From assembly GCA_963930775.1 (NCBI GenBank), contig OZ005689.1, positions 15,004,923 to 15,068,922 of the forward strand: 64,000 nucleotides of DNA, in the 5' to 3' direction. Positions within the stretch are counted from its first letter, which is position 1; each line of letters opens with the position of its first letter. The position numbers and the translations under genes are program-made. The notes under the pieces are model-generated. The model ran no database searches, had not been told where the DNA came from, and worked only from the letters and a program-made list of their open reading frames with translations. Positions 1-64,000 of this stretch are shown one piece after another. Source of the stretch: Cliona cf. orientalis. Lineage: Eukaryota; Porifera; Demospongiae; Clionaida; Clionaidae.

Positions 1-1090
1 GAAAGGAGCATTTCGCGGAGAAAACTTTCGCGGAATGTTAAAACTGGTTGCATAATGGGTATGGCATGCATAGAATTTCGTGGAGAAAACTTTCGCAGAT
101 GGCTGAAAAATCGCGAAATTCGTGAAAGTTTTCTCCCTCGAAAGTTTCCCACTATACGGTATTGTTCTACTGACAGAATTTTGATTATGACATTGTACCA
201 CACAATTGATGAGGCTATCATAAAAATCTGGCCAGAGCTGGTCTCCCCAGGAGTATAATAGATAAGTACTATATAATAGGAGTGTTGAACTGCATACTGT
301 ATGCTGCGTTTCAGAAATTCAATGATATTACAAGTTGTATCTGTAAACGATTGATTGCTTATTCCTATCATATTGTTGTGCTAACTATGGATGATCTGGG
401 CAGACCACATTAGTACGTGTATACTAGATAGCTAACTGCAGACAGTGAGTGGCTGGAAACTCAATCAGTACATATTAAGAACCATGTACTTGTTATGATA
501 GTGACCACAATAAATATTGTTCCAAGTACTACACTAGTGATGCCTATAGTTTCCAAAAAATGCATTATTATAATAATATGATACTATTTGTTGAATGTTC
601 CTAGATAATATTTTACGGCCGACAAGAGTATACCTCCTATAGTGTTCATCATTGTAACAATTGTTAGGCCCAGGCCCACCCTTGGCTGTAACACCCAATC
701 TAATGTTATTTCTTGGTTACGAAATTACTATCTCAGGGGTATTAAAATCACCTGAAGGACCTCTCTTTATTATTATTGTGTTACGTTTGACTATGGCTGT
801 GTACTGTATGTTCATTATGTAAACCAACAGTAATACTGTGCCTGAACGATTAGCATCATCAAGACTATAATAGTAGTATTAGTACTGGCAGCTCAAAGTT
901 ACCTTCAGACTCTAGTTATCATAAATACTGTGATTTGATTGGTTAAATACAAGGGTTATAAGTTACTTAGAACCCCTCTACTTAGAATCCCTCTACTTAG
1001 AACTTCTCTATATATACGTACTTAGAAAGCTAGTTCTTTATGCAACAATGTACAAAAAGTTACTAAGCAAAAGCATGCTAGAGTCTAAAC
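1..1090. other. Intergenic left edge of cassette A
   Basis: No gene is visible. The first 170 bases repeat variants of TTTCGCGGAGAAAACTTTCG, and its short open frame looks like translated repeat DNA. The stretches near 250-310 and 740-850 (GGAGTGTTGAACTGCAT; CACCTGAAGGACCTCTCTTT) recur near 25560-25730 and 52080-52160, ahead of minus genes C and D. They therefore mark the upstream block of the duplicated cassette. Confidence 0.5.
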
Positions 1091-1235
1091 AAGTTAGACA
1101 CTTCAGCCAATGGGATCTACTGTCTTTAGAATACTTTAGACACTTATAAAACTCGCAGGCTTCGCCTTCGGGATTTTATATCAGTGTCTTCAGTATTCTA
1201 AATCCCGTAGATCCCTTGGCTTCAGTGTCTAACTT
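1091..1235. repeat. Hairpin element with TTAGACACT ends (copy 1)
   Basis: Two arms of roughly 70 bases form an imperfect inverted repeat, from AAGTTAGACACTT to AGTGTCTAACTT, with a loop near CTTCGCCTTCG. A second element with the same ends and layout lies at 20658-20791. It is probably a non-autonomous fold-back DNA element. No coding potential. Confidence 0.7.
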
Positions 1236-1912
1236 ATATTTATCTCTGCCAGCAAAGTAGTTGTGCCTATAGTAAAAAAAAAAAAAGCTGTGAAAAGCAC
1301 ACATGCATTGAATGCAATTAAAATCAGCGGCTCTCTCTATATTATTAGACACTTGACTATTACGTAATCCGTTGATGAGATAATCATTACATATAATCTA
1401 CTTTCCCAGAGACATCAGATCTATGTTGTCAACGCTATGTGTTCGTCAGTCATTAGCTATTGTTACTCAATACAAGTGAACAATGCATACTTGATCCATG
1501 GCCACAAAATAAGCAGAAGAGGATCGTGCATTCTTCTTTCATTTATAGTCCTGCTGAGTAGCTAGTTTATACTATAATCGTGTTTTGTGATAAATATTAT
1601 TAGCTACATATTATTATGGTAGTTCATCACACAAGTATGACATTAAGTCAATAATAATAAACACAATGGATACCTACATGTGTTGCACATAGTAAGTGGG
1701 CGGGTGATTATTGACTCTTCATAGTCCACTCTAAAATAATAATAATTATTATATTGCTGCTTCCTCTATGAATGTCATTAATATAAGGGCCCACCTACTA
1801 AAAAGTAATAATAAAATTAATGTAGATGTGATAGACTGCATGGGTATGTGACAGGAACAAAACAAATATGTGGGTGTCTGTTTGACAATGTGTGTACGTG
1901 TGTGTCCATGTG

Positions 1913-2338
1913 CACTGTTAAAAATGGGGTGCTGTCCCAGCACCCCATGTTTGTAGCTTGATTAGCATACAGTACCGGATAATCAAAATGTACACGATTT
2001 CACAGGAGAACTAACTTCATGTAGGGAACTGTTTGTAGGTCACACTGGCTGTAACTCTTGTATCATGTTCATCTTTGTACATGTATCACTAATGTTTATT
2101 GCATTTTATGGAACTGTTTTGGTCAAAAAATTGCAGTGATCCAGAGCATGCAAGGTGGGGGAGGGGAGGGGATAGGACCACAAGTCAGGGTGTTGTGGTA
2201 GCACCCTAAACTAGCACCCATTGGGTGCTAGTGCAGCACCCCTGGTGTGTCAAAATTTGTACACCCTAGGGTGTCGAATATAAACAATACTACTAGCACC
2301 CCTAAAGGTGTTACTGTAACACCTTTTTTCTAACAGTG
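1913..2338. mobile_element. Non-autonomous element with CACTGTTA ends
   Basis: The ends are inverted copies of CACTGTTA followed by AAAA-rich sequence and GGTGTTA-like sequence. The interior holds several small palindromes built on GGGTGCTA and AGCACCC. It is 426 bp and sits in a TG microsatellite (TGTG on both sides), so the target duplication cannot be read. There is no reading frame. The family is not assigned. Confidence 0.6.
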
Positions 2339-2988
2339 TGTGTGTGTGTTATAGATTAATAATAAAAATACTCATTCCTGTGTGTGTGTGTCTGTGTGTG
2401 TTATAATCAGCTGACCATCAGCTATAAACAGCTGCTACTTTCTTGGTGCATGTTATATGGAGGTTCCATTTATATCTGTGCATGTAAGACGTATGTTTCA
2501 TGTACCATGCATGGATTTGGGATGTTTTCATACATGCTACATGCACATGCATGAGAAGTTAAAAACTCATCTGTGTACACGTACATGTAGATCCAGGTGG
2601 GTTGCATGGGGTCAGCATACATTCAAATATATATTGAGAGACTCGATGATTAAGAATAAACATATTTAATTTATGATAATACTTAGCATTTACACTGTTT
2701 TAACATGCATCGAACATGTCATGTCACTGTGTTCGTGACTTGTGTATTCATGATCTGCAGTGATTAATTTTTAGTATATGCATGTGTTCTCCAGCTGATT
2801 ATCAGCAGTAAACTTTCTATGATAAGAATTCCAGCAGCACATGGATTAATAATTATTGGTACGTACTGAGATTAACAAAATTTAATACATCATTATCAAA
2901 CATATAATATTATAGCATCCTTTTCATAATCATGAACACAATCTTAGTTAACTTGGCAAAAGTATACACAATTATATACTACCATTGA
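2339..2988. other. Intergenic, no gene seen
   Basis: AT-rich spacer with TG microsatellite near 2335-2400. It resembles the sequence 3' of minus gene C near 25990-26100 (TCTCCAGCTGATCAT-like). The short open frame at 2457-2669 has no recognisable content. Confidence 0.4.
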
Positions 2989-3663
2989 TTATAATATGAT
3001 AAAAATTAAGCATATCAGTGAGCAGAACAGTGGTAACATTCTCTCCATTATTATTTTACAGCTTGAAGAAGTCGTAGTCTCTTGATCTGCTGTTATGGTT
3101 GCACGTTGTTCAGTACCTGGATTGCAATCACATTTAGCTTGAGCAGTTATGTTGTACATCAATGGTTTAGGGTAACAGTAACTCGTATCATTTAAGGTTG
3201 AGATAACGATGACACCTTTTAAATGATCATCCAGATCTTTAGTCATTTGGATACTTATGAGATAAGCACATAATATATTGTTTTGAGACTCATTTAATCT
3301 AGTGTATGAGATATTCTGATCTGCAGCAGACTCAAATTTCTTAAGTGGTCGGTGGACTTTCTCTTTGAAGGAATAGTAACTGAATTCACCATGAGAACAA
3401 TCAGTCTCCAGTGTGAGATTAATAGAATAATTGTAGTTATCAACCTCTAGATCTAATGTAGTTTCGTTAAGAAAGCCGCATGAAGTTTCTGCATAATTAT
3501 CAAGATAACAACATTAAAAAAATATTACCTATTGCCACCACTTCTAATACTTAGAACTACCACAATGTCATAGTATTATGTTATAGCAGAGCTAACCTGC
3601 CAATGATGTGATAGAGACAATCAGTAGCAGCCATAGCAGGGTGTTGGCACTTGAGTCCCTCAT
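2989..3663 (-). CDS. Cassette A minus gene: GPI-anchored six-cysteine surface protein
   Basis: Two exons, 3597-3663 and 2989-3488, with GT..AG splice sites, give 188 residues. Residues 1-22 (MRDSSANTLLWLLLIVSITSLA) are a signal peptide that exactly fills exon 1. The mature part has six cysteines in the pattern TSC, TDC, LC, YC, CDC, conserved in copies B, C and D, with several N-x-S/T sites. A very short Thr-rich stalk (TITADQETTTSSS) leads to a C-terminal hydrophobic stretch ending at the stop (MLPLFCSLICLIFIIL), as in GPI signals; a short transmembrane anchor is the alternative. I do not recognise the cysteine domain. It is divergent with the Ig/FN3 receptor starting at 4577, and a TATAAAAG box lies about 90 bases upstream of its start. 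Confidence 0.82.
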
Positions 3664-4576
3664 AGTGCTCAGTTTTTATCACGTCTAAATGTGCAGTATT
3701 GATCGGAATATCCACTTACATAATAGCGATAGCGCCAGGTATCGTTCTTTTATAGGACTCATCACTGGAATTGGGTAATACCATGACATCATTTCCTGGC
3801 AATAATTACCCCACGCGCATGCTGAAGGGTAAAGGATTGTCCGTCTGTCGTCGGCACGAAAATTCCCAGATTTCGAGTAGCGATTACGGACCTCCAAGGG
3901 CCTGCAGTAGATCGTGAATATCTCGGCTCTGGCTAGGAGTACTCTCATGAAACAAATTGCAGTAGATAGCTCAATGAAAAATCTATCTATCGAAGTCTTA
4001 ACCTTGCAAATCGGTTGCGCGGAATCGCCGCTAGCTTCATTTTTGCTTGTATTAAGTTTCTATGGAGAAAGTTTAGGTGGGCGTGGCTTCGTAACGGTTT
4101 TGTCTACGATCGCGTTACAAGCGTCGTTGGATAGAGCTCGTGAAGAGCTACCTTTTGATACTCGAACATTTATATCCCACTGGGAGAAGTTCCGCGGAAA
4201 AACTGGTGAAATTTGGAGGTCCGTAATCGCTATTTCGAGTTCTAGGCACCAGTGCATGCTATAAGCATGACCAATCAGTAGATATTGGTGAAGAACTGGT
4301 TTTTACTCTTGCTCGAAATGGCTGATCAGCGCTAGCTACAACTGCTGCCTGCGGTTTGTCGACCACACCCACTCAATTAGCAAATGCCAATGCGACTGCG
4401 CATGCTCGAGCTCAGTGTTGGAAAGGGTCGTCAAGTCACAGAAGGTCACGAGCTTGTGTATAATGATCGCGCATAAGCCAGGAAATGATAATTGGAAGTG
4501 GTCGTCAACAGAAATGATCGTATAATTATAAAATCTACAGTTCCTGATAGTTAAAATCATAGTCTTCTGATCAGCT
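3664..4576. promoter_or_regulatory. Divergent promoter of cassette A, enlarged by an insertion
   Basis: The 913 bases between the two start codons hold the elements shared by all cassettes: TGACATCATTTC (about 3784), a CCAAT box with a degenerate GCGCATGC motif (about 4384-4408) and a TATA box for the minus gene near 3750. In cassettes B and D the same interval is only about 270 bases; here a repeat element of about 450 bases enlarges it. Shared regulation of both genes is inferred from geometry. Confidence 0.6.
3806..4262. mobile_element. Divergent member of the TTACCCCGCGCGCATGCG repeat family
   Basis: It starts with TTACCCCACGCGCATGC, like the starts at 10651, 53361 and (reversed) 28164, and continues with the shared GTCGTC-rich stretch and AAAATTCCCAGAT-like motif. 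An internal inverted repeat (AGCGATTACGGACCTCC at about 3879 and its complement at about 4215) makes it fold-back. The 116-residue open frame across it has no known domain and is taken as chance. The right boundary is approximate. Confidence 0.5.
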
Positions 4577-7500
4577 ATGTCGCACCACATATTCTTTACA
4601 GTTTTCTTACTTTCTGCTGTTTACTTTACTAACATATTCTCAATTTGTGAGTACTGCAAAAAGTAGAATAATAATAATAATATTATTATAGTGGCTATAA
4701 AATTAACTAGTCTTGTTTGATTTGCAGAGAACCAATTTCATAATACTATTATTATCTTTTTTTTCAGTTTTTGGTAATGCTTGCAAAATTTAATGGATAT
4801 TTTTGTTGCAGTTCTTCAGCATCCTGAGTCACAACATGTGCTTATTGGAGGCAATGCAACCTTTTCGTGCAGAATTCGTTATGCTCAATCAAGCATACGT
4901 TGGGAGGAGCTCTTCTCCGATGGAGCAATAAAAACATCGCTCTCTCAGGATGAAGGGAATGGTGTTTATGTTCGAGAAGATCGGACATCAAATGATGAAT
5001 ACAATTCAACATTGACTATTGTAATCACCTGCTCTAATATACAAAGATGGAATGGGACAAGTCTTCAATGCTCTGCTCGTACTGGCAGTGGGCGACCTCC
5101 AAGCAATAGAGCCACTTTGGCAATCCATAAATCTCTCAGTAAAACTCAGTGTATTATATCATCTACACATACATCTATGCTAATATACACATTGGTCTGG
5201 TATGTGAGTAAAATATGCAACAGGGCCTGATCCGGGAAGGAGGTGGGTTCTTGGATAGCCATGGTGACCTTCATTGTGATTTTTTCATGTCAATGACATT
5301 GTAGTATTATTAATCAATCATCCCCCCTTGTTTACTATAATATTTTCTACATAGCTGATTCCAGAAGTATACCTTCTGGATCGCTACCTCAGAGTCTGCA
5401 GATTATTATGATATCAAAATTAATTATAATTAAAGGGTCGAGAACCAGAGTGGCCTAACCCCAAATTGAATATGGGAAATTGTCTAAAAAGCTCAAAAAT
5501 GGACTAAAAACCAAACACCCTACTCTACCAAATCACTCAAATTTTCAAAAAATTAATGTGAATTTCTGTTGCTCATGAAATGTATTTTGAACAGGTTTTC
5601 AAGATTAGGGGGGCTAACTCGACATTTGTGGCTTAGGCCATTCTGGTTCTTAGCCCTTCAATTATTTCTCATTATAGGTATTATAATTATGTGATAGCAA
5701 AGTTGTTGTGGGGAAGTATGGGTAGAGTGAGGGGTTGCTATTATGGTAAAATTTTGGTCCATGCCAATTTGAAGTAGTGCTAGTCACGTACACCTTCAAT
5801 TTTGAGACCTTGTTTGCACATGCATTGACAAACATGTATAATTATTATTATAACATGCATTGCATATACAATATCATGCCACCAAACTGCAATAAATGCA
5901 AGATCGCATAGCTACATGATATGTACAACAGTACTGCAGGAGATTTCACAGTATACATATTATATAATATATCTTGTTTAGATTATCACTGTTTTCATCA
6001 TCCGAAATGTATTAAGAAACTTATACCTCCCAAAGGCAATTAATTTTGATCTTTGTATGAAAAGATCAGAAATCTCCAGGACATGTATGTGGTCTTGTGT
6101 TTGTTGCAGTTTAGCGGCATGTATGCATTGCATAAAATAACTATGCATGTTTGTCAATATAATATGATTCCCAAACCAGTCTTGCATGAGCTAAAAGTGT
6201 TCCTGTCAACACTGTCTCTAGTGTCTTATCTGCTAATGGTCAATTCTTGGCTGTAGATACATAATTATATTACACTGCCATGAGCATTACTTTTACTACT
6301 AAGTCGTTATTATCATAGGACCTCTCCCACCATTGAACTTGCTGATAACTCCCATTAACACAAGTGTCCTGCACTTAAGCTGGAACAGTACTTCTACATT
6401 TCGCTGGCCCAATTATCAAATTGATAGGTTCAGTGTGAATGTCACTAACGTCAACAGCTCACAAAGACTCTTAGAGGTTTTAATGGGATTTCAGAATTCA
6501 ATTGAAATTGGGAGATTCAATCTCAGTATCGATGTTTTGCAACCTTGTACTAAATTGGAGTTCAGTGTCTCATCTATCAGTGCCACATATGGAGAGAGTG
6601 ATCCTAGTTTCATCATCGGAGTATTTCCTGAAGGTTTCTATATAATATAATATTACAGTATAATTCACTATAATTATTATACATTATCTACTGTAATAAT
6701 ATCATAATAATCTAAAAATCAATGCATCATGCATAATTATAATAATATTATTAGACTGTAATATCTTTTTTTTTGAAAACCTGGTAAAGGGTTAAACCTT
6801 GATGTATCAGCGTAAGACTGCCAAAAAGTGCATGTTAGCTTTCATGATAGGAATAACCATTGTAGCTAATTAATACTAATAATAACATTCTCACATGATT
6901 ATTAATAATATTATTTATCTTTAAGTTATTACTATTATTATTATGTTGCTCTTTCATGCAGCCCCTAATGAAATTAACATCATCAGCACTGAGGTGTACT
7001 TCCATGCCAATGGTAGTCCACTTGTTTATCTGGAAATACAAGTTTGTAGACATCATTATTTTTTTGAAAGTATACTATAATCGTATTACATATCATAGCT
7101 GCCTTCAACTGTGTGCACATGTCCTTATCAAGACATAGGTTATTCAATTGTGATCATAGAAGGGTTGCTATCAGATGTGATTCAAAATTCAACATTTCAT
7201 CATCGAGGATCTGGCAGCGTTCAACACTGGATTATGTCTGGGCTTAGCAACAATAAAAATTATTCAGCATGGGTGATGGTAGGAAAATCTGAAGCAAGTA
7301 CTAATTTTGGTAAGCCATCCAATTAAAACAAAGCATTGGAAGTAGCTGAGGACTCACTCTCAATCATTCAATGTCAGTTAAATGCATGTCAAGTGAATGA
7401 TAATTGTATATATTGATGAGCTTGAACACTATAGCTGCTCCCTCATCCATTCTCTGTTGTCGGTGCATGTATATTAATTTTAGTACTAACAATAGATGTA

Positions 7501-9241
7501 AAAGTGCTGTTAAAATTTGTCTGGTATACAAGTGAAAAAAAATAATTATGTTGATTGTTACCTACTCCCTCTGTTGTCAATAACAAGTATTATAGATGGT
7601 AGCTAACACTGAAGTATAATTTTTATTTCCTACATGATATTTATTACACAAGTGTCTTCCTAACAGTTCTGTTTTTTACAAATAAAGGAGAAAATTTAGG
7701 AAAGCTATTTTCACCAAGTACTATAACAAGGTGTTACATGCATGGTACAATGCCAGATAGTTGCTTTTGTTTAATAGGGAAACTTTCAAAGTTGTGAGCA
7801 CAGTCGTAGAAGTTAGTTATAATACTTGTTGCTGTTTACAGATACAACACCTTGGTTTGGGTTTTCAGATGACATCGTTACGTGTGACATGTCAAATAAA
7901 TGTAAGGCTAGACTATGTGTACTACAAGATGCAGCTAGTATATGATATGCTGTAATATTATGTGGTGTTGAATTATGATTTTTATAGTGATAAATACATC
8001 AAAATTCGACTGCAGCCAGTGTTTACCAGTTACTATGGTAGATTATGCACAACTCACTAAAGGTGATTGTTTGTACCTATATACCACTTTTCTAACGTGT
8101 ACCCAAATGGTATCTCTTCTTCACTTAATACATCTGCAGCTAAAGATGAAGATGCTGTATCGGATAGACGCAACCTTATTCTCTACATTATACTATTGAG
8201 TGTTCTGCTAGCAGTGATCATACTGATATTTATCATCGTCATTATTGTTACAGTATCCTTATTTGCACATATTAAAGGAAAGAGGAAGTACGGTGAGGAT
8301 ACTGTCATGGCATCTAACCCCCCCCCCCCCCACCCCCCACCCCCAACCCTAATTCTTTGAAATTATGTTTTTTTGTGTTCACATGACCTGACCTGTATAA
8401 TATTAATATTATACCGTATTTCTTTTAGAAATTCGGCCCTTCTAATTATTCAGCACCCTTTACCGAACGATTGAAAATAGTCTCTAATTTTCGGCAAAGG
8501 TTGTCACGTGTATAATTATGCTATAAATGGGAATAGAATGCGCACGCAGACAGAATGTTGAATATTAACCTCTAAAAAGTTGGCGAAGCTTATTATTTTC
8601 ATGCCGAATTTATAACTTTTCTTTTAATCTGGTAGAGTGCATGCATTCTATCCAATGAAAATTTTTGGAAAATTTCCTCAACAATTATTTTGGTCTAGCC
8701 TACTACAGGTACAATGTTTCTTGAGTTTTCCAAATCTTGTATAAAATGAACGCATACTAGAGTAATTAATAAGCGATATTTCTTACACACCAGATTTGCA
8801 CTCCCACATCAAAAATAATAATTACCATTAAATTTTTTAGGTGGCCAGAGTACCCAAAAGAAGGTGATGGTGGATAACCCCATCTATAATCAAGGATCCG
8901 TACCTCTGTACGACACCATACCAACAGAAACCCTGAAGGACTCAGAAATGAATGATACATCAACCTTTTCAGCCTTCAAGACCTCACCTCCAACTGTCAA
9001 AGCTGCTAATGATTATCATAATATGGATGAATCCCCCCATTCACCTTCACTAACAAATTCCTCAGGCAATAATATTCCTGCACCTAATGTGAGCTTCAAT
9101 CATGAAGATGATACTGCTAATGATAGTGGTACCGTCTCATCTCTTGAGTGTGTCAAAAAATTCATAGCCGATGATAACTACGGAGAAGAAACTTACACAG
9201 TAATGCTCCCTGGCAGTACAGTTGCATACAGCAAGTCATAA
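4577..9241 (+). CDS. Cassette A plus gene: Ig-FN3-FN3 single-pass receptor
   Basis: Eight exons: 4577-4646, 4812-5138, 6319-6633, 6962-7041, 7099-7309, 7988-8062, 8140-8292, 8841-9241. All have GT..AG borders and matching phases and give 543 residues. Order: signal peptide 1-23; Ig-like domain about 24-132 (Cys in FSCRI, Trp in SIRWEE, second Cys in LQCSA); FN3-like 133-237 (starts PLPPLNLLITP, motif LSWNSTSTFRW); second FN3-like 238-334 split over two exons; 25-residue stem 335-359; membrane span about 373-403; tail to 543. Tail tyrosines lie in NPIYNQ, VPLYDTI, DYHNM and TYTVML, resembling SH2 docking sites (YxN, YxxM). It probably sits in the plasma membrane and signals through tyrosine kinases. 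The ligand is unknown. An extra exon near 7841 is possible but not shared by the other copies. Confidence 0.85.
5432..5660. mobile_element. Short inverted-repeat element in receptor intron 2
   Basis: Inverted ends of about 35 bases (AAAGGGTCGAGAACCAGAG and, reversed, GAAGGGCTAAGAACCAGAA) enclose about 160 bases without coding capacity. The same family sits in the opposite orientation in intron 2 of the third receptor (55888-56110). The two are probably independent insertions or an inversion. Confidence 0.65.
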
Positions 9242-9773
9242 CTTAACTGGCATAACATCATATCAATAATAGCTAGTAATACTAAGATAAACAACTCCTG
9301 TTTTGATTAGAAGTCGTTGTAATCAAAATTGGCTGCATTCAGTGATTTTATAGGAGTGTTATGTAATCAGAATTTTGTGTGAAATTTGAAATGCTAGCAA
9401 TATAATTCTCCAGATACCGTAGGTCGTGAATATTTCGTGTCTAAAATATTTCATGCAATAATTGTTTGCGTTAAATATTTTTATGGACAAACGACCCTGT
9501 ACTGCATTTCTGTTAATATTGCACATGCATTTCGTGTGTTTAATTTTCGCACAAGGTAGTTGCTAGTGTATCATATATTACAGTGACGAATGATAGACTA
9601 GCTTAGCTTTAACTATGCCAGAGCACCATAAAATTAATTATACTGCATATGGAGCACCACACATAGAATCAATCCAGTATTGAAGAACAGGATCTAGTGG
9701 TGGCCTGTATGTATGGGGGTATGTATACATCTGGCGCCTCATTATGACATTAACTTTGCAATTGGGGGGGGGG
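9242..9773. other. 3' flank of receptor A
   Basis: No gene. It contains a block conserved after receptors 2 and 3 (GGAGCACCACA, GGATCTAGTGG, ATCTGGCGCC; compare 33100-33200 and 60305-60385). A TTTCGTG-rich patch near 9425-9560 resembles the repeat at the left end of the window. An 18-base G run sits at 9763-9780. Confidence 0.45.
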
Positions 9774-10513
9774 GGGGGGGTCCCATCAATAGCTGTGGCA
9801 TTGCCTTATATTGCACAATCCTTACTCATGAATATTGCCCAATAGTCTGAGCTACAATTGAAACAATAATAATATTATTACGTGCATACCAAAATTTAAT
9901 TATGTTTATCAGCTGATCACTATAATAATATTATGTAGCAATATTAATAATTATAACTTCAGATATGCAAATAGAAAATCAGTGGTTACAGCCAAAGGTG
10001 GGCCCTGTCCTAATTAGCATTGACAGGTACAAGTCTTTCTGATCAGATTTTCTAATCTATTTCAAGTTTTGTGAGGATGCATCAATAATTTGCGTGGCAT
10101 AAAGTCACAACAAATCATTATGTGAATAGCTAGATCTGAAGATTATTACTGTGCAACGATTTTCATTATGTCTTGTTTTTTTTTATCAATGTAGCTATAA
10201 TGATAATAATTATTATGATATAATATGCGATGAATACTTTCAATCATAATGAAAGTAAGGGTAGAAATTAAAAATACAATCGTGTTTATCACACAAGTAT
10301 GTACAGCTGCCTGTAGTTGCACAATGGAAGCTATTAATTTTATATTATTATTACATAAATATAGTGATCAGCTGACAAACATATATAATTAAATTTTGGT
10401 ATGCACATATTATTATTGTTTTAATAATATTGTAGCAGAGACTATTGGGCAATATTAATGAGTAAGGATTGTGCAATACAAGGAAATACCACAGTTATTG
10501 ATGGGAACCCCCC
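9774..10513. repeat. Large imperfect inverted repeat
   Basis: The left arm at about 9774-9960 (CCCATCAATAGCTGTGGCAT onward) is complementary to about 10330-10513. Between the arms is cassette flank sequence (GGTTACAGCCAAAGGTGGGCC) that also occurs near 23400 and 33780. In those cassettes only the left arm is present (about 23205-23350 and 33600-33740), so the second arm was added here by an inverted duplication. Confidence 0.6.
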
Positions 10514-10638
10514 AAGTCATACCATAAAAGGAAATGCTTACAACAATGCCCATGCTGGACTGGGCAATCCTTTATGCGTGAATAGAATGCTTGTTCTCTA
10601 AATAGCACTACTGGTGAGTACTTGCCCTTGTGAGGTAG

Positions 10639-10980
10639 TTACCCCGTGCGTTACCCCGCGCGCATGCGCAAGGGGTAAAGTAATCGGTCGTGTCGTCGTC
10701 GTCATTGTCGTTGTGTTAGCACAAAAATCGCCATATCTCGAGTTATAGGTGTCAAAGCGACTCATATTACTCACAACGAATCAATCAAATTCGGCGAAAA
10801 ACTGGCTTCAGTGTGCGTCAAATCAAGGGTTACGGTCCACGAGCGTCACAAATAGTGCCTTTTTGTTGGCCACCGTAGCCACGCCTATCGACAGTGCCCC
10901 TCAATGCATATGCATTAGCAAGCGTGTGACTGATAAAGATCGTCGATGTTCGTTATATCCATAGTGCCCTTATGGAACCA
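10639..10980 (+). mobile_element. GCGCATGCGC-bearing repeat element (copy)
   Basis: It begins TTACCCCGTGCG then TTACCCCGCGCGCATGCGCA, followed by AGGGGTAAAGTAATCGGTCG and a GTCGTC run. It matches the insertion in promoter C (27557-28164, reversed) and in minus gene D (53361-54353). A further shared motif is TAGCACAAAAATCGCCATAT. No protein is recognised. The right end is uncertain. Confidence 0.6.
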
Positions 10981-11146
10981 ATCATAATGTAAGATAGCTA
11001 TACTACTATCAAGAGTAAATAGCTACTATTGTTACAACAAGTATAGAAATTCATATCTTCCTAGTCTGGGCTAGGTCTGGGTGCCAAAAGCGCTTTTTCA
11101 AGTGTCACCGGAACCCCCATTATAGCTACTGAGTATAACTAAGCAG

Positions 11147-11460
11147 CATTTCCATTATGAATGGGGAGATTCATTCTATAATAATCATTAGCAGCTTTGG
11201 TGAGGTCTTGAATTAGGCTGAAAAGGTTGATGTATCATTCATTTCTGAGTCCTTCAGGGTTTCTGCTGGTATGGTATCATACAGAGGTATGGATCCTTCA
11301 TTACAGATGGCATTTTGCACCATCACCCTCCTTTGGCCACCTTTAATTTAAGGTGGTCTCCCCGTCAGAAAGTTTGCAGATGTTTTTTTTCTCCAATACC
11401 ATAGAGGACTGTGCTCACAACTTTTGTATCTGTAAACAGCAACAATTATTATTACTAACT
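11147..11460 (-). pseudogene. Inverted relic of a receptor tail exon
   Basis: Read on the minus strand, 11345 down to about 11147 follows the last receptor exon: GTGGCCAAAGGAGGGTGATG, then the equivalents of VPLYDTIPAETLKDSE and the STFSAF region. It carries substitutions (GATAACCCC became CAAAATGCC) and a frame-breaking insertion near the STFSAF part. Sequence at about 11390-11460 matches intron sequence of receptor A near 7790-7850 (GTTGTGAGCACAGTC). It is a dead, inverted fragment of another receptor copy. Confidence 0.7.
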
Positions 11461-12434
11461 TGTACGAATATAATACGAATTTAGGTTATTCATTGACTAT
11501 CTGCTGTTTAGTAGCTATAGTTTTATTGAGCTTAATTCACAGTATATTCCATAATTATTAAAATTATTTTTGACTATTGACTATAAGATTCATTCTGTTC
11601 TGGTTGTGGCTCGTTGAACCTCTCCCCCACTGTGCCTACACCAGCTCTGCATGGGGCCCACTGCAAAAAGCATTTCCTTTTATTGCATAATCTTAATGAT
11701 GTAATCATTACATGTATACTTCCCTTATAATTACATTCATATCTAACAATCTGTCTGCTGCTATCCAGTGTAGCGTGCAGCCGTGCATGGCTTCCCACAG
11801 AATGAATATGATTATAAAGCTCAAGACCTTGCCTAACAGCTGTTACACTGTACTTTGTTAGATGTTACCTAGGTAACTAGTGATAGAACAATATTATTCT
11901 CTAATACAGTGCAACATCAATATTCTATTTTCAAACAGATTCATGTTATTGTATTCAGTGACACTGTGGTAGATAAGTATGCTAAAAAAATAGGTACCAG
12001 CTAGTTAATTAAATTCCTATGTCAACATCTGTCAAGTCAGCTAGCTGTGTCATAATAGAGTAGGATCCAAACCTCTCCCCGTGATTGTATACAATTGCTC
12101 AATACAAGACTCAGTGAATAATGCACAATGCACACACATGCATGCATGCTTGATCCACAAAGTAAACTATTTATTCTAGTCAGAAAAGGATCAGGCATTC
12201 CTTTCCCATTAATAGCAATGTTGGTTAGCTAACTTCTGTCTAAATTCTAGTGCTAGGATTGCTCAACACTCACAATTGTTTAATAATATTATTATGCATA
12301 AATGTTTTGGGTATTCATAGCTTGTGTTCAAAATTAATCAGTTTATGTGGGTGTACATCTGTGTTAAAAAATATGCAAATTAATTTTCATGATCACATTG
12401 TTCTTCAAAAATAACAATGTGGGTAAAGCAACGG
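11461..12434. other. Intergenic, no gene seen
   Basis: AT-rich spacer. The stretch near 12090-12240 (AATGCACACACATGCATGC to CAGGCATTCCTTTCCCATT) recurs at about 23690-23760 and 34370-34480, so it belongs to the duplicated cassette flank. The 74-residue minus-strand frame at 11574-11798 shows no domain. Confidence 0.4.
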
Positions 12435-12500
12435 TAACATTCTCACTTGACAATTTGAAGTCATAGTATCCGGATAGGTGGACGCTGTGGCTGATCTAGC
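12435..12500 (-). pseudogene. Relic of a minus-gene 3' exon, cut by the DIRS element
   Basis: The string GGTAACATTCTC..TTTGAAGTCATAGT..GGACGCTGTGGCTG matches the end of the minus genes (GPI-signal and stalk coding region) with deletions. The match stops where the DIRS-type element begins. It cannot code for the conserved protein. Confidence 0.6.
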
Positions 12501-15500
12501 TTGTTTGAGAGTTGCTTAACTACAATTATGCAACATGTCTCCAGTCACATTAGGATGTATTGTCTCATTAATTGCATGAATTAGACAGCAAGACAAATTC
12601 ACAACTCAGTATTAAGCAAAAAGAAGATGTAAAAGGCTGCCACCAGCCCTCACAGATCCAGTCTTTCTTTGCTTGCTAAAATTGGACAGCAGGGCAGTGC
12701 AAATAATCGTTAAAAATGAGAGAGAGTTCACTATCGAGGCTGAAGTTGAGCCAGATGAGCAGCAGGTCTCTCCAAAGCTTGCAACTCCAACAATTTACTC
12801 AAGACATGATTGTGGTTCGCCAGAAGTCTTCCCCATATGGGGGGACAGAGTCAACAGTCGTCGGTCAAGGGTGATGAGCAGGAAGTTGTTCCGTTGTTCA
12901 GGCTGGAGATATTCAGCCAGATCCAGAGATATCTGATGACGGAAGGCAGACATCTGGCAGAGGTGCCTCAGAGGATAAATCTGGGCATCATTCTAAAAGG
13001 AAGGACAGCCCTAATGTAGGATCAAAGCCTGCGGCTAAAACAAGGAAGGTGACAGATGTGGAGCCTGAATCATTCTCTACCAATGCTGACTCAGATGTGA
13101 GTGAAGCTGATGAGGGAAATGATACTGACTCTGCTGAAGAGTCAGATGAGTGGTCCCCCTCCAACAAGGAAACAGACTCCTTCGTAGAGTTGGTGTTTAG
13201 GAAAGAGTTGATAAAAGCATAAAAGGATAAGCTGCTCAAGGATTATCCTAAACCATCCACTAATGCTATTCATACATGTTCCAGTTCTGGATTTTTCTAT
13301 CAGAGCCGCTCATTACCAGATTCAGCCTGCTGATTCCCAGTTGTAGCTACAAGATCCAGAGGTCTGTGTACATGTTGGATGCAGCTAATCCACTGATAAA
13401 AGCGTTTGAGCTTTTACAACACGAGAAAGAGGAGATTGATATTTCTGAGGTATCTAAAGTGGTCAGAGCGTCGCTTCACCTACTTGGGGGTGCAATTGCT
13501 CACTTGACAACTCAAATAAGGAAAGGAGCTCTCAGTAAAATGAAGCCTCAATGGGCTCACGTCGCCAAAGAGAAGTTTCCGGAAGCCAGGCGTAATCTGG
13601 AATAAAGTTAGCTAGGCTTAGTTTTACAGCTGTTTAGCACGTTACTTATCGATCTTACGAAGTTCAGCCCTCACTCTTTGGTGAAGGCTTTGAACAAGTT
13701 GTAGAGAGGAGAGCCAAAACCACAATAACACTAAAGAAGACTGCTACTCTTGGTGCGTCAAGCACACCTCAAAAACTTTTTTCGTCCTTCCTATCAATCC
13801 AGTCGGCCCTTTCGTCAAGGCACCACTTGAAATCAGAGCCGTGGGTGGCTACCAAAATCAGACGGCGTTTTTGGGAGGCTCGATGGTACATCCACTCGAG
13901 GAAGAGCAGCCCCAAGGTACGTAGAAGGAAGACCCAATTACAACCGAAAAGTGCGGCACAACAACTAGCAGCACCTATATCCAGGAAGATATATATGTCA
14001 ATCATCGGCCTCGTGCAAAAATAGCAGGACGACTCCGTCTCTTTATATCCAACTGGTAGCAGCTAAGCAGCGACAGTTGGGTACTGCCAGCTGTCTTAGT
14101 TATCAAAATATAGAGTTTCTGCAGTGTCTGCATCAGGGAAAGCCTCCCATTCCTCATCAGTTTGCAGACGAACAAGGTCGCACCATCTCAAACAAAGTAG
14201 CTACAGGCATTACTAGACAAAGGGGCCATTGTGGAGTGTACAGGAGATACAACACAAGGAGAATATATATCCTGGTCCCAAAGCCGGGAGGGAAATTCCG
14301 ACCTGCCCTCAATCTCCGAAACCTCAATGAGTTTGTAACACCGTATCATTTCAAGATGGAAGGGTTACATTCAGTACACAATCTGCTTCAGAGAGGTGAT
14401 TACATGGTAAAGATTGACCTGAAAGATGTGTACTTTACCATTCCAATCGGCGACTGCAGTCGGAAATTCCTCAAGCAGATTCATGTGGAACCAAAGGAAA
14501 CTTCAGTTTTGTTGCCTTCCTTTCGGTCTATCATCAGTCCTTTGGGTATTCACAAAGGTATTAAGACCAGTGATTGCATATCTCCGTATGCAAGGTTTGC
14601 ACATAGTTGCATAATTAGCCTGGACAATATTCTCTTAATGTGCCAATCACAATCACTTCTCAGGGAACAGACTTCCCTAGCGCTAAACATCCTTCAGGTA
14701 TTAGGCTTTGTGATCAATTGGGAGAAGTCGGAGCTAAAATGATATTATATCTTGAGTTTCTGATCGACTCGTTGCTCATGCAAATACTCCTTCCAGACGA
14801 GAAAATTAAGAAGCTAAATAAGCAGGCGGGTTCTCTTCTGTGAAAGAAGGAATTCTCTCTACACAGTCTTGCTTGATTTATTGGCCTGGCAAGTTCTACA
14901 ATCCCAGCTGTATGGCCGGCTCCACTATGGTACAGAAATCTTCAGATGTTGAAAATAAAGGCAACTCCACATCAAGGAGTCTTACGATGCCCTGGTGGAG
15001 ATTTCACTGGCTGAAGAGGAAGTACTCGTCTGGTGGAAAGAGAAGCTACGGGCTTGGAATGACCGCCAATTGCTGGAGCTACAGCAGAGGGTCTATATCG
15101 GAAGCGATGCATCTACCATCGGTTGGGGCGCGACCCTAGGAAAACAGGAAACAGGTGGCTTCTAGTCAGAAGCAGAAAGAATAATGCACATAAATTTAAT
15201 GCTTTGGAATTGTTGGCAGCAAAATTTGCAGTCCAGGCTTTCCTAAAAGCATGTTTTCCTCCAGATCCCCTCCTCATTGTGCTCAGGACCGACAACTCAA
15301 CTACAGCTGCATAAACAAGATGGGAGCAATTAACACGCTCCAATCTGCTCAACAGCATCACCAAAAGTCTTTGGGTTGGGTATGGTGTTTGAAAGACACT
15401 TCATACTTCATGCAGAACACATCACTGGGGCAGAAAATATCTATGCAGTTTGGCAGTCGCAAAACATCATAGACCGAAGCGATTGGGCACTCAATAAGGA

Positions 15501-15856
15501 AATCTTCCGACAACTCTATCTTCTGTGCGGACCAATCACTAAAGACCTCTTCGCATCAAGACTTGAATTTAATGCACAATGCCAAAAGTTCTACAGTTGG
15601 TTTCCAGACCCCAACGCAGTGGCCACAGACGCCTTTGCTCAAGAATGGGGCCAGCATCAACTTTGTTTTCTAAACCCACCATGGATCTTGATGGCCGGGT
15701 GTCTAGCCCTCGTGAATCAACAAAACGCAACGGCAGTGGTGATTGCTCCATTGTGGCCAAGCCAATCATGGTACAGTCAGCTATCAGGCCCGTACGCAGC
15801 CTTTCTCAAACATGGGGGCATGGCTCAGATAGGTATGTTGTGGGCATTAGCCCACA

Positions 15857-16190
15857 GCCCACCTGGGGGGGGGGGGGGGGGAGGGGGGGGAGAGGTCTGG
15901 GGGCATGCTTCCCCAGAAAAATTTTGAAATCATTTTAGACTGAGGCATTCTGACAGTGATTTACAATAAATTATGGGCTGATGCTGCTAGCTACTAGACA
16001 AGCACTATGTACACTGGCTATGCAATCTATTGCACATCCGGTGTGCGTTATTTGGAAAACAACACTTCATTTTCCGCATGTAAGTTACACCAGGTATATT
16101 TCTAGTGTTATGCTAGGTGGCCAAAAAAGGGGGGTTCAGACGAACCCCCTCGAACCCCCCCCCCTCCCCCCTGTGTACGGGCCTGGCTAT
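15857..16190. repeat. Nested element with G/C-homopolymer ends
   Basis: A long G run (GGGG..AGGGGGGGG) at the left and a C-rich right end (CCCCCTCGAACCCCCCCCCC) enclose about 270 bases unrelated to the surrounding DIRS sequence. The outer bases CAGCCCACC and, reversed, CAGGCCCGTACACAG suggest short inverted termini. No target duplication could be read and the boundaries are approximate. Confidence 0.45.
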
Positions 16191-16528
16191 TTTGGATGGC
16201 AATCGATCATCCTTGAGTTCTTCCTCCAAAGCAAACTAGTTCCAACAATTCACCAGGAATTCTGGTTGACCACTTGGCTTGTCTCAGGCAATCCTTTAAA
16301 GCAGATGGTATAATATCGGAACAAGCATGTACCTTGCTTCTGTCATCGTGGAGGGAAAAAATAACAAGAGCTATCAGTCAATCGGGAAAATATGGTGTGG
16401 CTGGTGTAGTACAAGTGGACGGGATCCACTTAATTCCCCTCTTTATAATTTTTAGCTCATCAAGGGAAGAGTTATCGCTCGTTGAATGTTTATCGTTCAG
16501 CTTTTTTGTCTACTTTTCCACAGATTAA

Positions 16529-17541
16529 GGTACCATTTAATTGCGTGGGCGTGAGCGTCAGGAATGGCTAATTCAATTAGCGAATCGTGAAGGGGCGTGG
16601 CCGAAGAGGCCATACGAGTGCTTTTGGTCGAAGGTGGGCGTGTCCAGAATCGGCCAGGGATGATTATGCGCGTGTAATTAGCGACCGGAAGTGGCCCCTG
16701 AAGAAAAGGCCGGTAATTGCCCACATCAAAGCAAGATCAAAGCATTCTTTCTTAACTATTAACCGCAACGACAAAAAAAAAAAAAAAAAAAAAAAAAAGC
16801 TTATTAGGCCTAATTAAGCATGTGGGCGTGTTCCTGGCACTGTGTGGAGTGTGTGCGTGTGCGTTAATGCAGGTTTTATTGCTTCCGATTGGGCGTGGCT
16901 TCACGGGCCAGTGCTTGGACATCGGCGCCTGGGACTTGGCCTCGGCGATAGGTGGGCGTGTCCCGGCTGCGGTGGTGACCTTTGAACCCCGCGAGGAGGC
17001 TTTGGGGGCGTGGCAGGAGGTCAAAGGTGAGGCCATGTCTGTTAATGAGGCACTGTACGGCGGTGCGATCGAGGGGCCTGTACGGCTGGACGGAAGCTGA
17101 CGATGGTTTGAAGCGGATGTGGTTGCGATGACGTGTTGTTACTCCGCCCACACAGGAAATGAGGTGAGCTCTTGCGTGGGCGGTGTGGCAGAACGGCCTC
17201 CAAGTGTTTGTGTGTGTTTTGGCCTTGAGGAAGCTGTGTGTTTTAATTGCGATTGATTGTGGGCTTCCGGTGGACATCCGGTGGTTAGTAGGCACTTGAT
17301 TGAGAATGGTGGTCCTTGGGGAACGGGGTGGGGCTGTTTTGGGCGTGGCCTGGCCCCTCCCTTCCGGCTCGGCTTCCGGTCCATGGAGGATATTAAATGA
17401 ACACTTCCGGCTCTAGCAGCCACACCCCTGAGACCTGTGCAATTAAAAGGGCGTGGTTACACAACATGCACCTCACTAATGACTTTGATGTGGTTTAGGT
17501 GTCATATCCCCCACCTCACGCCCACGCAATTTAATGGTACC
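16529..17541. mobile_element. Nested 1013-bp element with TTAA target duplication
   Basis: TTAA flanks both sides (16525-16528 and 17542-17545). The ends are 27-base inverted repeats, GGTACCATTTAATTGCGTGG and onward, with one mismatch. TTAA targets are typical of piggyBac and Kolobok elements. The interior is GC-rich compared with its surroundings, contains an A run at 16772-16798 and about ten copies of GGCGTG, and has no transposase. The GC-rich open frames inside it (16822-17423, both strands) look like chance. Non-autonomous. Confidence 0.85.
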
Positions 17542-18595
17542 TTAATAGTGTATCGGTTGGTCAGCATCCTCTGATAGTGAGGTTAATGAAAGGGGCTTTC
17601 AACTTGAGGCCTCCAGCTCCAGGATATGAGGCTACATGGCCAGTACACAATCATTTTTAAAGAATTTGGGATCATCTGATCTATTGTTGTAATGGTTGTC
17701 TTGGAAACTTGTAACCCTCATGGCTCTGGCTTTAGCCTGTAGGTGCTCAGAACCAAATACTGTCTCAAAGTAGCAACTGGGCAGACAGAGGAACGGTTCC
17801 TCTTTCAGTCGCTCAGTTGTAAACTGCTTCAATGGATTAGTGGCATTAGAGATTTAGTGAGGCCCTGCTCATCAAAAAAGATTCCTGGAACTTCCATCAG
17901 TTGTAGCATCCACTAAAAGTCTACGAGACACACCGCTCAAGGAAAAGAGGCTTTTTCTAAGTTATATGAAGCCTCACAAGCCAGTAGCAACATCAACCAT
18001 TGGCCATTGGATTGTATCAGTGCTCACTTCCAGTGGTGTAGATGAAAAGTTTAGACTCGGCACATAGCACAAGAAATGCATCAGGTCATCAGAGCGGGCA
18101 TTCCCGTGGACATGATTTTGCAAGCAGCAAGTAACCCAAAGAACCTTACGAAAGCTGTTTTAAAGCTGTTTTAAGCTACGAATAGCTATACATCCTAATG
18201 TGACTGGAGACATGTTGCATAATAGTCAGAATGGCCAAGGCTGCACATGCAGCAGCCTAAGGCTATTCTAGATTATGTAAATGTTGTAAGGAACATTAGG
18301 ATATTTAATTATCCCATCCAAGAGTTTGATTGTTTTTCTCTGATTAAATTAACTTTCCCACCCTTATCTCTGGTTATTACTATAAATTAGTATGAATTTT
18401 GAAAGACTGGATCTGTGAGGGCTGGTGGCAGCCTTTTACATCTTCTTTTTGTAGACTATTGAGCTGTGAATTTGTCTTGCTGTCTAATCCGTGCAATTAA
18501 TGAGACAATGCATCCTAATGTTCCTTACAACATTTATATAATCTATAGAATAGCCTTCGGCTGCTGTGCAGCCTCGGCTATTCTGGCTATTAGTT

Positions 18596-20657
18596 TGCAA
18601 GTCATATTATGTACACATCAGAAAAAAATTACTTGCTTGTGTGATCCTCAACACCATAATATTATTATTATGCATAAAACTGGCAAGGATCAAACTCTAT
18701 ATTATTAGTCACTAGCACTGTACTAATTAGGCCACTGTATAACAAATACTTGTTTCCTGTACTTTTCTATGCCTGAAGAGCATATCACCAGGCAGTCATC
18801 AATAAATTTTATTCATTATTCATTATGTATGAATATCATTATGTAATTACTCTAGTAAACATTGCCCACTTCCTGTGGTTTACAGAAAAATGACTAGCTG
18901 GCTTGCTATTTTGCTACAAATAAACATGTGGGCGGGTGATGGAAAACAATGAATCAAGTTATAGTGGCATTAATATTATTGTCATGTGTACCTACCAAAA
19001 GAATTTGTTATGATCTCCAGCAGCATGTGAATAGCTACTAGTATGAATAACTGAGCATGAATATAATATTATACCTGAGCGTGAATGAATAGCTATACTA
19101 GTATGAATAGCTGAGCATCACGTACGCAGCAACAGTTTAATTCGGTTTAATAATTGGTATCTAATCTTTGAATGAATAGCAGGCAGCTTGAAGCATATTT
19201 ACACAGGTCATGAATAACTAGGCAGCATATGGTGCGTTGACAACTAGACGCCTCTGCATGGGAAGTATATATTTCTGACGTTTGAGTGTAGCAAATTAGG
19301 CAGAAAATAAGCTCTTATTGCTGCACTATAGCTGCATGCATATAGTGCGCATGCGCATAAGGTGGGCGGTGGCGCCTGGCAGCTAGCTAGCGCTTGTAAT
19401 TGCATTCTTGAAAGACAAGACAGAGACAAGCAAGGGCTGGCTGAATCCAGTTTAGGCTGGCAGAGCCAGCGTGTTGGCATAAAATGGATCTGCAGGGCTG
19501 GAAATAGCCACTCTCGCAACAGTTCCATTGTTGCCCAGCAAAGTTTCCAAAGGTAACAATAATAATAATTATTATTAATTCGCTTTGGGGTGGCATTTAC
19601 TGCACATTGTTCTTGAGTGAAATGCAGAAGATATGGACGTGAAGCATCAACACCCCCGGAGTGGCTATCCGAAGGATGCACAAGAGACCAGGACCAACTG
19701 CAAGCTCTGTATATATTATATACATGCATAGGACTGGCACAGGAGTGACTATTATAGTTTTGTCACTGTTACTATTTAATTCTAGCCTGGGATGTTTTTC
19801 TTTCCGGTTTTTTTTCCTCTCTTATTTTTCCTCAATGAACGAGGTTTTTTGGAGAGGTTTTTTTTCCCATGGCTATGTTGGCTAGCATAGCCAAAATTAA
19901 AAGTGCAATACTCACAGCCCATCCCAGTTACTGTTAGGCTTATTATTATTAATTTTCTTTGTGTATTAGTACTTAATACACTATGATGTTCGTCAGTATA
20001 CTTTGCTGGCTCGGCTCGCACTGCTTTTGCCATTCCCAATAATTGAGGTGTCAATATGTGGATTGCATGCACGGGGAGCTTAAATGAGAGGTATGGCTAT
20101 GTAATGATTACCTCATCAAAGGATTACATACTGCCAAGAGTATAATAATAATAAAGATAGAGGGAAAGTGTCCTACCCTCTGTACAGAAGCTGTTGATAT
20201 TTTAATGCTGGCATAATAATATAATACACAACCATACGTAATAATAATATTATTATCATAGTCTTAATAATAGTGATTGCTGAAGAGAGGTCCTCCGGAA
20301 GATTTACTACCCCTAAGGTCGTGATTTCATGACTCTATCATCAGTTTCAAAATTATGTGAGCTGAATTTTATATAACATGACGTTATGTTCATTCATGGC
20401 ATGTCCATACTTTTTCATTTTACACAAGGTGACAAAAATGTTTTACGTGAAATTAGATCCTACGTGTAACAAATACAGTGATCTGATTGGTGGAACTGCA
20501 GTATCTAGCTATCCTTCATAATAAATAGCTAAACCTTATAAGCCCCATAAAAAACCTTATAAGCTCTATAAAAAAATCTGGTTAATTTTGTTTGCCTATG
20601 GCTAGTTTGTTGCTAGGCAGTTGTTTATATACAAAACTGTTGGGCATTGTTGCTAAG
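18596..20657. other. Intergenic, no certain gene
   Basis: Mostly AT-rich spacer. A GC-richer patch at about 19330-19700 holds GTGCGCATGCGCAT, resembling the cassette promoter palindrome. Open frames here (161 residues at 19244-19729 minus; 64 residues at 19362-19556 plus) show no domain and no paralogue in the window. A CT/TTTTCC-rich strand-biased patch lies at 19795-19870. I cannot assign a gene. Confidence 0.35.
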
Positions 20658-20791
20658 TAGTTAGACACTATTTAGTCAGTTTCTATGTGATTTAGAAGAC
20701 CTCAGGGCTCTGTAGAACCCTCGCTTTGCATCATATACAGCCCTTCAGTCTTCTAAATCATATATATAGAAAACTAAAGAGTGTCTAACTA
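20658..20791. repeat. Hairpin element with TTAGACACT ends (copy 2)
   Basis: Inverted arms run from TAGTTAGACACT to AGTGTCTAACTA around a GGGCTCTGTAGAACCC centre. The ends match the element at 1091-1235; the interior differs. The outermost bases read TA on both sides, which would fit a TA target site. Confidence 0.65.
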
Positions 20792-21259
20792 TTAATTTTA
20801 TTTATATAGTTTACCTGTACTAACAGTTACTTAATATGATGCATGCTTGAAGTTGACAAAAATACTATTGTTGCATGAACATTTCTAACACAAAATTTTG
20901 TGAACAAATTAACACGAATTAGTTAAAATAATAATTATTTTGATAGTACAAACTTCATCAGGGTACACCAGTTTACAAAACTTAGTAAGAACAGAAAATT
21001 CATCTAAAAATAATGCAACTGACTACATGGACTAATATTGTGACCTCATCCTACATAATAAACATTATATCTGACATTCATTCTATCCAGGCTATTAATG
21101 CAGCTATTCCTAGGCTATCGGCCTCTTACGATTAGAACATAATAAAATTTAATGCATCATTATTAAACATGCAACATCAATTAATATCCCTTTCACAATC
21201 ATGAACACGTTCTTGGGCAAAAAGGATACACAATCATTCTATCAAAGAGTATTTTAGTG
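20792..21259. other. 3' flank of minus gene B
   Basis: No gene. The stretch 20945-21240 (AAACTTCATCAGGGTACACCAG; CCCTTTCACAATCATGAACA) is closely repeated before minus gene C at about 26140-26420 and more weakly near 2880-2960 and 53160-53230. It is the conserved 3' flank of the minus genes. Confidence 0.5.
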
Positions 21260-22211
21260 TTACAACAAAAAAATTAAGCAAATCAGTGAGCAGAACAGCA
21301 GTAACATTCTCTCCACTATTACTTTACAGCTAGAAGAAGTAGTCTCTTGATCCAGATATGTAGATGCTGTGGCTGTAGTTTGCTCGATAGACCCTTCAGC
21401 AGATGCTGTGGCTGTAGTTCGCTCGGTAGTCTGTTCAGCAGATGCTGTGGCTGTAGTTTGCTCAATGGTCTCTTTAGCAGATGCTGTGGTTGTAATTAAA
21501 TTCTGCTTGGTTATCTCTTCAGTAGATTCTGTGACTGTAGTTTGCTCAGTGGTACTAGTCTCTTGACTCGGATCTGCAGATGTAGTGGTAGTCTCTTGAT
21601 TGCAGTTGCATTCGGATTGAAGAGTACTTATGTTGTATCTTTGAGGAAAAGGGTAACAGTAATTATAAGCTGGATCACGGCTTCTAATAAAGACAACACC
21701 TTGTAAATGTTCATGCTTTTCTTCAGTCATATGAATGTTTATGTGATAAACACATGTATTCGTCATGATATCAATGCTCTCACGATTAGTGCTATGATTA
21801 GTGTATGAGATACTCTGATCTGCAGCAGGCTCAAATTCGTTGAGGGGTTGCCATCCATCCTTGAATGAATAGTAAGTGAATTCAGCATGAGAACAATCAG
21901 TCTTTAGTGTGAGATTTGACGAATCATTATAATTATTAAATTCTGAGTTGTTTGTCCAGACAAGAGAGCATGAAGTTTCTACAATCATATCAAGATAAAA
22001 CCATTCAAATTAATATTGAGGTTTAAACCTTAAGAATTACCATTGTATAAGTGGAGTAAAATTAATACATATTGCCACCACATTCTAGCATTTAGCACTA
22101 CCATGTAGGTTATTAATGATATATTATTACTTATGGAGCCTAACCTGCCAATGATGCTACAGAGATAATCATTAGCAACCACAGCAGGGTGTTAGCACTC
22201 GAGTTCCTCAT
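21260..22211 (-). CDS. Cassette B minus gene: GPI-anchored six-cysteine protein with long Thr-rich stalk
   Basis: Exons 22145-22211 and 21260-21978 give 261 residues. Signal peptide 1-22 (MRNSSANTLLWLLMIISVAS...), then the same six-cysteine domain as copy A (TSC, TDC, NTC, NYC, ECNC). After it comes a stalk of about 90 residues built from imperfect units such as QTTATASAE and QETTTT, encoded by a minisatellite at about 21350-21600. The end is a hydrophobic GPI-type signal after TTSSSCK. The stalk is probably O-glycosylated and holds the domain away from the membrane. It is the longest of the copies. Its receptor partner is only a relic (22484-22665), so this gene may act with partners from other cassettes. 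Confidence 0.83.
21350..21600. repeat. Coding minisatellite in the stalk of minus gene B
   Basis: Imperfect units containing GATGCTGTGGCTGTAGTT, spaced about 50-60 bases, encode the Thr/Ser/Ala-rich repeats of the stalk. Related but fewer units lie in copy C (26560-26740); they are nearly absent in copy A. Confidence 0.7.
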
Positions 22212-22483
22212 AATATTGTTCAGTTTTATCACGTCCAAATGTGCAGTATCGATCAGAATATTCACTTGTTCAATAGCAATAGCTGTAGGCTCCTTTCTTT
22301 TATAGGTCGACCGCGGCACCGTGACATCATTTCGGTCACGTCCTTGCGTAATATGTCACCAATAGCGCGCGCATGCGCAATCGCTTCCGCCTGAACAGGA
22401 AGAGTAATGATGGTAGAAGTGGTCGTCAGCCACGAAAACAGTTTCTGATCGATGATGCCATCATAGTACTAGCCTAGCTTTGT
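22212..22483. promoter_or_regulatory. Divergent promoter of cassette B (compact form)
   Basis: 272 bases between the minus start codon and the relic plus start. In order: TATAAAAG for the minus gene (about 22300), TGACATCATTTC (22322-22333), CCAAT (22359-22363) and GCGCATGCGC (22369-22378), then GAACAGGAAGAG and GTGGTCGTCA. The same order and spacing occur in cassettes C and D. GCGCATGCGC matches the NRF1 consensus known from bidirectional animal promoters; use by NRF1 is inferred. Confidence 0.7.
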
Positions 22484-22665
22484 CGCACCACATATTCTTT
22501 ATAGCTTTCTTGCTCCCTGCTCTTTGCTTCACTAATAATTATACTCTCAGATGGTGAGTACTGCCGACTGAGCATGAATAGAGTAGAGTCTTGCTTTGTT
22601 CCTGGCCAAATGAAGTAAAACCACTCTCTCAAGATGAAGGAATCGAAATGGTGGTTATATAATAA
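22484..22665 (+). pseudogene. Relic of a receptor gene (exon 1 and a scrap of the Ig exon)
   Basis: Sequence follows receptor exon 1 (CACCACATATTCTTTATAGC), but the start codon is TTG and extra bases shift the frame near the signal-peptide end. The donor GGTGAGTACTG is kept. A scrap of the Ig exon (CTCTCTCAAGATGAAGG, about 22620-22642) follows directly, so most of the gene is deleted. Dead copy. Confidence 0.8.
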
Positions 22666-23989
22666 TATTATAATTATTATGAAATTTGCACATCAGTAGA
22701 ACAACAATACAGCACAATTTCTAGACCTGCCACTCAGTGCATTCGACATGATATTAAATTTCCTGTTGTTTATATTAAAGAATGGTTTGCCTGCCAGCTT
22801 ACTTGCCTATAATATATTGCTGGCAGCATGCATATTATACAGGTACAACCAGATCCGATTCTGTGGCGATGTAAATGCGCTCTAACACAAATGTGAGCTA
22901 TCAGACATCCTACAAACACCCCCTCCCCAACTATAATAAACATACTCATGCATACCAAAGCTTATAAGTATACGTGATCATTGTGGATCTATAAAATCAA
23001 TTGCTATTGACAGTTACTACTTGTCTGTTATAGCTGGACACCAATGGCACCGTCACTGTACCTATGGGATGTGGTTAAAGGTACAGAGTGCAAACCTATG
23101 TCACAAGGTCAAGTCCTCACCAGTAGTACTATTTAGAGCCCAAACATTCTATTCAGCATAAAGAATTGCGTGGGCAGCATTTCCTTTTATGTTATTGCTT
23201 GGGGGATTCCCGTCATTACACTGTGGTATTGCCTTGCATTGCATAATCCTTACTCATAAATATTGCATGCCCAATAGTCTGTGCTACAATAAAAACAATA
23301 ATATTATGTGCATACCAAAATTTAATTATGTTTGTCAGCTGATCACTCTATGTAGTAATAATATAGATAGCTTAAGCTTCCATTGTGCAAATGGAAAATC
23401 GGTGGTTACAGCCAAGGGTGGGCCCTGCATGCCCTAATTAGCATTGACAGGTACAAGTCTTGCCGCCCAGATTCTCTATAATCCATTTCAAGTTTTGTGA
23501 GGATGCATCAATAATTGTCGTGCCATATAAGATCACAACAAACCATTATGTGAGTAGATATGAAGATTATTAAATTTTATATATCATTATAGCTACATGT
23601 ACATTGATACAAAAAACAGGACCCTATACCAATAAAAATCGTTGCATAGTATTATTATGCAATGATTTGAATTCGTTGGTAGCTATAGCATGCATGCATG
23701 ATCCACAAAAGAATCTAGGCATAAGAGGATCAGGCATTCCTTTCCCATTTATAGCAATGCTGAGCATATACCTAACTAGCTACCAGTCAAAAACTCTAGT
23801 GCTGCATTGCTCAATACTCACATTTTAATTTTGCAATCCTTTTAATGTTATGCAAAAATGTTTAGGGTATTCACGACTTGTGATCAAAAGTTAATGATTA
23901 TACAATCAGCTTACAACCTGGTGGGTATACATCTGTTAAGTTTAAAATCCATGAATTTATCATGAACACATTGTTCTTCAAAAATGGCT
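22666..23989. other. Duplicated cassette flank, no gene
   Basis: The blocks at about 23040-23540 (GGGATGTGGTTAAAGG; GGTTACAGCCAAGGGTGGGCC; GATGCATCAATAATT) are shared with 33420-33910 and partly with 9780-10150. The block at 23690-23950 (AGAGGATCAGGCATTCC) is shared with 34440-34660. No coding sequence is seen. Confidence 0.5.
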
Positions 23990-24480
23990 AACATCAAGAG
24001 GAAGAACAGTGTTAGTGGTAACATACTCTCAATAATAATAATAATGCATTATAACTGATATATAGATATAATTATGCAATAATACAATAATTATGCTGTG
24101 GCTGTACCTTGTTCAGGTTGACAAATACTTGTATTTTATATCAAGAGTAACAAAAAGGGCTGATACTGTAGTGTCCTCGGCATTTGAACATAAATCCGAT
24201 TATGGCTCATATTGGCCCTTACCCGGGATATAATTTCAAAACTTTCGTATAGAAGCTGCTACATTGACCCATACACGGAAGCTTACCCAGGAGTCGGCAC
24301 ATGCGTCATGCCATTCAGATATCTATGTGATAAACATACTTATTGGTGTTGATAATTATTAATGCTCTCACTATAATATTATATTATTACATAGTATGAG
24401 ATACTCATACAGGTCTGCATGCGCAGCAGGCTCAAATACATTTAGTGGAAGACTTGATGAGAACAGTCAATCTTCCTGGA
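23990..24480 (-). pseudogene. Relic of a minus gene (GPI-type protein)
   Basis: Fragments match minus genes in order: GTGGTAACATACTCTC (anchor end), GCTGTGGCTGTA (stalk), GTGATAAACATACTTATT and GAGATACTCAT..GCAGCAGGCTCAAAT (cysteine domain), GATGAGAACAGTCAAT. Insertions, deletions and stops break every frame. It lies downstream of the cassette B relic receptor in the same position as the relics at 12435 and 34700. Confidence 0.7.
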
Positions 24481-26446
24481 TGCCAGTGGATGGCCAACGC
24501 CATGAGCAAATTCATTACAGGTGTTAAAAGTTTAATAATGACCGTATTGTTAAGTCAAGACAAAAACCCACTATGCATGACACTTTGGATTTACAAAGGT
24601 TTAATGGACTACGGAACCCCCCCTGCTATAACTGCTTCATAGAGGTCTGTCAGTATGCCACTGCATGGTACTTCTACCAGAGTAGTTATTTGATGGCAGT
24701 CCCAGGTTGGGGAGAATCCTAGAATCCACCAATTATTAGCCTCCTCCTGGTAACAGGCATGCAGCTAGTAGCTGGTTACCAGAGTGAGTTACGACTTGGG
24801 GCCCATAATATATGTCAGAGGTGGGCCTACCATGATCTCTGATGCCATACCCCCAACCATAGGACTAATCACGTCAAGGCAAGCTTGATGGAGTAAAAAA
24901 CAAAAAAATGTGCACGTGGTGGGTGAGGAGGGTGAAATTGAAATTGCTCCTTTGTTCACGAACGTTCTACACACTCTCGGGTGATAGCTACTTCTGCTGC
25001 TCTCATGTGTCTCTATAAACTCACAGTCAGCTATGAATAGGCAGAGGTGCAGCCCTGGCAGGTGCATAACTGCTTCCTGCCAGACTGGTTTGGACTGGCT
25101 GTTTTATAATATACATGTTTCTCACAATCTTGCAAGGGCTGCATGTAGGCCAGCAGCCCTTACATACCAGAAAATTATTGTGATCTCCAGCAGTATGTTA
25201 CAGTATGTGGCAACAGCTTCAATTGTGCAATGCTCAGCTGTAATTCAAGTAATGGATAAAATAATTATAGTAATGGCTCCTCGACAGCATGACTCCTTAA
25301 ATTAGGTGGCAGTGGTACACTAGGGTATTTTCCCATAATTGTGCCATTTTATGGCTCATTAACTTCCACTTAGCTAGCTACTTAATATTATGTATCATAA
25401 TTAATTTATTATTATTCATCACTAATTAACGTGTTTATTATGTGTGTGCGTGTTGGGAGCACTCCATTGATACGTCCCACACTATGATAGACACACTCAA
25501 TCCCATACTTGTATTAGTGAGCTAGCTAGGGGACGGATTCACAAAATTAATGTCCCCAAGAGATAGGAGTGTTGAACTGCATTCTACTGCATTTTGGAAA
25601 CTTGACGTCATGTGAAAAATCACCTAAAGGACCTCTCTTTAATAATTATGGCTTATGTTTGACTGTATGGCTGCACATTTTATGTTCATTATGTAAATCA
25701 GCGCAGTAATGCTGTGCACGAACAATCTCTTGATAATATTTTGATGAGGTAATCATTAGCTACATAGCTACTTCCCCAGAGGTGTCAAGTTGTCCTCTCA
25801 GTGTATAGTGGTTATTCTAAGAAAAGGATCATGCATTCTTTTCCATTTATAGCACTGCTGAGTATATAGCTACTTATCAAAACTAGAATGATTACAAATT
25901 TATTGTGCTGTTATATTAAGTGCACTAGTTAGATATTCATGACTTGTGTAAAAGAGAGAATCATGCATCCGCAGTGCTAGTGATTATAAGCAACTTATGT
26001 GGGTGTCCATGTGTATGTGAGTTCTCCAGCTGATCATCATGCCGCGTGGTAAACAACTACTTTCTAAGATGATATGCATGGATCAGGCCGGAAAAATAAT
26101 TGTAATAGTATGGTCAAAATCAATATTGATTGTATACACCTCATCAGGATACACCAGTATACAAAACTTATTAAGAACAGAAAGTCCAAACTAAAGACAA
26201 CGCAACCGATTCAATTCAACACATGGACTAATTTTGTGACATCGAGCATCTGACATTCAACTCTATCTATTAATCTACAGCTCTTCCTATAGCTAGGTTA
26301 TTGCCACTTATTGGCCTCTTAAAATTCGAACATAACAGCAGCATCATTATCAAACATGCAGCATCAATATCCCTTTCACAATCATGAACAATTAATTTTG
26401 GGCAAGAAGGATACACAATAATATTATTAATAACTCTTAGTGATTA
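24481..26446. other. Duplicated spacer between relic and minus gene C
   Basis: 24700-25160 (GTTACCAGAGTGAGTTACG; GCAAGCTTGATGGAG; GGACTGGTTTGG-like) recurs at 35105-35550. 25272-25730 (GTGGTACACTAGGGTATTTT; TTCACAAAATTAATGTCCCC; AAAGGACCTCTCTTT) recurs at 51771-52160. 26140-26420 recurs at 20945-21240. The spacer is thus stitched from blocks of the cassette unit. No gene is seen. Confidence 0.5.
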
Positions 26447-27365
26447 TTATAGTACTATCATGACAAAAATTAAGCAAATCAGTGAGCAGAACAGCAGTAA
26501 CATTCTCTCCACTATTACTTTAAAGCTTGAAGAAGTCATAGTCTCTTGATTCAGATATGCGGATGATATGGCTGTAATTTGTTCAGTAGTCTCTTGATCC
26601 AGGTGTGTAGATGCTGTGGATGTAATTTGCTTGATAGTACTAGTCTCTTGATCCGGATCTGCAGATGCTGTGGTTGTAGTTTGCTCGGTATACGTAGTCT
26701 CTTGATCCAGATCTGCAGCTGTAGTTTGTCCAGTCGTCTCTTGATTGCAGTTGCAATCGGGTTGAGGAGTAATTATGTTGTATTTTCGCGGCAAAGGGTA
26801 ACAGTAATTATTACTTGGGTCACGGCTTCTAATATAGACAACACCTTGTAAATGTTTATGCTTTTCTTCTGTTATTTGAATCTTTATGTGATAAATACAT
26901 TTATTTGTTCTGATATCAACATTATCACGATTAGCACTATGATTAGTGTATGAGATAGTCTGATTTGCAGCGGGCTCAAATTCGTTGAGGGGTTGCCATC
27001 TTTCCTGTTTGAAGGAATAGTAAGTGAATTCAGCGTGAGAACAATCAGTGTTTAATGTGAGATTTGATGAATCATTGTATTGATTAAATTCTGAGTTGGT
27101 TGTCCAGACAAGAGAGCATGAAGTTTCTGCATATCAAGGTAAATTAATATTGACGTTTAAACCTTAAGAATTACCATTGTATAAGTGCATCGAATAAAAA
27201 TTTAATTAATACATTGCCACCACATCCTAATGCACTATCATGCATGATATTAATAATAATAATATTATTATTACTAGCTAGCTATTTGTGGAGCTAACCT
27301 GCCAATGATGCTATAGAGACAATCATTAGCAACCACAGCAGGGTGTTGGCACTGGAGTCCTTCAT
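26447..27365 (-). CDS. Cassette C minus gene: GPI-anchored six-cysteine protein
   Basis: Exons 27299-27365 and 26447-27126 give 248 residues. Signal peptide MKDSSANTLLWLLMIVSIAS.. in exon 1; the six-cysteine domain is closest to copies B and D (TSCSLVWTTNSEFNQYNDSS). A stalk of about 70 residues has TTEQIT, QTTTTASADPDQ and DQETT units, then the hydrophobic C-terminal signal MLLLFCSLICLIFVM. In the anchor region SSSC reads SSSF. It is divergent with receptor 2 at 28219; the intervening promoter has a repeat insertion of about 600 bases. Confidence 0.83.
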
Positions 27366-28218
27366 AATAATAGTATTCAGTTTTATCACGTCCAAATGTG
27401 CAGTATCGATCAGAATATCCACTTAGAAATAGCTGCACCACGGCTATGATTGGAAAATACCATGACATCATTTCCTTGCAATTAGTCACGTTCTTGCGCA
27501 ATAGTACACCAATCGCGCGCGCATGCGCAAGCTCTTTCGCCTGAACAGGAAGAGAAACTAGAGCTCTATAGAGCACATACCCCGCGCGCACATTGCGCAA
27601 TCTATAGAGCTGCTTTTATTGCTCCTTGCCGTTGTATCAAAGGCTTATAGACCCCGAGAGCCATCGGTTTCAATAGCTATAGGGCTCTTGGTGATATCTG
27701 TCAAAACATCACTGACTCTCTCTCTGCACCAGGTGTAGACTAGGTAGATATAGGTATCTTATACATTCTGATTCAATGGGCCTTTGCATTCCAATCAGTG
27801 GATAGCTTACCAGCCAAACGTATGGCACTAGCATTATTGACGATCTTTACCATTACATAATATTCAATGTTATGCGCGTGAGCAGAAAGCACAAGGCCTT
27901 CATGCATAACGCATTGGTGGGCACTGTCGATAGGCGTGGTTACGAAGGCTAACAGAAAGGCACCATTTGTGACGCTCGTGGACCATATCCCTCGATTCGA
28001 AGCATACTGGAGCCCGTTTTTCGCCAAATTCGACTGACTCATTATGCTTACTAGTCGCTCAGGTGCCTAGACCTCCAGATATGGCGATTTTTCTGCTAAC
28101 AACGACAACAACAACGACGACACGACCGATTACTTTACCCCCCTTGCGCATGCGCGCGGGGTAATAAGACCGTTTCTGAGCGTTGATGCCATCATAGTAG
28201 TAGGCCTTCTGATGAGCT
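27366..28218. promoter_or_regulatory. Divergent promoter of cassette C
   Basis: It holds TGACATCATTTC (about 27466), CCAAT (27509-27513) and GCGCATGCGC (27519-27528), as in B and D. After GAACAGGAAGAG it is split by a repeat element (27557-28164). The remaining GATGCCATCATAGTAGTA segment directly precedes the receptor start. No TATA box is evident for the minus gene here. Confidence 0.65.
27557..28164 (-). mobile_element. GCGCATGCGC-bearing element inserted in promoter C
   Basis: One end reads ACTAGAGCTCTATAGAGCAC then ATACCCCGCGCGC; the other is TTGCGCATGCGCGCGGGGTA. The interior matches 53806-54353 almost throughout (CACTGACTCTCTCTCTGCAC; TATGGCGATTTTTCTGCTAA, both reversed). Removing it would restore the compact promoter seen in B and D, so it is a clean insertion. 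No recognisable protein. Confidence 0.75.
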
Positions 28219-31200
28219 ATGTCGAACCAAATATTCTTTACAGCTTTCTTGCTCCCTGCTCTTTGCTTCACTAATATACTCTCAGATGGTGAGTACTGCA
28301 TACTGTGCATGCAAAGAGTAGAGTCTTGTTTTGCTAATTAAATTTTCGTAATTTTTCATTATTCATTTTCGGGCATTTCTTGAGAAAATTAACCTATGAC
28401 ATTCTGTGTATCGCAGTTCTTCAGCATCCTGAGTCCCAAAATGTACTTGTTGGAAGCAATACAACCTTTTTGTGCAGAATTCGTTTCAATCAGTCAAACA
28501 TAATTTGGAAGGCACTCTCTCCCGGGGCCAATGCACTAAGACAGCTCTCTCAAGATGAAGGGAATGGTGTTTATATTCATGAAATTCAGATCTCAGTAGA
28601 TCAAGGATATAATTCAACACTGACTATTGTAATCACCTGCTCTAATGTAGAAACATGGAATGGGACAATACTTCAGTGCTCTGCTGAATCTGGCAGTCGA
28701 CCACTTTCAAGCAATAGAGCCACTTTAGCAATCCATAAATCTCTCAGTAAGACTTAGTGTTATTACTCATCTGCATATACATCTATGCTAATAATGTTAT
28801 ACACATCGGTCTGGTATGTGAGTAAAAATAAAATTTAATATGCAACTGGGCCTGATCTGCCAGGGAATTGTTAAGGAGGTGGGTCCTTGGATAGTCAGGG
28901 TGGCCTATAGCTTATAGCTTCATTGTAATTCTTTCATGTCATGTAGTACTGAAGAGGCCATCCACCATTATTAAACAATCATCTACCCCTTTGTCTACTA
29001 TAATATTTTATGCATAGCCCAATTGTACCTTCTGGATCAGAGGGAGGGGTTGCTATTATGATAAAATTTTGGTCTCTAAAATTAATATTCCCCACCTCGA
29101 TCAACTTTGATGATTAAGAGAGTACTACATGAGTGACATAGCCAGTTCATGCAGTACTCCAATGAATAAGCTCACAATGATTGCAAACAAGGTATCAAAA
29201 TTAAACGTGCATGTGACTACTTCAAATTGGCATGGCATTAGGGAATCACAAATAATTATTATTGATAAACATGCATAATTATATTATAATTATATTATGT
29301 GACCTGGTATGAAAAAAGGGACCACTTGGGATATTTTATAAAACTTGAGGTTTTGACATGGATTGATAGGTCTATTGTGTGCTGAATCCAATGGTGCAAG
29401 TTTTATGAAAACACACTGATCACAAGCCAAGTTTTGACCATTTTTATGCACTCGGGTAGATATAATATTCTTTTTTCAGAAAATGCACATTTTTAATAGT
29501 TTGTATGCGTTCAAGTAAGTAATAACACCCTTAGTAAACATGTTCCAACTCTATGAATATAGCATAATATGAAGCCAAAAATCTACATTTTCTAATAGAC
29601 TAAAAACAGAAAAGTAATCTTCCACACATTTTAGCAATTATTAGAATAAAATTTTATCCCAAGTGGTCCCTTTTCTCATAGCAGATCACATTTATGCGAT
29701 GCATACAATGTCATACCACTAAACTGCAAAAAAACTTAATGCAAAACCATGCATGTGTACAACAATACTGGAGATTTCACAGTATCTTGTTTAGATTGTG
29801 GCACTGTTTTCATCATCTGAAATGTACTGAGAAATTAACTTATACCTCCCAAAGGCAATCTGATCTTTGCATGCAAAGATCAGAAATCTCTAATTAATAT
29901 GCATGTTTGTCAATATGTGACTCCCAAACCAATCTTGTGCTGCAAGTGTTCCTGTCAACACTGTATAATGGTGTCTGATCTGCAGATGACACTGATCTGC
30001 TAATGGTCTCAGGTGGACTCTGCTCTGTGATTGAGGCCCCCACATTTGTTGCTGTTTAGCGACATGTATGCACTGCATGGTATAAAATTTACGCATGTTT
30101 GTCAATATGTCATTCCCAAATTATTCTCGTGCTACAAGTGTTCCTGCATGTCAACACTGTCTGATGACACTGATCTGCTTAGCCTAATGGTCTCAGCTGG
30201 ACTCTGCTTTGCGTTTGAGGCCACTACAGGTGCCGGCATCTGTTACTAACCCTCACCGCAAAGTATTCAGGCAGAATTTTGGCCTTCCATCTGTCTGTAT
30301 ACTTGTCACAACTCTCCTTATGCTACGTGTGATTTATGTCGCGTAGAGTAGTGGTCAATTCTTGACTATATATAGATACTAATTACACTGCCATGAGCAA
30401 TACTTTTAGAAATTACTAAGTCTGGTATTATCTTCATAGGACCTCTCCCACCATTGAACTTGCTGATAACTCCCATTAACACAAGTGTCCTGCGCTTAAG
30501 CTGGAACAGTACTTCTACATTTCGCTGGCCCAATTATCAAATTGATAGCTTCAGTGTGAATGTCACTAACATCAACAGCTCACAAAGACTCTTAGAGGTT
30601 TCAACAGGATTTCAGAATTCAACTGAAATTGGGCGATTTAATCTCAGTATCGATGTTCTGCAACCTTGTACTAAGTTTAAGTTCAGTGTCTCATCTATCA
30701 GTGCCACATACGGAGAGAGTGATCCTAGTTTCATTATCGGAGGATTTCCTGAAGGTCTCTATATTATAAACAGTATCTACCATTAGAATTGGCAACAATA
30801 ATATTCTTATTATTATGTTTCTCTTTCAGCCCTCAATGAAATAAGCATCATTGGCACTGAGGTGTATTTCCATGCCAATGGTAGTCCGCTTGTTGATCTG
30901 GAAATACAAGTTTGTAGACATCATTATTTTTTTAAAGTGCATTGTAATCGCATTATGTGTCATAGCTGCCTTCAACTGTTTGTCCTTATCAAGACATAGA
31001 TTATTCAATCGTGATCATAGAAGGGTGGCCCTCAGACGTGATTCAAAACTCAACATTTCGTCATCGAGGATCTGGTAGTGTTCAACACTGGATTACATCT
31101 GGGCTTAGCAATAACAAATATTATTCAATAATTGTGATGGCAGGAGAATCTGAAGCAAGTACTAATTTTGGTAAGCCATCAATCAAATTAAAATAAAGTA

Positions 31201-32894
31201 TTGGAAATTGCTGAGGATTCACTCTCATTCACTATTAATAATAATATTATAATATTATTATTATAATAACACTATTATCATAAGTGCTAACTTTAATCAG
31301 TAAATTATTAAGTGTTATATTATATTGATGAGCTAATATTATAGCTGCTCTTTCCTCGTGTAAACATATAATAGATGGTAATTTTAGGTATGCGAGTGAA
31401 AAATTTGAATAATTATGCCAGATAATTAATGAGCTTGATCGCTAGCTATAGTAATAGTCCCTTCATCCCTTCTCCACATGTTGTCAATAAGCTTTGACAC
31501 TGAACTATAATTATTATGATTTCCTACACTACACAAGCCTCTTCCTAACATGTTTGTTTTACAAATAAAGGACAGAATATTATTAATTTTCACCTACTAT
31601 AATATTATAGACATAGATGAGCATATATATGTTATTATTTCAAAATTGTGAAACGATCGTCAAAGTTAGTGATAATAATTGTTGCTGTTTACAGATACGA
31701 ATCCTTGCATGCATGCATGCACTGTAAATAAAGAGGCATTTCCACATTTGCAGCTTTAGGAAAGCTATAGGAAATTTTATGTTTCAGATAAAGTTTAATG
31801 CACATGCAGAGTAGTATAGTACAGAGCAGAATTTCATGTATATCAGGAAATTTTGCCCTGTTCTATACCACCTTATGCATTAAATTGATCTCACACACCA
31901 AATTTATTTGCCTACATGCAGATAAAGTAAATGCCACTTGTTTACAGTGATTAATTGGCTTGGGCTTTCAGATGTCAAAATTAAGTACTCATTGAAGGTG
32001 TAATTGTTTATGGCACCTAGCTGGGTACCGGTATTCTAACATGTACCCAAATTCTATCCCTTCTTCACTCTGCAGCTAGCAGTGAAGATGCTGAATCAGA
32101 TGGACACAAACTTATTCTCTACATTATACTGTTGAGCATTCTGCTAGCAGTGGTCACACTGATACTAGTCATCATCATTACTGTATTCTTATTTGTATAC
32201 GTTAAAGGAAAGAGAAAGTTCGGTGAGGACACTATCACGGCATCTAGATCCTCTCCCGCCTCCCCCTACTCTAATTTTTGAAACTGTATTCCATGACCGG
32301 TAACAAATTTCTAAATCTGCCAGTGCGAAAATTAAATTTTTCTCAATAATTATTTTTAGGCTAGCCTACTATTTACATGTAGATACAATGTTTCTTGAGC
32401 TTTCCAAATCTTGTTTTAGTGCATGATAGAGTAATTGAGTTTATCACACCGGACTTGCACTCCCGCATAAAAATTACTATCTTTTAATAAATTTTTTAGG
32501 TGGCCAGAGTACCCAAAAGAGGGTGATGGTGGATAACCCCATCTATAATCAAGGATCTGTACCTCTGTACGACACCATACCTGCAGAAACCCTGAAGGAC
32601 TCAGAAATGAAAGATGCATCAACCTTTTCAGCCTTCAAGACCTCACCTCCAACCGTCAAAGCTGCTAATGCATATTATATGAATAAATTGCCCCATTCAC
32701 CTTCACTAACAAAATCCTCAGGCAATATACGTGCACCTAATGTGAGCTTCAATCATGAAGTTGATGCTGCTAATGATAGTGGTACTGTCTCATCTCTTGA
32801 GTGTGTCAAGAAATTCAGTGCCGATGATAATCATGGAGAAGAAAATTACACAGTAATGCTCCCTGGCGTTACAGTTGCATACAGCAAGTCATAA
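28219..32894 (+). CDS. Cassette C plus gene: Ig-FN3-FN3 single-pass receptor
   Basis: Seven exons: 28219-28288, 28417-28746, 30440-30754, 30830-30909, 30966-31170, 32076-32222, 32500-32894. Phases match and give 513 residues. Domains are as in receptor A: signal peptide (MSNQIFFTAFLLPALCF..), Ig (FLCRI..LQCSA), two FN3-like, membrane span (ILYIILLSILLAVVTLILVI), tail. The 75-base stem exon of receptors A and D is decayed here: near 31975 only TCAAAATT and ACTCATTGAAGG remain. That exon begins and ends in phase 1, so skipping it keeps the frame. Tail tyrosines: NPIYNQ, VPLYDTI, AYYMN, NYTVML. The promoter is shared with minus gene C. Confidence 0.85.
29298..29691. mobile_element. Inverted-repeat element with GGGACCACT ends (copy 1, receptor 2 intron 2)
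   Basis: Ends of about 37 bases are inverted copies (ATGTGACCTGG..AAAAGGGACCACTTGGGATA). The same family lies at 50346-50730, and a single end lies at 62371-62420. It has no reading frame and is a non-autonomous DNA element. Confidence 0.75.
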
Positions 32895-34699
32895 GTTTAA
32901 TTTTTACTGTGTTACAAAGATAGACAAGTCCTGTTAATTAGTAATAAAATTTTGTGTGGAACTTGAAACGTTAGCAGCATAATCATCCAGATAATTGCTA
33001 TAGTGTATTGCATTATGACATTGTGGTGATTACTGTGATGAATTCTAAGAATAATAATTATTATTAAATATACCAGAGCACCATAAAATTAATTACACTG
33101 CACATGGAGCACCACATAGAATCAATCGAGTATTGATCGAAGCACCGGATCTAGTGGAGGCGTGGATGCATGGGGGTATGTATACATCTGGCGCCATAAT
33201 ACCGCTAATGGATACCTCATGATAAAATATAAAATATTATATGCAGCACATGTTTAGAATCATTAATTGAAAAAAATCACACAACTAATATTCCGTTTAT
33301 GAATGGTAATGATCACTATCATGGTTTTAACTAATATGTATCACGGCGCTGGCGTATGAGAAAGTCCTCACTCTAACACAAATGCGAGCTGCCAGACATG
33401 GTACAAACACCCCCTCCCCAGGAACACCAATGGTGCTGTTGCTGTGCCTATGGGATGTGGTTAAAGGCACTGAGTGCAAACCTACATCACATGGGGAAGT
33501 CCTCACCGGTAGTGCTATTTAGAGCCCAAGCATTCTATTCACGGGTAAAGAATTGCCCAGTCAAGCATGGGCATTGTTGTAAGCATTTCCTTTTATGGTA
33601 TGACTTGGGGGGTTCCCATCAGTAGCTGTGGCATTGCATTGCATTGCACAATCATTACTCATGAATATTGCCCAATAGTCTGTGCTACAATTGAAGCATA
33701 CCAAAATTTAATTGTGTTTGCTAGCTGATCACTGTATGTAGCAATATTAATAGCTTCAGTTATGCAAAGGGAAAATCTACGGTTACATGCAGCCAAGGGT
33801 GGGCCCTGCCAACAAGTCTTGCTGGCCAGATTCTCTAATCCATTTCAAGTTTTGTGAGGATGCATCAATAATTTGCGAGGCATAAAGTCATAACAAATTA
33901 TTATGTGAATAGCTGGATCTCAAGATTATTACTATGCAACGATTTTCATTGGTATATTGCGTCTTTTTTTATCACTGTAGCTGTAATGATATAATATTAC
34001 GATGAATACTATCAATCATAATGAAAGTAAGGGTAGAAGTTAATAATACAATCGTGTTGGTATGTGTAGCTGCCAACCACTGAAGGGCATTGATTAGTCC
34101 TGCCAACATTGTGTTGATGCATCCATCACAAAACTTAAAATGGGGGATAGAGAATCTGCATGGATAGATTATAATTTTATAGCTCATGCTCATTAACACA
34201 CTGTTTTAGTACATTGCATATTCATCATAAACACACTATAATAACTATAATGTATAATTGATAATTTTGACGATGTAATCATTATACTTTACCTGAGGTA
34301 TAATTAAAAGTTTTATGGGTGACAGTGATTAGCTACTGCTACTCTTACTCAACACAAGACTCAGTGCACAATGCACAATGTATGCATTGCATGCTTGAAC
34401 CATAAAGTAATGCCATGAGCATAAAATAAACTGTTTATTTTAGGCATAAGAGGATCAGGCATTCCTTTCCCATTTATAGCAATGTTGAGTAGCTAACTAT
34501 CAGTCAAAACTCTAGTGCTGCATTGCTCAATACTCACATTTTAATTTTGCAATTGTTTTAATGTTATGCAAAAAATTAATGTTTAGGGTATTCACGACTT
34601 GTGATCGAAAGATAACGATTACAATCAGCTTTCGACATTGTGGGTATACATCTGTTAATTATAAAAATATTCAATATCCATGAATTTGTCATGAACACA
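32895..34699. other. 3' flank of receptor C, duplicated blocks
   Basis: No gene. 33100-33200 matches the flanks of receptors A and D (ATCTGGCGCC block). 33390-33910 matches 23040-23540. 34370-34660 matches 23690-23950. These are spacer blocks of the cassette unit. Confidence 0.5.
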
Positions 34700-34930
34700 T
34701 TGTTCTTCAGAAATTTAATGACAAATATCAAGGGGAAGAATAGTGGTAGTGGTAATGGTAACATACTCTCAATTGTTATTCTTAAAGACGTCAAAATTAT
34801 GATGAGCAGATAGGTGGATGCAATAACATTAATTATGCTGTGGCTTTATACCTTGTTCAGATTGACAAGTATTTACAAATGTTTTATATCTGAGTAACAA
34901 AAGGGCTGATAGCGTAGTGTCCTCGGCACT
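34700..34930 (-). pseudogene. Relic of a minus-gene 3' end
   Basis: GGGGAAGAATAGTGGTAGTG, GGTAACATACTCTCAA and GCTGTGGCTTTATACCTTGT follow the relic at 23990-24200 and, more distantly, the anchor and stalk codons of the live minus genes. The frames are destroyed. It is in the same position relative to the receptor as the other relics. Confidence 0.6.
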
Positions 34931-36392
34931 TGATCCTATGGTTAAGTCAAGACAAAAACCCACTATGAAGGACATTTGGATCTACAATGGTTTAATTGAC
35001 TACGGCAATCCCCTGCTAACTGCTTCACAGAGGTGCCGCTGCATGGTATACGAACTCTGACCAGAGTAGTTATTTGGTGGAAGTCCCATGGAGGTTTGGG
35101 AGAATCCTAGGATCCACCAGCTAGCTATAATAGCCTCCTCCTGGTAACAGGCATGCAGCTAGCCGGTTATCAGAGTGAGTTACGGCTTGGGGCCCACAGT
35201 AATATACGTACATCAGAGGTGGGCCTACCACGACCTCTGATGCCGTTCCCCTAACTATAGCACTAATCACGCCAAGGCAAGCTTGATGGAGAAAAAAATA
35301 TGAATCATAGTAAAAATGTGGTGAGTGAGGAGGGTGAAAATTGCTCCTCTGCTCACGAATATTCCGCACATTCCGATAGTTACTTCTGCTGCTCTCAAGT
35401 GTCTCTAAACTCACAGTCAGCTATAGGTGCAGCCCTGGCGGATGCATAGCTACTTCCTGCCGGACTGGTTTGGACTGTCTGCTATAAAAATATTATACAT
35501 GTTTTATTTCTCACAATCGTGCAAGGGCTACCTACAGGCAGCAGCCCTTACAAGGTGAATGAAGTGTACCTCTCAATTAGCCTACTTTAATGATTCATTC
35601 AACTTCATATAACATGCAACATAATATTATGCATAAGTGCTCATCATGCAGGTCCTAGACACCATGCAATGGCAACAAAGGCTTAGGATAACTGTCACCC
35701 TCATGATGGTTACTCATTCACACAGTGCCACATTTTGGAATGTCACTATAATATTATAATAATACTCATTATAATATTAGCATTTCATCTAGCAATAAAA
35801 AGTTATGGTGAAAGTACAATAATTTATATAAGACGTACTTTTTAGGAGAGTTTATTTTTTTTCCAGAGACCTAGCTTTTTTTTATTCCTTGTTGCTTTTA
35901 GCATTACATGTACTGTAGTACACGTACTAATGCCATTACTGCTTGCCAGATCCTTGACGCTACGAACCTGCATGGGAAGGCATGAACTCTTACATGGAAT
36001 ACATCACAGATTAAGGGCAAGTCCTACCTCACCAACTCTATAATAATTAATATTATTAGAATATTATTAGAAATGCTATAATTATTTAAATATTATTATG
36101 TGTGTCCGGGCACCAGCCCTGCATGGCTTTCACAACTACATCATGAACTGCAGTTTTGCATTGAACAATTCATTGATTAATATTATGAACATTGCGGCCC
36201 AAGAATCTGTGCTATATATTTACAATACTGTGCATACCAGAAAATTTAAATTATTATGATGTCTAGCAGTATGTGGCAACAACTTGTATATATTGCGCAA
36301 TGCTCAGCTGTTCATAATTAATTTTCATAATAATATTAATAGACATGTAGGTGGCTTGAAGCATGTTTGCACAAGTCAATATAATAACAAGT
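34931..36392. other. Duplicated spacer, no gene
   Basis: 34931-35550 is a close copy of about 24540-25160. The remainder is AT-rich with nothing recognisable. Low-complexity T runs lie at 35860-35885. Confidence 0.45.
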
Positions 36393-36775
36393 ATTGAATA
36401 AAATTGAAGGATGAAGTAGGGATGGCAGGATCAAAAAGTACACAAACAAGATTTGTAAGGGATAATCGCATCTACTATACATCCCTACGCTTGCTTTTCT
36501 TTATTATTATGCACTTATTAATATCAACATACTTGTCGAGTGAAGTATGTGGAAGACATTCACTGACAGGTTATTCCTAGTTGTCACGATGGTGGGATGG
36601 TCAGTTTGATTCAATCACATGCATTATTACTGGGGTTTTTTTTGCATCCCTCCGTGAACTTGAAAGCAAGCGTAGGGATGTATAGTAGCTAGATGTGATT
36701 ATCCCTTATAAATCTTGTTTGTGTAGCTACTTTTTGATCCTGCCATCCCTACTTCATCCTTCAATTTTATTCAAT
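36393..36775. repeat. Fold-back element with ~105-bp inverted arms
   Basis: The left arm starts ATTGAATAAAATTGAAGG and contains GTAGGGATGGCAGGATC; the right arm is its complement to 36775, differing by small insertions (TAGC). The central 170 bases are unique. The arms contain ACATCCCTACGCTTGCTTT. No coding capacity. Confidence 0.75.
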
Positions 36776-37299
36776 TGTTTTTATACTTGTTCCTGTTCTT
36801 TTTTTATTGCACCAATAGTGCATTTTATCAATGCCATCTTATATGCAACTTCTAATTAAGTGGACAATGGGAGGTGCCGAAGTTTCGTAGCCACGCCTCT
36901 TACTAACTTGCGTTCATATTCCTAGCAGGCCGCTGATAAAGTTGAAGGCTGTTTTAGGCGGCCCAAGTAGTGATGAGACTCTTCCGTTTAGGGAGAAAAT
37001 CAAGTTCTAAATTTTATTGTTAGCAGCAGCTACTCGGTATAGCTAACTCTGTGATCCAGTGTACGTTACCGTTCCTCGAGCCTTGCGCCTTCAAGAGTCC
37101 GACGCCGCTGTTATGATATCCCGGTGTATGAGGCTAAGTTCCAGCGGAGCATTAGCGCTGCACGCGCTAGTGAGTAGCTCGCCTATGCCTAGCCTAGCGC
37201 CTTACCGCTCCCCGAGCCTTGCGCCTTCTTATCCATGATCGATCCAGCGCGCTGCTGCACGCGCTTAGCTCGCCTCGGCCTCAGGTCGAGGATCGAGCG
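36776..37299. other. GC-rich island at the transposon target, left half
   Basis: It is much richer in CpG than its surroundings and contains a tandem pair of related segments (CGAGCCTTGCGCCTTC near 37078 and 37216; GCTGCACGCGCT near 37158 and 37253). The last nine bases, GATCGAGCG (37291-37299), are the target duplication of the transposon that follows. Its right half lies at 46135-46390. Confidence 0.5.
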
Positions 37300-37387
37300 T
37301 AGCCTCGTACCCAGGCCGCTCCCACGTTTTCAATGTTGCACGCAGAAAAGGGGGAGGGCCTGGGAGATAATGTCACGTGCGTGACGT
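37300..37387 (+). repeat. Left terminal inverted repeat of the transposon
   Basis: 88 bases beginning TAGCCTCGTACCCAGG and ending CACGTGCGTGACGT, perfectly complementary to 46047-46134. The inner end carries a CACGTG palindrome. Confidence 0.92.
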
Positions 37388-37615
37388 CACATCAGTGCCT
37401 CATGAAAAGAGCGTGGGTGCAGGAATATCGAATGTTGTGGTCAAGCCACGTGGCCACGTGGGGCGTGGCACTATTGCATGCAACGTTGGCTGCATGAGTC
37501 CGCGCGCCTTTGCCGCGAAGTCTCATTTTTTTGTGATTACGTCTCTCTTGGTATTTCTTGGCTACTACACGGGCCTGACGTGTCTAAAAGAAGATCAAGA
37601 TCGTCAACGTCGATC

Positions 37616-39911
37616 ATGGCTCATCGCGTAGGCAAATTCTTGGCAAGAGATGGGCGCTGGCTCTCGAAGCTGGTAAGTGTTTATTTGATGTTTATAGAGA
37701 TATTAAAGAGATATTGTGAGATTGAGTATTAAATCGTAGCCATGGACCATCATCTCCTATGTACCAGAGGTATCGATATCATAGGTAGACAAGTTATTAT
37801 GTTGTGCCGCGGAGATCGCTAGTGATCGTGGTATATTAAATAGTCGTAATTAGTGACCTTGGTTTAGGCGGTAAACACTTTTTTAAATTTCTCGTGACTC
37901 TGTCAGTGAGTCGGTATGAGGATCTGTGGTCGCAGTTGTCCGCTATCAAAGCCATCAAGCAGGCCTACAAATACAGTGCAGTCACTCTGCTGGGTCAGGC
38001 TGAAAGCCACTATGCAGTCGTACTTTGGATATTCCGATTTCAGGCCTGGTCAGTTGGAAGCTCTGCTTCCTGTGGTTCATGGAAGAGATGCTTTTGTATA
38101 AGGATGCCTACAGGTGGAGGAAAAACACTGTGTATGTTTCTTCCTCCATTAGCTATGAGTCCCACTGCTATGGGGCTCATAATAAGTCCACTTATTGCCC
38201 TGATTGATCAACAGGTTAGTATACTCTTCATGTATTATGAGCGACCGTGTCGATTTCTTGGCATGTATGCATGTGCAATACTTGATGCATATCAGGTTCA
38301 GCAACTCAGACAAGTGGGTGTTAGTGCAATTCATGCTGTGCGCACAGATCAATGTCAAGATGTTTCAGTGGGAAAGTATCGTTTTGGTGGGTCCATGCCA
38401 TACCATTTGTAGTCAGATGTTGCATAATATAATAATACAGTGTTTATGTCACCTGAGACTGTACAACTGAAAGCATGGAGGGATGTACTATCTTGTACAC
38501 TAGTGAAGGAGAGGCTTGTCTGTGTTGCAATTGATGAGGCTCATTGTATAGCTGAATGGTCTGTTGATAAATTCATATGTATTTAAGTTTTTTAGTGGGG
38601 TAATTTCAGGGGGAGTGATTTCAGAACTGCTTTCCACAAGCTAGGAGGGTTGCGATCCCTGATAGATGCACCATTTATGGCACTCTCCGCATCGGCACCC
38701 TCACAGATACAGGAGACCATCATCGAGACCCTTTGTCTCCGGTCACCTGATATAGTATCTTGTGACTTGAATAGAGCAAACATTTTCCTGTCTGTGAGCT
38801 CTATACTTAGTTTGGCTGTAAGTATACATATGCACATTGTTGTACAAAGTACATGTAGCAATGTGATGTTATATCTAACTTTTAGCGTGATCTGCACGAC
38901 CTTGCTCAATCTCTTAAGACCATCTCTGTTGCTGATATCCCGAAGTGTATTATATACACAAAAACTAAGGATGATGCATGGAAGGTGTACACTTTTTTAC
39001 AGCGGGCTGCTAAGAAGAAATGTTATGTCGACATGTACCATGCCAATTTGAGACAAGACACAAAAGCAATAATTCATGATAGGTTCTCTAAGCCTAATTC
39101 TGAGTTAAAATGCCTGGTTGCTACAGTTGCATATGGAATGGTGTGTTGGTATCGAATGATTACATACAGTATGTAATGTCACTTAATTGTATGTTGGTGT
39201 ATAGGGTATGGATATACCGGATGTGGAGATGGTAATAGTTTATGGTACACCAACAACACCAATAGTTTATGGTACACCAACAACACTAACTTTGCTCTAT
39301 CAGGTATGCAGGATGATAATTGTTGTCCTAATTTAAAAATTGAATGATCATAGCTTTTTGGTCGAGCTGGGCGTTCCGGTGGTGAAGCAAGAGCTCATCT
39401 TTTTGCCTCCAAAGTTAAGCAGTACAAGGACGAGTCACTGAAACAGTTTGTTGAGAACACACAAAACTGTCGACGAAAGGGTCTCCTGGATGGTGTAGGT
39501 GGCTCTTATGAGCGAAGAGATAGCCTTTGTTGTGATTTGTGTTCCACTGGTGGCTTTTCCAGTAGGTTAGACATTTTGCAGCCTGGTGAGCAGCCCAACA
39601 AAAAACGGCGACAAGTTGTTCACACTCTCAGTAAGAGTAAGATGAAGATATTACAAGATAAGCTTATTGAAGAGAGGGAGAAAATACTCACAGAGAGACC
39701 AGGGTTTGGCTTTCTTGGTTTAGATAGCATCTGTCCTGATGTTACCATCGATGAACTATGTAAACAGTCTCGATACATTTCATCCGTCAACGACATGCAG
39801 TTGTTTGGTATAAAGCCCAAGTTTAAGAATAGATTTTTTAATATAGTAAAGTCAGTGGTGGAGCCTGAAAATCCATCTCAACTTTCACGTCCCAAACGAC
39901 GACATCGTTAA
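37616..39911 (+). CDS. RecQ-like superfamily 2 DNA helicase of the transposon
   Basis: Exons read: 37616-37671 (uncertain), about 38018-38214, 38296-38386, 38441-38558, 38610-38817, 38886-39140, 39205-39303, 39354-39911. RecQ motifs in order: motif 0 SYFGYSDFRPGQLEAL; motif I MPTGGGKTL; Ia SPLIALIDQQ; KYRFVFMSPE; motif II DEAHCIAEWGSDFR; motif III ALSAS; IV CIIYTKTKDDA; V VATVAYGMGMDIPDVEMVI; VI LFGRAGRSG. It should unwind DNA with 3'-5' polarity using ATP. A basic tail follows (PKRRHR end). Oddities: the frame shifts at about 38099, between DAFV and RMPTGG, so this copy is probably dead or has a sequence error there. A 27-base perfect-but-one tandem duplication at 39234-39287 adds nine residues before motif VI. 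The start codon is not secure. Confidence 0.85.
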
Positions 39912-40052
39912 TAATCATTATTATTTTATCATTTCTTTCATGTCTGCACATGTACATGTACATATTCATTGATAATGCATTTACTGGCGTAATTATGGGT
40001 ATAGTGAAGTTCAAGCGTACTGGTACACAGGAGATCTTGGTTCAGTGTAAGG

Positions 40053-42877
40053 TCAAATAACGTCTGCAATTTCATAGTCCAAGTCAATATTGTCCATGTT
40101 GTCATCTGCCGTATCTTCATTTTCCACATCTAGATCACACTCTTCTCTTCCAGTCTTGGACAAGATCTCTTGTACCCAGGAAGTATTGCATAGCTTCTTG
40201 TACCCAGAGTCTGTTGGATCCTTGAATGCTGGTGTATTTCTGTCAGGTGAGTGAATTGTGACAGTTTTATCAAGAAGATGCTCGGCTAGCTTGTTAATAT
40301 CTTTTTCAGCTTCTCGTACGGTGTGTGCAGAAGACTGGTGGCACTGGAACTCCTGATCTGTCTTCTTTGCAGCTTCCATGAGAAACAGTGCACACATTGA
40401 TACATCTTCAATATGTTTGTGGGTAAGGTTTCCCATTGAGGATTTGAGTGCTTGTTTCACAACCCTGAATGATTACACAGGGGTAATCCCAACCTCATTA
40501 AACAATGCTATTCACAATTCACAAGAATTAATTATCATACACTAACATACTAACATACACTCACAGGTTATAATGTTCCATCATATGATCCAGTGGTTTT
40601 CCCCTTCCTGACTTTCCTTCTATGTTGACGGTTCTGTTGTGGATTGCTATGTACGAGATGTGCTTGGGAAAATCAGCACACAGATGAGTTAGCATATGGA
40701 CACATTCTGCTGCATAATTCTTTCGTCCTGTGGCAATGAACTTGGGAAGCCATAGTTTCCAGTGTCGAATTATGTGTGGACCATCTTCCCAACGCACTGC
40801 TTCTCGAAGATCAACATAGAGGAATGCCTGATGGAGAAATTGTAAGTGTAAATTATGTACAGGGTCAGTCAGCTAAGTCTTTCTGATGCTTTAGTGCGGA
40901 CAAAGCAATTCGCTCTGCAGTATCACGGAGCCACTGCTGTGTTTTCGGGTGGGGTATAGGATCTGAAGAACTCTTTAATCCTAACAAATGGCAGATATGG
41001 GCCTGTAGATGTGCCTTAAATGCATGTAGCACAAATTCTTCAGCAGTATTGAATACTTTTGCTGTCTTATCGACTTGTAACCTCCTAATTATCTCTCTCA
41101 TGTTGCATAATGATCCAGGTTGAGACGGAATTCCCAAAAATATTAGAAATATCACTTTGAGACACTCCCACATGAAGTGAAAATCTCCTGCATGTGCATT
41201 TATTATACATAATAATATTATGATAATGTGCATGTGTATGTTTCATTACCTGGTACTTCATTTGCCCAAAGTAACTTATTTTTGACCTCTGGCTCTGGCT
41301 GTACCCACAGTTTACAGCCTCTTATGACCTTGCATGTAAGCTGATCACCCACTACCACCTAAATGAATTATTGTGACTGTGATCAGTGACTGATATAGTT
41401 TTGTACATTATATTATTCACCTGATAAAAGCCTTTTAAATCTGCATCAGCCATCAGCTGCTGCAGAATTTCAATCGTTTCACTTTTGTATTTCTCGTCTT
41501 TGAACAGGATTTTCATTGGCACCACAACTGACTTCTCTACAGGATGGACTAGTTCTCTTGAAGGTACAAACTCTTTCAGATCTGATAATGACTGGAAGGC
41601 TGACACTAAGAATTCCATCACATAATGGGTGGCGTATTGTTGAAGGACAATTCCATCTCGATCGGTTGGGGTGAAATCATTGATTGTCAGTGACTGACGA
41701 GTTTGCTGTGCTGTCGTATCTTCCCAGTTGGTGGAATCAGGGACATATCTGATGTTAACAGCAAGACGAGATGTTGCATTTATCATGCTTGAATGGTGAT
41801 CTGAAAATGTAAGTACAGATTACACATATTATAGCCACTTCTGTGTAGCTGCACAGTCATGCACATGCCAGTGGGGTATATATTATTATTATTAAATTTT
41901 TTCTGCACACCTTCACGCTCGTGCCTAACCCTCTGACTCATGTTTAAGTTGTCATACACCCATATCCAATGATCCCTTTGAATGATATCATCATACATGG
42001 CTTCTGTTGTTAATTTCCTGAGGTAATTCCAAGCTGTCCAATATGATACACATATACCAGCATGATTTAGGACCTGTATTACCTGCAATTATTATAATAT
42101 TATGTATATCACAAATTACGGAGTTTGCAATTGTACCTGCTTGCTTGTTGCTCGAGCAATTAGCATATATGTTAGGAGCAGTTGCACTCCTAATACTCTC
42201 ATCGATCTGTTTTTAAACAGGATACACATGGAAGTAGCTGCTCTGAGCTCACTAAGACTGGCCACTTCTCCTTCTTCAACAGTACGTGTACTCCCAAGCG
42301 CTACAATCAGTTTGTACAAATCAGGAGCATGTGTCTTCAGTTCAGCAATGACACTATCAATGGAAAACACCTGAAACCTTTGGACTGAATTCGGGCCGCT
42401 GTATACTCGGCTGCTAGGATTCATGGTGGCTTGCATCTGGCTTTCCAACAGAGAGGGTGAGATACTTGAAGCCTGTTTTTGTTCAGACTCAATCATTGAT
42501 TGATGAAGTCGGGAAAGTTCCTCGTGGAGCCTCAAATTTTCCTGTTTCTGTTGGCGGAGTTCCTCTTGAAGCCTCTGGTTTTTGAGCTGAAGTGGTCGGT
42601 CCTCACATGATCCTACTACTACTCCCGATACAGGCTCTATACCAAGCACATAAGTGAGGGCCTTTTTCCCAAATCTCTTTCGCTCTGCTGATGGAAATGC
42701 TTCTTGAACAAGTTGCGAAATCATTGAGTGACTGTACTCTGATGATGGAAACTGCTGCCTGATTCCTTCCTCAATTTCAGAGAATTTCACTTTCTTGGTT
42801 GCACTAGGGCCTTCATCACTACTAGGGCCGGACTCTTGATAACGCTTCTTCATCCATTCTACTTCTCTGGAAGCCAT
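40053..42877 (-). CDS. DUF6589-type protein, candidate transposase
   Basis: Exons read on the minus strand: 42137-42877, 41911-42082, 41421-41800, 41250-41358, 40865-41187 (stop), which predict 574 residues. Two further exons of the same protein follow (40565-40827 and 40053-40464), but a TGA at 40865 and the lack of a usable donor cut them off, so this copy looks truncated. The N-terminus is charged, with a coiled coil about 95-145. The core resembles DUF6589: WVYDNLNMS, VVPMKILFKDE, VVVGDQLT, GDFHFMWECLKVIF, TAEEFVLHAFKAH, and downstream IIRHWKLWLPKF and HMMEHYNL. Asp291, Asp436 and Glu475 could form a DDE-like triad. DUF6589 identity is from memory of the family; the transposase role is inference from its place between the inverted repeats. 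Confidence 0.75.
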
Positions 42878-43617
42878 GATAACAAGCTCTACTACTTTTT
42901 TTTCATACTGAATACTGAATGTTTTTTTGCCTTTTTATACTAGTTTCCAGTGTGTATGATGTAATGGAGAATTCGATATTTTTAGTATCAATATTGCTGT
43001 GTATTAAAGGGAAATAATTGCCACTGTCATGCCACGGAGAAAAAATGCCAACTCATCGTGTGCGTGCATGCTCGCACAAAACCAATATATTTATGCAATC
43101 TATTTGCTCAGCAAATTTATTTCTGTAGCCTTTCGAGAAAAGATCACATTCTCATTAACTGCCATTACTTTCTCTTTCAGTATACTGCTCTGTCTATTGG
43201 GCCTCCTGGCCTCTACTGTTATTAAAGTTAATAATATTATAATATTAAATATATAAATCCTTGATATAATAATATCATATGTATCAACAGTGATATCGAT
43301 AATATATTATTATACGCCTGGCTAGACACGAGAATATCCAACTAGATAGTCCTTCACCTCGATCCGCCGGACTACTGTTGATAGACTGCGGCAGCTACTG
43401 GTAGTTGTACACCACGAAGATGGATTCATGTGAGTAGCGATGTTGCTCGAGTATTACCACAAAGATGGAGCGCCGATGTCATGAGAGTATTAAACGATGA
43501 TTCTAGTTTACCTGCAAAACGATAAATAATTATGAGGCCGTGCAGCGCAATCGCGATGGCGATTGCGACACGTACGTCACGTATACGTATATACCACAAA
43601 ATTTTTTTTTTTTTTTT
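42878..43617. other. Non-coding interior of the transposon
   Basis: No supported gene. It contains the upstream region of the DUF6589-type gene. A GC-richer stretch at 43340-43570 holds CACGAAGATGGATTCATGTG and ACGTACGTCACGTATACG. A T run at 43601-43625 borders the tandem repeats. Confidence 0.4.
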
Positions 43618-45430
43618 TTTTTTTTCAAGGCGACCTGAACACTAAGCAGAAAAAAAATTGTCCAAAAACCACCATTATAATTGAGCTGGGTGCATAGTGG
43701 AGCCATACAATGCAAGCAGGCAGCCTAAATTTCAATTTTGTCAAAAAGTTGGTAAAGGTCGTCACGTTTATGTGCGCGCGTGGCCCCGCCCCTCACGTAG
43801 CGCGTGGGCGGAAACATTGCAAACGCATGGCTTCCCTGTACAAACATATGGGGAAACTTCAAAGGGCCGTAACTTTGATTCTAAGGCGTGAATCAAAATT
43901 CCTGAAGGTCAAATTTCTGCATTCGATCCATTCTGCGCGCCGGTGCAAAAATTATGTCCCCAAGTGCTCCCAGTTCCCCCCTGAATTAATTAATTAAAAA
44001 TCTTTTTTTTTTTCAAGCAAGCCGATACACTAAGCAGAAAAAAATAATTGTCCAGAAAACACCACAAAGTACTGGTGGAATGCATATAGGAGAGCCATAA
44101 AATAGAAGAAAACTCCTACTAGAGCCCTAATCTCGCGCCCAGCCCCCTTTCACGCATGCGGAGAGAAGGGATCTGGCCAAGCGTGTATAGGGCCTGTATC
44201 GCCGAGGAATGTATGCCATCACATATTCATGGTGTGCGTGAATAAGAAACGCGAATAAATTAACATTCCTTTGGATACCAATGGTTATATTTCGTACGAA
44301 TATGCAAGCGCACAATTGCATTCTGTTCATGCCCGTGCAATCATGTGACTTGATCCATGCGTCCGATTGGCGCGCACTGTATGCTGCACCGGCGACATGG
44401 GCCCTATACACGTTTGGCCAGACCCCTTCTCTCCGCATGCGTGAAAGGGGGCTGGGCATGAGACAAGTAGAGCCCAGAGTATATGATCAGCATTATTCAT
44501 AATTGAGGTTCAGTAGCAGTGGCCCCAGCAACACACTATATACTTCCTACTAGTACTTAAGATCACCACAGCACACACACAAGGCTAGGGGAAAAGCACA
44601 AAATAATTTTAGTTATATTTCTCAGCTTTCCCACACATTCATGCATGCACAGTGTAAAACTCAGTAGCTATAGCTGTATTATACCACCTACCTGTCAGCA
44701 AAAAAGAGAGCTACTGTTGTGGTTGATTCTTCATCCATTCAGCAAGCCTCTGCATATGCTACCAGCTGCATGGTAGCTAGCCTATACATGTACTGGCCTA
44801 GCGATTTTCTAAATAACGCACACCGGGACTCAAAACATTGCAAACGCATGGCTTCCTATACAAACATATGGGATTACTTCAAAGGCCGGAACTTTAATTC
44901 TAAGGCGTGAATCAAAATTTCCCAAGGTCAAATTTCTAATTTCAACCCATTCTGCGTGCCCATATAAAAATTATCTCCCCAAGTGCTCTCAACCCCGCTG
45001 TGAATTATTTTTCTATATTTTTTTCTACTTAGTGTATAACTACTTAGTGTTTAACAAGGAGACCACACAACAAGCAGAAAAAAATTGTCCGGAAACCATG
45101 ATATAGTTGAGCTGGATGCTTAGTAGAGCCATACAATGCAAGCAGGCAGCCTATACTCCAATTTTGGCCAAATTGGGTAAAGGTCGTCAAGTCTATGTGC
45201 GCGCGTAGCCCCGCCCCTCACGTAGCGCGTGGGCGGAAACATTGCAAATGCATGGCTTCCTATACAAACATATGGGGAAACTTCAAAGGGCCATAACTTT
45301 AATTGTAAGGTGTGAATCAAAATTTCCCGCCATCAAAATTCTAGTTTTGACCCATTCTGCGTGCCCATGTAAAAATTATCTCCCCAAGTGCTCCCAAACC
45401 CCCCATGAATTAGATTATTTAATTATTTAA
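43618..45430. repeat. Three tandem subterminal repeats of the transposon
   Basis: Three related units of about 370 bases (about 43618-43995, 44005-45005 with an insertion, 45050-45415). They share ACACTAAGCAGAAAAAAATT, ATTGTCCAGAAAACACCA, ACATTGCAAACGCATGGCTT, GGGGAAACTTCAAAGGGCC and CCCCAAGTGCTCCCA. They lie only at the right side of the element and have no coding capacity. They could be internal transposase-binding or satellite sequence. Confidence 0.7.
44128..44467. mobile_element. 340-bp inverted-repeat element with 8-bp target duplication
   Basis: The direct repeat TAGAGCCC flanks it (44120-44127 and 44468-44475). Inverted arms of about 65 bases contain CCCAGCCCCCTTTCACGCAT and GCGGAGAGAAGGG. 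Eight-base duplications fit hAT or P-type elements. It is nested in the second tandem repeat, so it is younger than the transposon's own repeats. Confidence 0.8.
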
Positions 45431-45479
45431 TTATTTAAATTTGCTTTTTTTTTCTACTTGTTGTGTAAGTTGTGTAACT

Positions 45480-45992
45480 TGTTGTGTAATTTGGGAGGTA
45501 ATATAATAATGAATACAATGTAGACGCGGTCAAGCACAAAAATAAAAATTTACAAGTACAAAGCCGAGCAAACAGCACAATGTGTACATAAAACCAAAAG
45601 GTCAAGAGTTAAACAAAAAAAACAACGAATAAATTATGTAAAGAGTTAGCAGGAGGCTGAGAACCTGGCCTCGGAGGAGACAAGGTCAAGTGGAGGGGTG
45701 GACTGTTTAAAGGGGCGACCTGAGGCAGACCGGGCTCCACGGATACATTGAATGGAGGACCGCAGGAGAGAGAAAGACAGACTGCACCTGATCCAGGCCA
45801 TGGTACGACTGTAAGGAGTATCTCGCTTGGCAGAGATTAAGGAGGCGAGACGCTTATAACTCACAGATGCAGCATTACCTAGGCCACCGGTTAGAGACAT
45901 TATCAGGGGAGTAAAGGAGCCATGCTCGATTTCCCGAACTCTCTGTTCATATGCTCGTTTCTTCAGATTTTCATGTTTTCTATATACCACAA
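45480..45992 (-). mobile_element. 5'-truncated LINE fragment (reverse transcriptase C-terminus)
   Basis: A minus-strand frame at 45646-45990 gives 114 residues containing VREIEHGSFTPLIMS, GGLGNAASVSYKRLASLIS and LSFSLLRSSIQCIRGARS. This is the C-terminal end typical of reverse transcriptases from invertebrate non-LTR elements. A stop and about 160 bases of 3' untranslated sequence follow to about 45480. It lies just inside the right terminal repeat of the transposon. Only the last fraction of the LINE is present. Confidence 0.7.
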
Positions 45993-46046
45993 AAATGCAT
46001 GTCGCCCACGCGCACTAATTATACGTCGACCATATGTCGACCTTCA

Positions 46047-46134
46047 ACGTCACGCACGTGACATTATCTCCCAGGCCCTCCCCCTTTTCTGCGTGCAACA
46101 TTGAAAACGTGGGAGCGGCCTGGGTACGAGGCTA
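46047..46134 (-). repeat. Right terminal inverted repeat of the transposon
   Basis: Exact reverse complement of 37300-37387, followed immediately by the target duplication GATCGAGCG (46135-46143). Confidence 0.92.
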
Positions 46135-46420
46135 GATCGAGCGTTCGAGCTCGACTGGCGCCTGGGGGAGGGGGCGCTATCACATGACTTCACCATGGCA
46201 ACACATTCCGAGCATGCGCATTTTATTTCAAAATGGCGTATCAGACACACCCAATTATCAGTGCGCCGTACACACCCACTATTATGTAACTCAGGTCGAG
46301 ATAATGCCGAACTTGCGTGCCACTGCACTGCGCGCTACAAAATGGAGTGGATTTATACTCAAACTAAGATGAGCGATTAAGGCAGTCCTGAGCTAGCCCT
46401 GATAATGAAAAAGAAAGAAA
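46135..46420. promoter_or_regulatory. GC-rich island at the transposon target, right half
   Basis: GC-rich sequence with GAGCATGCGCAT, a CAAAATGGCGTAT motif (similar to the YY1 core AAAATGGCG) and CTCGACTGGCGCC. Joined with 36960-37299 it would form a CpG-rich island of about 600 bases that the transposon split. A promoter role is a guess; no gene start is seen beside it. Confidence 0.35.
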
Positions 46421-46532
46421 GGGCTATTCCAGTTAATAAAGATACACCCCCATGTAAGAACACTATCACGTTTCCCCCCATGACAATAATTAAAACCACC
46501 TAAACACCCTCAAGACTAATTTACGGGCACAC

Positions 46533-46830
46533 TTACCCTGATGACAACTTAATTGAAGCCACTTCACCCCTCAAGACATCATTATGAATACACTGGGTAC
46601 CCTCCGGACTAATTATGGGTATATTATTATACATTTACCCTCATGACAACTTAATTCAAGCCACTTCCCCCCCCCCCCCCCCCCCCCCCCCCCAAGACGT
46701 CATAATGACTACACTGGGTACCCTCCGGACTAATTATGGGTACATTAATTTTACCCTGATGACAACTTATAATTAATTGAATCCCCAAGACGTCATAATG
46801 AATACACTGGATACCTTCCGGACTAATTAT
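46533..46830. repeat. Three-copy tandem repeat, unit about 100-130 bp
   Basis: Each unit carries ACCCTGATGACAACTTAATT, CCTCAAGACATCATTATGAA and TGGGTACCCTCCGGACTAAT. The second unit contains a C run at 46667-46693. It lies just inside the left end of the 5.1-kb element. A related CCTGAAGACTAATTA is found near its right end at 51473. Confidence 0.75.
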
Positions 46831-47849
46831 AATAATATTATTAATATACTCCCTTCACAGGTGAAATTAGCAATGATGGCTATTTATTCCATAATATTAT
46901 GATTACTATCTCAAGCATTTTTGAATTGACATTACAGTGTCCATAGGGCACTGAGAGGTAGTGTTGATATGGAGCTGCTTATAAATGCATGATGTCTGGG
47001 GTATTACCCTTTAATTAGCAGAAACAATAAGGTAATTGATACTGTGCTTGAAGGGAACCACTGCAAAAACGGTAGGGGATTACTATTGAAGGATTGAATG
47101 TGTCCGTGGCACAGCCGAGAGAATTAATGCATTTAGAATAATACAATAATATAGAACAGCACGACTGGTAGATTGTAAGCTATACAAGACCTTAATTGGG
47201 GTGCACAAGATACATGATTGAATACATCCCAGGTAAGGTCTTCCATACAACGTACTAGTTAAGTTTCTCATGACTCCTCTCATCATTGGCCTACCCAGAG
47301 GCAGAGGATGACGGGGGGAGAGACGCAGTGGATGTGTCACATGTCTACCACAATAGGGATCTATTAAAGAACTATCATGCAAGGGGGGGCACATGCCCCT
47401 GATGCCCCCCTGGTTCTGCCACCTATGCTACCCTATGATCACCAATACCCCTCTGGTATCCAGTAATTTGCCTCTAAGAACTTTTGTTGCTAGGCGATGG
47501 TCAACTACGTACTGTGTACTGTATAGTCCATAATAATAATAATTATTATTATGGAGATTGTATGTGGTATTACGTATCTAAGTGGGTATGTGGTGTTATG
47601 TTACTTGTCAATGAGTGTGTGAGGGGATACACATAAGTTATAGTTATATGGCAGGCAGGCATACAAGGCAGTGGCTGCCATATAACTGACTTGTTAGATC
47701 TTGGCATAAGAATTTAATTATTAGTACCTATTAATTCTTTTATATTGAGCATGTTGCTCACACACTAACATGAATCTGTTTGAGACTCTAATCTCTGTAT
47801 TGGAGAATGTTCTGCCACTATTTACCTTGGCAATTATGTGTTTGAGCTG

Positions 47850-48460
47850 TGTGATATTAGGGTATTAATTTGATGTGATTATTAGGCTAGGCATGTATTA
47901 TGGATCATGAGGGTATATATGAGTATGTGTGATGTGATTGAGATAATTTAATACTCAATTGTGATTGAGGTGATTAGGGTACATTGTATTATTATTATAT
48001 TGATCAATGATGGAATGGGGATATATGTGTATGAGTCAATAAAGTGATGGTTTAATTGGGTATGTTCATGAATAGTTTGGAGGTATTAGAGTGTATGGAT
48101 ATTTGTTGGTAGTTGCTTAGCAACCAAAGTTTTTATAGGCAATTTGCCGGCTATGGGAAGGGGTCGGATCATCATAAAGTAGGCCAATGATGAACAGAGG
48201 TCAACTACCAACAAAATAGTTATCTGCCAGTAATTGGGGTGCATGAGATGCATTCTGCCAGTAATTGGGGTGCATTCGACCATGCATCTCATGCACCCCA
48301 ATTACTGGCAGATAACTATTATATGTAATTGTTTGAGAGTGTGATGTGATTAGGGTATGATATTATGATAATATTATGTATGTGTGAAGTGATTAGGGTA
48401 TGTATGAGTTGTTTTTAAGTGCTATGTGATTAGGGTATGTGTGATGTGATTAGGGTATTA
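47850..48460. repeat. Degenerate array of GTGATTAGGGTA motifs
   Basis: Exact GATTAGGGTA occurs at 47972, 48348, 48391, 48428 and 48448. Variants such as GATATTAGGGTATT (about 47856) lie between, usually preceded by GTGTGATGT. No reading frame accompanies it. Confidence 0.6.
48215..48320. repeat. Perfect 39-bp hairpin with an extra internal repeat
   Basis: 48215-48253 (AATAGTTATCTGCCAGTAAT and on) is the exact complement of 48282-48320. The 28-base loop holds a further direct copy of TCTGCCAGTAATTGGGGTGC. A related TAATTGGGGTGCA lies at about 47194. Confidence 0.85.
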
Positions 48461-50345
48461 CAATAGAGTGTGACCTTTGAAGCTCTGAGTTTGAGAGTGA
48501 ATGCTGTCTGAGTACATTGTATGTCATACAAATTTGGGGAATGTGTTTAAGAGTGTGATTAGATTGGAGCATATATATATTATATAGATTGCCAGTGAGC
48601 TTTGCAAACTCAAAGCAGTAGCCTTTGTGCAGCAGTGGACAGGTGTGTACATAGTGACATTCACACTTTCCTTATAAGGAAGGTGTTAACCCAAACAGAC
48701 TAATTATGTGCACCACTAGGGCTGCATCACTCCATCTGTGGTGGAGACCACCCTGAGCTGCACATGCACAATCACTAACTCCATTGCACACACTGCATGC
48801 TGAGTGCACTGCATGATCCTGAATTGAGCTGGAGCCTCAGGAAAGTATAGATCAAGTGCTACTGTTGGCCAGCTTCATTCACCACCCCTTCCCTCTCTTT
48901 TTGGATACTTTAGTAGTACACCAGCCAGACCCTCTAGCTCCTCCTTGTTTATTTTCTATTACTGGGGGGGGGGGGGGGGGGTATGAGTCCTCAGCCATAA
49001 TTCCTGATAGCTCTATCTTACTAGCATACCAATAGTGCCATTCTCCCTGTGATATGCTAGTGGTGATAATAGAATTAATGTTATTGTGAACATGGCCTAT
49101 TAGCTATTTACCTAAACTTCCATACTGGTATTCTGAAGGGGAAGCCTGGCTCGTTTCTAAGGGGTCAGAGTTGCATACAGAGGAGGGGGCACTGGTTTAT
49201 ACATGTAGCTTAAATTAATGAGTAATGATCACTATCTACTTTCTTGCTGTTGCTAACACCTGTACTCGAGTTTATTATAGCTAGTTCACACTTGCATGGA
49301 ACATATCAGTGGCGTGTCCAAGGGGGGGGGCTCCGGGTGCTCGAGCACCCCCCTCAGCTCTGGCACAACAGCCAGATCAGTAGCTCAGTGGCAACGTAAA
49401 CTCTTTATGCTGATAATCAACAACTGGTAGCCAGAAAATTCACTTTGTAAGCAACGTTTTGGGCGCCGTGGCCTAAAATTTAGCACCTCCCTCCTTCAAA
49501 TTCTGGATACACCACTGCATATTTAGCTGTCACAACAAAGATAGCTAATAATAATATTATTATAATAATTTAAAACAGTACCTGATCACTATTCACCTCT
49601 TGACAAGTGTCATAATATTAGGTAAATTTTTTGGAATTTTTGAGATCAACAAGTAGCATCTCTGAAACATTACAATACAGAAACTAGAGAAACATGGCAA
49701 GGCTCAACTGCTATAGTTATGCACATGTGTATACGCACACCATGCGCATAGAGTCATAACCCCTAGAAAAAATCATAATATTATGCAAATAAACGTGATT
49801 GACACAGCTAGTCCATGACAAACAGAATGAACACTGGCCCAAGTAAGCCCTATGACAATACTTGAGCACATACTTATCATTAGTTATTATGGTAATGGGG
49901 AGAGTTTGTTTGAAGGATAGCTTGGATTAAATTAATACCATATAAGCGAAAATATTGGCAGTCGCATAAGTTAGGCAATTTGGGTCCCAATGGCGCATTT
50001 CACACTATTCAGCACTTTAAATTGATTTTAAATTGGCGGTTATGGTATGGTATCGCTATAATAATATTATTATCTTATACTCTCTTGTTATTATATTACA
50101 TGCATGCGGATCAGAATTTAATTTAGAGGCTTACCATCAACCCACCCAATTTTATTCCCTGCCAAATTTTCCAGCTCTACAGTATTACATAATTCTCCAT
50201 AGGGATAATTATTAGCTAAGTCGACAATAATATAAATCATGTCCCTAGGGAGCCTATATCTTTAGGGATAAATTATAAAACCAAAATCATGATATAAATT
50301 AAAGCTAGGCTGTGTATCAATACATATTATAGTATGTATCCAAAT

Positions 50346-50730
50346 AATTGTGAACCGCTCTGAGAAAAGGGACCACTCGGGATAAAATTTCATTTTTGAT
50401 ACTTTACCAGAAACTATAGGATTTTGGCTTCATATTGATATGCTATGTTTATGTACTTGCAAATGTAAACTATCATTATGGGCGCAAACAATATTAATTG
50501 CTCGGACACATATAATTTAATACAAAATTTAATTAAATATACGCATTTTCCGAAATCGAATATTATATCTATCTGCATGTATAAAAATGGTCATAACTCG
50601 GCTTGTGATCAATATAAATTTTCATGAAACTTGCACCATTGGATTCAGCACGCACAGATCAATCCTTGCTAAAAACTCAATTTTTATGAAATATCCCGAG
50701 TGGTCCCTTTTCTCAGAGTAGGTCACAATT
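50346..50730. mobile_element. Inverted-repeat element with GGGACCACT ends (copy 2)
   Basis: Inverted ends AATTGTGAACCGCTCTGAG and AATTGTGACCTACTCTGAG (reversed) are each followed by AAAAGGGACCACTCGGGATA. Same family as 29298-29691, and nested in the 5.1-kb element. Confidence 0.75.
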
Positions 50731-51531
50731 AGTCTGAACGGGTAGCTATATCTGACCCCTTTTAGTTTATCCTATATTTTATCCTATGGGGTCGGTATGC
50801 ACAGACATACTCTAGAGCTAGGATATATATGTGATAGTGTGGTTCAATACTTCTACAGTAGAGTACAATTCTCTGTATATTCCGAATTGGGACAGCTTAA
50901 GGTGTCCTGATCAGAAGTGTTCTCATTTCAGAGGTAGTTTTATGCACCTTTCTAGCTATAGGTTGCTGGAACCATGCATGGTATCCTGATTAAGGGAGGT
51001 TTCATCATTTCAGGGATGTCCTTATAGAAGGGGTCCATGCACTGTATACTATAATAATATAGCACTGTGATACCATGGTTGTGGGAGCATCTGAGAAATT
51101 TAAGGCTGATGAGTAAATTATTTTGAAATATTGGTTATTATTATTCAGTGTTTCCCCCAGCATACCTGGATCAGGGTAGGCCACCCGGTTTGACTTTGGG
51201 CTAATTGGATAAACATCAAAGAAATGGGTGGAGTTTAAAGCCACAACTTAATTAAAAGCCTATGAATATCATTAAGCACCCGGTTTGGATTCTGTTCTGG
51301 GGGAATCCCTGATTATTAATAATTAATTATATGATTTGATTCTCCCTCACTTCTTTAAAATACCCATCTACCCATCAGACAAATTATTAATCTAATTTAA
51401 GATACCCATCAGACGAATTATTAAATGTTATTTTGAGCCCATAAGACAGAAATTAGATTCTCCAAAAAAAAACCCTGAAGACTAATTACTGTTCTTCCAT
51501 GGGGGTGTATCCTTATTAACTGGAATAGCCC

Positions 51532-53244
51532 AAAGAAAGAAAGATTAAGAAATGGCCATTTTTTTGAACATCTGGTTCTGGCATATACAATTGATTTGAT
51601 GAATGATCTTGGTCTTATTAGATAGATAATTTGCTGGAGATTCTGATTTTCACACTTAGAAATTTTACAAAATTACCTATTTTGAGATATTTGGATATTT
51701 GCAATGTATTACATATATGGCATATCCGGGCCATCCCTACTTATAGAGTCTACCGACTCTATGATAATGCCTCCTCAACAGCATGAATCCTTACAGTGGG
51801 TGATAGTGGTACACTAAGGTATTTTCCCATAATTGCGCAATTTTATAGCTCATTAACTTCTACTTAGCTAGCTACTTAATATTAAATTTGTATAACATTG
51901 TTATTCATCATTTACCATGTTTATCATGTGTGTGCATGTTAATTGGGAGCACTCCGGATCCATTGAGACCACCCATACTACGATGGAGTGAACACAAAAT
52001 TTATTATCACACTCAATCCCATAATTGTATTAGTGTGCTAGGGGATGGATTCACAAAATTAATGTCCCCAGGAGTAGATAAAGAATAGCAGTGTTGAACT
52101 GCATTTCAGAAACTTGATGTCTGTGAAAAAATACCTAAAGGACCTCTCTTTAGTAATAATATTAAGATTTACTACATAGATGTTAAGCTTCTCTTATATG
52201 GAACACCCTTGGGTGACGATGCTGTCACCTATGGCACTCAGCTAGATGCTCTAGCTATCAGGCCCAACTCATCAAATAACCATTAATTGTAGCACTTGTA
52301 TACAAGCCCTAAGATTTTTCCATAGGAAAAAATTTCAGGACTTGAGTGGGGATTGAGCCCATATATAACACACTCACATCTCCGGTGCGATGCTCTACCA
52401 ATTGAGCTACCAAGTCCCTGGGAGCAAGGTGGTGGGGAGGAAAGGTATACAAGTGCTGATTCTTGGTGCCCATTACATTAGATGTTAAGCTGTTGTCTCC
52501 GCTTATGGGCCTTAATTGCATTGAACCGTCAACAGATTATTAGTCCTTAGACTAACTGGATAATTGAGAGGTGGGCATAGCTATATAGGCACTGTAATAC
52601 TATTATTATAGTTGACTGTAAGTTGAACCGGCTGCACTAAATTAGATTAAACGAGCCGGCTACCACAAGGAATGGCCACTAGTACGTATCATGTTCCTGT
52701 GCACTGTAACTGAACTGCAGAAGCATTTGTGCCCTTTGTCGAAAGAAAAAAAAACACAACAAAAAAACCATCGCCTAATTATTACTAATAGTCTAGTCTT
52801 TGGAATTCATCGGATGATCCATTAACAAAGCATGCGGTGATAGCTATATTTTTGGCACGAATTAAGCTCCACACAATGCGGCTAGTTTGTATGTCCATCT
52901 ACGTGTGTTGGTGTACGTACGAACATGCTCGATTGTACATAACTATTATATAATATACATAATGTGTGTCAGCTGTTTGATGAATGGGTTCTGGTGTACG
53001 CAGGTCGTATTTACGCTGGAGGATACATCTCAGCACTACCACATTCCTCTCCTCTTCAGTCCCTACGCCTACTCCACCTACAGGGGAAGCCAGCCCATCA
53101 GTGATAAACTCACTCACTCATCAGTAAATTTAATTATTTACTTCTGTCATGATACCACAATTACTTGCAGCATCAGTATCCCTTTCATAATCATGAAAAA
53201 ATAAATTTTGGGCAAAATACAGAATATTATTATTCTCTCAGTGA
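51532..53244. other. Upstream flank of cassette D
   Basis: 51771-52160 is a copy of the block at 25272-25730. 53160-53230 is the conserved 3' flank of minus genes (CAGTATCCCTTTCATAATCA). One tRNA-like SINE lies at 52336-52418. The plus-strand frame at 52887-53204 shows no domain. No gene is called. Confidence 0.45.
52336..52418 (-). repeat. tRNA-derived SINE fragment
   Basis: On the minus strand GGGACTTGGTAGCTCAATTG begins an acceptor stem and box A, then GGTAGAGC, an anticodon-like arm (TCGCA..TGTGA) and a weak box B, GGGCTCAATCC, ending CAAGTCC. The T arm and position 33 deviate from a working tRNA, and a TGAAATTTTTTCC tail follows, so it reads as a SINE head rather than a tRNA gene. Confidence 0.6.
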
Positions 53245-54985
53245 TTATTTTAGTATGACATATATTAAGCATATCAGTGAGCAGAATAGCAGTAACATTC
53301 TCTCCATTATTACTTTACAGCTTGAAGAAGTCATAGTCTCTTGATCCAGATCTGCAGCTATAATTACCCCGCGCGCATGCGCAAGGGGTAAAGTAATCGG
53401 TCGTGTCGTCGTCGTTGTTGTTACCCCGCGCGCATGCGCAAGGGGTAATGTAATCGGTTTTGTCTGTCGTTGTTGTTGTCGTCGTCTGTTAGCACAAAAA
53501 TCGCCAGATCTGGAGATCTAGGCGTCTGGGTGACTCGTAAGTACAGCATATCCGTCGATATCGTCAAAAAACTGGCTTCATTATGCTTCGAATCGTTTGG
53601 TAAGGTCCATGAGCGTCGCAAATACTGCATTTTGTTGGCCACGCCTATCAACACTACCCACCATGTGCTTTCTGCTCATGCGCATAACCTGGCACAATTT
53701 TTAGGTAAAGGTCGTCAACAGACTGCCGGTCACGAGTTCGAGCTGTCTCACATCGACTATGATCGACGCTGCAGCGCGCGCGGGGTATGTGCTCTATAGA
53801 GCTCTAGTTGTCGTTGTTGTTAGCAGAAAAATCGCCATATCTGGAGGCCTAGGCACCTGAGCGACTAGTAAGCACAATGAATCAGTCGAATTTGGCGAAA
53901 AACGGGCTTCAGTGTGCTTCGAATCGAGGGATATGGTCCACCAGCGTCACAAATGGTGCCTTTCTGTTAGCCTTCGTAACCACGCCTATCGACAGTGCCC
54001 ACTCAATGCATTATGCATGCAGGCCTTGTGCTTTCTGCTCATGCGCATAATTATGTACTGGTAAAGGTCGTCAATAATGCTAGTGGCACACGTTTGGCTG
54101 GTAAGCTATCCACTGACTGGAATGCAAAGCCCCATCGATTCAGAATGTAAGCTACCTGTATGTAACTAGTCTACATCTGGTGCAGAGAGAGAGAGTCAGT
54201 GATGTTTTGACTGATATCACCAAGAGCCCAATAGCTATTTAATAAAACCGAAGGCTCTCGGGGTCTATAAGCCTTTGATACAACCAAGCAGCAACAAAAG
54301 TAGATCTATAGATTGCGCAATATGCGCGCGGGGTATATGCTCTATAGAGCTCTAGTTTGTCTAGTCGTCTCTTGATTGCAATTGTATTTGGAATGAGGAG
54401 CAATAATGTTGTACCTTCGCGGATAAGGGAAACAGTAACCTGGGTCACGGCTTCTAATAAAGACAACACCTTGTAAATGTTCATGCATTTCTTCAGTCAT
54501 TTGAATGTTTATGCGATAAACACATTTATTATTGTCGATATCAACTTTCTTACGATTAGTGCTATCATTAGTGTATGAGATACTCTGATCTGCAGCAGGC
54601 TCGAATTCGTTGAGGGGGCGCCATCCTTCCTGTTTTAAGGAATAGTAAGTGAATTCAGCATGAGAACAATCAGTGTTTAATATGAGATTTGATGAATCAT
54701 TGTATTGATGAAGTTTTGAGTTGGTTGTCCAGACAAGAGAGCATGATGTTTCTGCAAAAATTAAATTATCAAGATAAATTAATATTGAGGTTTAAACCTT
54801 AAGAATTGCTATTATATATATATAAGTGGAGTAATAATATTATTAATAATATATTGCCACCACATCCTCATACTTGGCACTACCATGTATGTCATTAATA
54901 ATTATTTATGGAGCTAACCTGCCAATGATGCTATAGAGACAATCATTAGCAAACACAGCAGGGTGTTGGCACTCAAGTTCCACAT
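53245..54985 (-). pseudogene. Cassette D minus gene, split by a repeat insertion
   Basis: Exon 1 is 54919-54985 (signal peptide MWNLSANTLLCLLMIVSIAS..); exon 2 starts at 54751. The six-cysteine domain is complete except that ECNC/DCNC reads YNC. In the stalk (QETTRQT) the frame runs into an inserted element and stops at 54342, which predicts 158 residues without stalk or anchor. The missing end (ADLDQETMTSSSCKVIMER.., hydrophobic tail, stop at 53245) lies beyond the insertion. The host gene may thus make a secreted form or be dead. It is divergent with receptor D. The start codon context differs from the other copies (MWNLS versus MRDSS). Confidence 0.78.
53361..54353 (+). mobile_element. Composite GCGCATGCGC-bearing insertion in minus gene D
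   Basis: Two TTACCCCGCGCGCATGCGCA starts at the left (about 53364 and 53421) and two ACCCCGCGCGC..TAGAGCTCTAG ends (about 53771-53806 and 54326-54353) show that one family member lies beside or inside another. The second half (53806-54353) matches the insertion in promoter C. It interrupts the stalk codons of the minus gene. It has no protein of its own that I recognise. Confidence 0.72.
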
Positions 54986-55259
54986 AATTTTGCTCAATTT
55001 TATCACGTCCAAATGTGCAGTATCAATCAGAATATACACTAGTTTAATAGTAATAGCTGCAGGCTCCATTCCTTTATACTTCTATATTGGGAAATACCAT
55101 GACATCATTTCGGGTCACGTTCTTGCGCAATAGTTCGCCAATCGCGCGCGCATGCGCAATCGCTTCCACCTATACAGGAAAAGGGATAATAGTGGGAAGT
55201 GGTCGTCAATCACGAAAACAGTTGATGAGCGTTGATGCCATCATAATAGTAGCCTAGCT
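54986..55259. promoter_or_regulatory. Divergent promoter of cassette D (compact form)
   Basis: 274 bases between the two start codons. TGACATCATTTC (about 55100), CCAAT (55138-55142) and GCGCATGCGC (55148-55157) are in the same order as in B and C, followed by ACAGGAAAAGG and GTGGTCGTCA. A TATAAAGG-like box for the minus gene lies near 55073. Confidence 0.7.
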
Positions 55260-58200
55260 ATGTCGCACCAGATATTCATTACAGCTTTCTTGCTCCCTGC
55301 TCTCTGCTTCACTAACATACTCTCAGATGGTGAGTACTGACATGCAACTGTGTATGCTAGTAGAGTCTTGCTTTGCTAATTTAATTTTTGTAATTTTTCA
55401 CTGATTAGCTACTCATTTCGGGCAATTCTTAATAAAATTAATGTATGACTTGTGTTTATTGCAGTTCTTCAGGATCCTGAGCCACAAAATGTACTTATTG
55501 GAAGCAATGCAACCTTTTTGTGCAGAATTCGTTTTAATCAATCAAGAATAATTTGGGAGCAGATCTCTCCTGGGTCAAATAAAGTAACACAGCTCTCTCA
55601 AGATGAAGGGAATGGTGTTTATATTTATGAAATCCGGACATCAGTAGAAGAACACTACTATAATTCAACACTCACTATTATAACCACCTGCTCTAATTCA
55701 GAAAGTTGGAATGGGGCAATACTTCGGTGCTTGGCTGATAGTGGCAGTGGGCGACTTTCAAGCAATAGAGCCACTTTAGCAATCCATGAATCTCTCAGTA
55801 AGACTTAGTGTTATTACTCATCTGCATAATTATACATCATTCTATGCTATTAATGTTATGCATATCGGTCTGGTATTTGCACCTTCAAGAAGGGCTCAGA
55901 AGCAAAGTGGGCTAACCCACAAATGTTGACTTAGCCCCCTGAATCTTGAAAACATGTTTAAAATGTGTTTCATGAGCTATAGAAAATTCAAAATTTTAGC
56001 AACTTGGTAGAGTACAATGTATGTATTTTAGTCCATTTTTGAGTTCTTTAGACAATTTCCCACATTTAGTTCGGGGTTAGCCCACTTTGCTTCTGTTAGT
56101 GAGCCCTTCATTAATTTATTATTATTTTTTGAGACCTTGTTTGTGCACACATTGACAAACATGCATGATCATAATTTTAATATGCAATGTGTATACAATG
56201 TCAAGAACCTAAACGCAACAAATGCAAGATCGCATACAAGTCACAACAATACTGGAGATTTCACAGTATTTTGTTTAGATTGTCGCTGTTTTCATCATCT
56301 GAAATATACTGAGAAATTTATACCTCCCAAAGGCAATCTGATCTTTGCATGCAAAGATCAGAAATCTCATGCAAAGATCAGATATCTCATGCAAAGATCA
56401 GATATCTCCAGTATGGTTGTCATGGTCTTGCATTTAATATTAATTTTGTTGCTGCTTATATAGCGGCATGTATGCATTACATAAAAATAATAATTATGCA
56501 TGTTTGTCAAAATGTGATTCCCAATCCAATCTTGTGCTGCAAGTGTTCCTGTCAACACTGTCTGGTGTCTTATCTGCAGATGACACTTAGCTATCTGCTA
56601 ATGGTCAATTCTTGATTGTAGATAGTACATATATAATATTACACTGCCATGAGCATTACCTTTAGAAATCACTAACTTAGTGATTTCTAAAGGTAATGCT
56701 ATATAATGGGACAAGTCTTCAGTGCTCTGCTCGTACTGGCAGTGGGCGACCTTCAAGCAACAGAGCCACTTTGGCAATCCATAAATCTCTCAGTGTATTA
56801 TATCATCTGCACATACATCTATGCTAATATAGCTACACGTCGGTCTGGTATGTGAGTAAAATATGTAACGGGAGTTGATCTGGGGGAAGAAGGTGGGTCT
56901 GGATAGCCAGAGTGGCCTTCACAGTAGTTCCTTCATGTAATGTAGTACAGAAGAGGCCCACCATTATCCCCCTTGTTTACTATGTGCAACCATCCCATCA
57001 GCCAGGTATAGTGTACCTTCTGGATCAGCATCTCAGAGTCTGCAGACTATTATGATATTATTATAGCTAGCTACATATAAATTTAGTTAAAGGTGTACAT
57101 GTATCACTCAATGTCTATTATAGAACTCTCTTTATCATCATGGCAAAATTGAGGGAGGAGGACATTTAGAGCCCCCTCCCCATTGTTTACACCAATAATA
57201 ATAATTATAAGTCTTAGATTATTATCGATGTATAATAATATACACTGCCATGAGTGCTACATTACTTTTAGAAATCACTAAGTCATGTATTGTCATCATA
57301 GGACCTCTCCCACCATTGAACTTGCTGATAACTCCCATTAGCACAAGTGTCCTGCGCTTAAGCTGGAACATTACTTCTACATTTCGCTGGCCCAGTTATC
57401 AAATTGATAGCTTCAGTGTGAATGTCACTAACATCAACAGCTCACAAAGACTCTTAGAGACTTCAATAGGATTTCAGAATTCAATTGAAATTGGGAGATT
57501 TAATCTCAGTATCGATGTTTTGCCACCTTGTACTAAGTTGAACTTCAATATCTCTTCAATCAGTGCCACATACGGAGAGAGTGATCCTAGTTTCATTATC
57601 AGAGGATTTCCTGAAGGTTTCTATATAAATATAATATTACAGTATTCACTATATTATTATAATAATTAAGCAACATTTCCACAATGATTATCATAATACT
57701 TAATATTATGTTTCTCTTTCAGCCCCCAATGAAATTAATATCATCAGCACTGAGGTGTACTTCCGTGCCAATGGTAGTCCACTTGTTGATCTGGAAATAC
57801 AAGTTTGTAGACATCTTTTTTTTGAAAGTGTAATAATTGTATTACGTATCATAGCTGCCTTCAACTGTGTGTCCTTATCAAGACATAGATTATTCAATCG
57901 TGATCAAAGAAGAGTGGCCCTCAGACGTGATTCAAAATTCAACATTTCATCATCGAGGATCTGGCAGTGTTCAACACTGGATTACGTCTGGGCTTAGCAA
58001 TAACAAAAATTATTCAGTAAATGTGATGGTAGAAGAATCTGAAACAAGTACTAATTTTGGTAAGCCATCCAATTAAAATAAAACATTGGAAGTAGCTGAG
58101 GATTCACTCTCATTCACTATATTATAATATTATAACATTATCATAAGTGCTATCTTTAATCAGTGATGACTATTATAGTAATAATATAACATTATTATTA

Positions 58201-60089
58201 TTATAGCTGCTCCCTCCTCCATTGTTAAACTGCATACTACTGTGTATAGGACATGTACAGAATTTCATGCATATCAGGAAATTTGCCCTATACTATACCG
58301 CCTTGTGCATTAAATTGAAATATCACACACCAAATTTACTTGCCAACATGAAGATAAGGAAATGTCACCTTTAATTTTTACAGCGATTAATTGGCTTGGG
58401 CTTAAAGATACAATAGTATTATGTACTATGTATTATTATAATATCACGATGCAGCTAATAATTATGTATGAACCCTTGACCATCTCCCCAGTAGCTGCAT
58501 AGTGTAATGGTGCATGTGGTAAAAGGTCGTCAATAGAATGCGTACACATCGATCGATGCTCGCCCCAGAAATCATGGAGATGGCGTCTAAGATCGACTCT
58601 CAGCCTTGACAGCGACAAGTTTCGATGCTTCAATCACAGAGACGAACTCGACAGTACAGTACAGTATTCCTTCCGAACTTCAGGTTGGTCACGCTGCTGC
58701 AGTCGCGCGCGGGACAGCCCCTTGTGACAATGCGTGCTATATATAGCGCAAGGCTAGCTTTATTTATCCACGGCATTACGTAAGCCAAGAAAACACGTGA
58801 AGTTCAACCAACAGTACTTCTCAGAGAAAGTAGCGCTCAGCTTGTAATCTATTCGCTGGATACACGCGTAAGATACTCTACATATTTACTGATTTTCAAG
58901 TCCCAGAAAGGCTCCAGCGAGGCCCTGAATTTTCTCATAATTACCTCATAGATTACCTAAGAGATTACACCATAGGTTTCATCATAATTACACCATAATT
59001 ACCTTATAACCACAGAAAAGTAAATTGCTACTGGGGAGATAATTAATAATTATGTACTGTTTAAATAATATAATTAATTTTTATAGTGACAAATACATCA
59101 AAATTCGACCTCAGCCAGTGTTTATCAGTTACTATGGTAGATTATCTACAACTCACTAAAGGTATAATTGTCCATGGCACCTTGCTGGATGTTGGTATTC
59201 TAACATGTACACAATTCAGGTTTCAACCTTTCTTTATGCACTCTGCAGCTAGCAGTGAAGATGCTGTATCAGATGGACACAAACTTATTCTCTACATTAT
59301 ACTATTGAGTGTTCTGCTAGCAGTGGTCACACTGATACTAGTCATCATCATTACCGTATTCTTATGCGTACAAGTTAAAGGAAAGATGAAGTTTGGTGAG
59401 GACACCATCAAGGCATCTAAAACCCTCTCCCCCCAACTATATATAATTTTTGTAATTATGTATTCCATAACCTGTACCAAACATTTCAATGTGGTAGAGT
59501 GCACACAATGTATGCTTAATTCTAGATCTGCCAGTGGAAAAATTTCGTAGGCTAGCCTACTACAGATACAATATTTCTTGAGCTTTCCAAATCTTGTATA
59601 AAACCAAAGCATATACTTAGTCTAGAGTAATAGCTTAGAGTTTTTGCACTCCCACATCAAAAATTATCATCTCTTAATATTTCTTTAGGTGGGCAGAGTA
59701 CTCAAAGGAGGGTGATGGTGGATAACCCCATCTATAATCAAGGATCCGTGCCTCTGTACGACATTATACCTGCAGAAACCCCGAAGGACTCAGAAACGAA
59801 AGATACATCAACCTTTTCAGCCTTCAAGACCTCACCTTCAACCGTCAAAGCTGCTAATGCATATTATATGAATGAATCTCCCCATTCACATTCACAAACA
59901 AATTCCTCAAGCAATATTCATGCACCTAATGTGAGCTTCAATCATGAAGTTGATGCTGCTAATGATAGTGGTACAATCTCATCTCTTGAGTGTGTCAAAA
60001 AGTTCAGCGCCGATGATATATATAATCACGGAGAAGAAACTTACACAGCAATGCTCCCTGGCATTACAGTTGCATACAGTAAATCATAA
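55260..60089 (+). CDS. Cassette D plus gene: Ig-FN3-FN3 single-pass receptor
   Basis: Eight exons: 55260-55329, 55465-55797, 57302-57616, 57723-57802, 57855-58059, 59087-59161, 59249-59395, 59689-60089. Consistent GT..AG borders and phases give 541 residues. Signal peptide MSHQIFITAFLLPALCF..; Ig domain (FLCRI, RIIWEQ, LRCLAD); two FN3-like domains; stem exon present (VTNTSKFDLSQCLSVTMVD); membrane span; tail with NPIYNQ, VPLYDII, AYYMN, TYTAML and a C-terminal AYSKS. Intron 2 holds a relic of another Ig exon (56660-57060) and an inverted-repeat element. A GC-richer stretch in intron 5 (58500-58900) is unexplained. Confidence 0.85.
55888..56110. mobile_element. Short inverted-repeat element in receptor D intron 2
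   Basis: Inverted ends AGAAGGGCTCAGAAGCAAAG and (reversed) TGAAGGGCTCACTAACAGAAG. The interior is the reverse complement of the element at 5432-5660. Non-autonomous. Confidence 0.65.
56340..56410. repeat. Short tandem repeat in receptor D intron 2
   Basis: ATGCAAAGATCAGATATCTC is repeated about three times with small changes. The single-copy version is at the same place in introns 2 of receptors A (about 6050-6080) and C (about 29870-29895). Confidence 0.7.
56660..57060 (+). pseudogene. Relic Ig exon and following intron inside receptor D
   Basis: From 56705, AATGGGACAAGTCTTCAGTG and onward matches the end of the Ig exon of receptor A (5050-5140), including the next 200 bases of its intron (GGTCTGGTATGTGAGTAAAA). 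A near-perfect palindrome of about 23-base arms (CATTACCTTTAGAAATCACT and its complement, about 56654-56699) marks the join. It is not spliced into the predicted gene because the exon is incomplete and lacks an acceptor. Confidence 0.75.
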
Positions 60090-60680
60090 GTTTAATTACA
60101 TTTTACTGTGTTACAAAGACAGACAAGTCCTGTTAATTAGTAATAAAATTTTGTGTGGAACTTGAAACGCTAGAGCATAGTTCTCCAGATAACTGCTATA
60201 GTGAATTGCATAATAATATTATAATGTTATTATTATGATAATTATTGTGGTGATTACTGTGATAAATTTTACGAATAATAATTATTAGAAATTAGCTTGC
60301 ACATGGAGCACCACACATAGAATCAATCCAGGATTGAAGCACCGGATCTAGTGGTAGCCTGTGTATGCACACATCTGGCGCCTCAATCCCGAAATACCAG
60401 TAATGGATACCAGGTCCTTTAAATCCTCATGATAATACTATAATAATAATATTATGCAGAGTCATCTATAGCAAAATTAATGTCAAATATCACACAGTTA
60501 ATATTCTATTTATGAACAGTAATGATCGCTATCGTTTTAATTAATATGTATCACGGCCTATGGGAAAGTCCTCGCTCTACCACAAATGCGAGCTGCCAGA
60601 TATGCTACAAACACCCCCTCCCCAACTAATAAATATACTCATGCATATAAATTACATTAATTTACAGGTGCTCAAGTATG
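60090..60680. other. 3' flank of receptor D
   Basis: The GGAGCACCACACATAGAATC and ATCTGGCGCC blocks are shared with the flanks of receptors A and C. Block 60555-60640 (AAATGCGAGCTGCCAGA) matches about 33360-33420. No gene is seen. Confidence 0.5.
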
Positions 60681-60684
60681 ACGA

Positions 60685-61320
60685 ACTAGAGAGGTAGCTT
60701 CAGCACCTTAAAGGAGAACGCCACCCTGAATGGACAGCAAGATAATGCGGACCTCTTGAGGCTCAAGGTCCAAGCTCTGTCAGTTTACTTCATGGATCAA
60801 GCATGCGTGCATGCATTGTGCATTGTGCATTGAGTCTTGTATTCAGTAACAGTAGCAGTTACTGTACTGGCAGCTAATCATGCATTGTCGCCCATACACC
60901 TTTATGTCTTAGGGAAAGTATTATTATAATAATATTATTATAATATTATTTAATTTAATGATTATATCAATCTGTCCAGATTCTCTTATCCCCCTATTTA
61001 TCATAAGCTTTGTGATAGATGCATCAACACAATGATTCAGGCCAAAAGTCCCAGATTTTGTCCCACTTTCAGGTTTTGATAGGTTGGCAGGTAGCTATGC
61101 TTTTGCTGCTGGGACTGGAGAAAATGTTTGGCGTGTTGATAAGTTCTGAGCTTTCTCTCTAGCTCCTTCACTTGTGCCTCACTGCATAGCAGATCACTCT
61201 CTACTATCTCCAGCTCTTCATTATGTGGCTCCTTAGCATCTCCAATGACTGCGTGGTAGCTATATAGCTACCCGTCATCAATGAGTTTTGATTTCAAAAA
61301 AAATTAAATTTTGTCTCAGG
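60685..61320. pseudogene. Possible relics of coiled-coil coding exons on both strands
   Basis: Plus strand near 60690-60780 reads LKENATLNGQQDNADLL with a donor-like CAGTTTAC. Minus strand 61245-61037 reads IGDAKEPHNEELEIVESDL and LCSEAQVKELERKL, after a CAG acceptor and ending in a stop. Both look like charged coiled-coil codons, but no complete gene can be built. They may be fragments of an unrelated host gene or of a mobile element. Low confidence. Confidence 0.3.
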
Positions 61321-63032
61321 CTTGATGCATGGATCCCATCCGCCATCAAGCTGCAAGAAGAGAAAGAGATCAGAGTAGCTAACACCACATCTATCAGGTA
61401 TGTACTAGCTATAGTCTCACAACAGGGCCCACTGTGGATTATCTGCATATGTTATGGCATATACTGTACTACTGCACTGTATGTACGGTCTTGACTGTAT
61501 AGTACTAGTAGCTACTTGACCTCGTCTTTCATGACTGCTGATTCAGTGCAAGTGCATGTGCAGCTAAAGTTACATTAGAATAATATTCATGTTACATGTT
61601 GTTTGTTATTGAATGTGCAATAGTGAATAATAACCACCCTCCCTCATCCTTTTTTGAAACAAGATGGACGAGAAACTAATATACTAATTTGTATGGCCTA
61701 ACTTCACTCAGAAACAAGATATGAAGATTACACTTTCAACAAAATTTAATGATCAGCAGAAATTTCAATTCTGTGAGATGTAAGAATGAAGTGCCTTTGT
61801 AAGGTTTCAACTTTCGTTGGACATTGCCCTTGACAGCCATCCTAAACTGTAAAGGACTCGTTGCTATGTACATAGCATCAAATGGCTAATAATGCTTAAT
61901 TTAGAGCTACTATATATACATTACCTGTTATTGTGGTCATGCATATACTCTGGCAGTTGAATGCAAACTACAGAGACAAAATTCACACATGCATATTGAC
62001 ATATTAAAAGTGATGCATGAATGTGTGTGTGAGCGTGTGTGATTATAATTAATGAATGATCAATGTTCATTCAGTTAGACAAGCGATGATCACTACTATA
62101 GCGATATGCATACATATCCACACTCCGGCAGTCTAAACAAATCACTTTATAATACATAAATCAATGATCCTATCCTTCCTGTAAGCAATGGTATGGAAAG
62201 AGATCACTGATTACAATACCTGTTATTGCGGTCATGGATAGGCAGTTGAGTGCAAACCAGACGTGTTTTTTTTGTATCAAAAAAACCATCTGATTTGACA
62301 AACAGTCATGCATACTATTGATATCGAGGGTACCGTATCAGGCATTGTTTCAAATATTGTGGCTACGTGATGTGCTCTGAGAAAGGGACCACTTAGGATT
62401 TTATTTATGAAACTAGAATGGATCTGTATACCTCAGAGCTCTGATCTGTGTTTGTCGAGTACAAAGGTGAATGCAATATTAATATTATTATTAATAATTA
62501 TTAGGAGAAATGATGAAATGATCATTAAATTCTTATGCACTTAAGTCCCTCATTAATACCTTATCCTCCCTAAAATAATACCCACGTGCACCATTTTTCA
62601 ATGGTCCAGACCAGGATGGACTTCTTCTTATTGTAGTTATTACTACCAGTATAATTATGTCAAACATATCAATTTGTTGTAAATAGTTGGCATATCTGCA
62701 TATCTGTCCCATGAGAATTCTCATGATTACAGTGACGCATACACTCTACATACATCATGCACATAATTCTACTTCTTCCTGGAGTTGATCACAAGAAAGC
62801 ATTCTTACGTCTTCCGGGGAAACAGGCTCATTTATTAATACATATCAATGCATTATGTAAACTGGCCAAACAATCAATTATAAAAATGAGTAGCTGCTAG
62901 GCTAAGAGTCAGAGCAACAACAATCATCCAACCACTGAGCAGTCAATCATCACACAAAAACTTTCCTAGTACACTGATAGCATACAGCAGAACAACGGGC
63001 ATTGATCCAAAACCTGTCTCAAGTAAGATAAC
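61321..63032. other. Intergenic, upstream of the beta-helix gene
   Basis: Mostly AT-rich. A possible exon scrap at about 61314-61396 (DAWIPSAIKLQEEKE, followed by a CAGGTATGT donor) is not linked to a gene. A single GGGACCACTTAGGAT end at 62371-62420 is a partial copy of the intron-2 element family. No TATA box was identified for the gene at 63033. Confidence 0.35.
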
Positions 63033-64000
63033 ATGAGTCTCTTGACTCTATCACTACTCGTCCTCTGCTCTCTAAACCAAGCAGCCAGTGAGGTCTATTA
63101 CATCTCAGCCAACCCAACTGACCAGTGCACTGTGCAGCCATGTCTAACCCTCTCCCAATTTGCTGCTATCTCGAGCCATTATCTCCACTCCAACACCACA
63201 CTGGTCTTCCTCCCTGGAACACACAACCTCACCAATATCAACCTAACATTGTCAAGTATGGACAAATTTGTACTGAAGTCTGGGAACTTAACAGCACAAA
63301 TCAAATGTGCAAGCGACTCAACTATGCATTTCTATCAATCACAGAGCATTCACATCACTAACCTGGAGTTCATTGGATGTGGAGGAAATCAAGTGATACA
63401 TGTTAAGGAATTTATGGTTGAAGATACAAAGTTTGAAGGTCAAGAAAACAGTTCAACTGCACTAGAGCTAATTGAAACAGCAGTACAGATTATCAACAGC
63501 ACTTTCCTTTCCAACAGAAAAGCCGGATTATTATTTGGTGGTGCAATCACTGCTACCAACAGTACAGTTTATATCAGCCGAAGCAAATTTGAACATAACG
63601 GAGCAAACACTGGTGGAGCTATATTTGCAGAACAGAACAGTATCATTAACATGAGTGGTAATGTGTTTGTTGGTAACAAAGCCAGCAATGGAGGAGTACT
63701 ATTTTCCAGCAGCAGTACTATCACAATAGAAGCAAGTGAATTTCACAATAACAGTGCCAGGTACGGAGGAGTACTGTCGTCTGGCAGCAGTACTACCACA
63801 ATAGAAGCAAGTGAATTTCATGACAACAGTGCCGGGATATCAGGAGGAGTACTGGATTCCTACAACAGTGCTATCACAATAGCAGCGAGTGAATTTCGTG
63901 ACAATAGTGCCACCGATTTGGGAGGAGTACTGGTTTCCATTCACAGTAAAATCACAATAGAAGCAAGTGAATTTCATGACAACAGTGTCAGCTCATTGGG
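63033..64000 (+). CDS. Secreted beta-helix repeat protein, 5' part (runs off the window)
   Basis: An open frame of 322 codons from ATG to the window end without a stop. Residues 1-18 (MSLLTLSLLVLCSLNQAA) are a signal peptide. Then comes a region with YYISANPTDQC and CLTLSQFA, as in many invertebrate right-handed beta-helix (pectate-lyase-fold) surface proteins. From about residue 219, four imperfect repeats of about 24-26 residues of the type GGVL-S-S-ITIEASEFHDNSA follow, each one turn or so of the helix, with many N-glycosylation sites. It is probably an extracellular or membrane-tethered adhesion protein. The ligand and C-terminus are unknown. It is unrelated to the cassette genes. Confidence 0.85.
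   Translation, partial: MSLLTLSLLVLCSLNQAASEVYYISANPTDQCTVQPCLTLSQFAAISSHYLHSNTTLVFLPGTHNLTNINLTLSSMDKFVLKSGNLTAQIKCASDSTMHFYQSQSIHITNLEFIGCGGNQVIHVKEFMVEDTKFEGQENSSTALELIETAVQIINSTFLSNRKAGLLFGGAITATNSTVYISRSKFEHNGANTGGAIFAEQNSIINMSGNVFVGNKASNGGVLFSSSSTITIEASEFHNNSARYGGVLSSGSSTTTIEASEFHDNSAGISGGVLDSYNSAITIAASEFRDNSATDLGGVLVSIHSKITIEASEFHDNSVSSL
63690..64000 (+). repeat. Coding tandem repeat of the beta-helix gene
   Basis: Units of about 72-78 bases share GGAGGAGTACTG, ATCACAATAGAAGCAAGTGA and GAATTTCATGACAACAGTG, with about 80-90 percent identity by eye. At least four occur and the array continues beyond the window. Recent expansion is likely. Confidence 0.8.

Follow-up and report, generated by a model that had tools for sequence, protein, structure and literature searches.

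A probable AcademH-type DNA transposon encoding a RecQ-family helicase and a DUF6589 protein in the sponge Cliona cf. orientalis

Results

Termini and target site of the transposon

Positions 37300-46134 of the analysed window, a 64,000-nucleotide stretch of the genome of the sponge Cliona cf. orientalis, are occupied by an 8,835-bp DNA transposon that carries a RecQ-family helicase gene and a DUF6589 gene, and that very probably belongs to the AcademH type. This assignment is made by comparison with the published description of AcademH. The two ends of the transposon are perfect reverse complements of each other up to base 89, where the match stops and the sequences diverge, and both outer ends are directly adjoined by the same 9-mer. 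The boundary features are the following:

37291-37299, left target site duplication GATCGAGCG, matching the right one (46135-46143) at 9/9 bases
37300-37387, + strand, left terminal inverted repeat of 88 bp, 88/88 bases against the right end
46047-46134, - strand, right terminal inverted repeat of 88 bp, 88/88 bases against the left end
46135-46143, right target site duplication GATCGAGCG, a perfect match to the left one

Terminal inverted repeats are usual in DDD/E transposons. As a null for their length, 20 windows of 64 kb were simulated by a first-order Markov chain derived from the window's own composition, and the longest perfect inverted repeat in these measured 15-17 bases, as against 88 in the real window; the chance that 9 bases placed directly at the ends agree perfectly is 4^-9, or 3.8e-6. 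The original observation of 88-base identical inverted ends with a perfect 9-base duplication was borne out to the last base. When the element was compared with the window by BLAST (E <=1e-5), no other copy of the ends was found within the 64 kb, nor did the window contain, elsewhere, an empty site in which the two flanks are joined. It is to be noted that two palindromic blocks inside each 88-bp end allow it to fold back on itself (-21.6 kcal/mol with DNA parameters, z -4.23), a fold that none of 200 shuffles equalled; these blocks may be putative binding sites for a dimeric transposase.

The RecQ-family helicase gene

The gene on the + strand consists of multiple exons with GT-AG borders and extends from about 38.0 kb to its stop codon. 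The motif names used for it (motif 0, Walker A and so on) are what we take these blocks to be.

37616-37672, + strand, possible short first exon from an ATG to a GTAAGT donor, a candidate read from the sequence, with a provisional join to the next exon
38012-38095, + strand, motif 0 block FGYSDFRPGQLEALLP, in a frame different from that of the Walker A block that follows
38098-38214, + strand, exon part with Walker A (MPTGGGKT), from profile match and exon model
38296-38386, + strand, exon with GT-AG borders
38441-38558, + strand, exon with the DEAH box (DEAHC), from the exon model
38610-38817, + strand, exon, from the exon model
38886-39140, + strand, exon in which Helicase_C begins, from profile match and exon model
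39205-39303, + strand, exon with an internal 27-bp tandem duplication, from the exon model
39354-39911, + strand, last exon, with the GRAGRSG motif, a RecQ-like cysteine cluster and a C-terminal tail (stop at 39909-39911)

Membership of the RecQ family was evident from TIGR00614, which scored the helicase from Walker A onward at 221.2 bits, above the curated cut-off of 219.8; inclusion of the motif 0 block raised the score to 250.1 bits, with the match starting at model position 3, and a single open frame reached 222.2 bits from model position 28. Both conserved helicase domains were recovered by Pfam, namely PF00270 (DEAD, 1.1e-16) and PF00271 (Helicase_C, 1.3e-16). Among solved structures the best match was WRN (1.1e-46), ahead of RecQ, RecQ1, RecQ5 and BLM, and the core of the element's helicase indeed resembles all five of these RecQ-family enzymes. 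It differs from bacterial RecQ itself, the model of which (TIGR01389) gave 191.8 bits, far under its cut-off of 640.2. It differs from the RecQ-family enzymes also in that no exonuclease domain was present in the scanned pieces of the element. The RecQ zinc-binding domain (PF16124) missed its cut-off of 25 bits, at 19.9 bits (E 0.0012) and 18 bits; cysteines suited to this domain are present when the sequence is inspected by eye. The tail gave a weak AGO_N match in Pfam, below the cut-off, and the single-sequence structure model of the last exon was unusable (mean pLDDT 42.5).

Since the motif 0 block lies in another frame than the Walker A block, the reading frame of the helicase is disturbed around motif 0, and for the 5' end of the gene the exon model is a possible, provisional one. 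The tandem duplication of 27 bp further downstream (39234-39286) is in frame.

The DUF6589 gene

The second gene lies on the - strand, convergent with the helicase gene, and its six exons run from 42877 to 40053, separated by introns that are short (54-110 bp) as judged from the exon borders.

42137-42877, - strand, exon 1, with the start ATG and a helical N-terminus, from the exon model
41911-42082, - strand, exon 2, in which the aspartate of YDNLN (about 41953-41951) is the first candidate acid, from the exon model
41421-41800, - strand, exon 3, from profile match and exon model
41250-41358, - strand, exon 4, in which the aspartate of GDQLT (about 41346-41344) is the second candidate acid, from the exon model
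40565-41187, - strand, exon 5, with a frame break near 40.87 kb (PF20231 at 9.7e-07 in the 5' part and 7.4e-21 in the 3' part)
about 40590-40567, - strand, codons of DHMMEHYN with a candidate third acid, in the 3' part of exon 5, from the sequence
40053-40464, - strand, exon 6, the last, with the stop, from the exon model

The spliced protein, with X placed at the frame break, matched PF20231 (DUF6589) with 178.6 bits over positions 3-410 of the 410 in the model, the cut-off being 27; when exon pieces were scored alone, two passed (74.8 and 28.3 bits) and a third stayed below the cut-off (19.9 bits). Thus, what had been predicted from the DNA at the outset, namely a DNA transposon with two convergent genes, one of the RecQ family and the other of DUF6589, was confirmed in each of these respects by the ends and duplication, by TIGR00614 and by PF20231.

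Pfam labels DUF6589 as a family of unknown function and gives it no transposase label. For the DUF6589 core neither a DDE family nor any other Pfam family was returned at E <=10, a level at which the HMMER filters drop most matches that weak; the whole protein had no relative in the PDB at E <=1 and matched none of the PHROGs families at E <=1. Weak Pfam matches under the respective cut-offs were seen to NUDE_C in the N-terminal exon (0.0027) and to Med28 and RB_B in the last exon. A single-sequence model of the N-terminal exon (mean pLDDT 56.9) predicted a long helix at residues 94-136, in which blocks 101-130 scored above 90, and this helix is probably a coiled coil. The aspartates of YDNLN (residue 291) and GDQLT (residue 436) and an acid in DHMMEHYN, some 230 residues further, are candidates for a DDD/E triad, a guess from one sequence; these acids may be conserved in fungal DUF6589 proteins.

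Of the two genes of the transposon, one is a RecQ helicase, which leaves the DUF6589 gene as the candidate for the transposase, a role that is likely by elimination and by anatomy.

State of the copy

The original prediction had allowed the element only two genes, which holds for recognisable full genes and fails to account for nested material, also present between the ends. The right third (43.6-46.0 kb) indeed contains nested repeats, a hairpin element and the remnant of an open reading frame:

43626-43997, 44833-45007 (partial) and 45055-45422, nested repeat, at most about 370 bp long, the copies 83-87% alike pairwise
44101-44480, nested hairpin element with arms of 74 nt at 44131-44204 and 44390-44463 (91%) and the 8-mer TAGAGCCC on each side
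45646-46014, - strand, nested open reading frame remnant of 122 codons, near the right end

Close to the three copies of the ~370-bp repeat are short inverted ends such as ACACTAAGCAGAAAAAAA / TTTTTTTCTACTTAGTGT. The hairpin may represent a small DNA element that is non-autonomous and makes 8-bp duplications. The remnant had no Pfam match, and we assume it to resemble the C-terminus of LINE-type proteins. As a rough estimate, the transposon would be nearer 6.4 kb if the nested material were taken out.

Overall, the element looks like a decayed copy of a known kind of transposon. With the frames disturbed in both genes and the right third full of nested repeats, the copy is probably not autonomous; the disturbed frames in themselves argue that it cannot move alone, unless they are errors of assembly. 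That the ends are identical speaks either for an insertion of fairly recent date or for homogenisation of the ends.

Other features of the window

Outside the transposon, an open reading frame pair was noted at 13969-15927 (+ strand), of which the first encodes a reverse transcriptase (RVT_1, 8.8e-08) and the second, which follows it, is weakly similar to Dam adenine methyltransferase (at 5.7e-05, under the cut-off); the pair looks like a DIRS-type retroelement. Many pairs of blocks longer than 250 bp and 76-91% alike, some of them inverted, occur at about 3.5-11 kb, 21-35 kb and 51-61 kb, and among such repeated blocks lie a weak Ig match (4778-5230) and a weak FN3 match (57211-57669); these blocks probably represent receptor-like genes of one local family. 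Together with the short introns of the DUF6589 gene, the cluster of Ig/FN3-like genes may point to an invertebrate host, perhaps a sponge. A stretch at 52338-52416 (- strand) was scored as tRNA-like by Rfam (37.9 bits) and was not called by ARAGORN; it is possibly a SINE derived from a tRNA. At 53364-53479 a 57-bp unit occurs twice in tandem, with a palindromic stretch, TTACCCC...GGGGTAA, seen by eye.

Assignment to AcademH and alternative readings

PMC10045372 distinguishes two lineages of Academ, namely AcademH, which has a helicase and target site duplications of 9 or 10 bp, and AcademX, which has a nuclease and duplications of 3 or 4 bp. The original description of AcademH is that of Kojima (2020, Mob DNA 11:15), the title of which names animals and fungi, and is taken here through PMC10045372 and PMC10799480. 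PMC10799480, a survey of fungi, names DEAD and Helicase_C as two of the helicase domains that derive from AcademH, KolobokH or Helitron.

Compared with these descriptions, the present element shares with AcademH its nature as a DNA transposon, its helicase (PF00270, PF00271 and RecQ family, the first two being domains in the list of the fungal survey) and its duplication length, the 9/9 bases of GATCGAGCG falling within the 9-10 bp of AcademH. It also has inverted ends (88/88), as is usual for a DDD/E transposon. AcademX would belong to the same superfamily as the element if the AcademH assignment holds, but differs from it by its 3-4 bp duplication and its nuclease, as against 9 bp and a helicase; no nuclease family was among the Pfam matches of the scanned pieces of the element. 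The pairing of genes had originally been thought to match no superfamily that could be named, and its novelty had been made to depend on there being no existing description of the family. Since AcademH, described in 2020, combines a helicase with duplications of 9-10 bp, and the element matches it by description, this claim of novelty falls, subject to a comparison of sequences with the AcademH entries of Repbase.

An unlikely alternative is that the DUF6589 transposases form a superfamily separate from Academ, which came by its RecQ helicase and its 9-bp stagger independently. In its favor, nothing in the literature searched equates DUF6589 with Academ, and a RecQ helicase occurs in yet another transposon lineage, KolobokH (PMC9587614); against it, both of the published AcademH features that could be tested, i.e., the helicase and the 9-10 bp duplication, fit the element. 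If such a distinct superfamily were real, the helicase would represent a convergent solution for long-stagger integration.

Much less probable is that the ends are those of a non-autonomous element, between which two unrelated genes came to lie by accident. The abundance of nested repeats in the right third and the disturbed frames of both genes would suit such a history, but the two genes occupy about 38.0-42.9 kb of the space between the ends, they are convergent with their stop codons only 141 bp apart, and a helicase paired with a candidate transposase is the arrangement of a described lineage.

Least probable of all, and effectively ruled out by its target site, is a KolobokH-like element with a Kolobok transposase and a RecQ helicase, a combination found in KolobokH and in Kolobok-1_CCri, the latter with RecQ on the complementary strand as in the present element, since Kolobok duplicates the 4-bp TTAA, as opposed to the 9-bp GATCGAGCG here, and KolobokH is stated to have been found in fungi only (all from PMC9587614). 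As the helicase and the 9-bp duplication fit AcademH, and Kolobok is eliminated by TTAA, the element was filed as AcademH-type.

Searches for relatives and for a published link

Relatives were sought in two collections, viral_contigs and genome_contigs, which are viral and prokaryotic. In viral_contigs, single-sequence searches, which reach close relatives only, gave two stretches that matched the pattern for the DUF6589 core and eight for the helicase, none of them confirmed, and no match for a 24-base piece of the end. A pattern match was obtained for 14 stretches of genome_contigs, of which two passed tblastn, both from Pustulibacterium marinum and covering 33 and 32 query residues. These two look like chance; one of them ran into stops within 53 codons on translation and was for this reason taken as such. 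PF20231 had no match in the Pustulibacterium marinum genome or in 14 control genomes, a result that does not show absence. Overall, no second copy of the element was found in the viral and prokaryotic collections.

The word DUF6589 was found in no paper of the literature searched, and the string PF20231 appeared only in PMC11502082, an optics paper judged by its listing. An explicit link between DUF6589 and AcademH was likewise not found in print, although it may exist in Repbase, in the original AcademH paper or elsewhere. Considering that the literature searched lacks the word DUF6589, the link may be unrecorded; thus, while the kind of transposon is already known, its connection with DUF6589 may be new to print.

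Discussion

The most likely mechanism for the AcademH-type element is one of which the products, i.e., the ends and the duplication, are observed, and the chemistry is what we infer. The DUF6589 protein would be a DDD/E-type transposase that, once bound to the 88-bp ends, cuts these and inserts them into the target with a 9-bp stagger, which gap repair by the host would then turn into the 9-bp duplication. The RecQ-family helicase would have an accessory part, the unwinding of DNA at the ends, at the target or at the repair gap in the course of transposition, and it may help to fix the long stagger. According to Kojima (2023, PMC10045372), the differing duplication lengths of AcademH and AcademX seem to be tied to the presence of a helicase or a nuclease, which suggests a role for the helicase that can be tested.

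As a transposon, the element merely adds a copy to a lineage already described. It is of use rather for annotation, as it ties DUF6589, a Pfam family of unknown function, to a helicase-bearing transposon. It follows that annotated DUF6589 proteins are suspect as transposases or domesticated transposases, and that RecQ-like genes in their neighborhood should be checked before they are counted among the repair genes of the host. Should the helicase truly bear on the length of the duplication, the Academ lineages would offer a natural comparison in which to test it.
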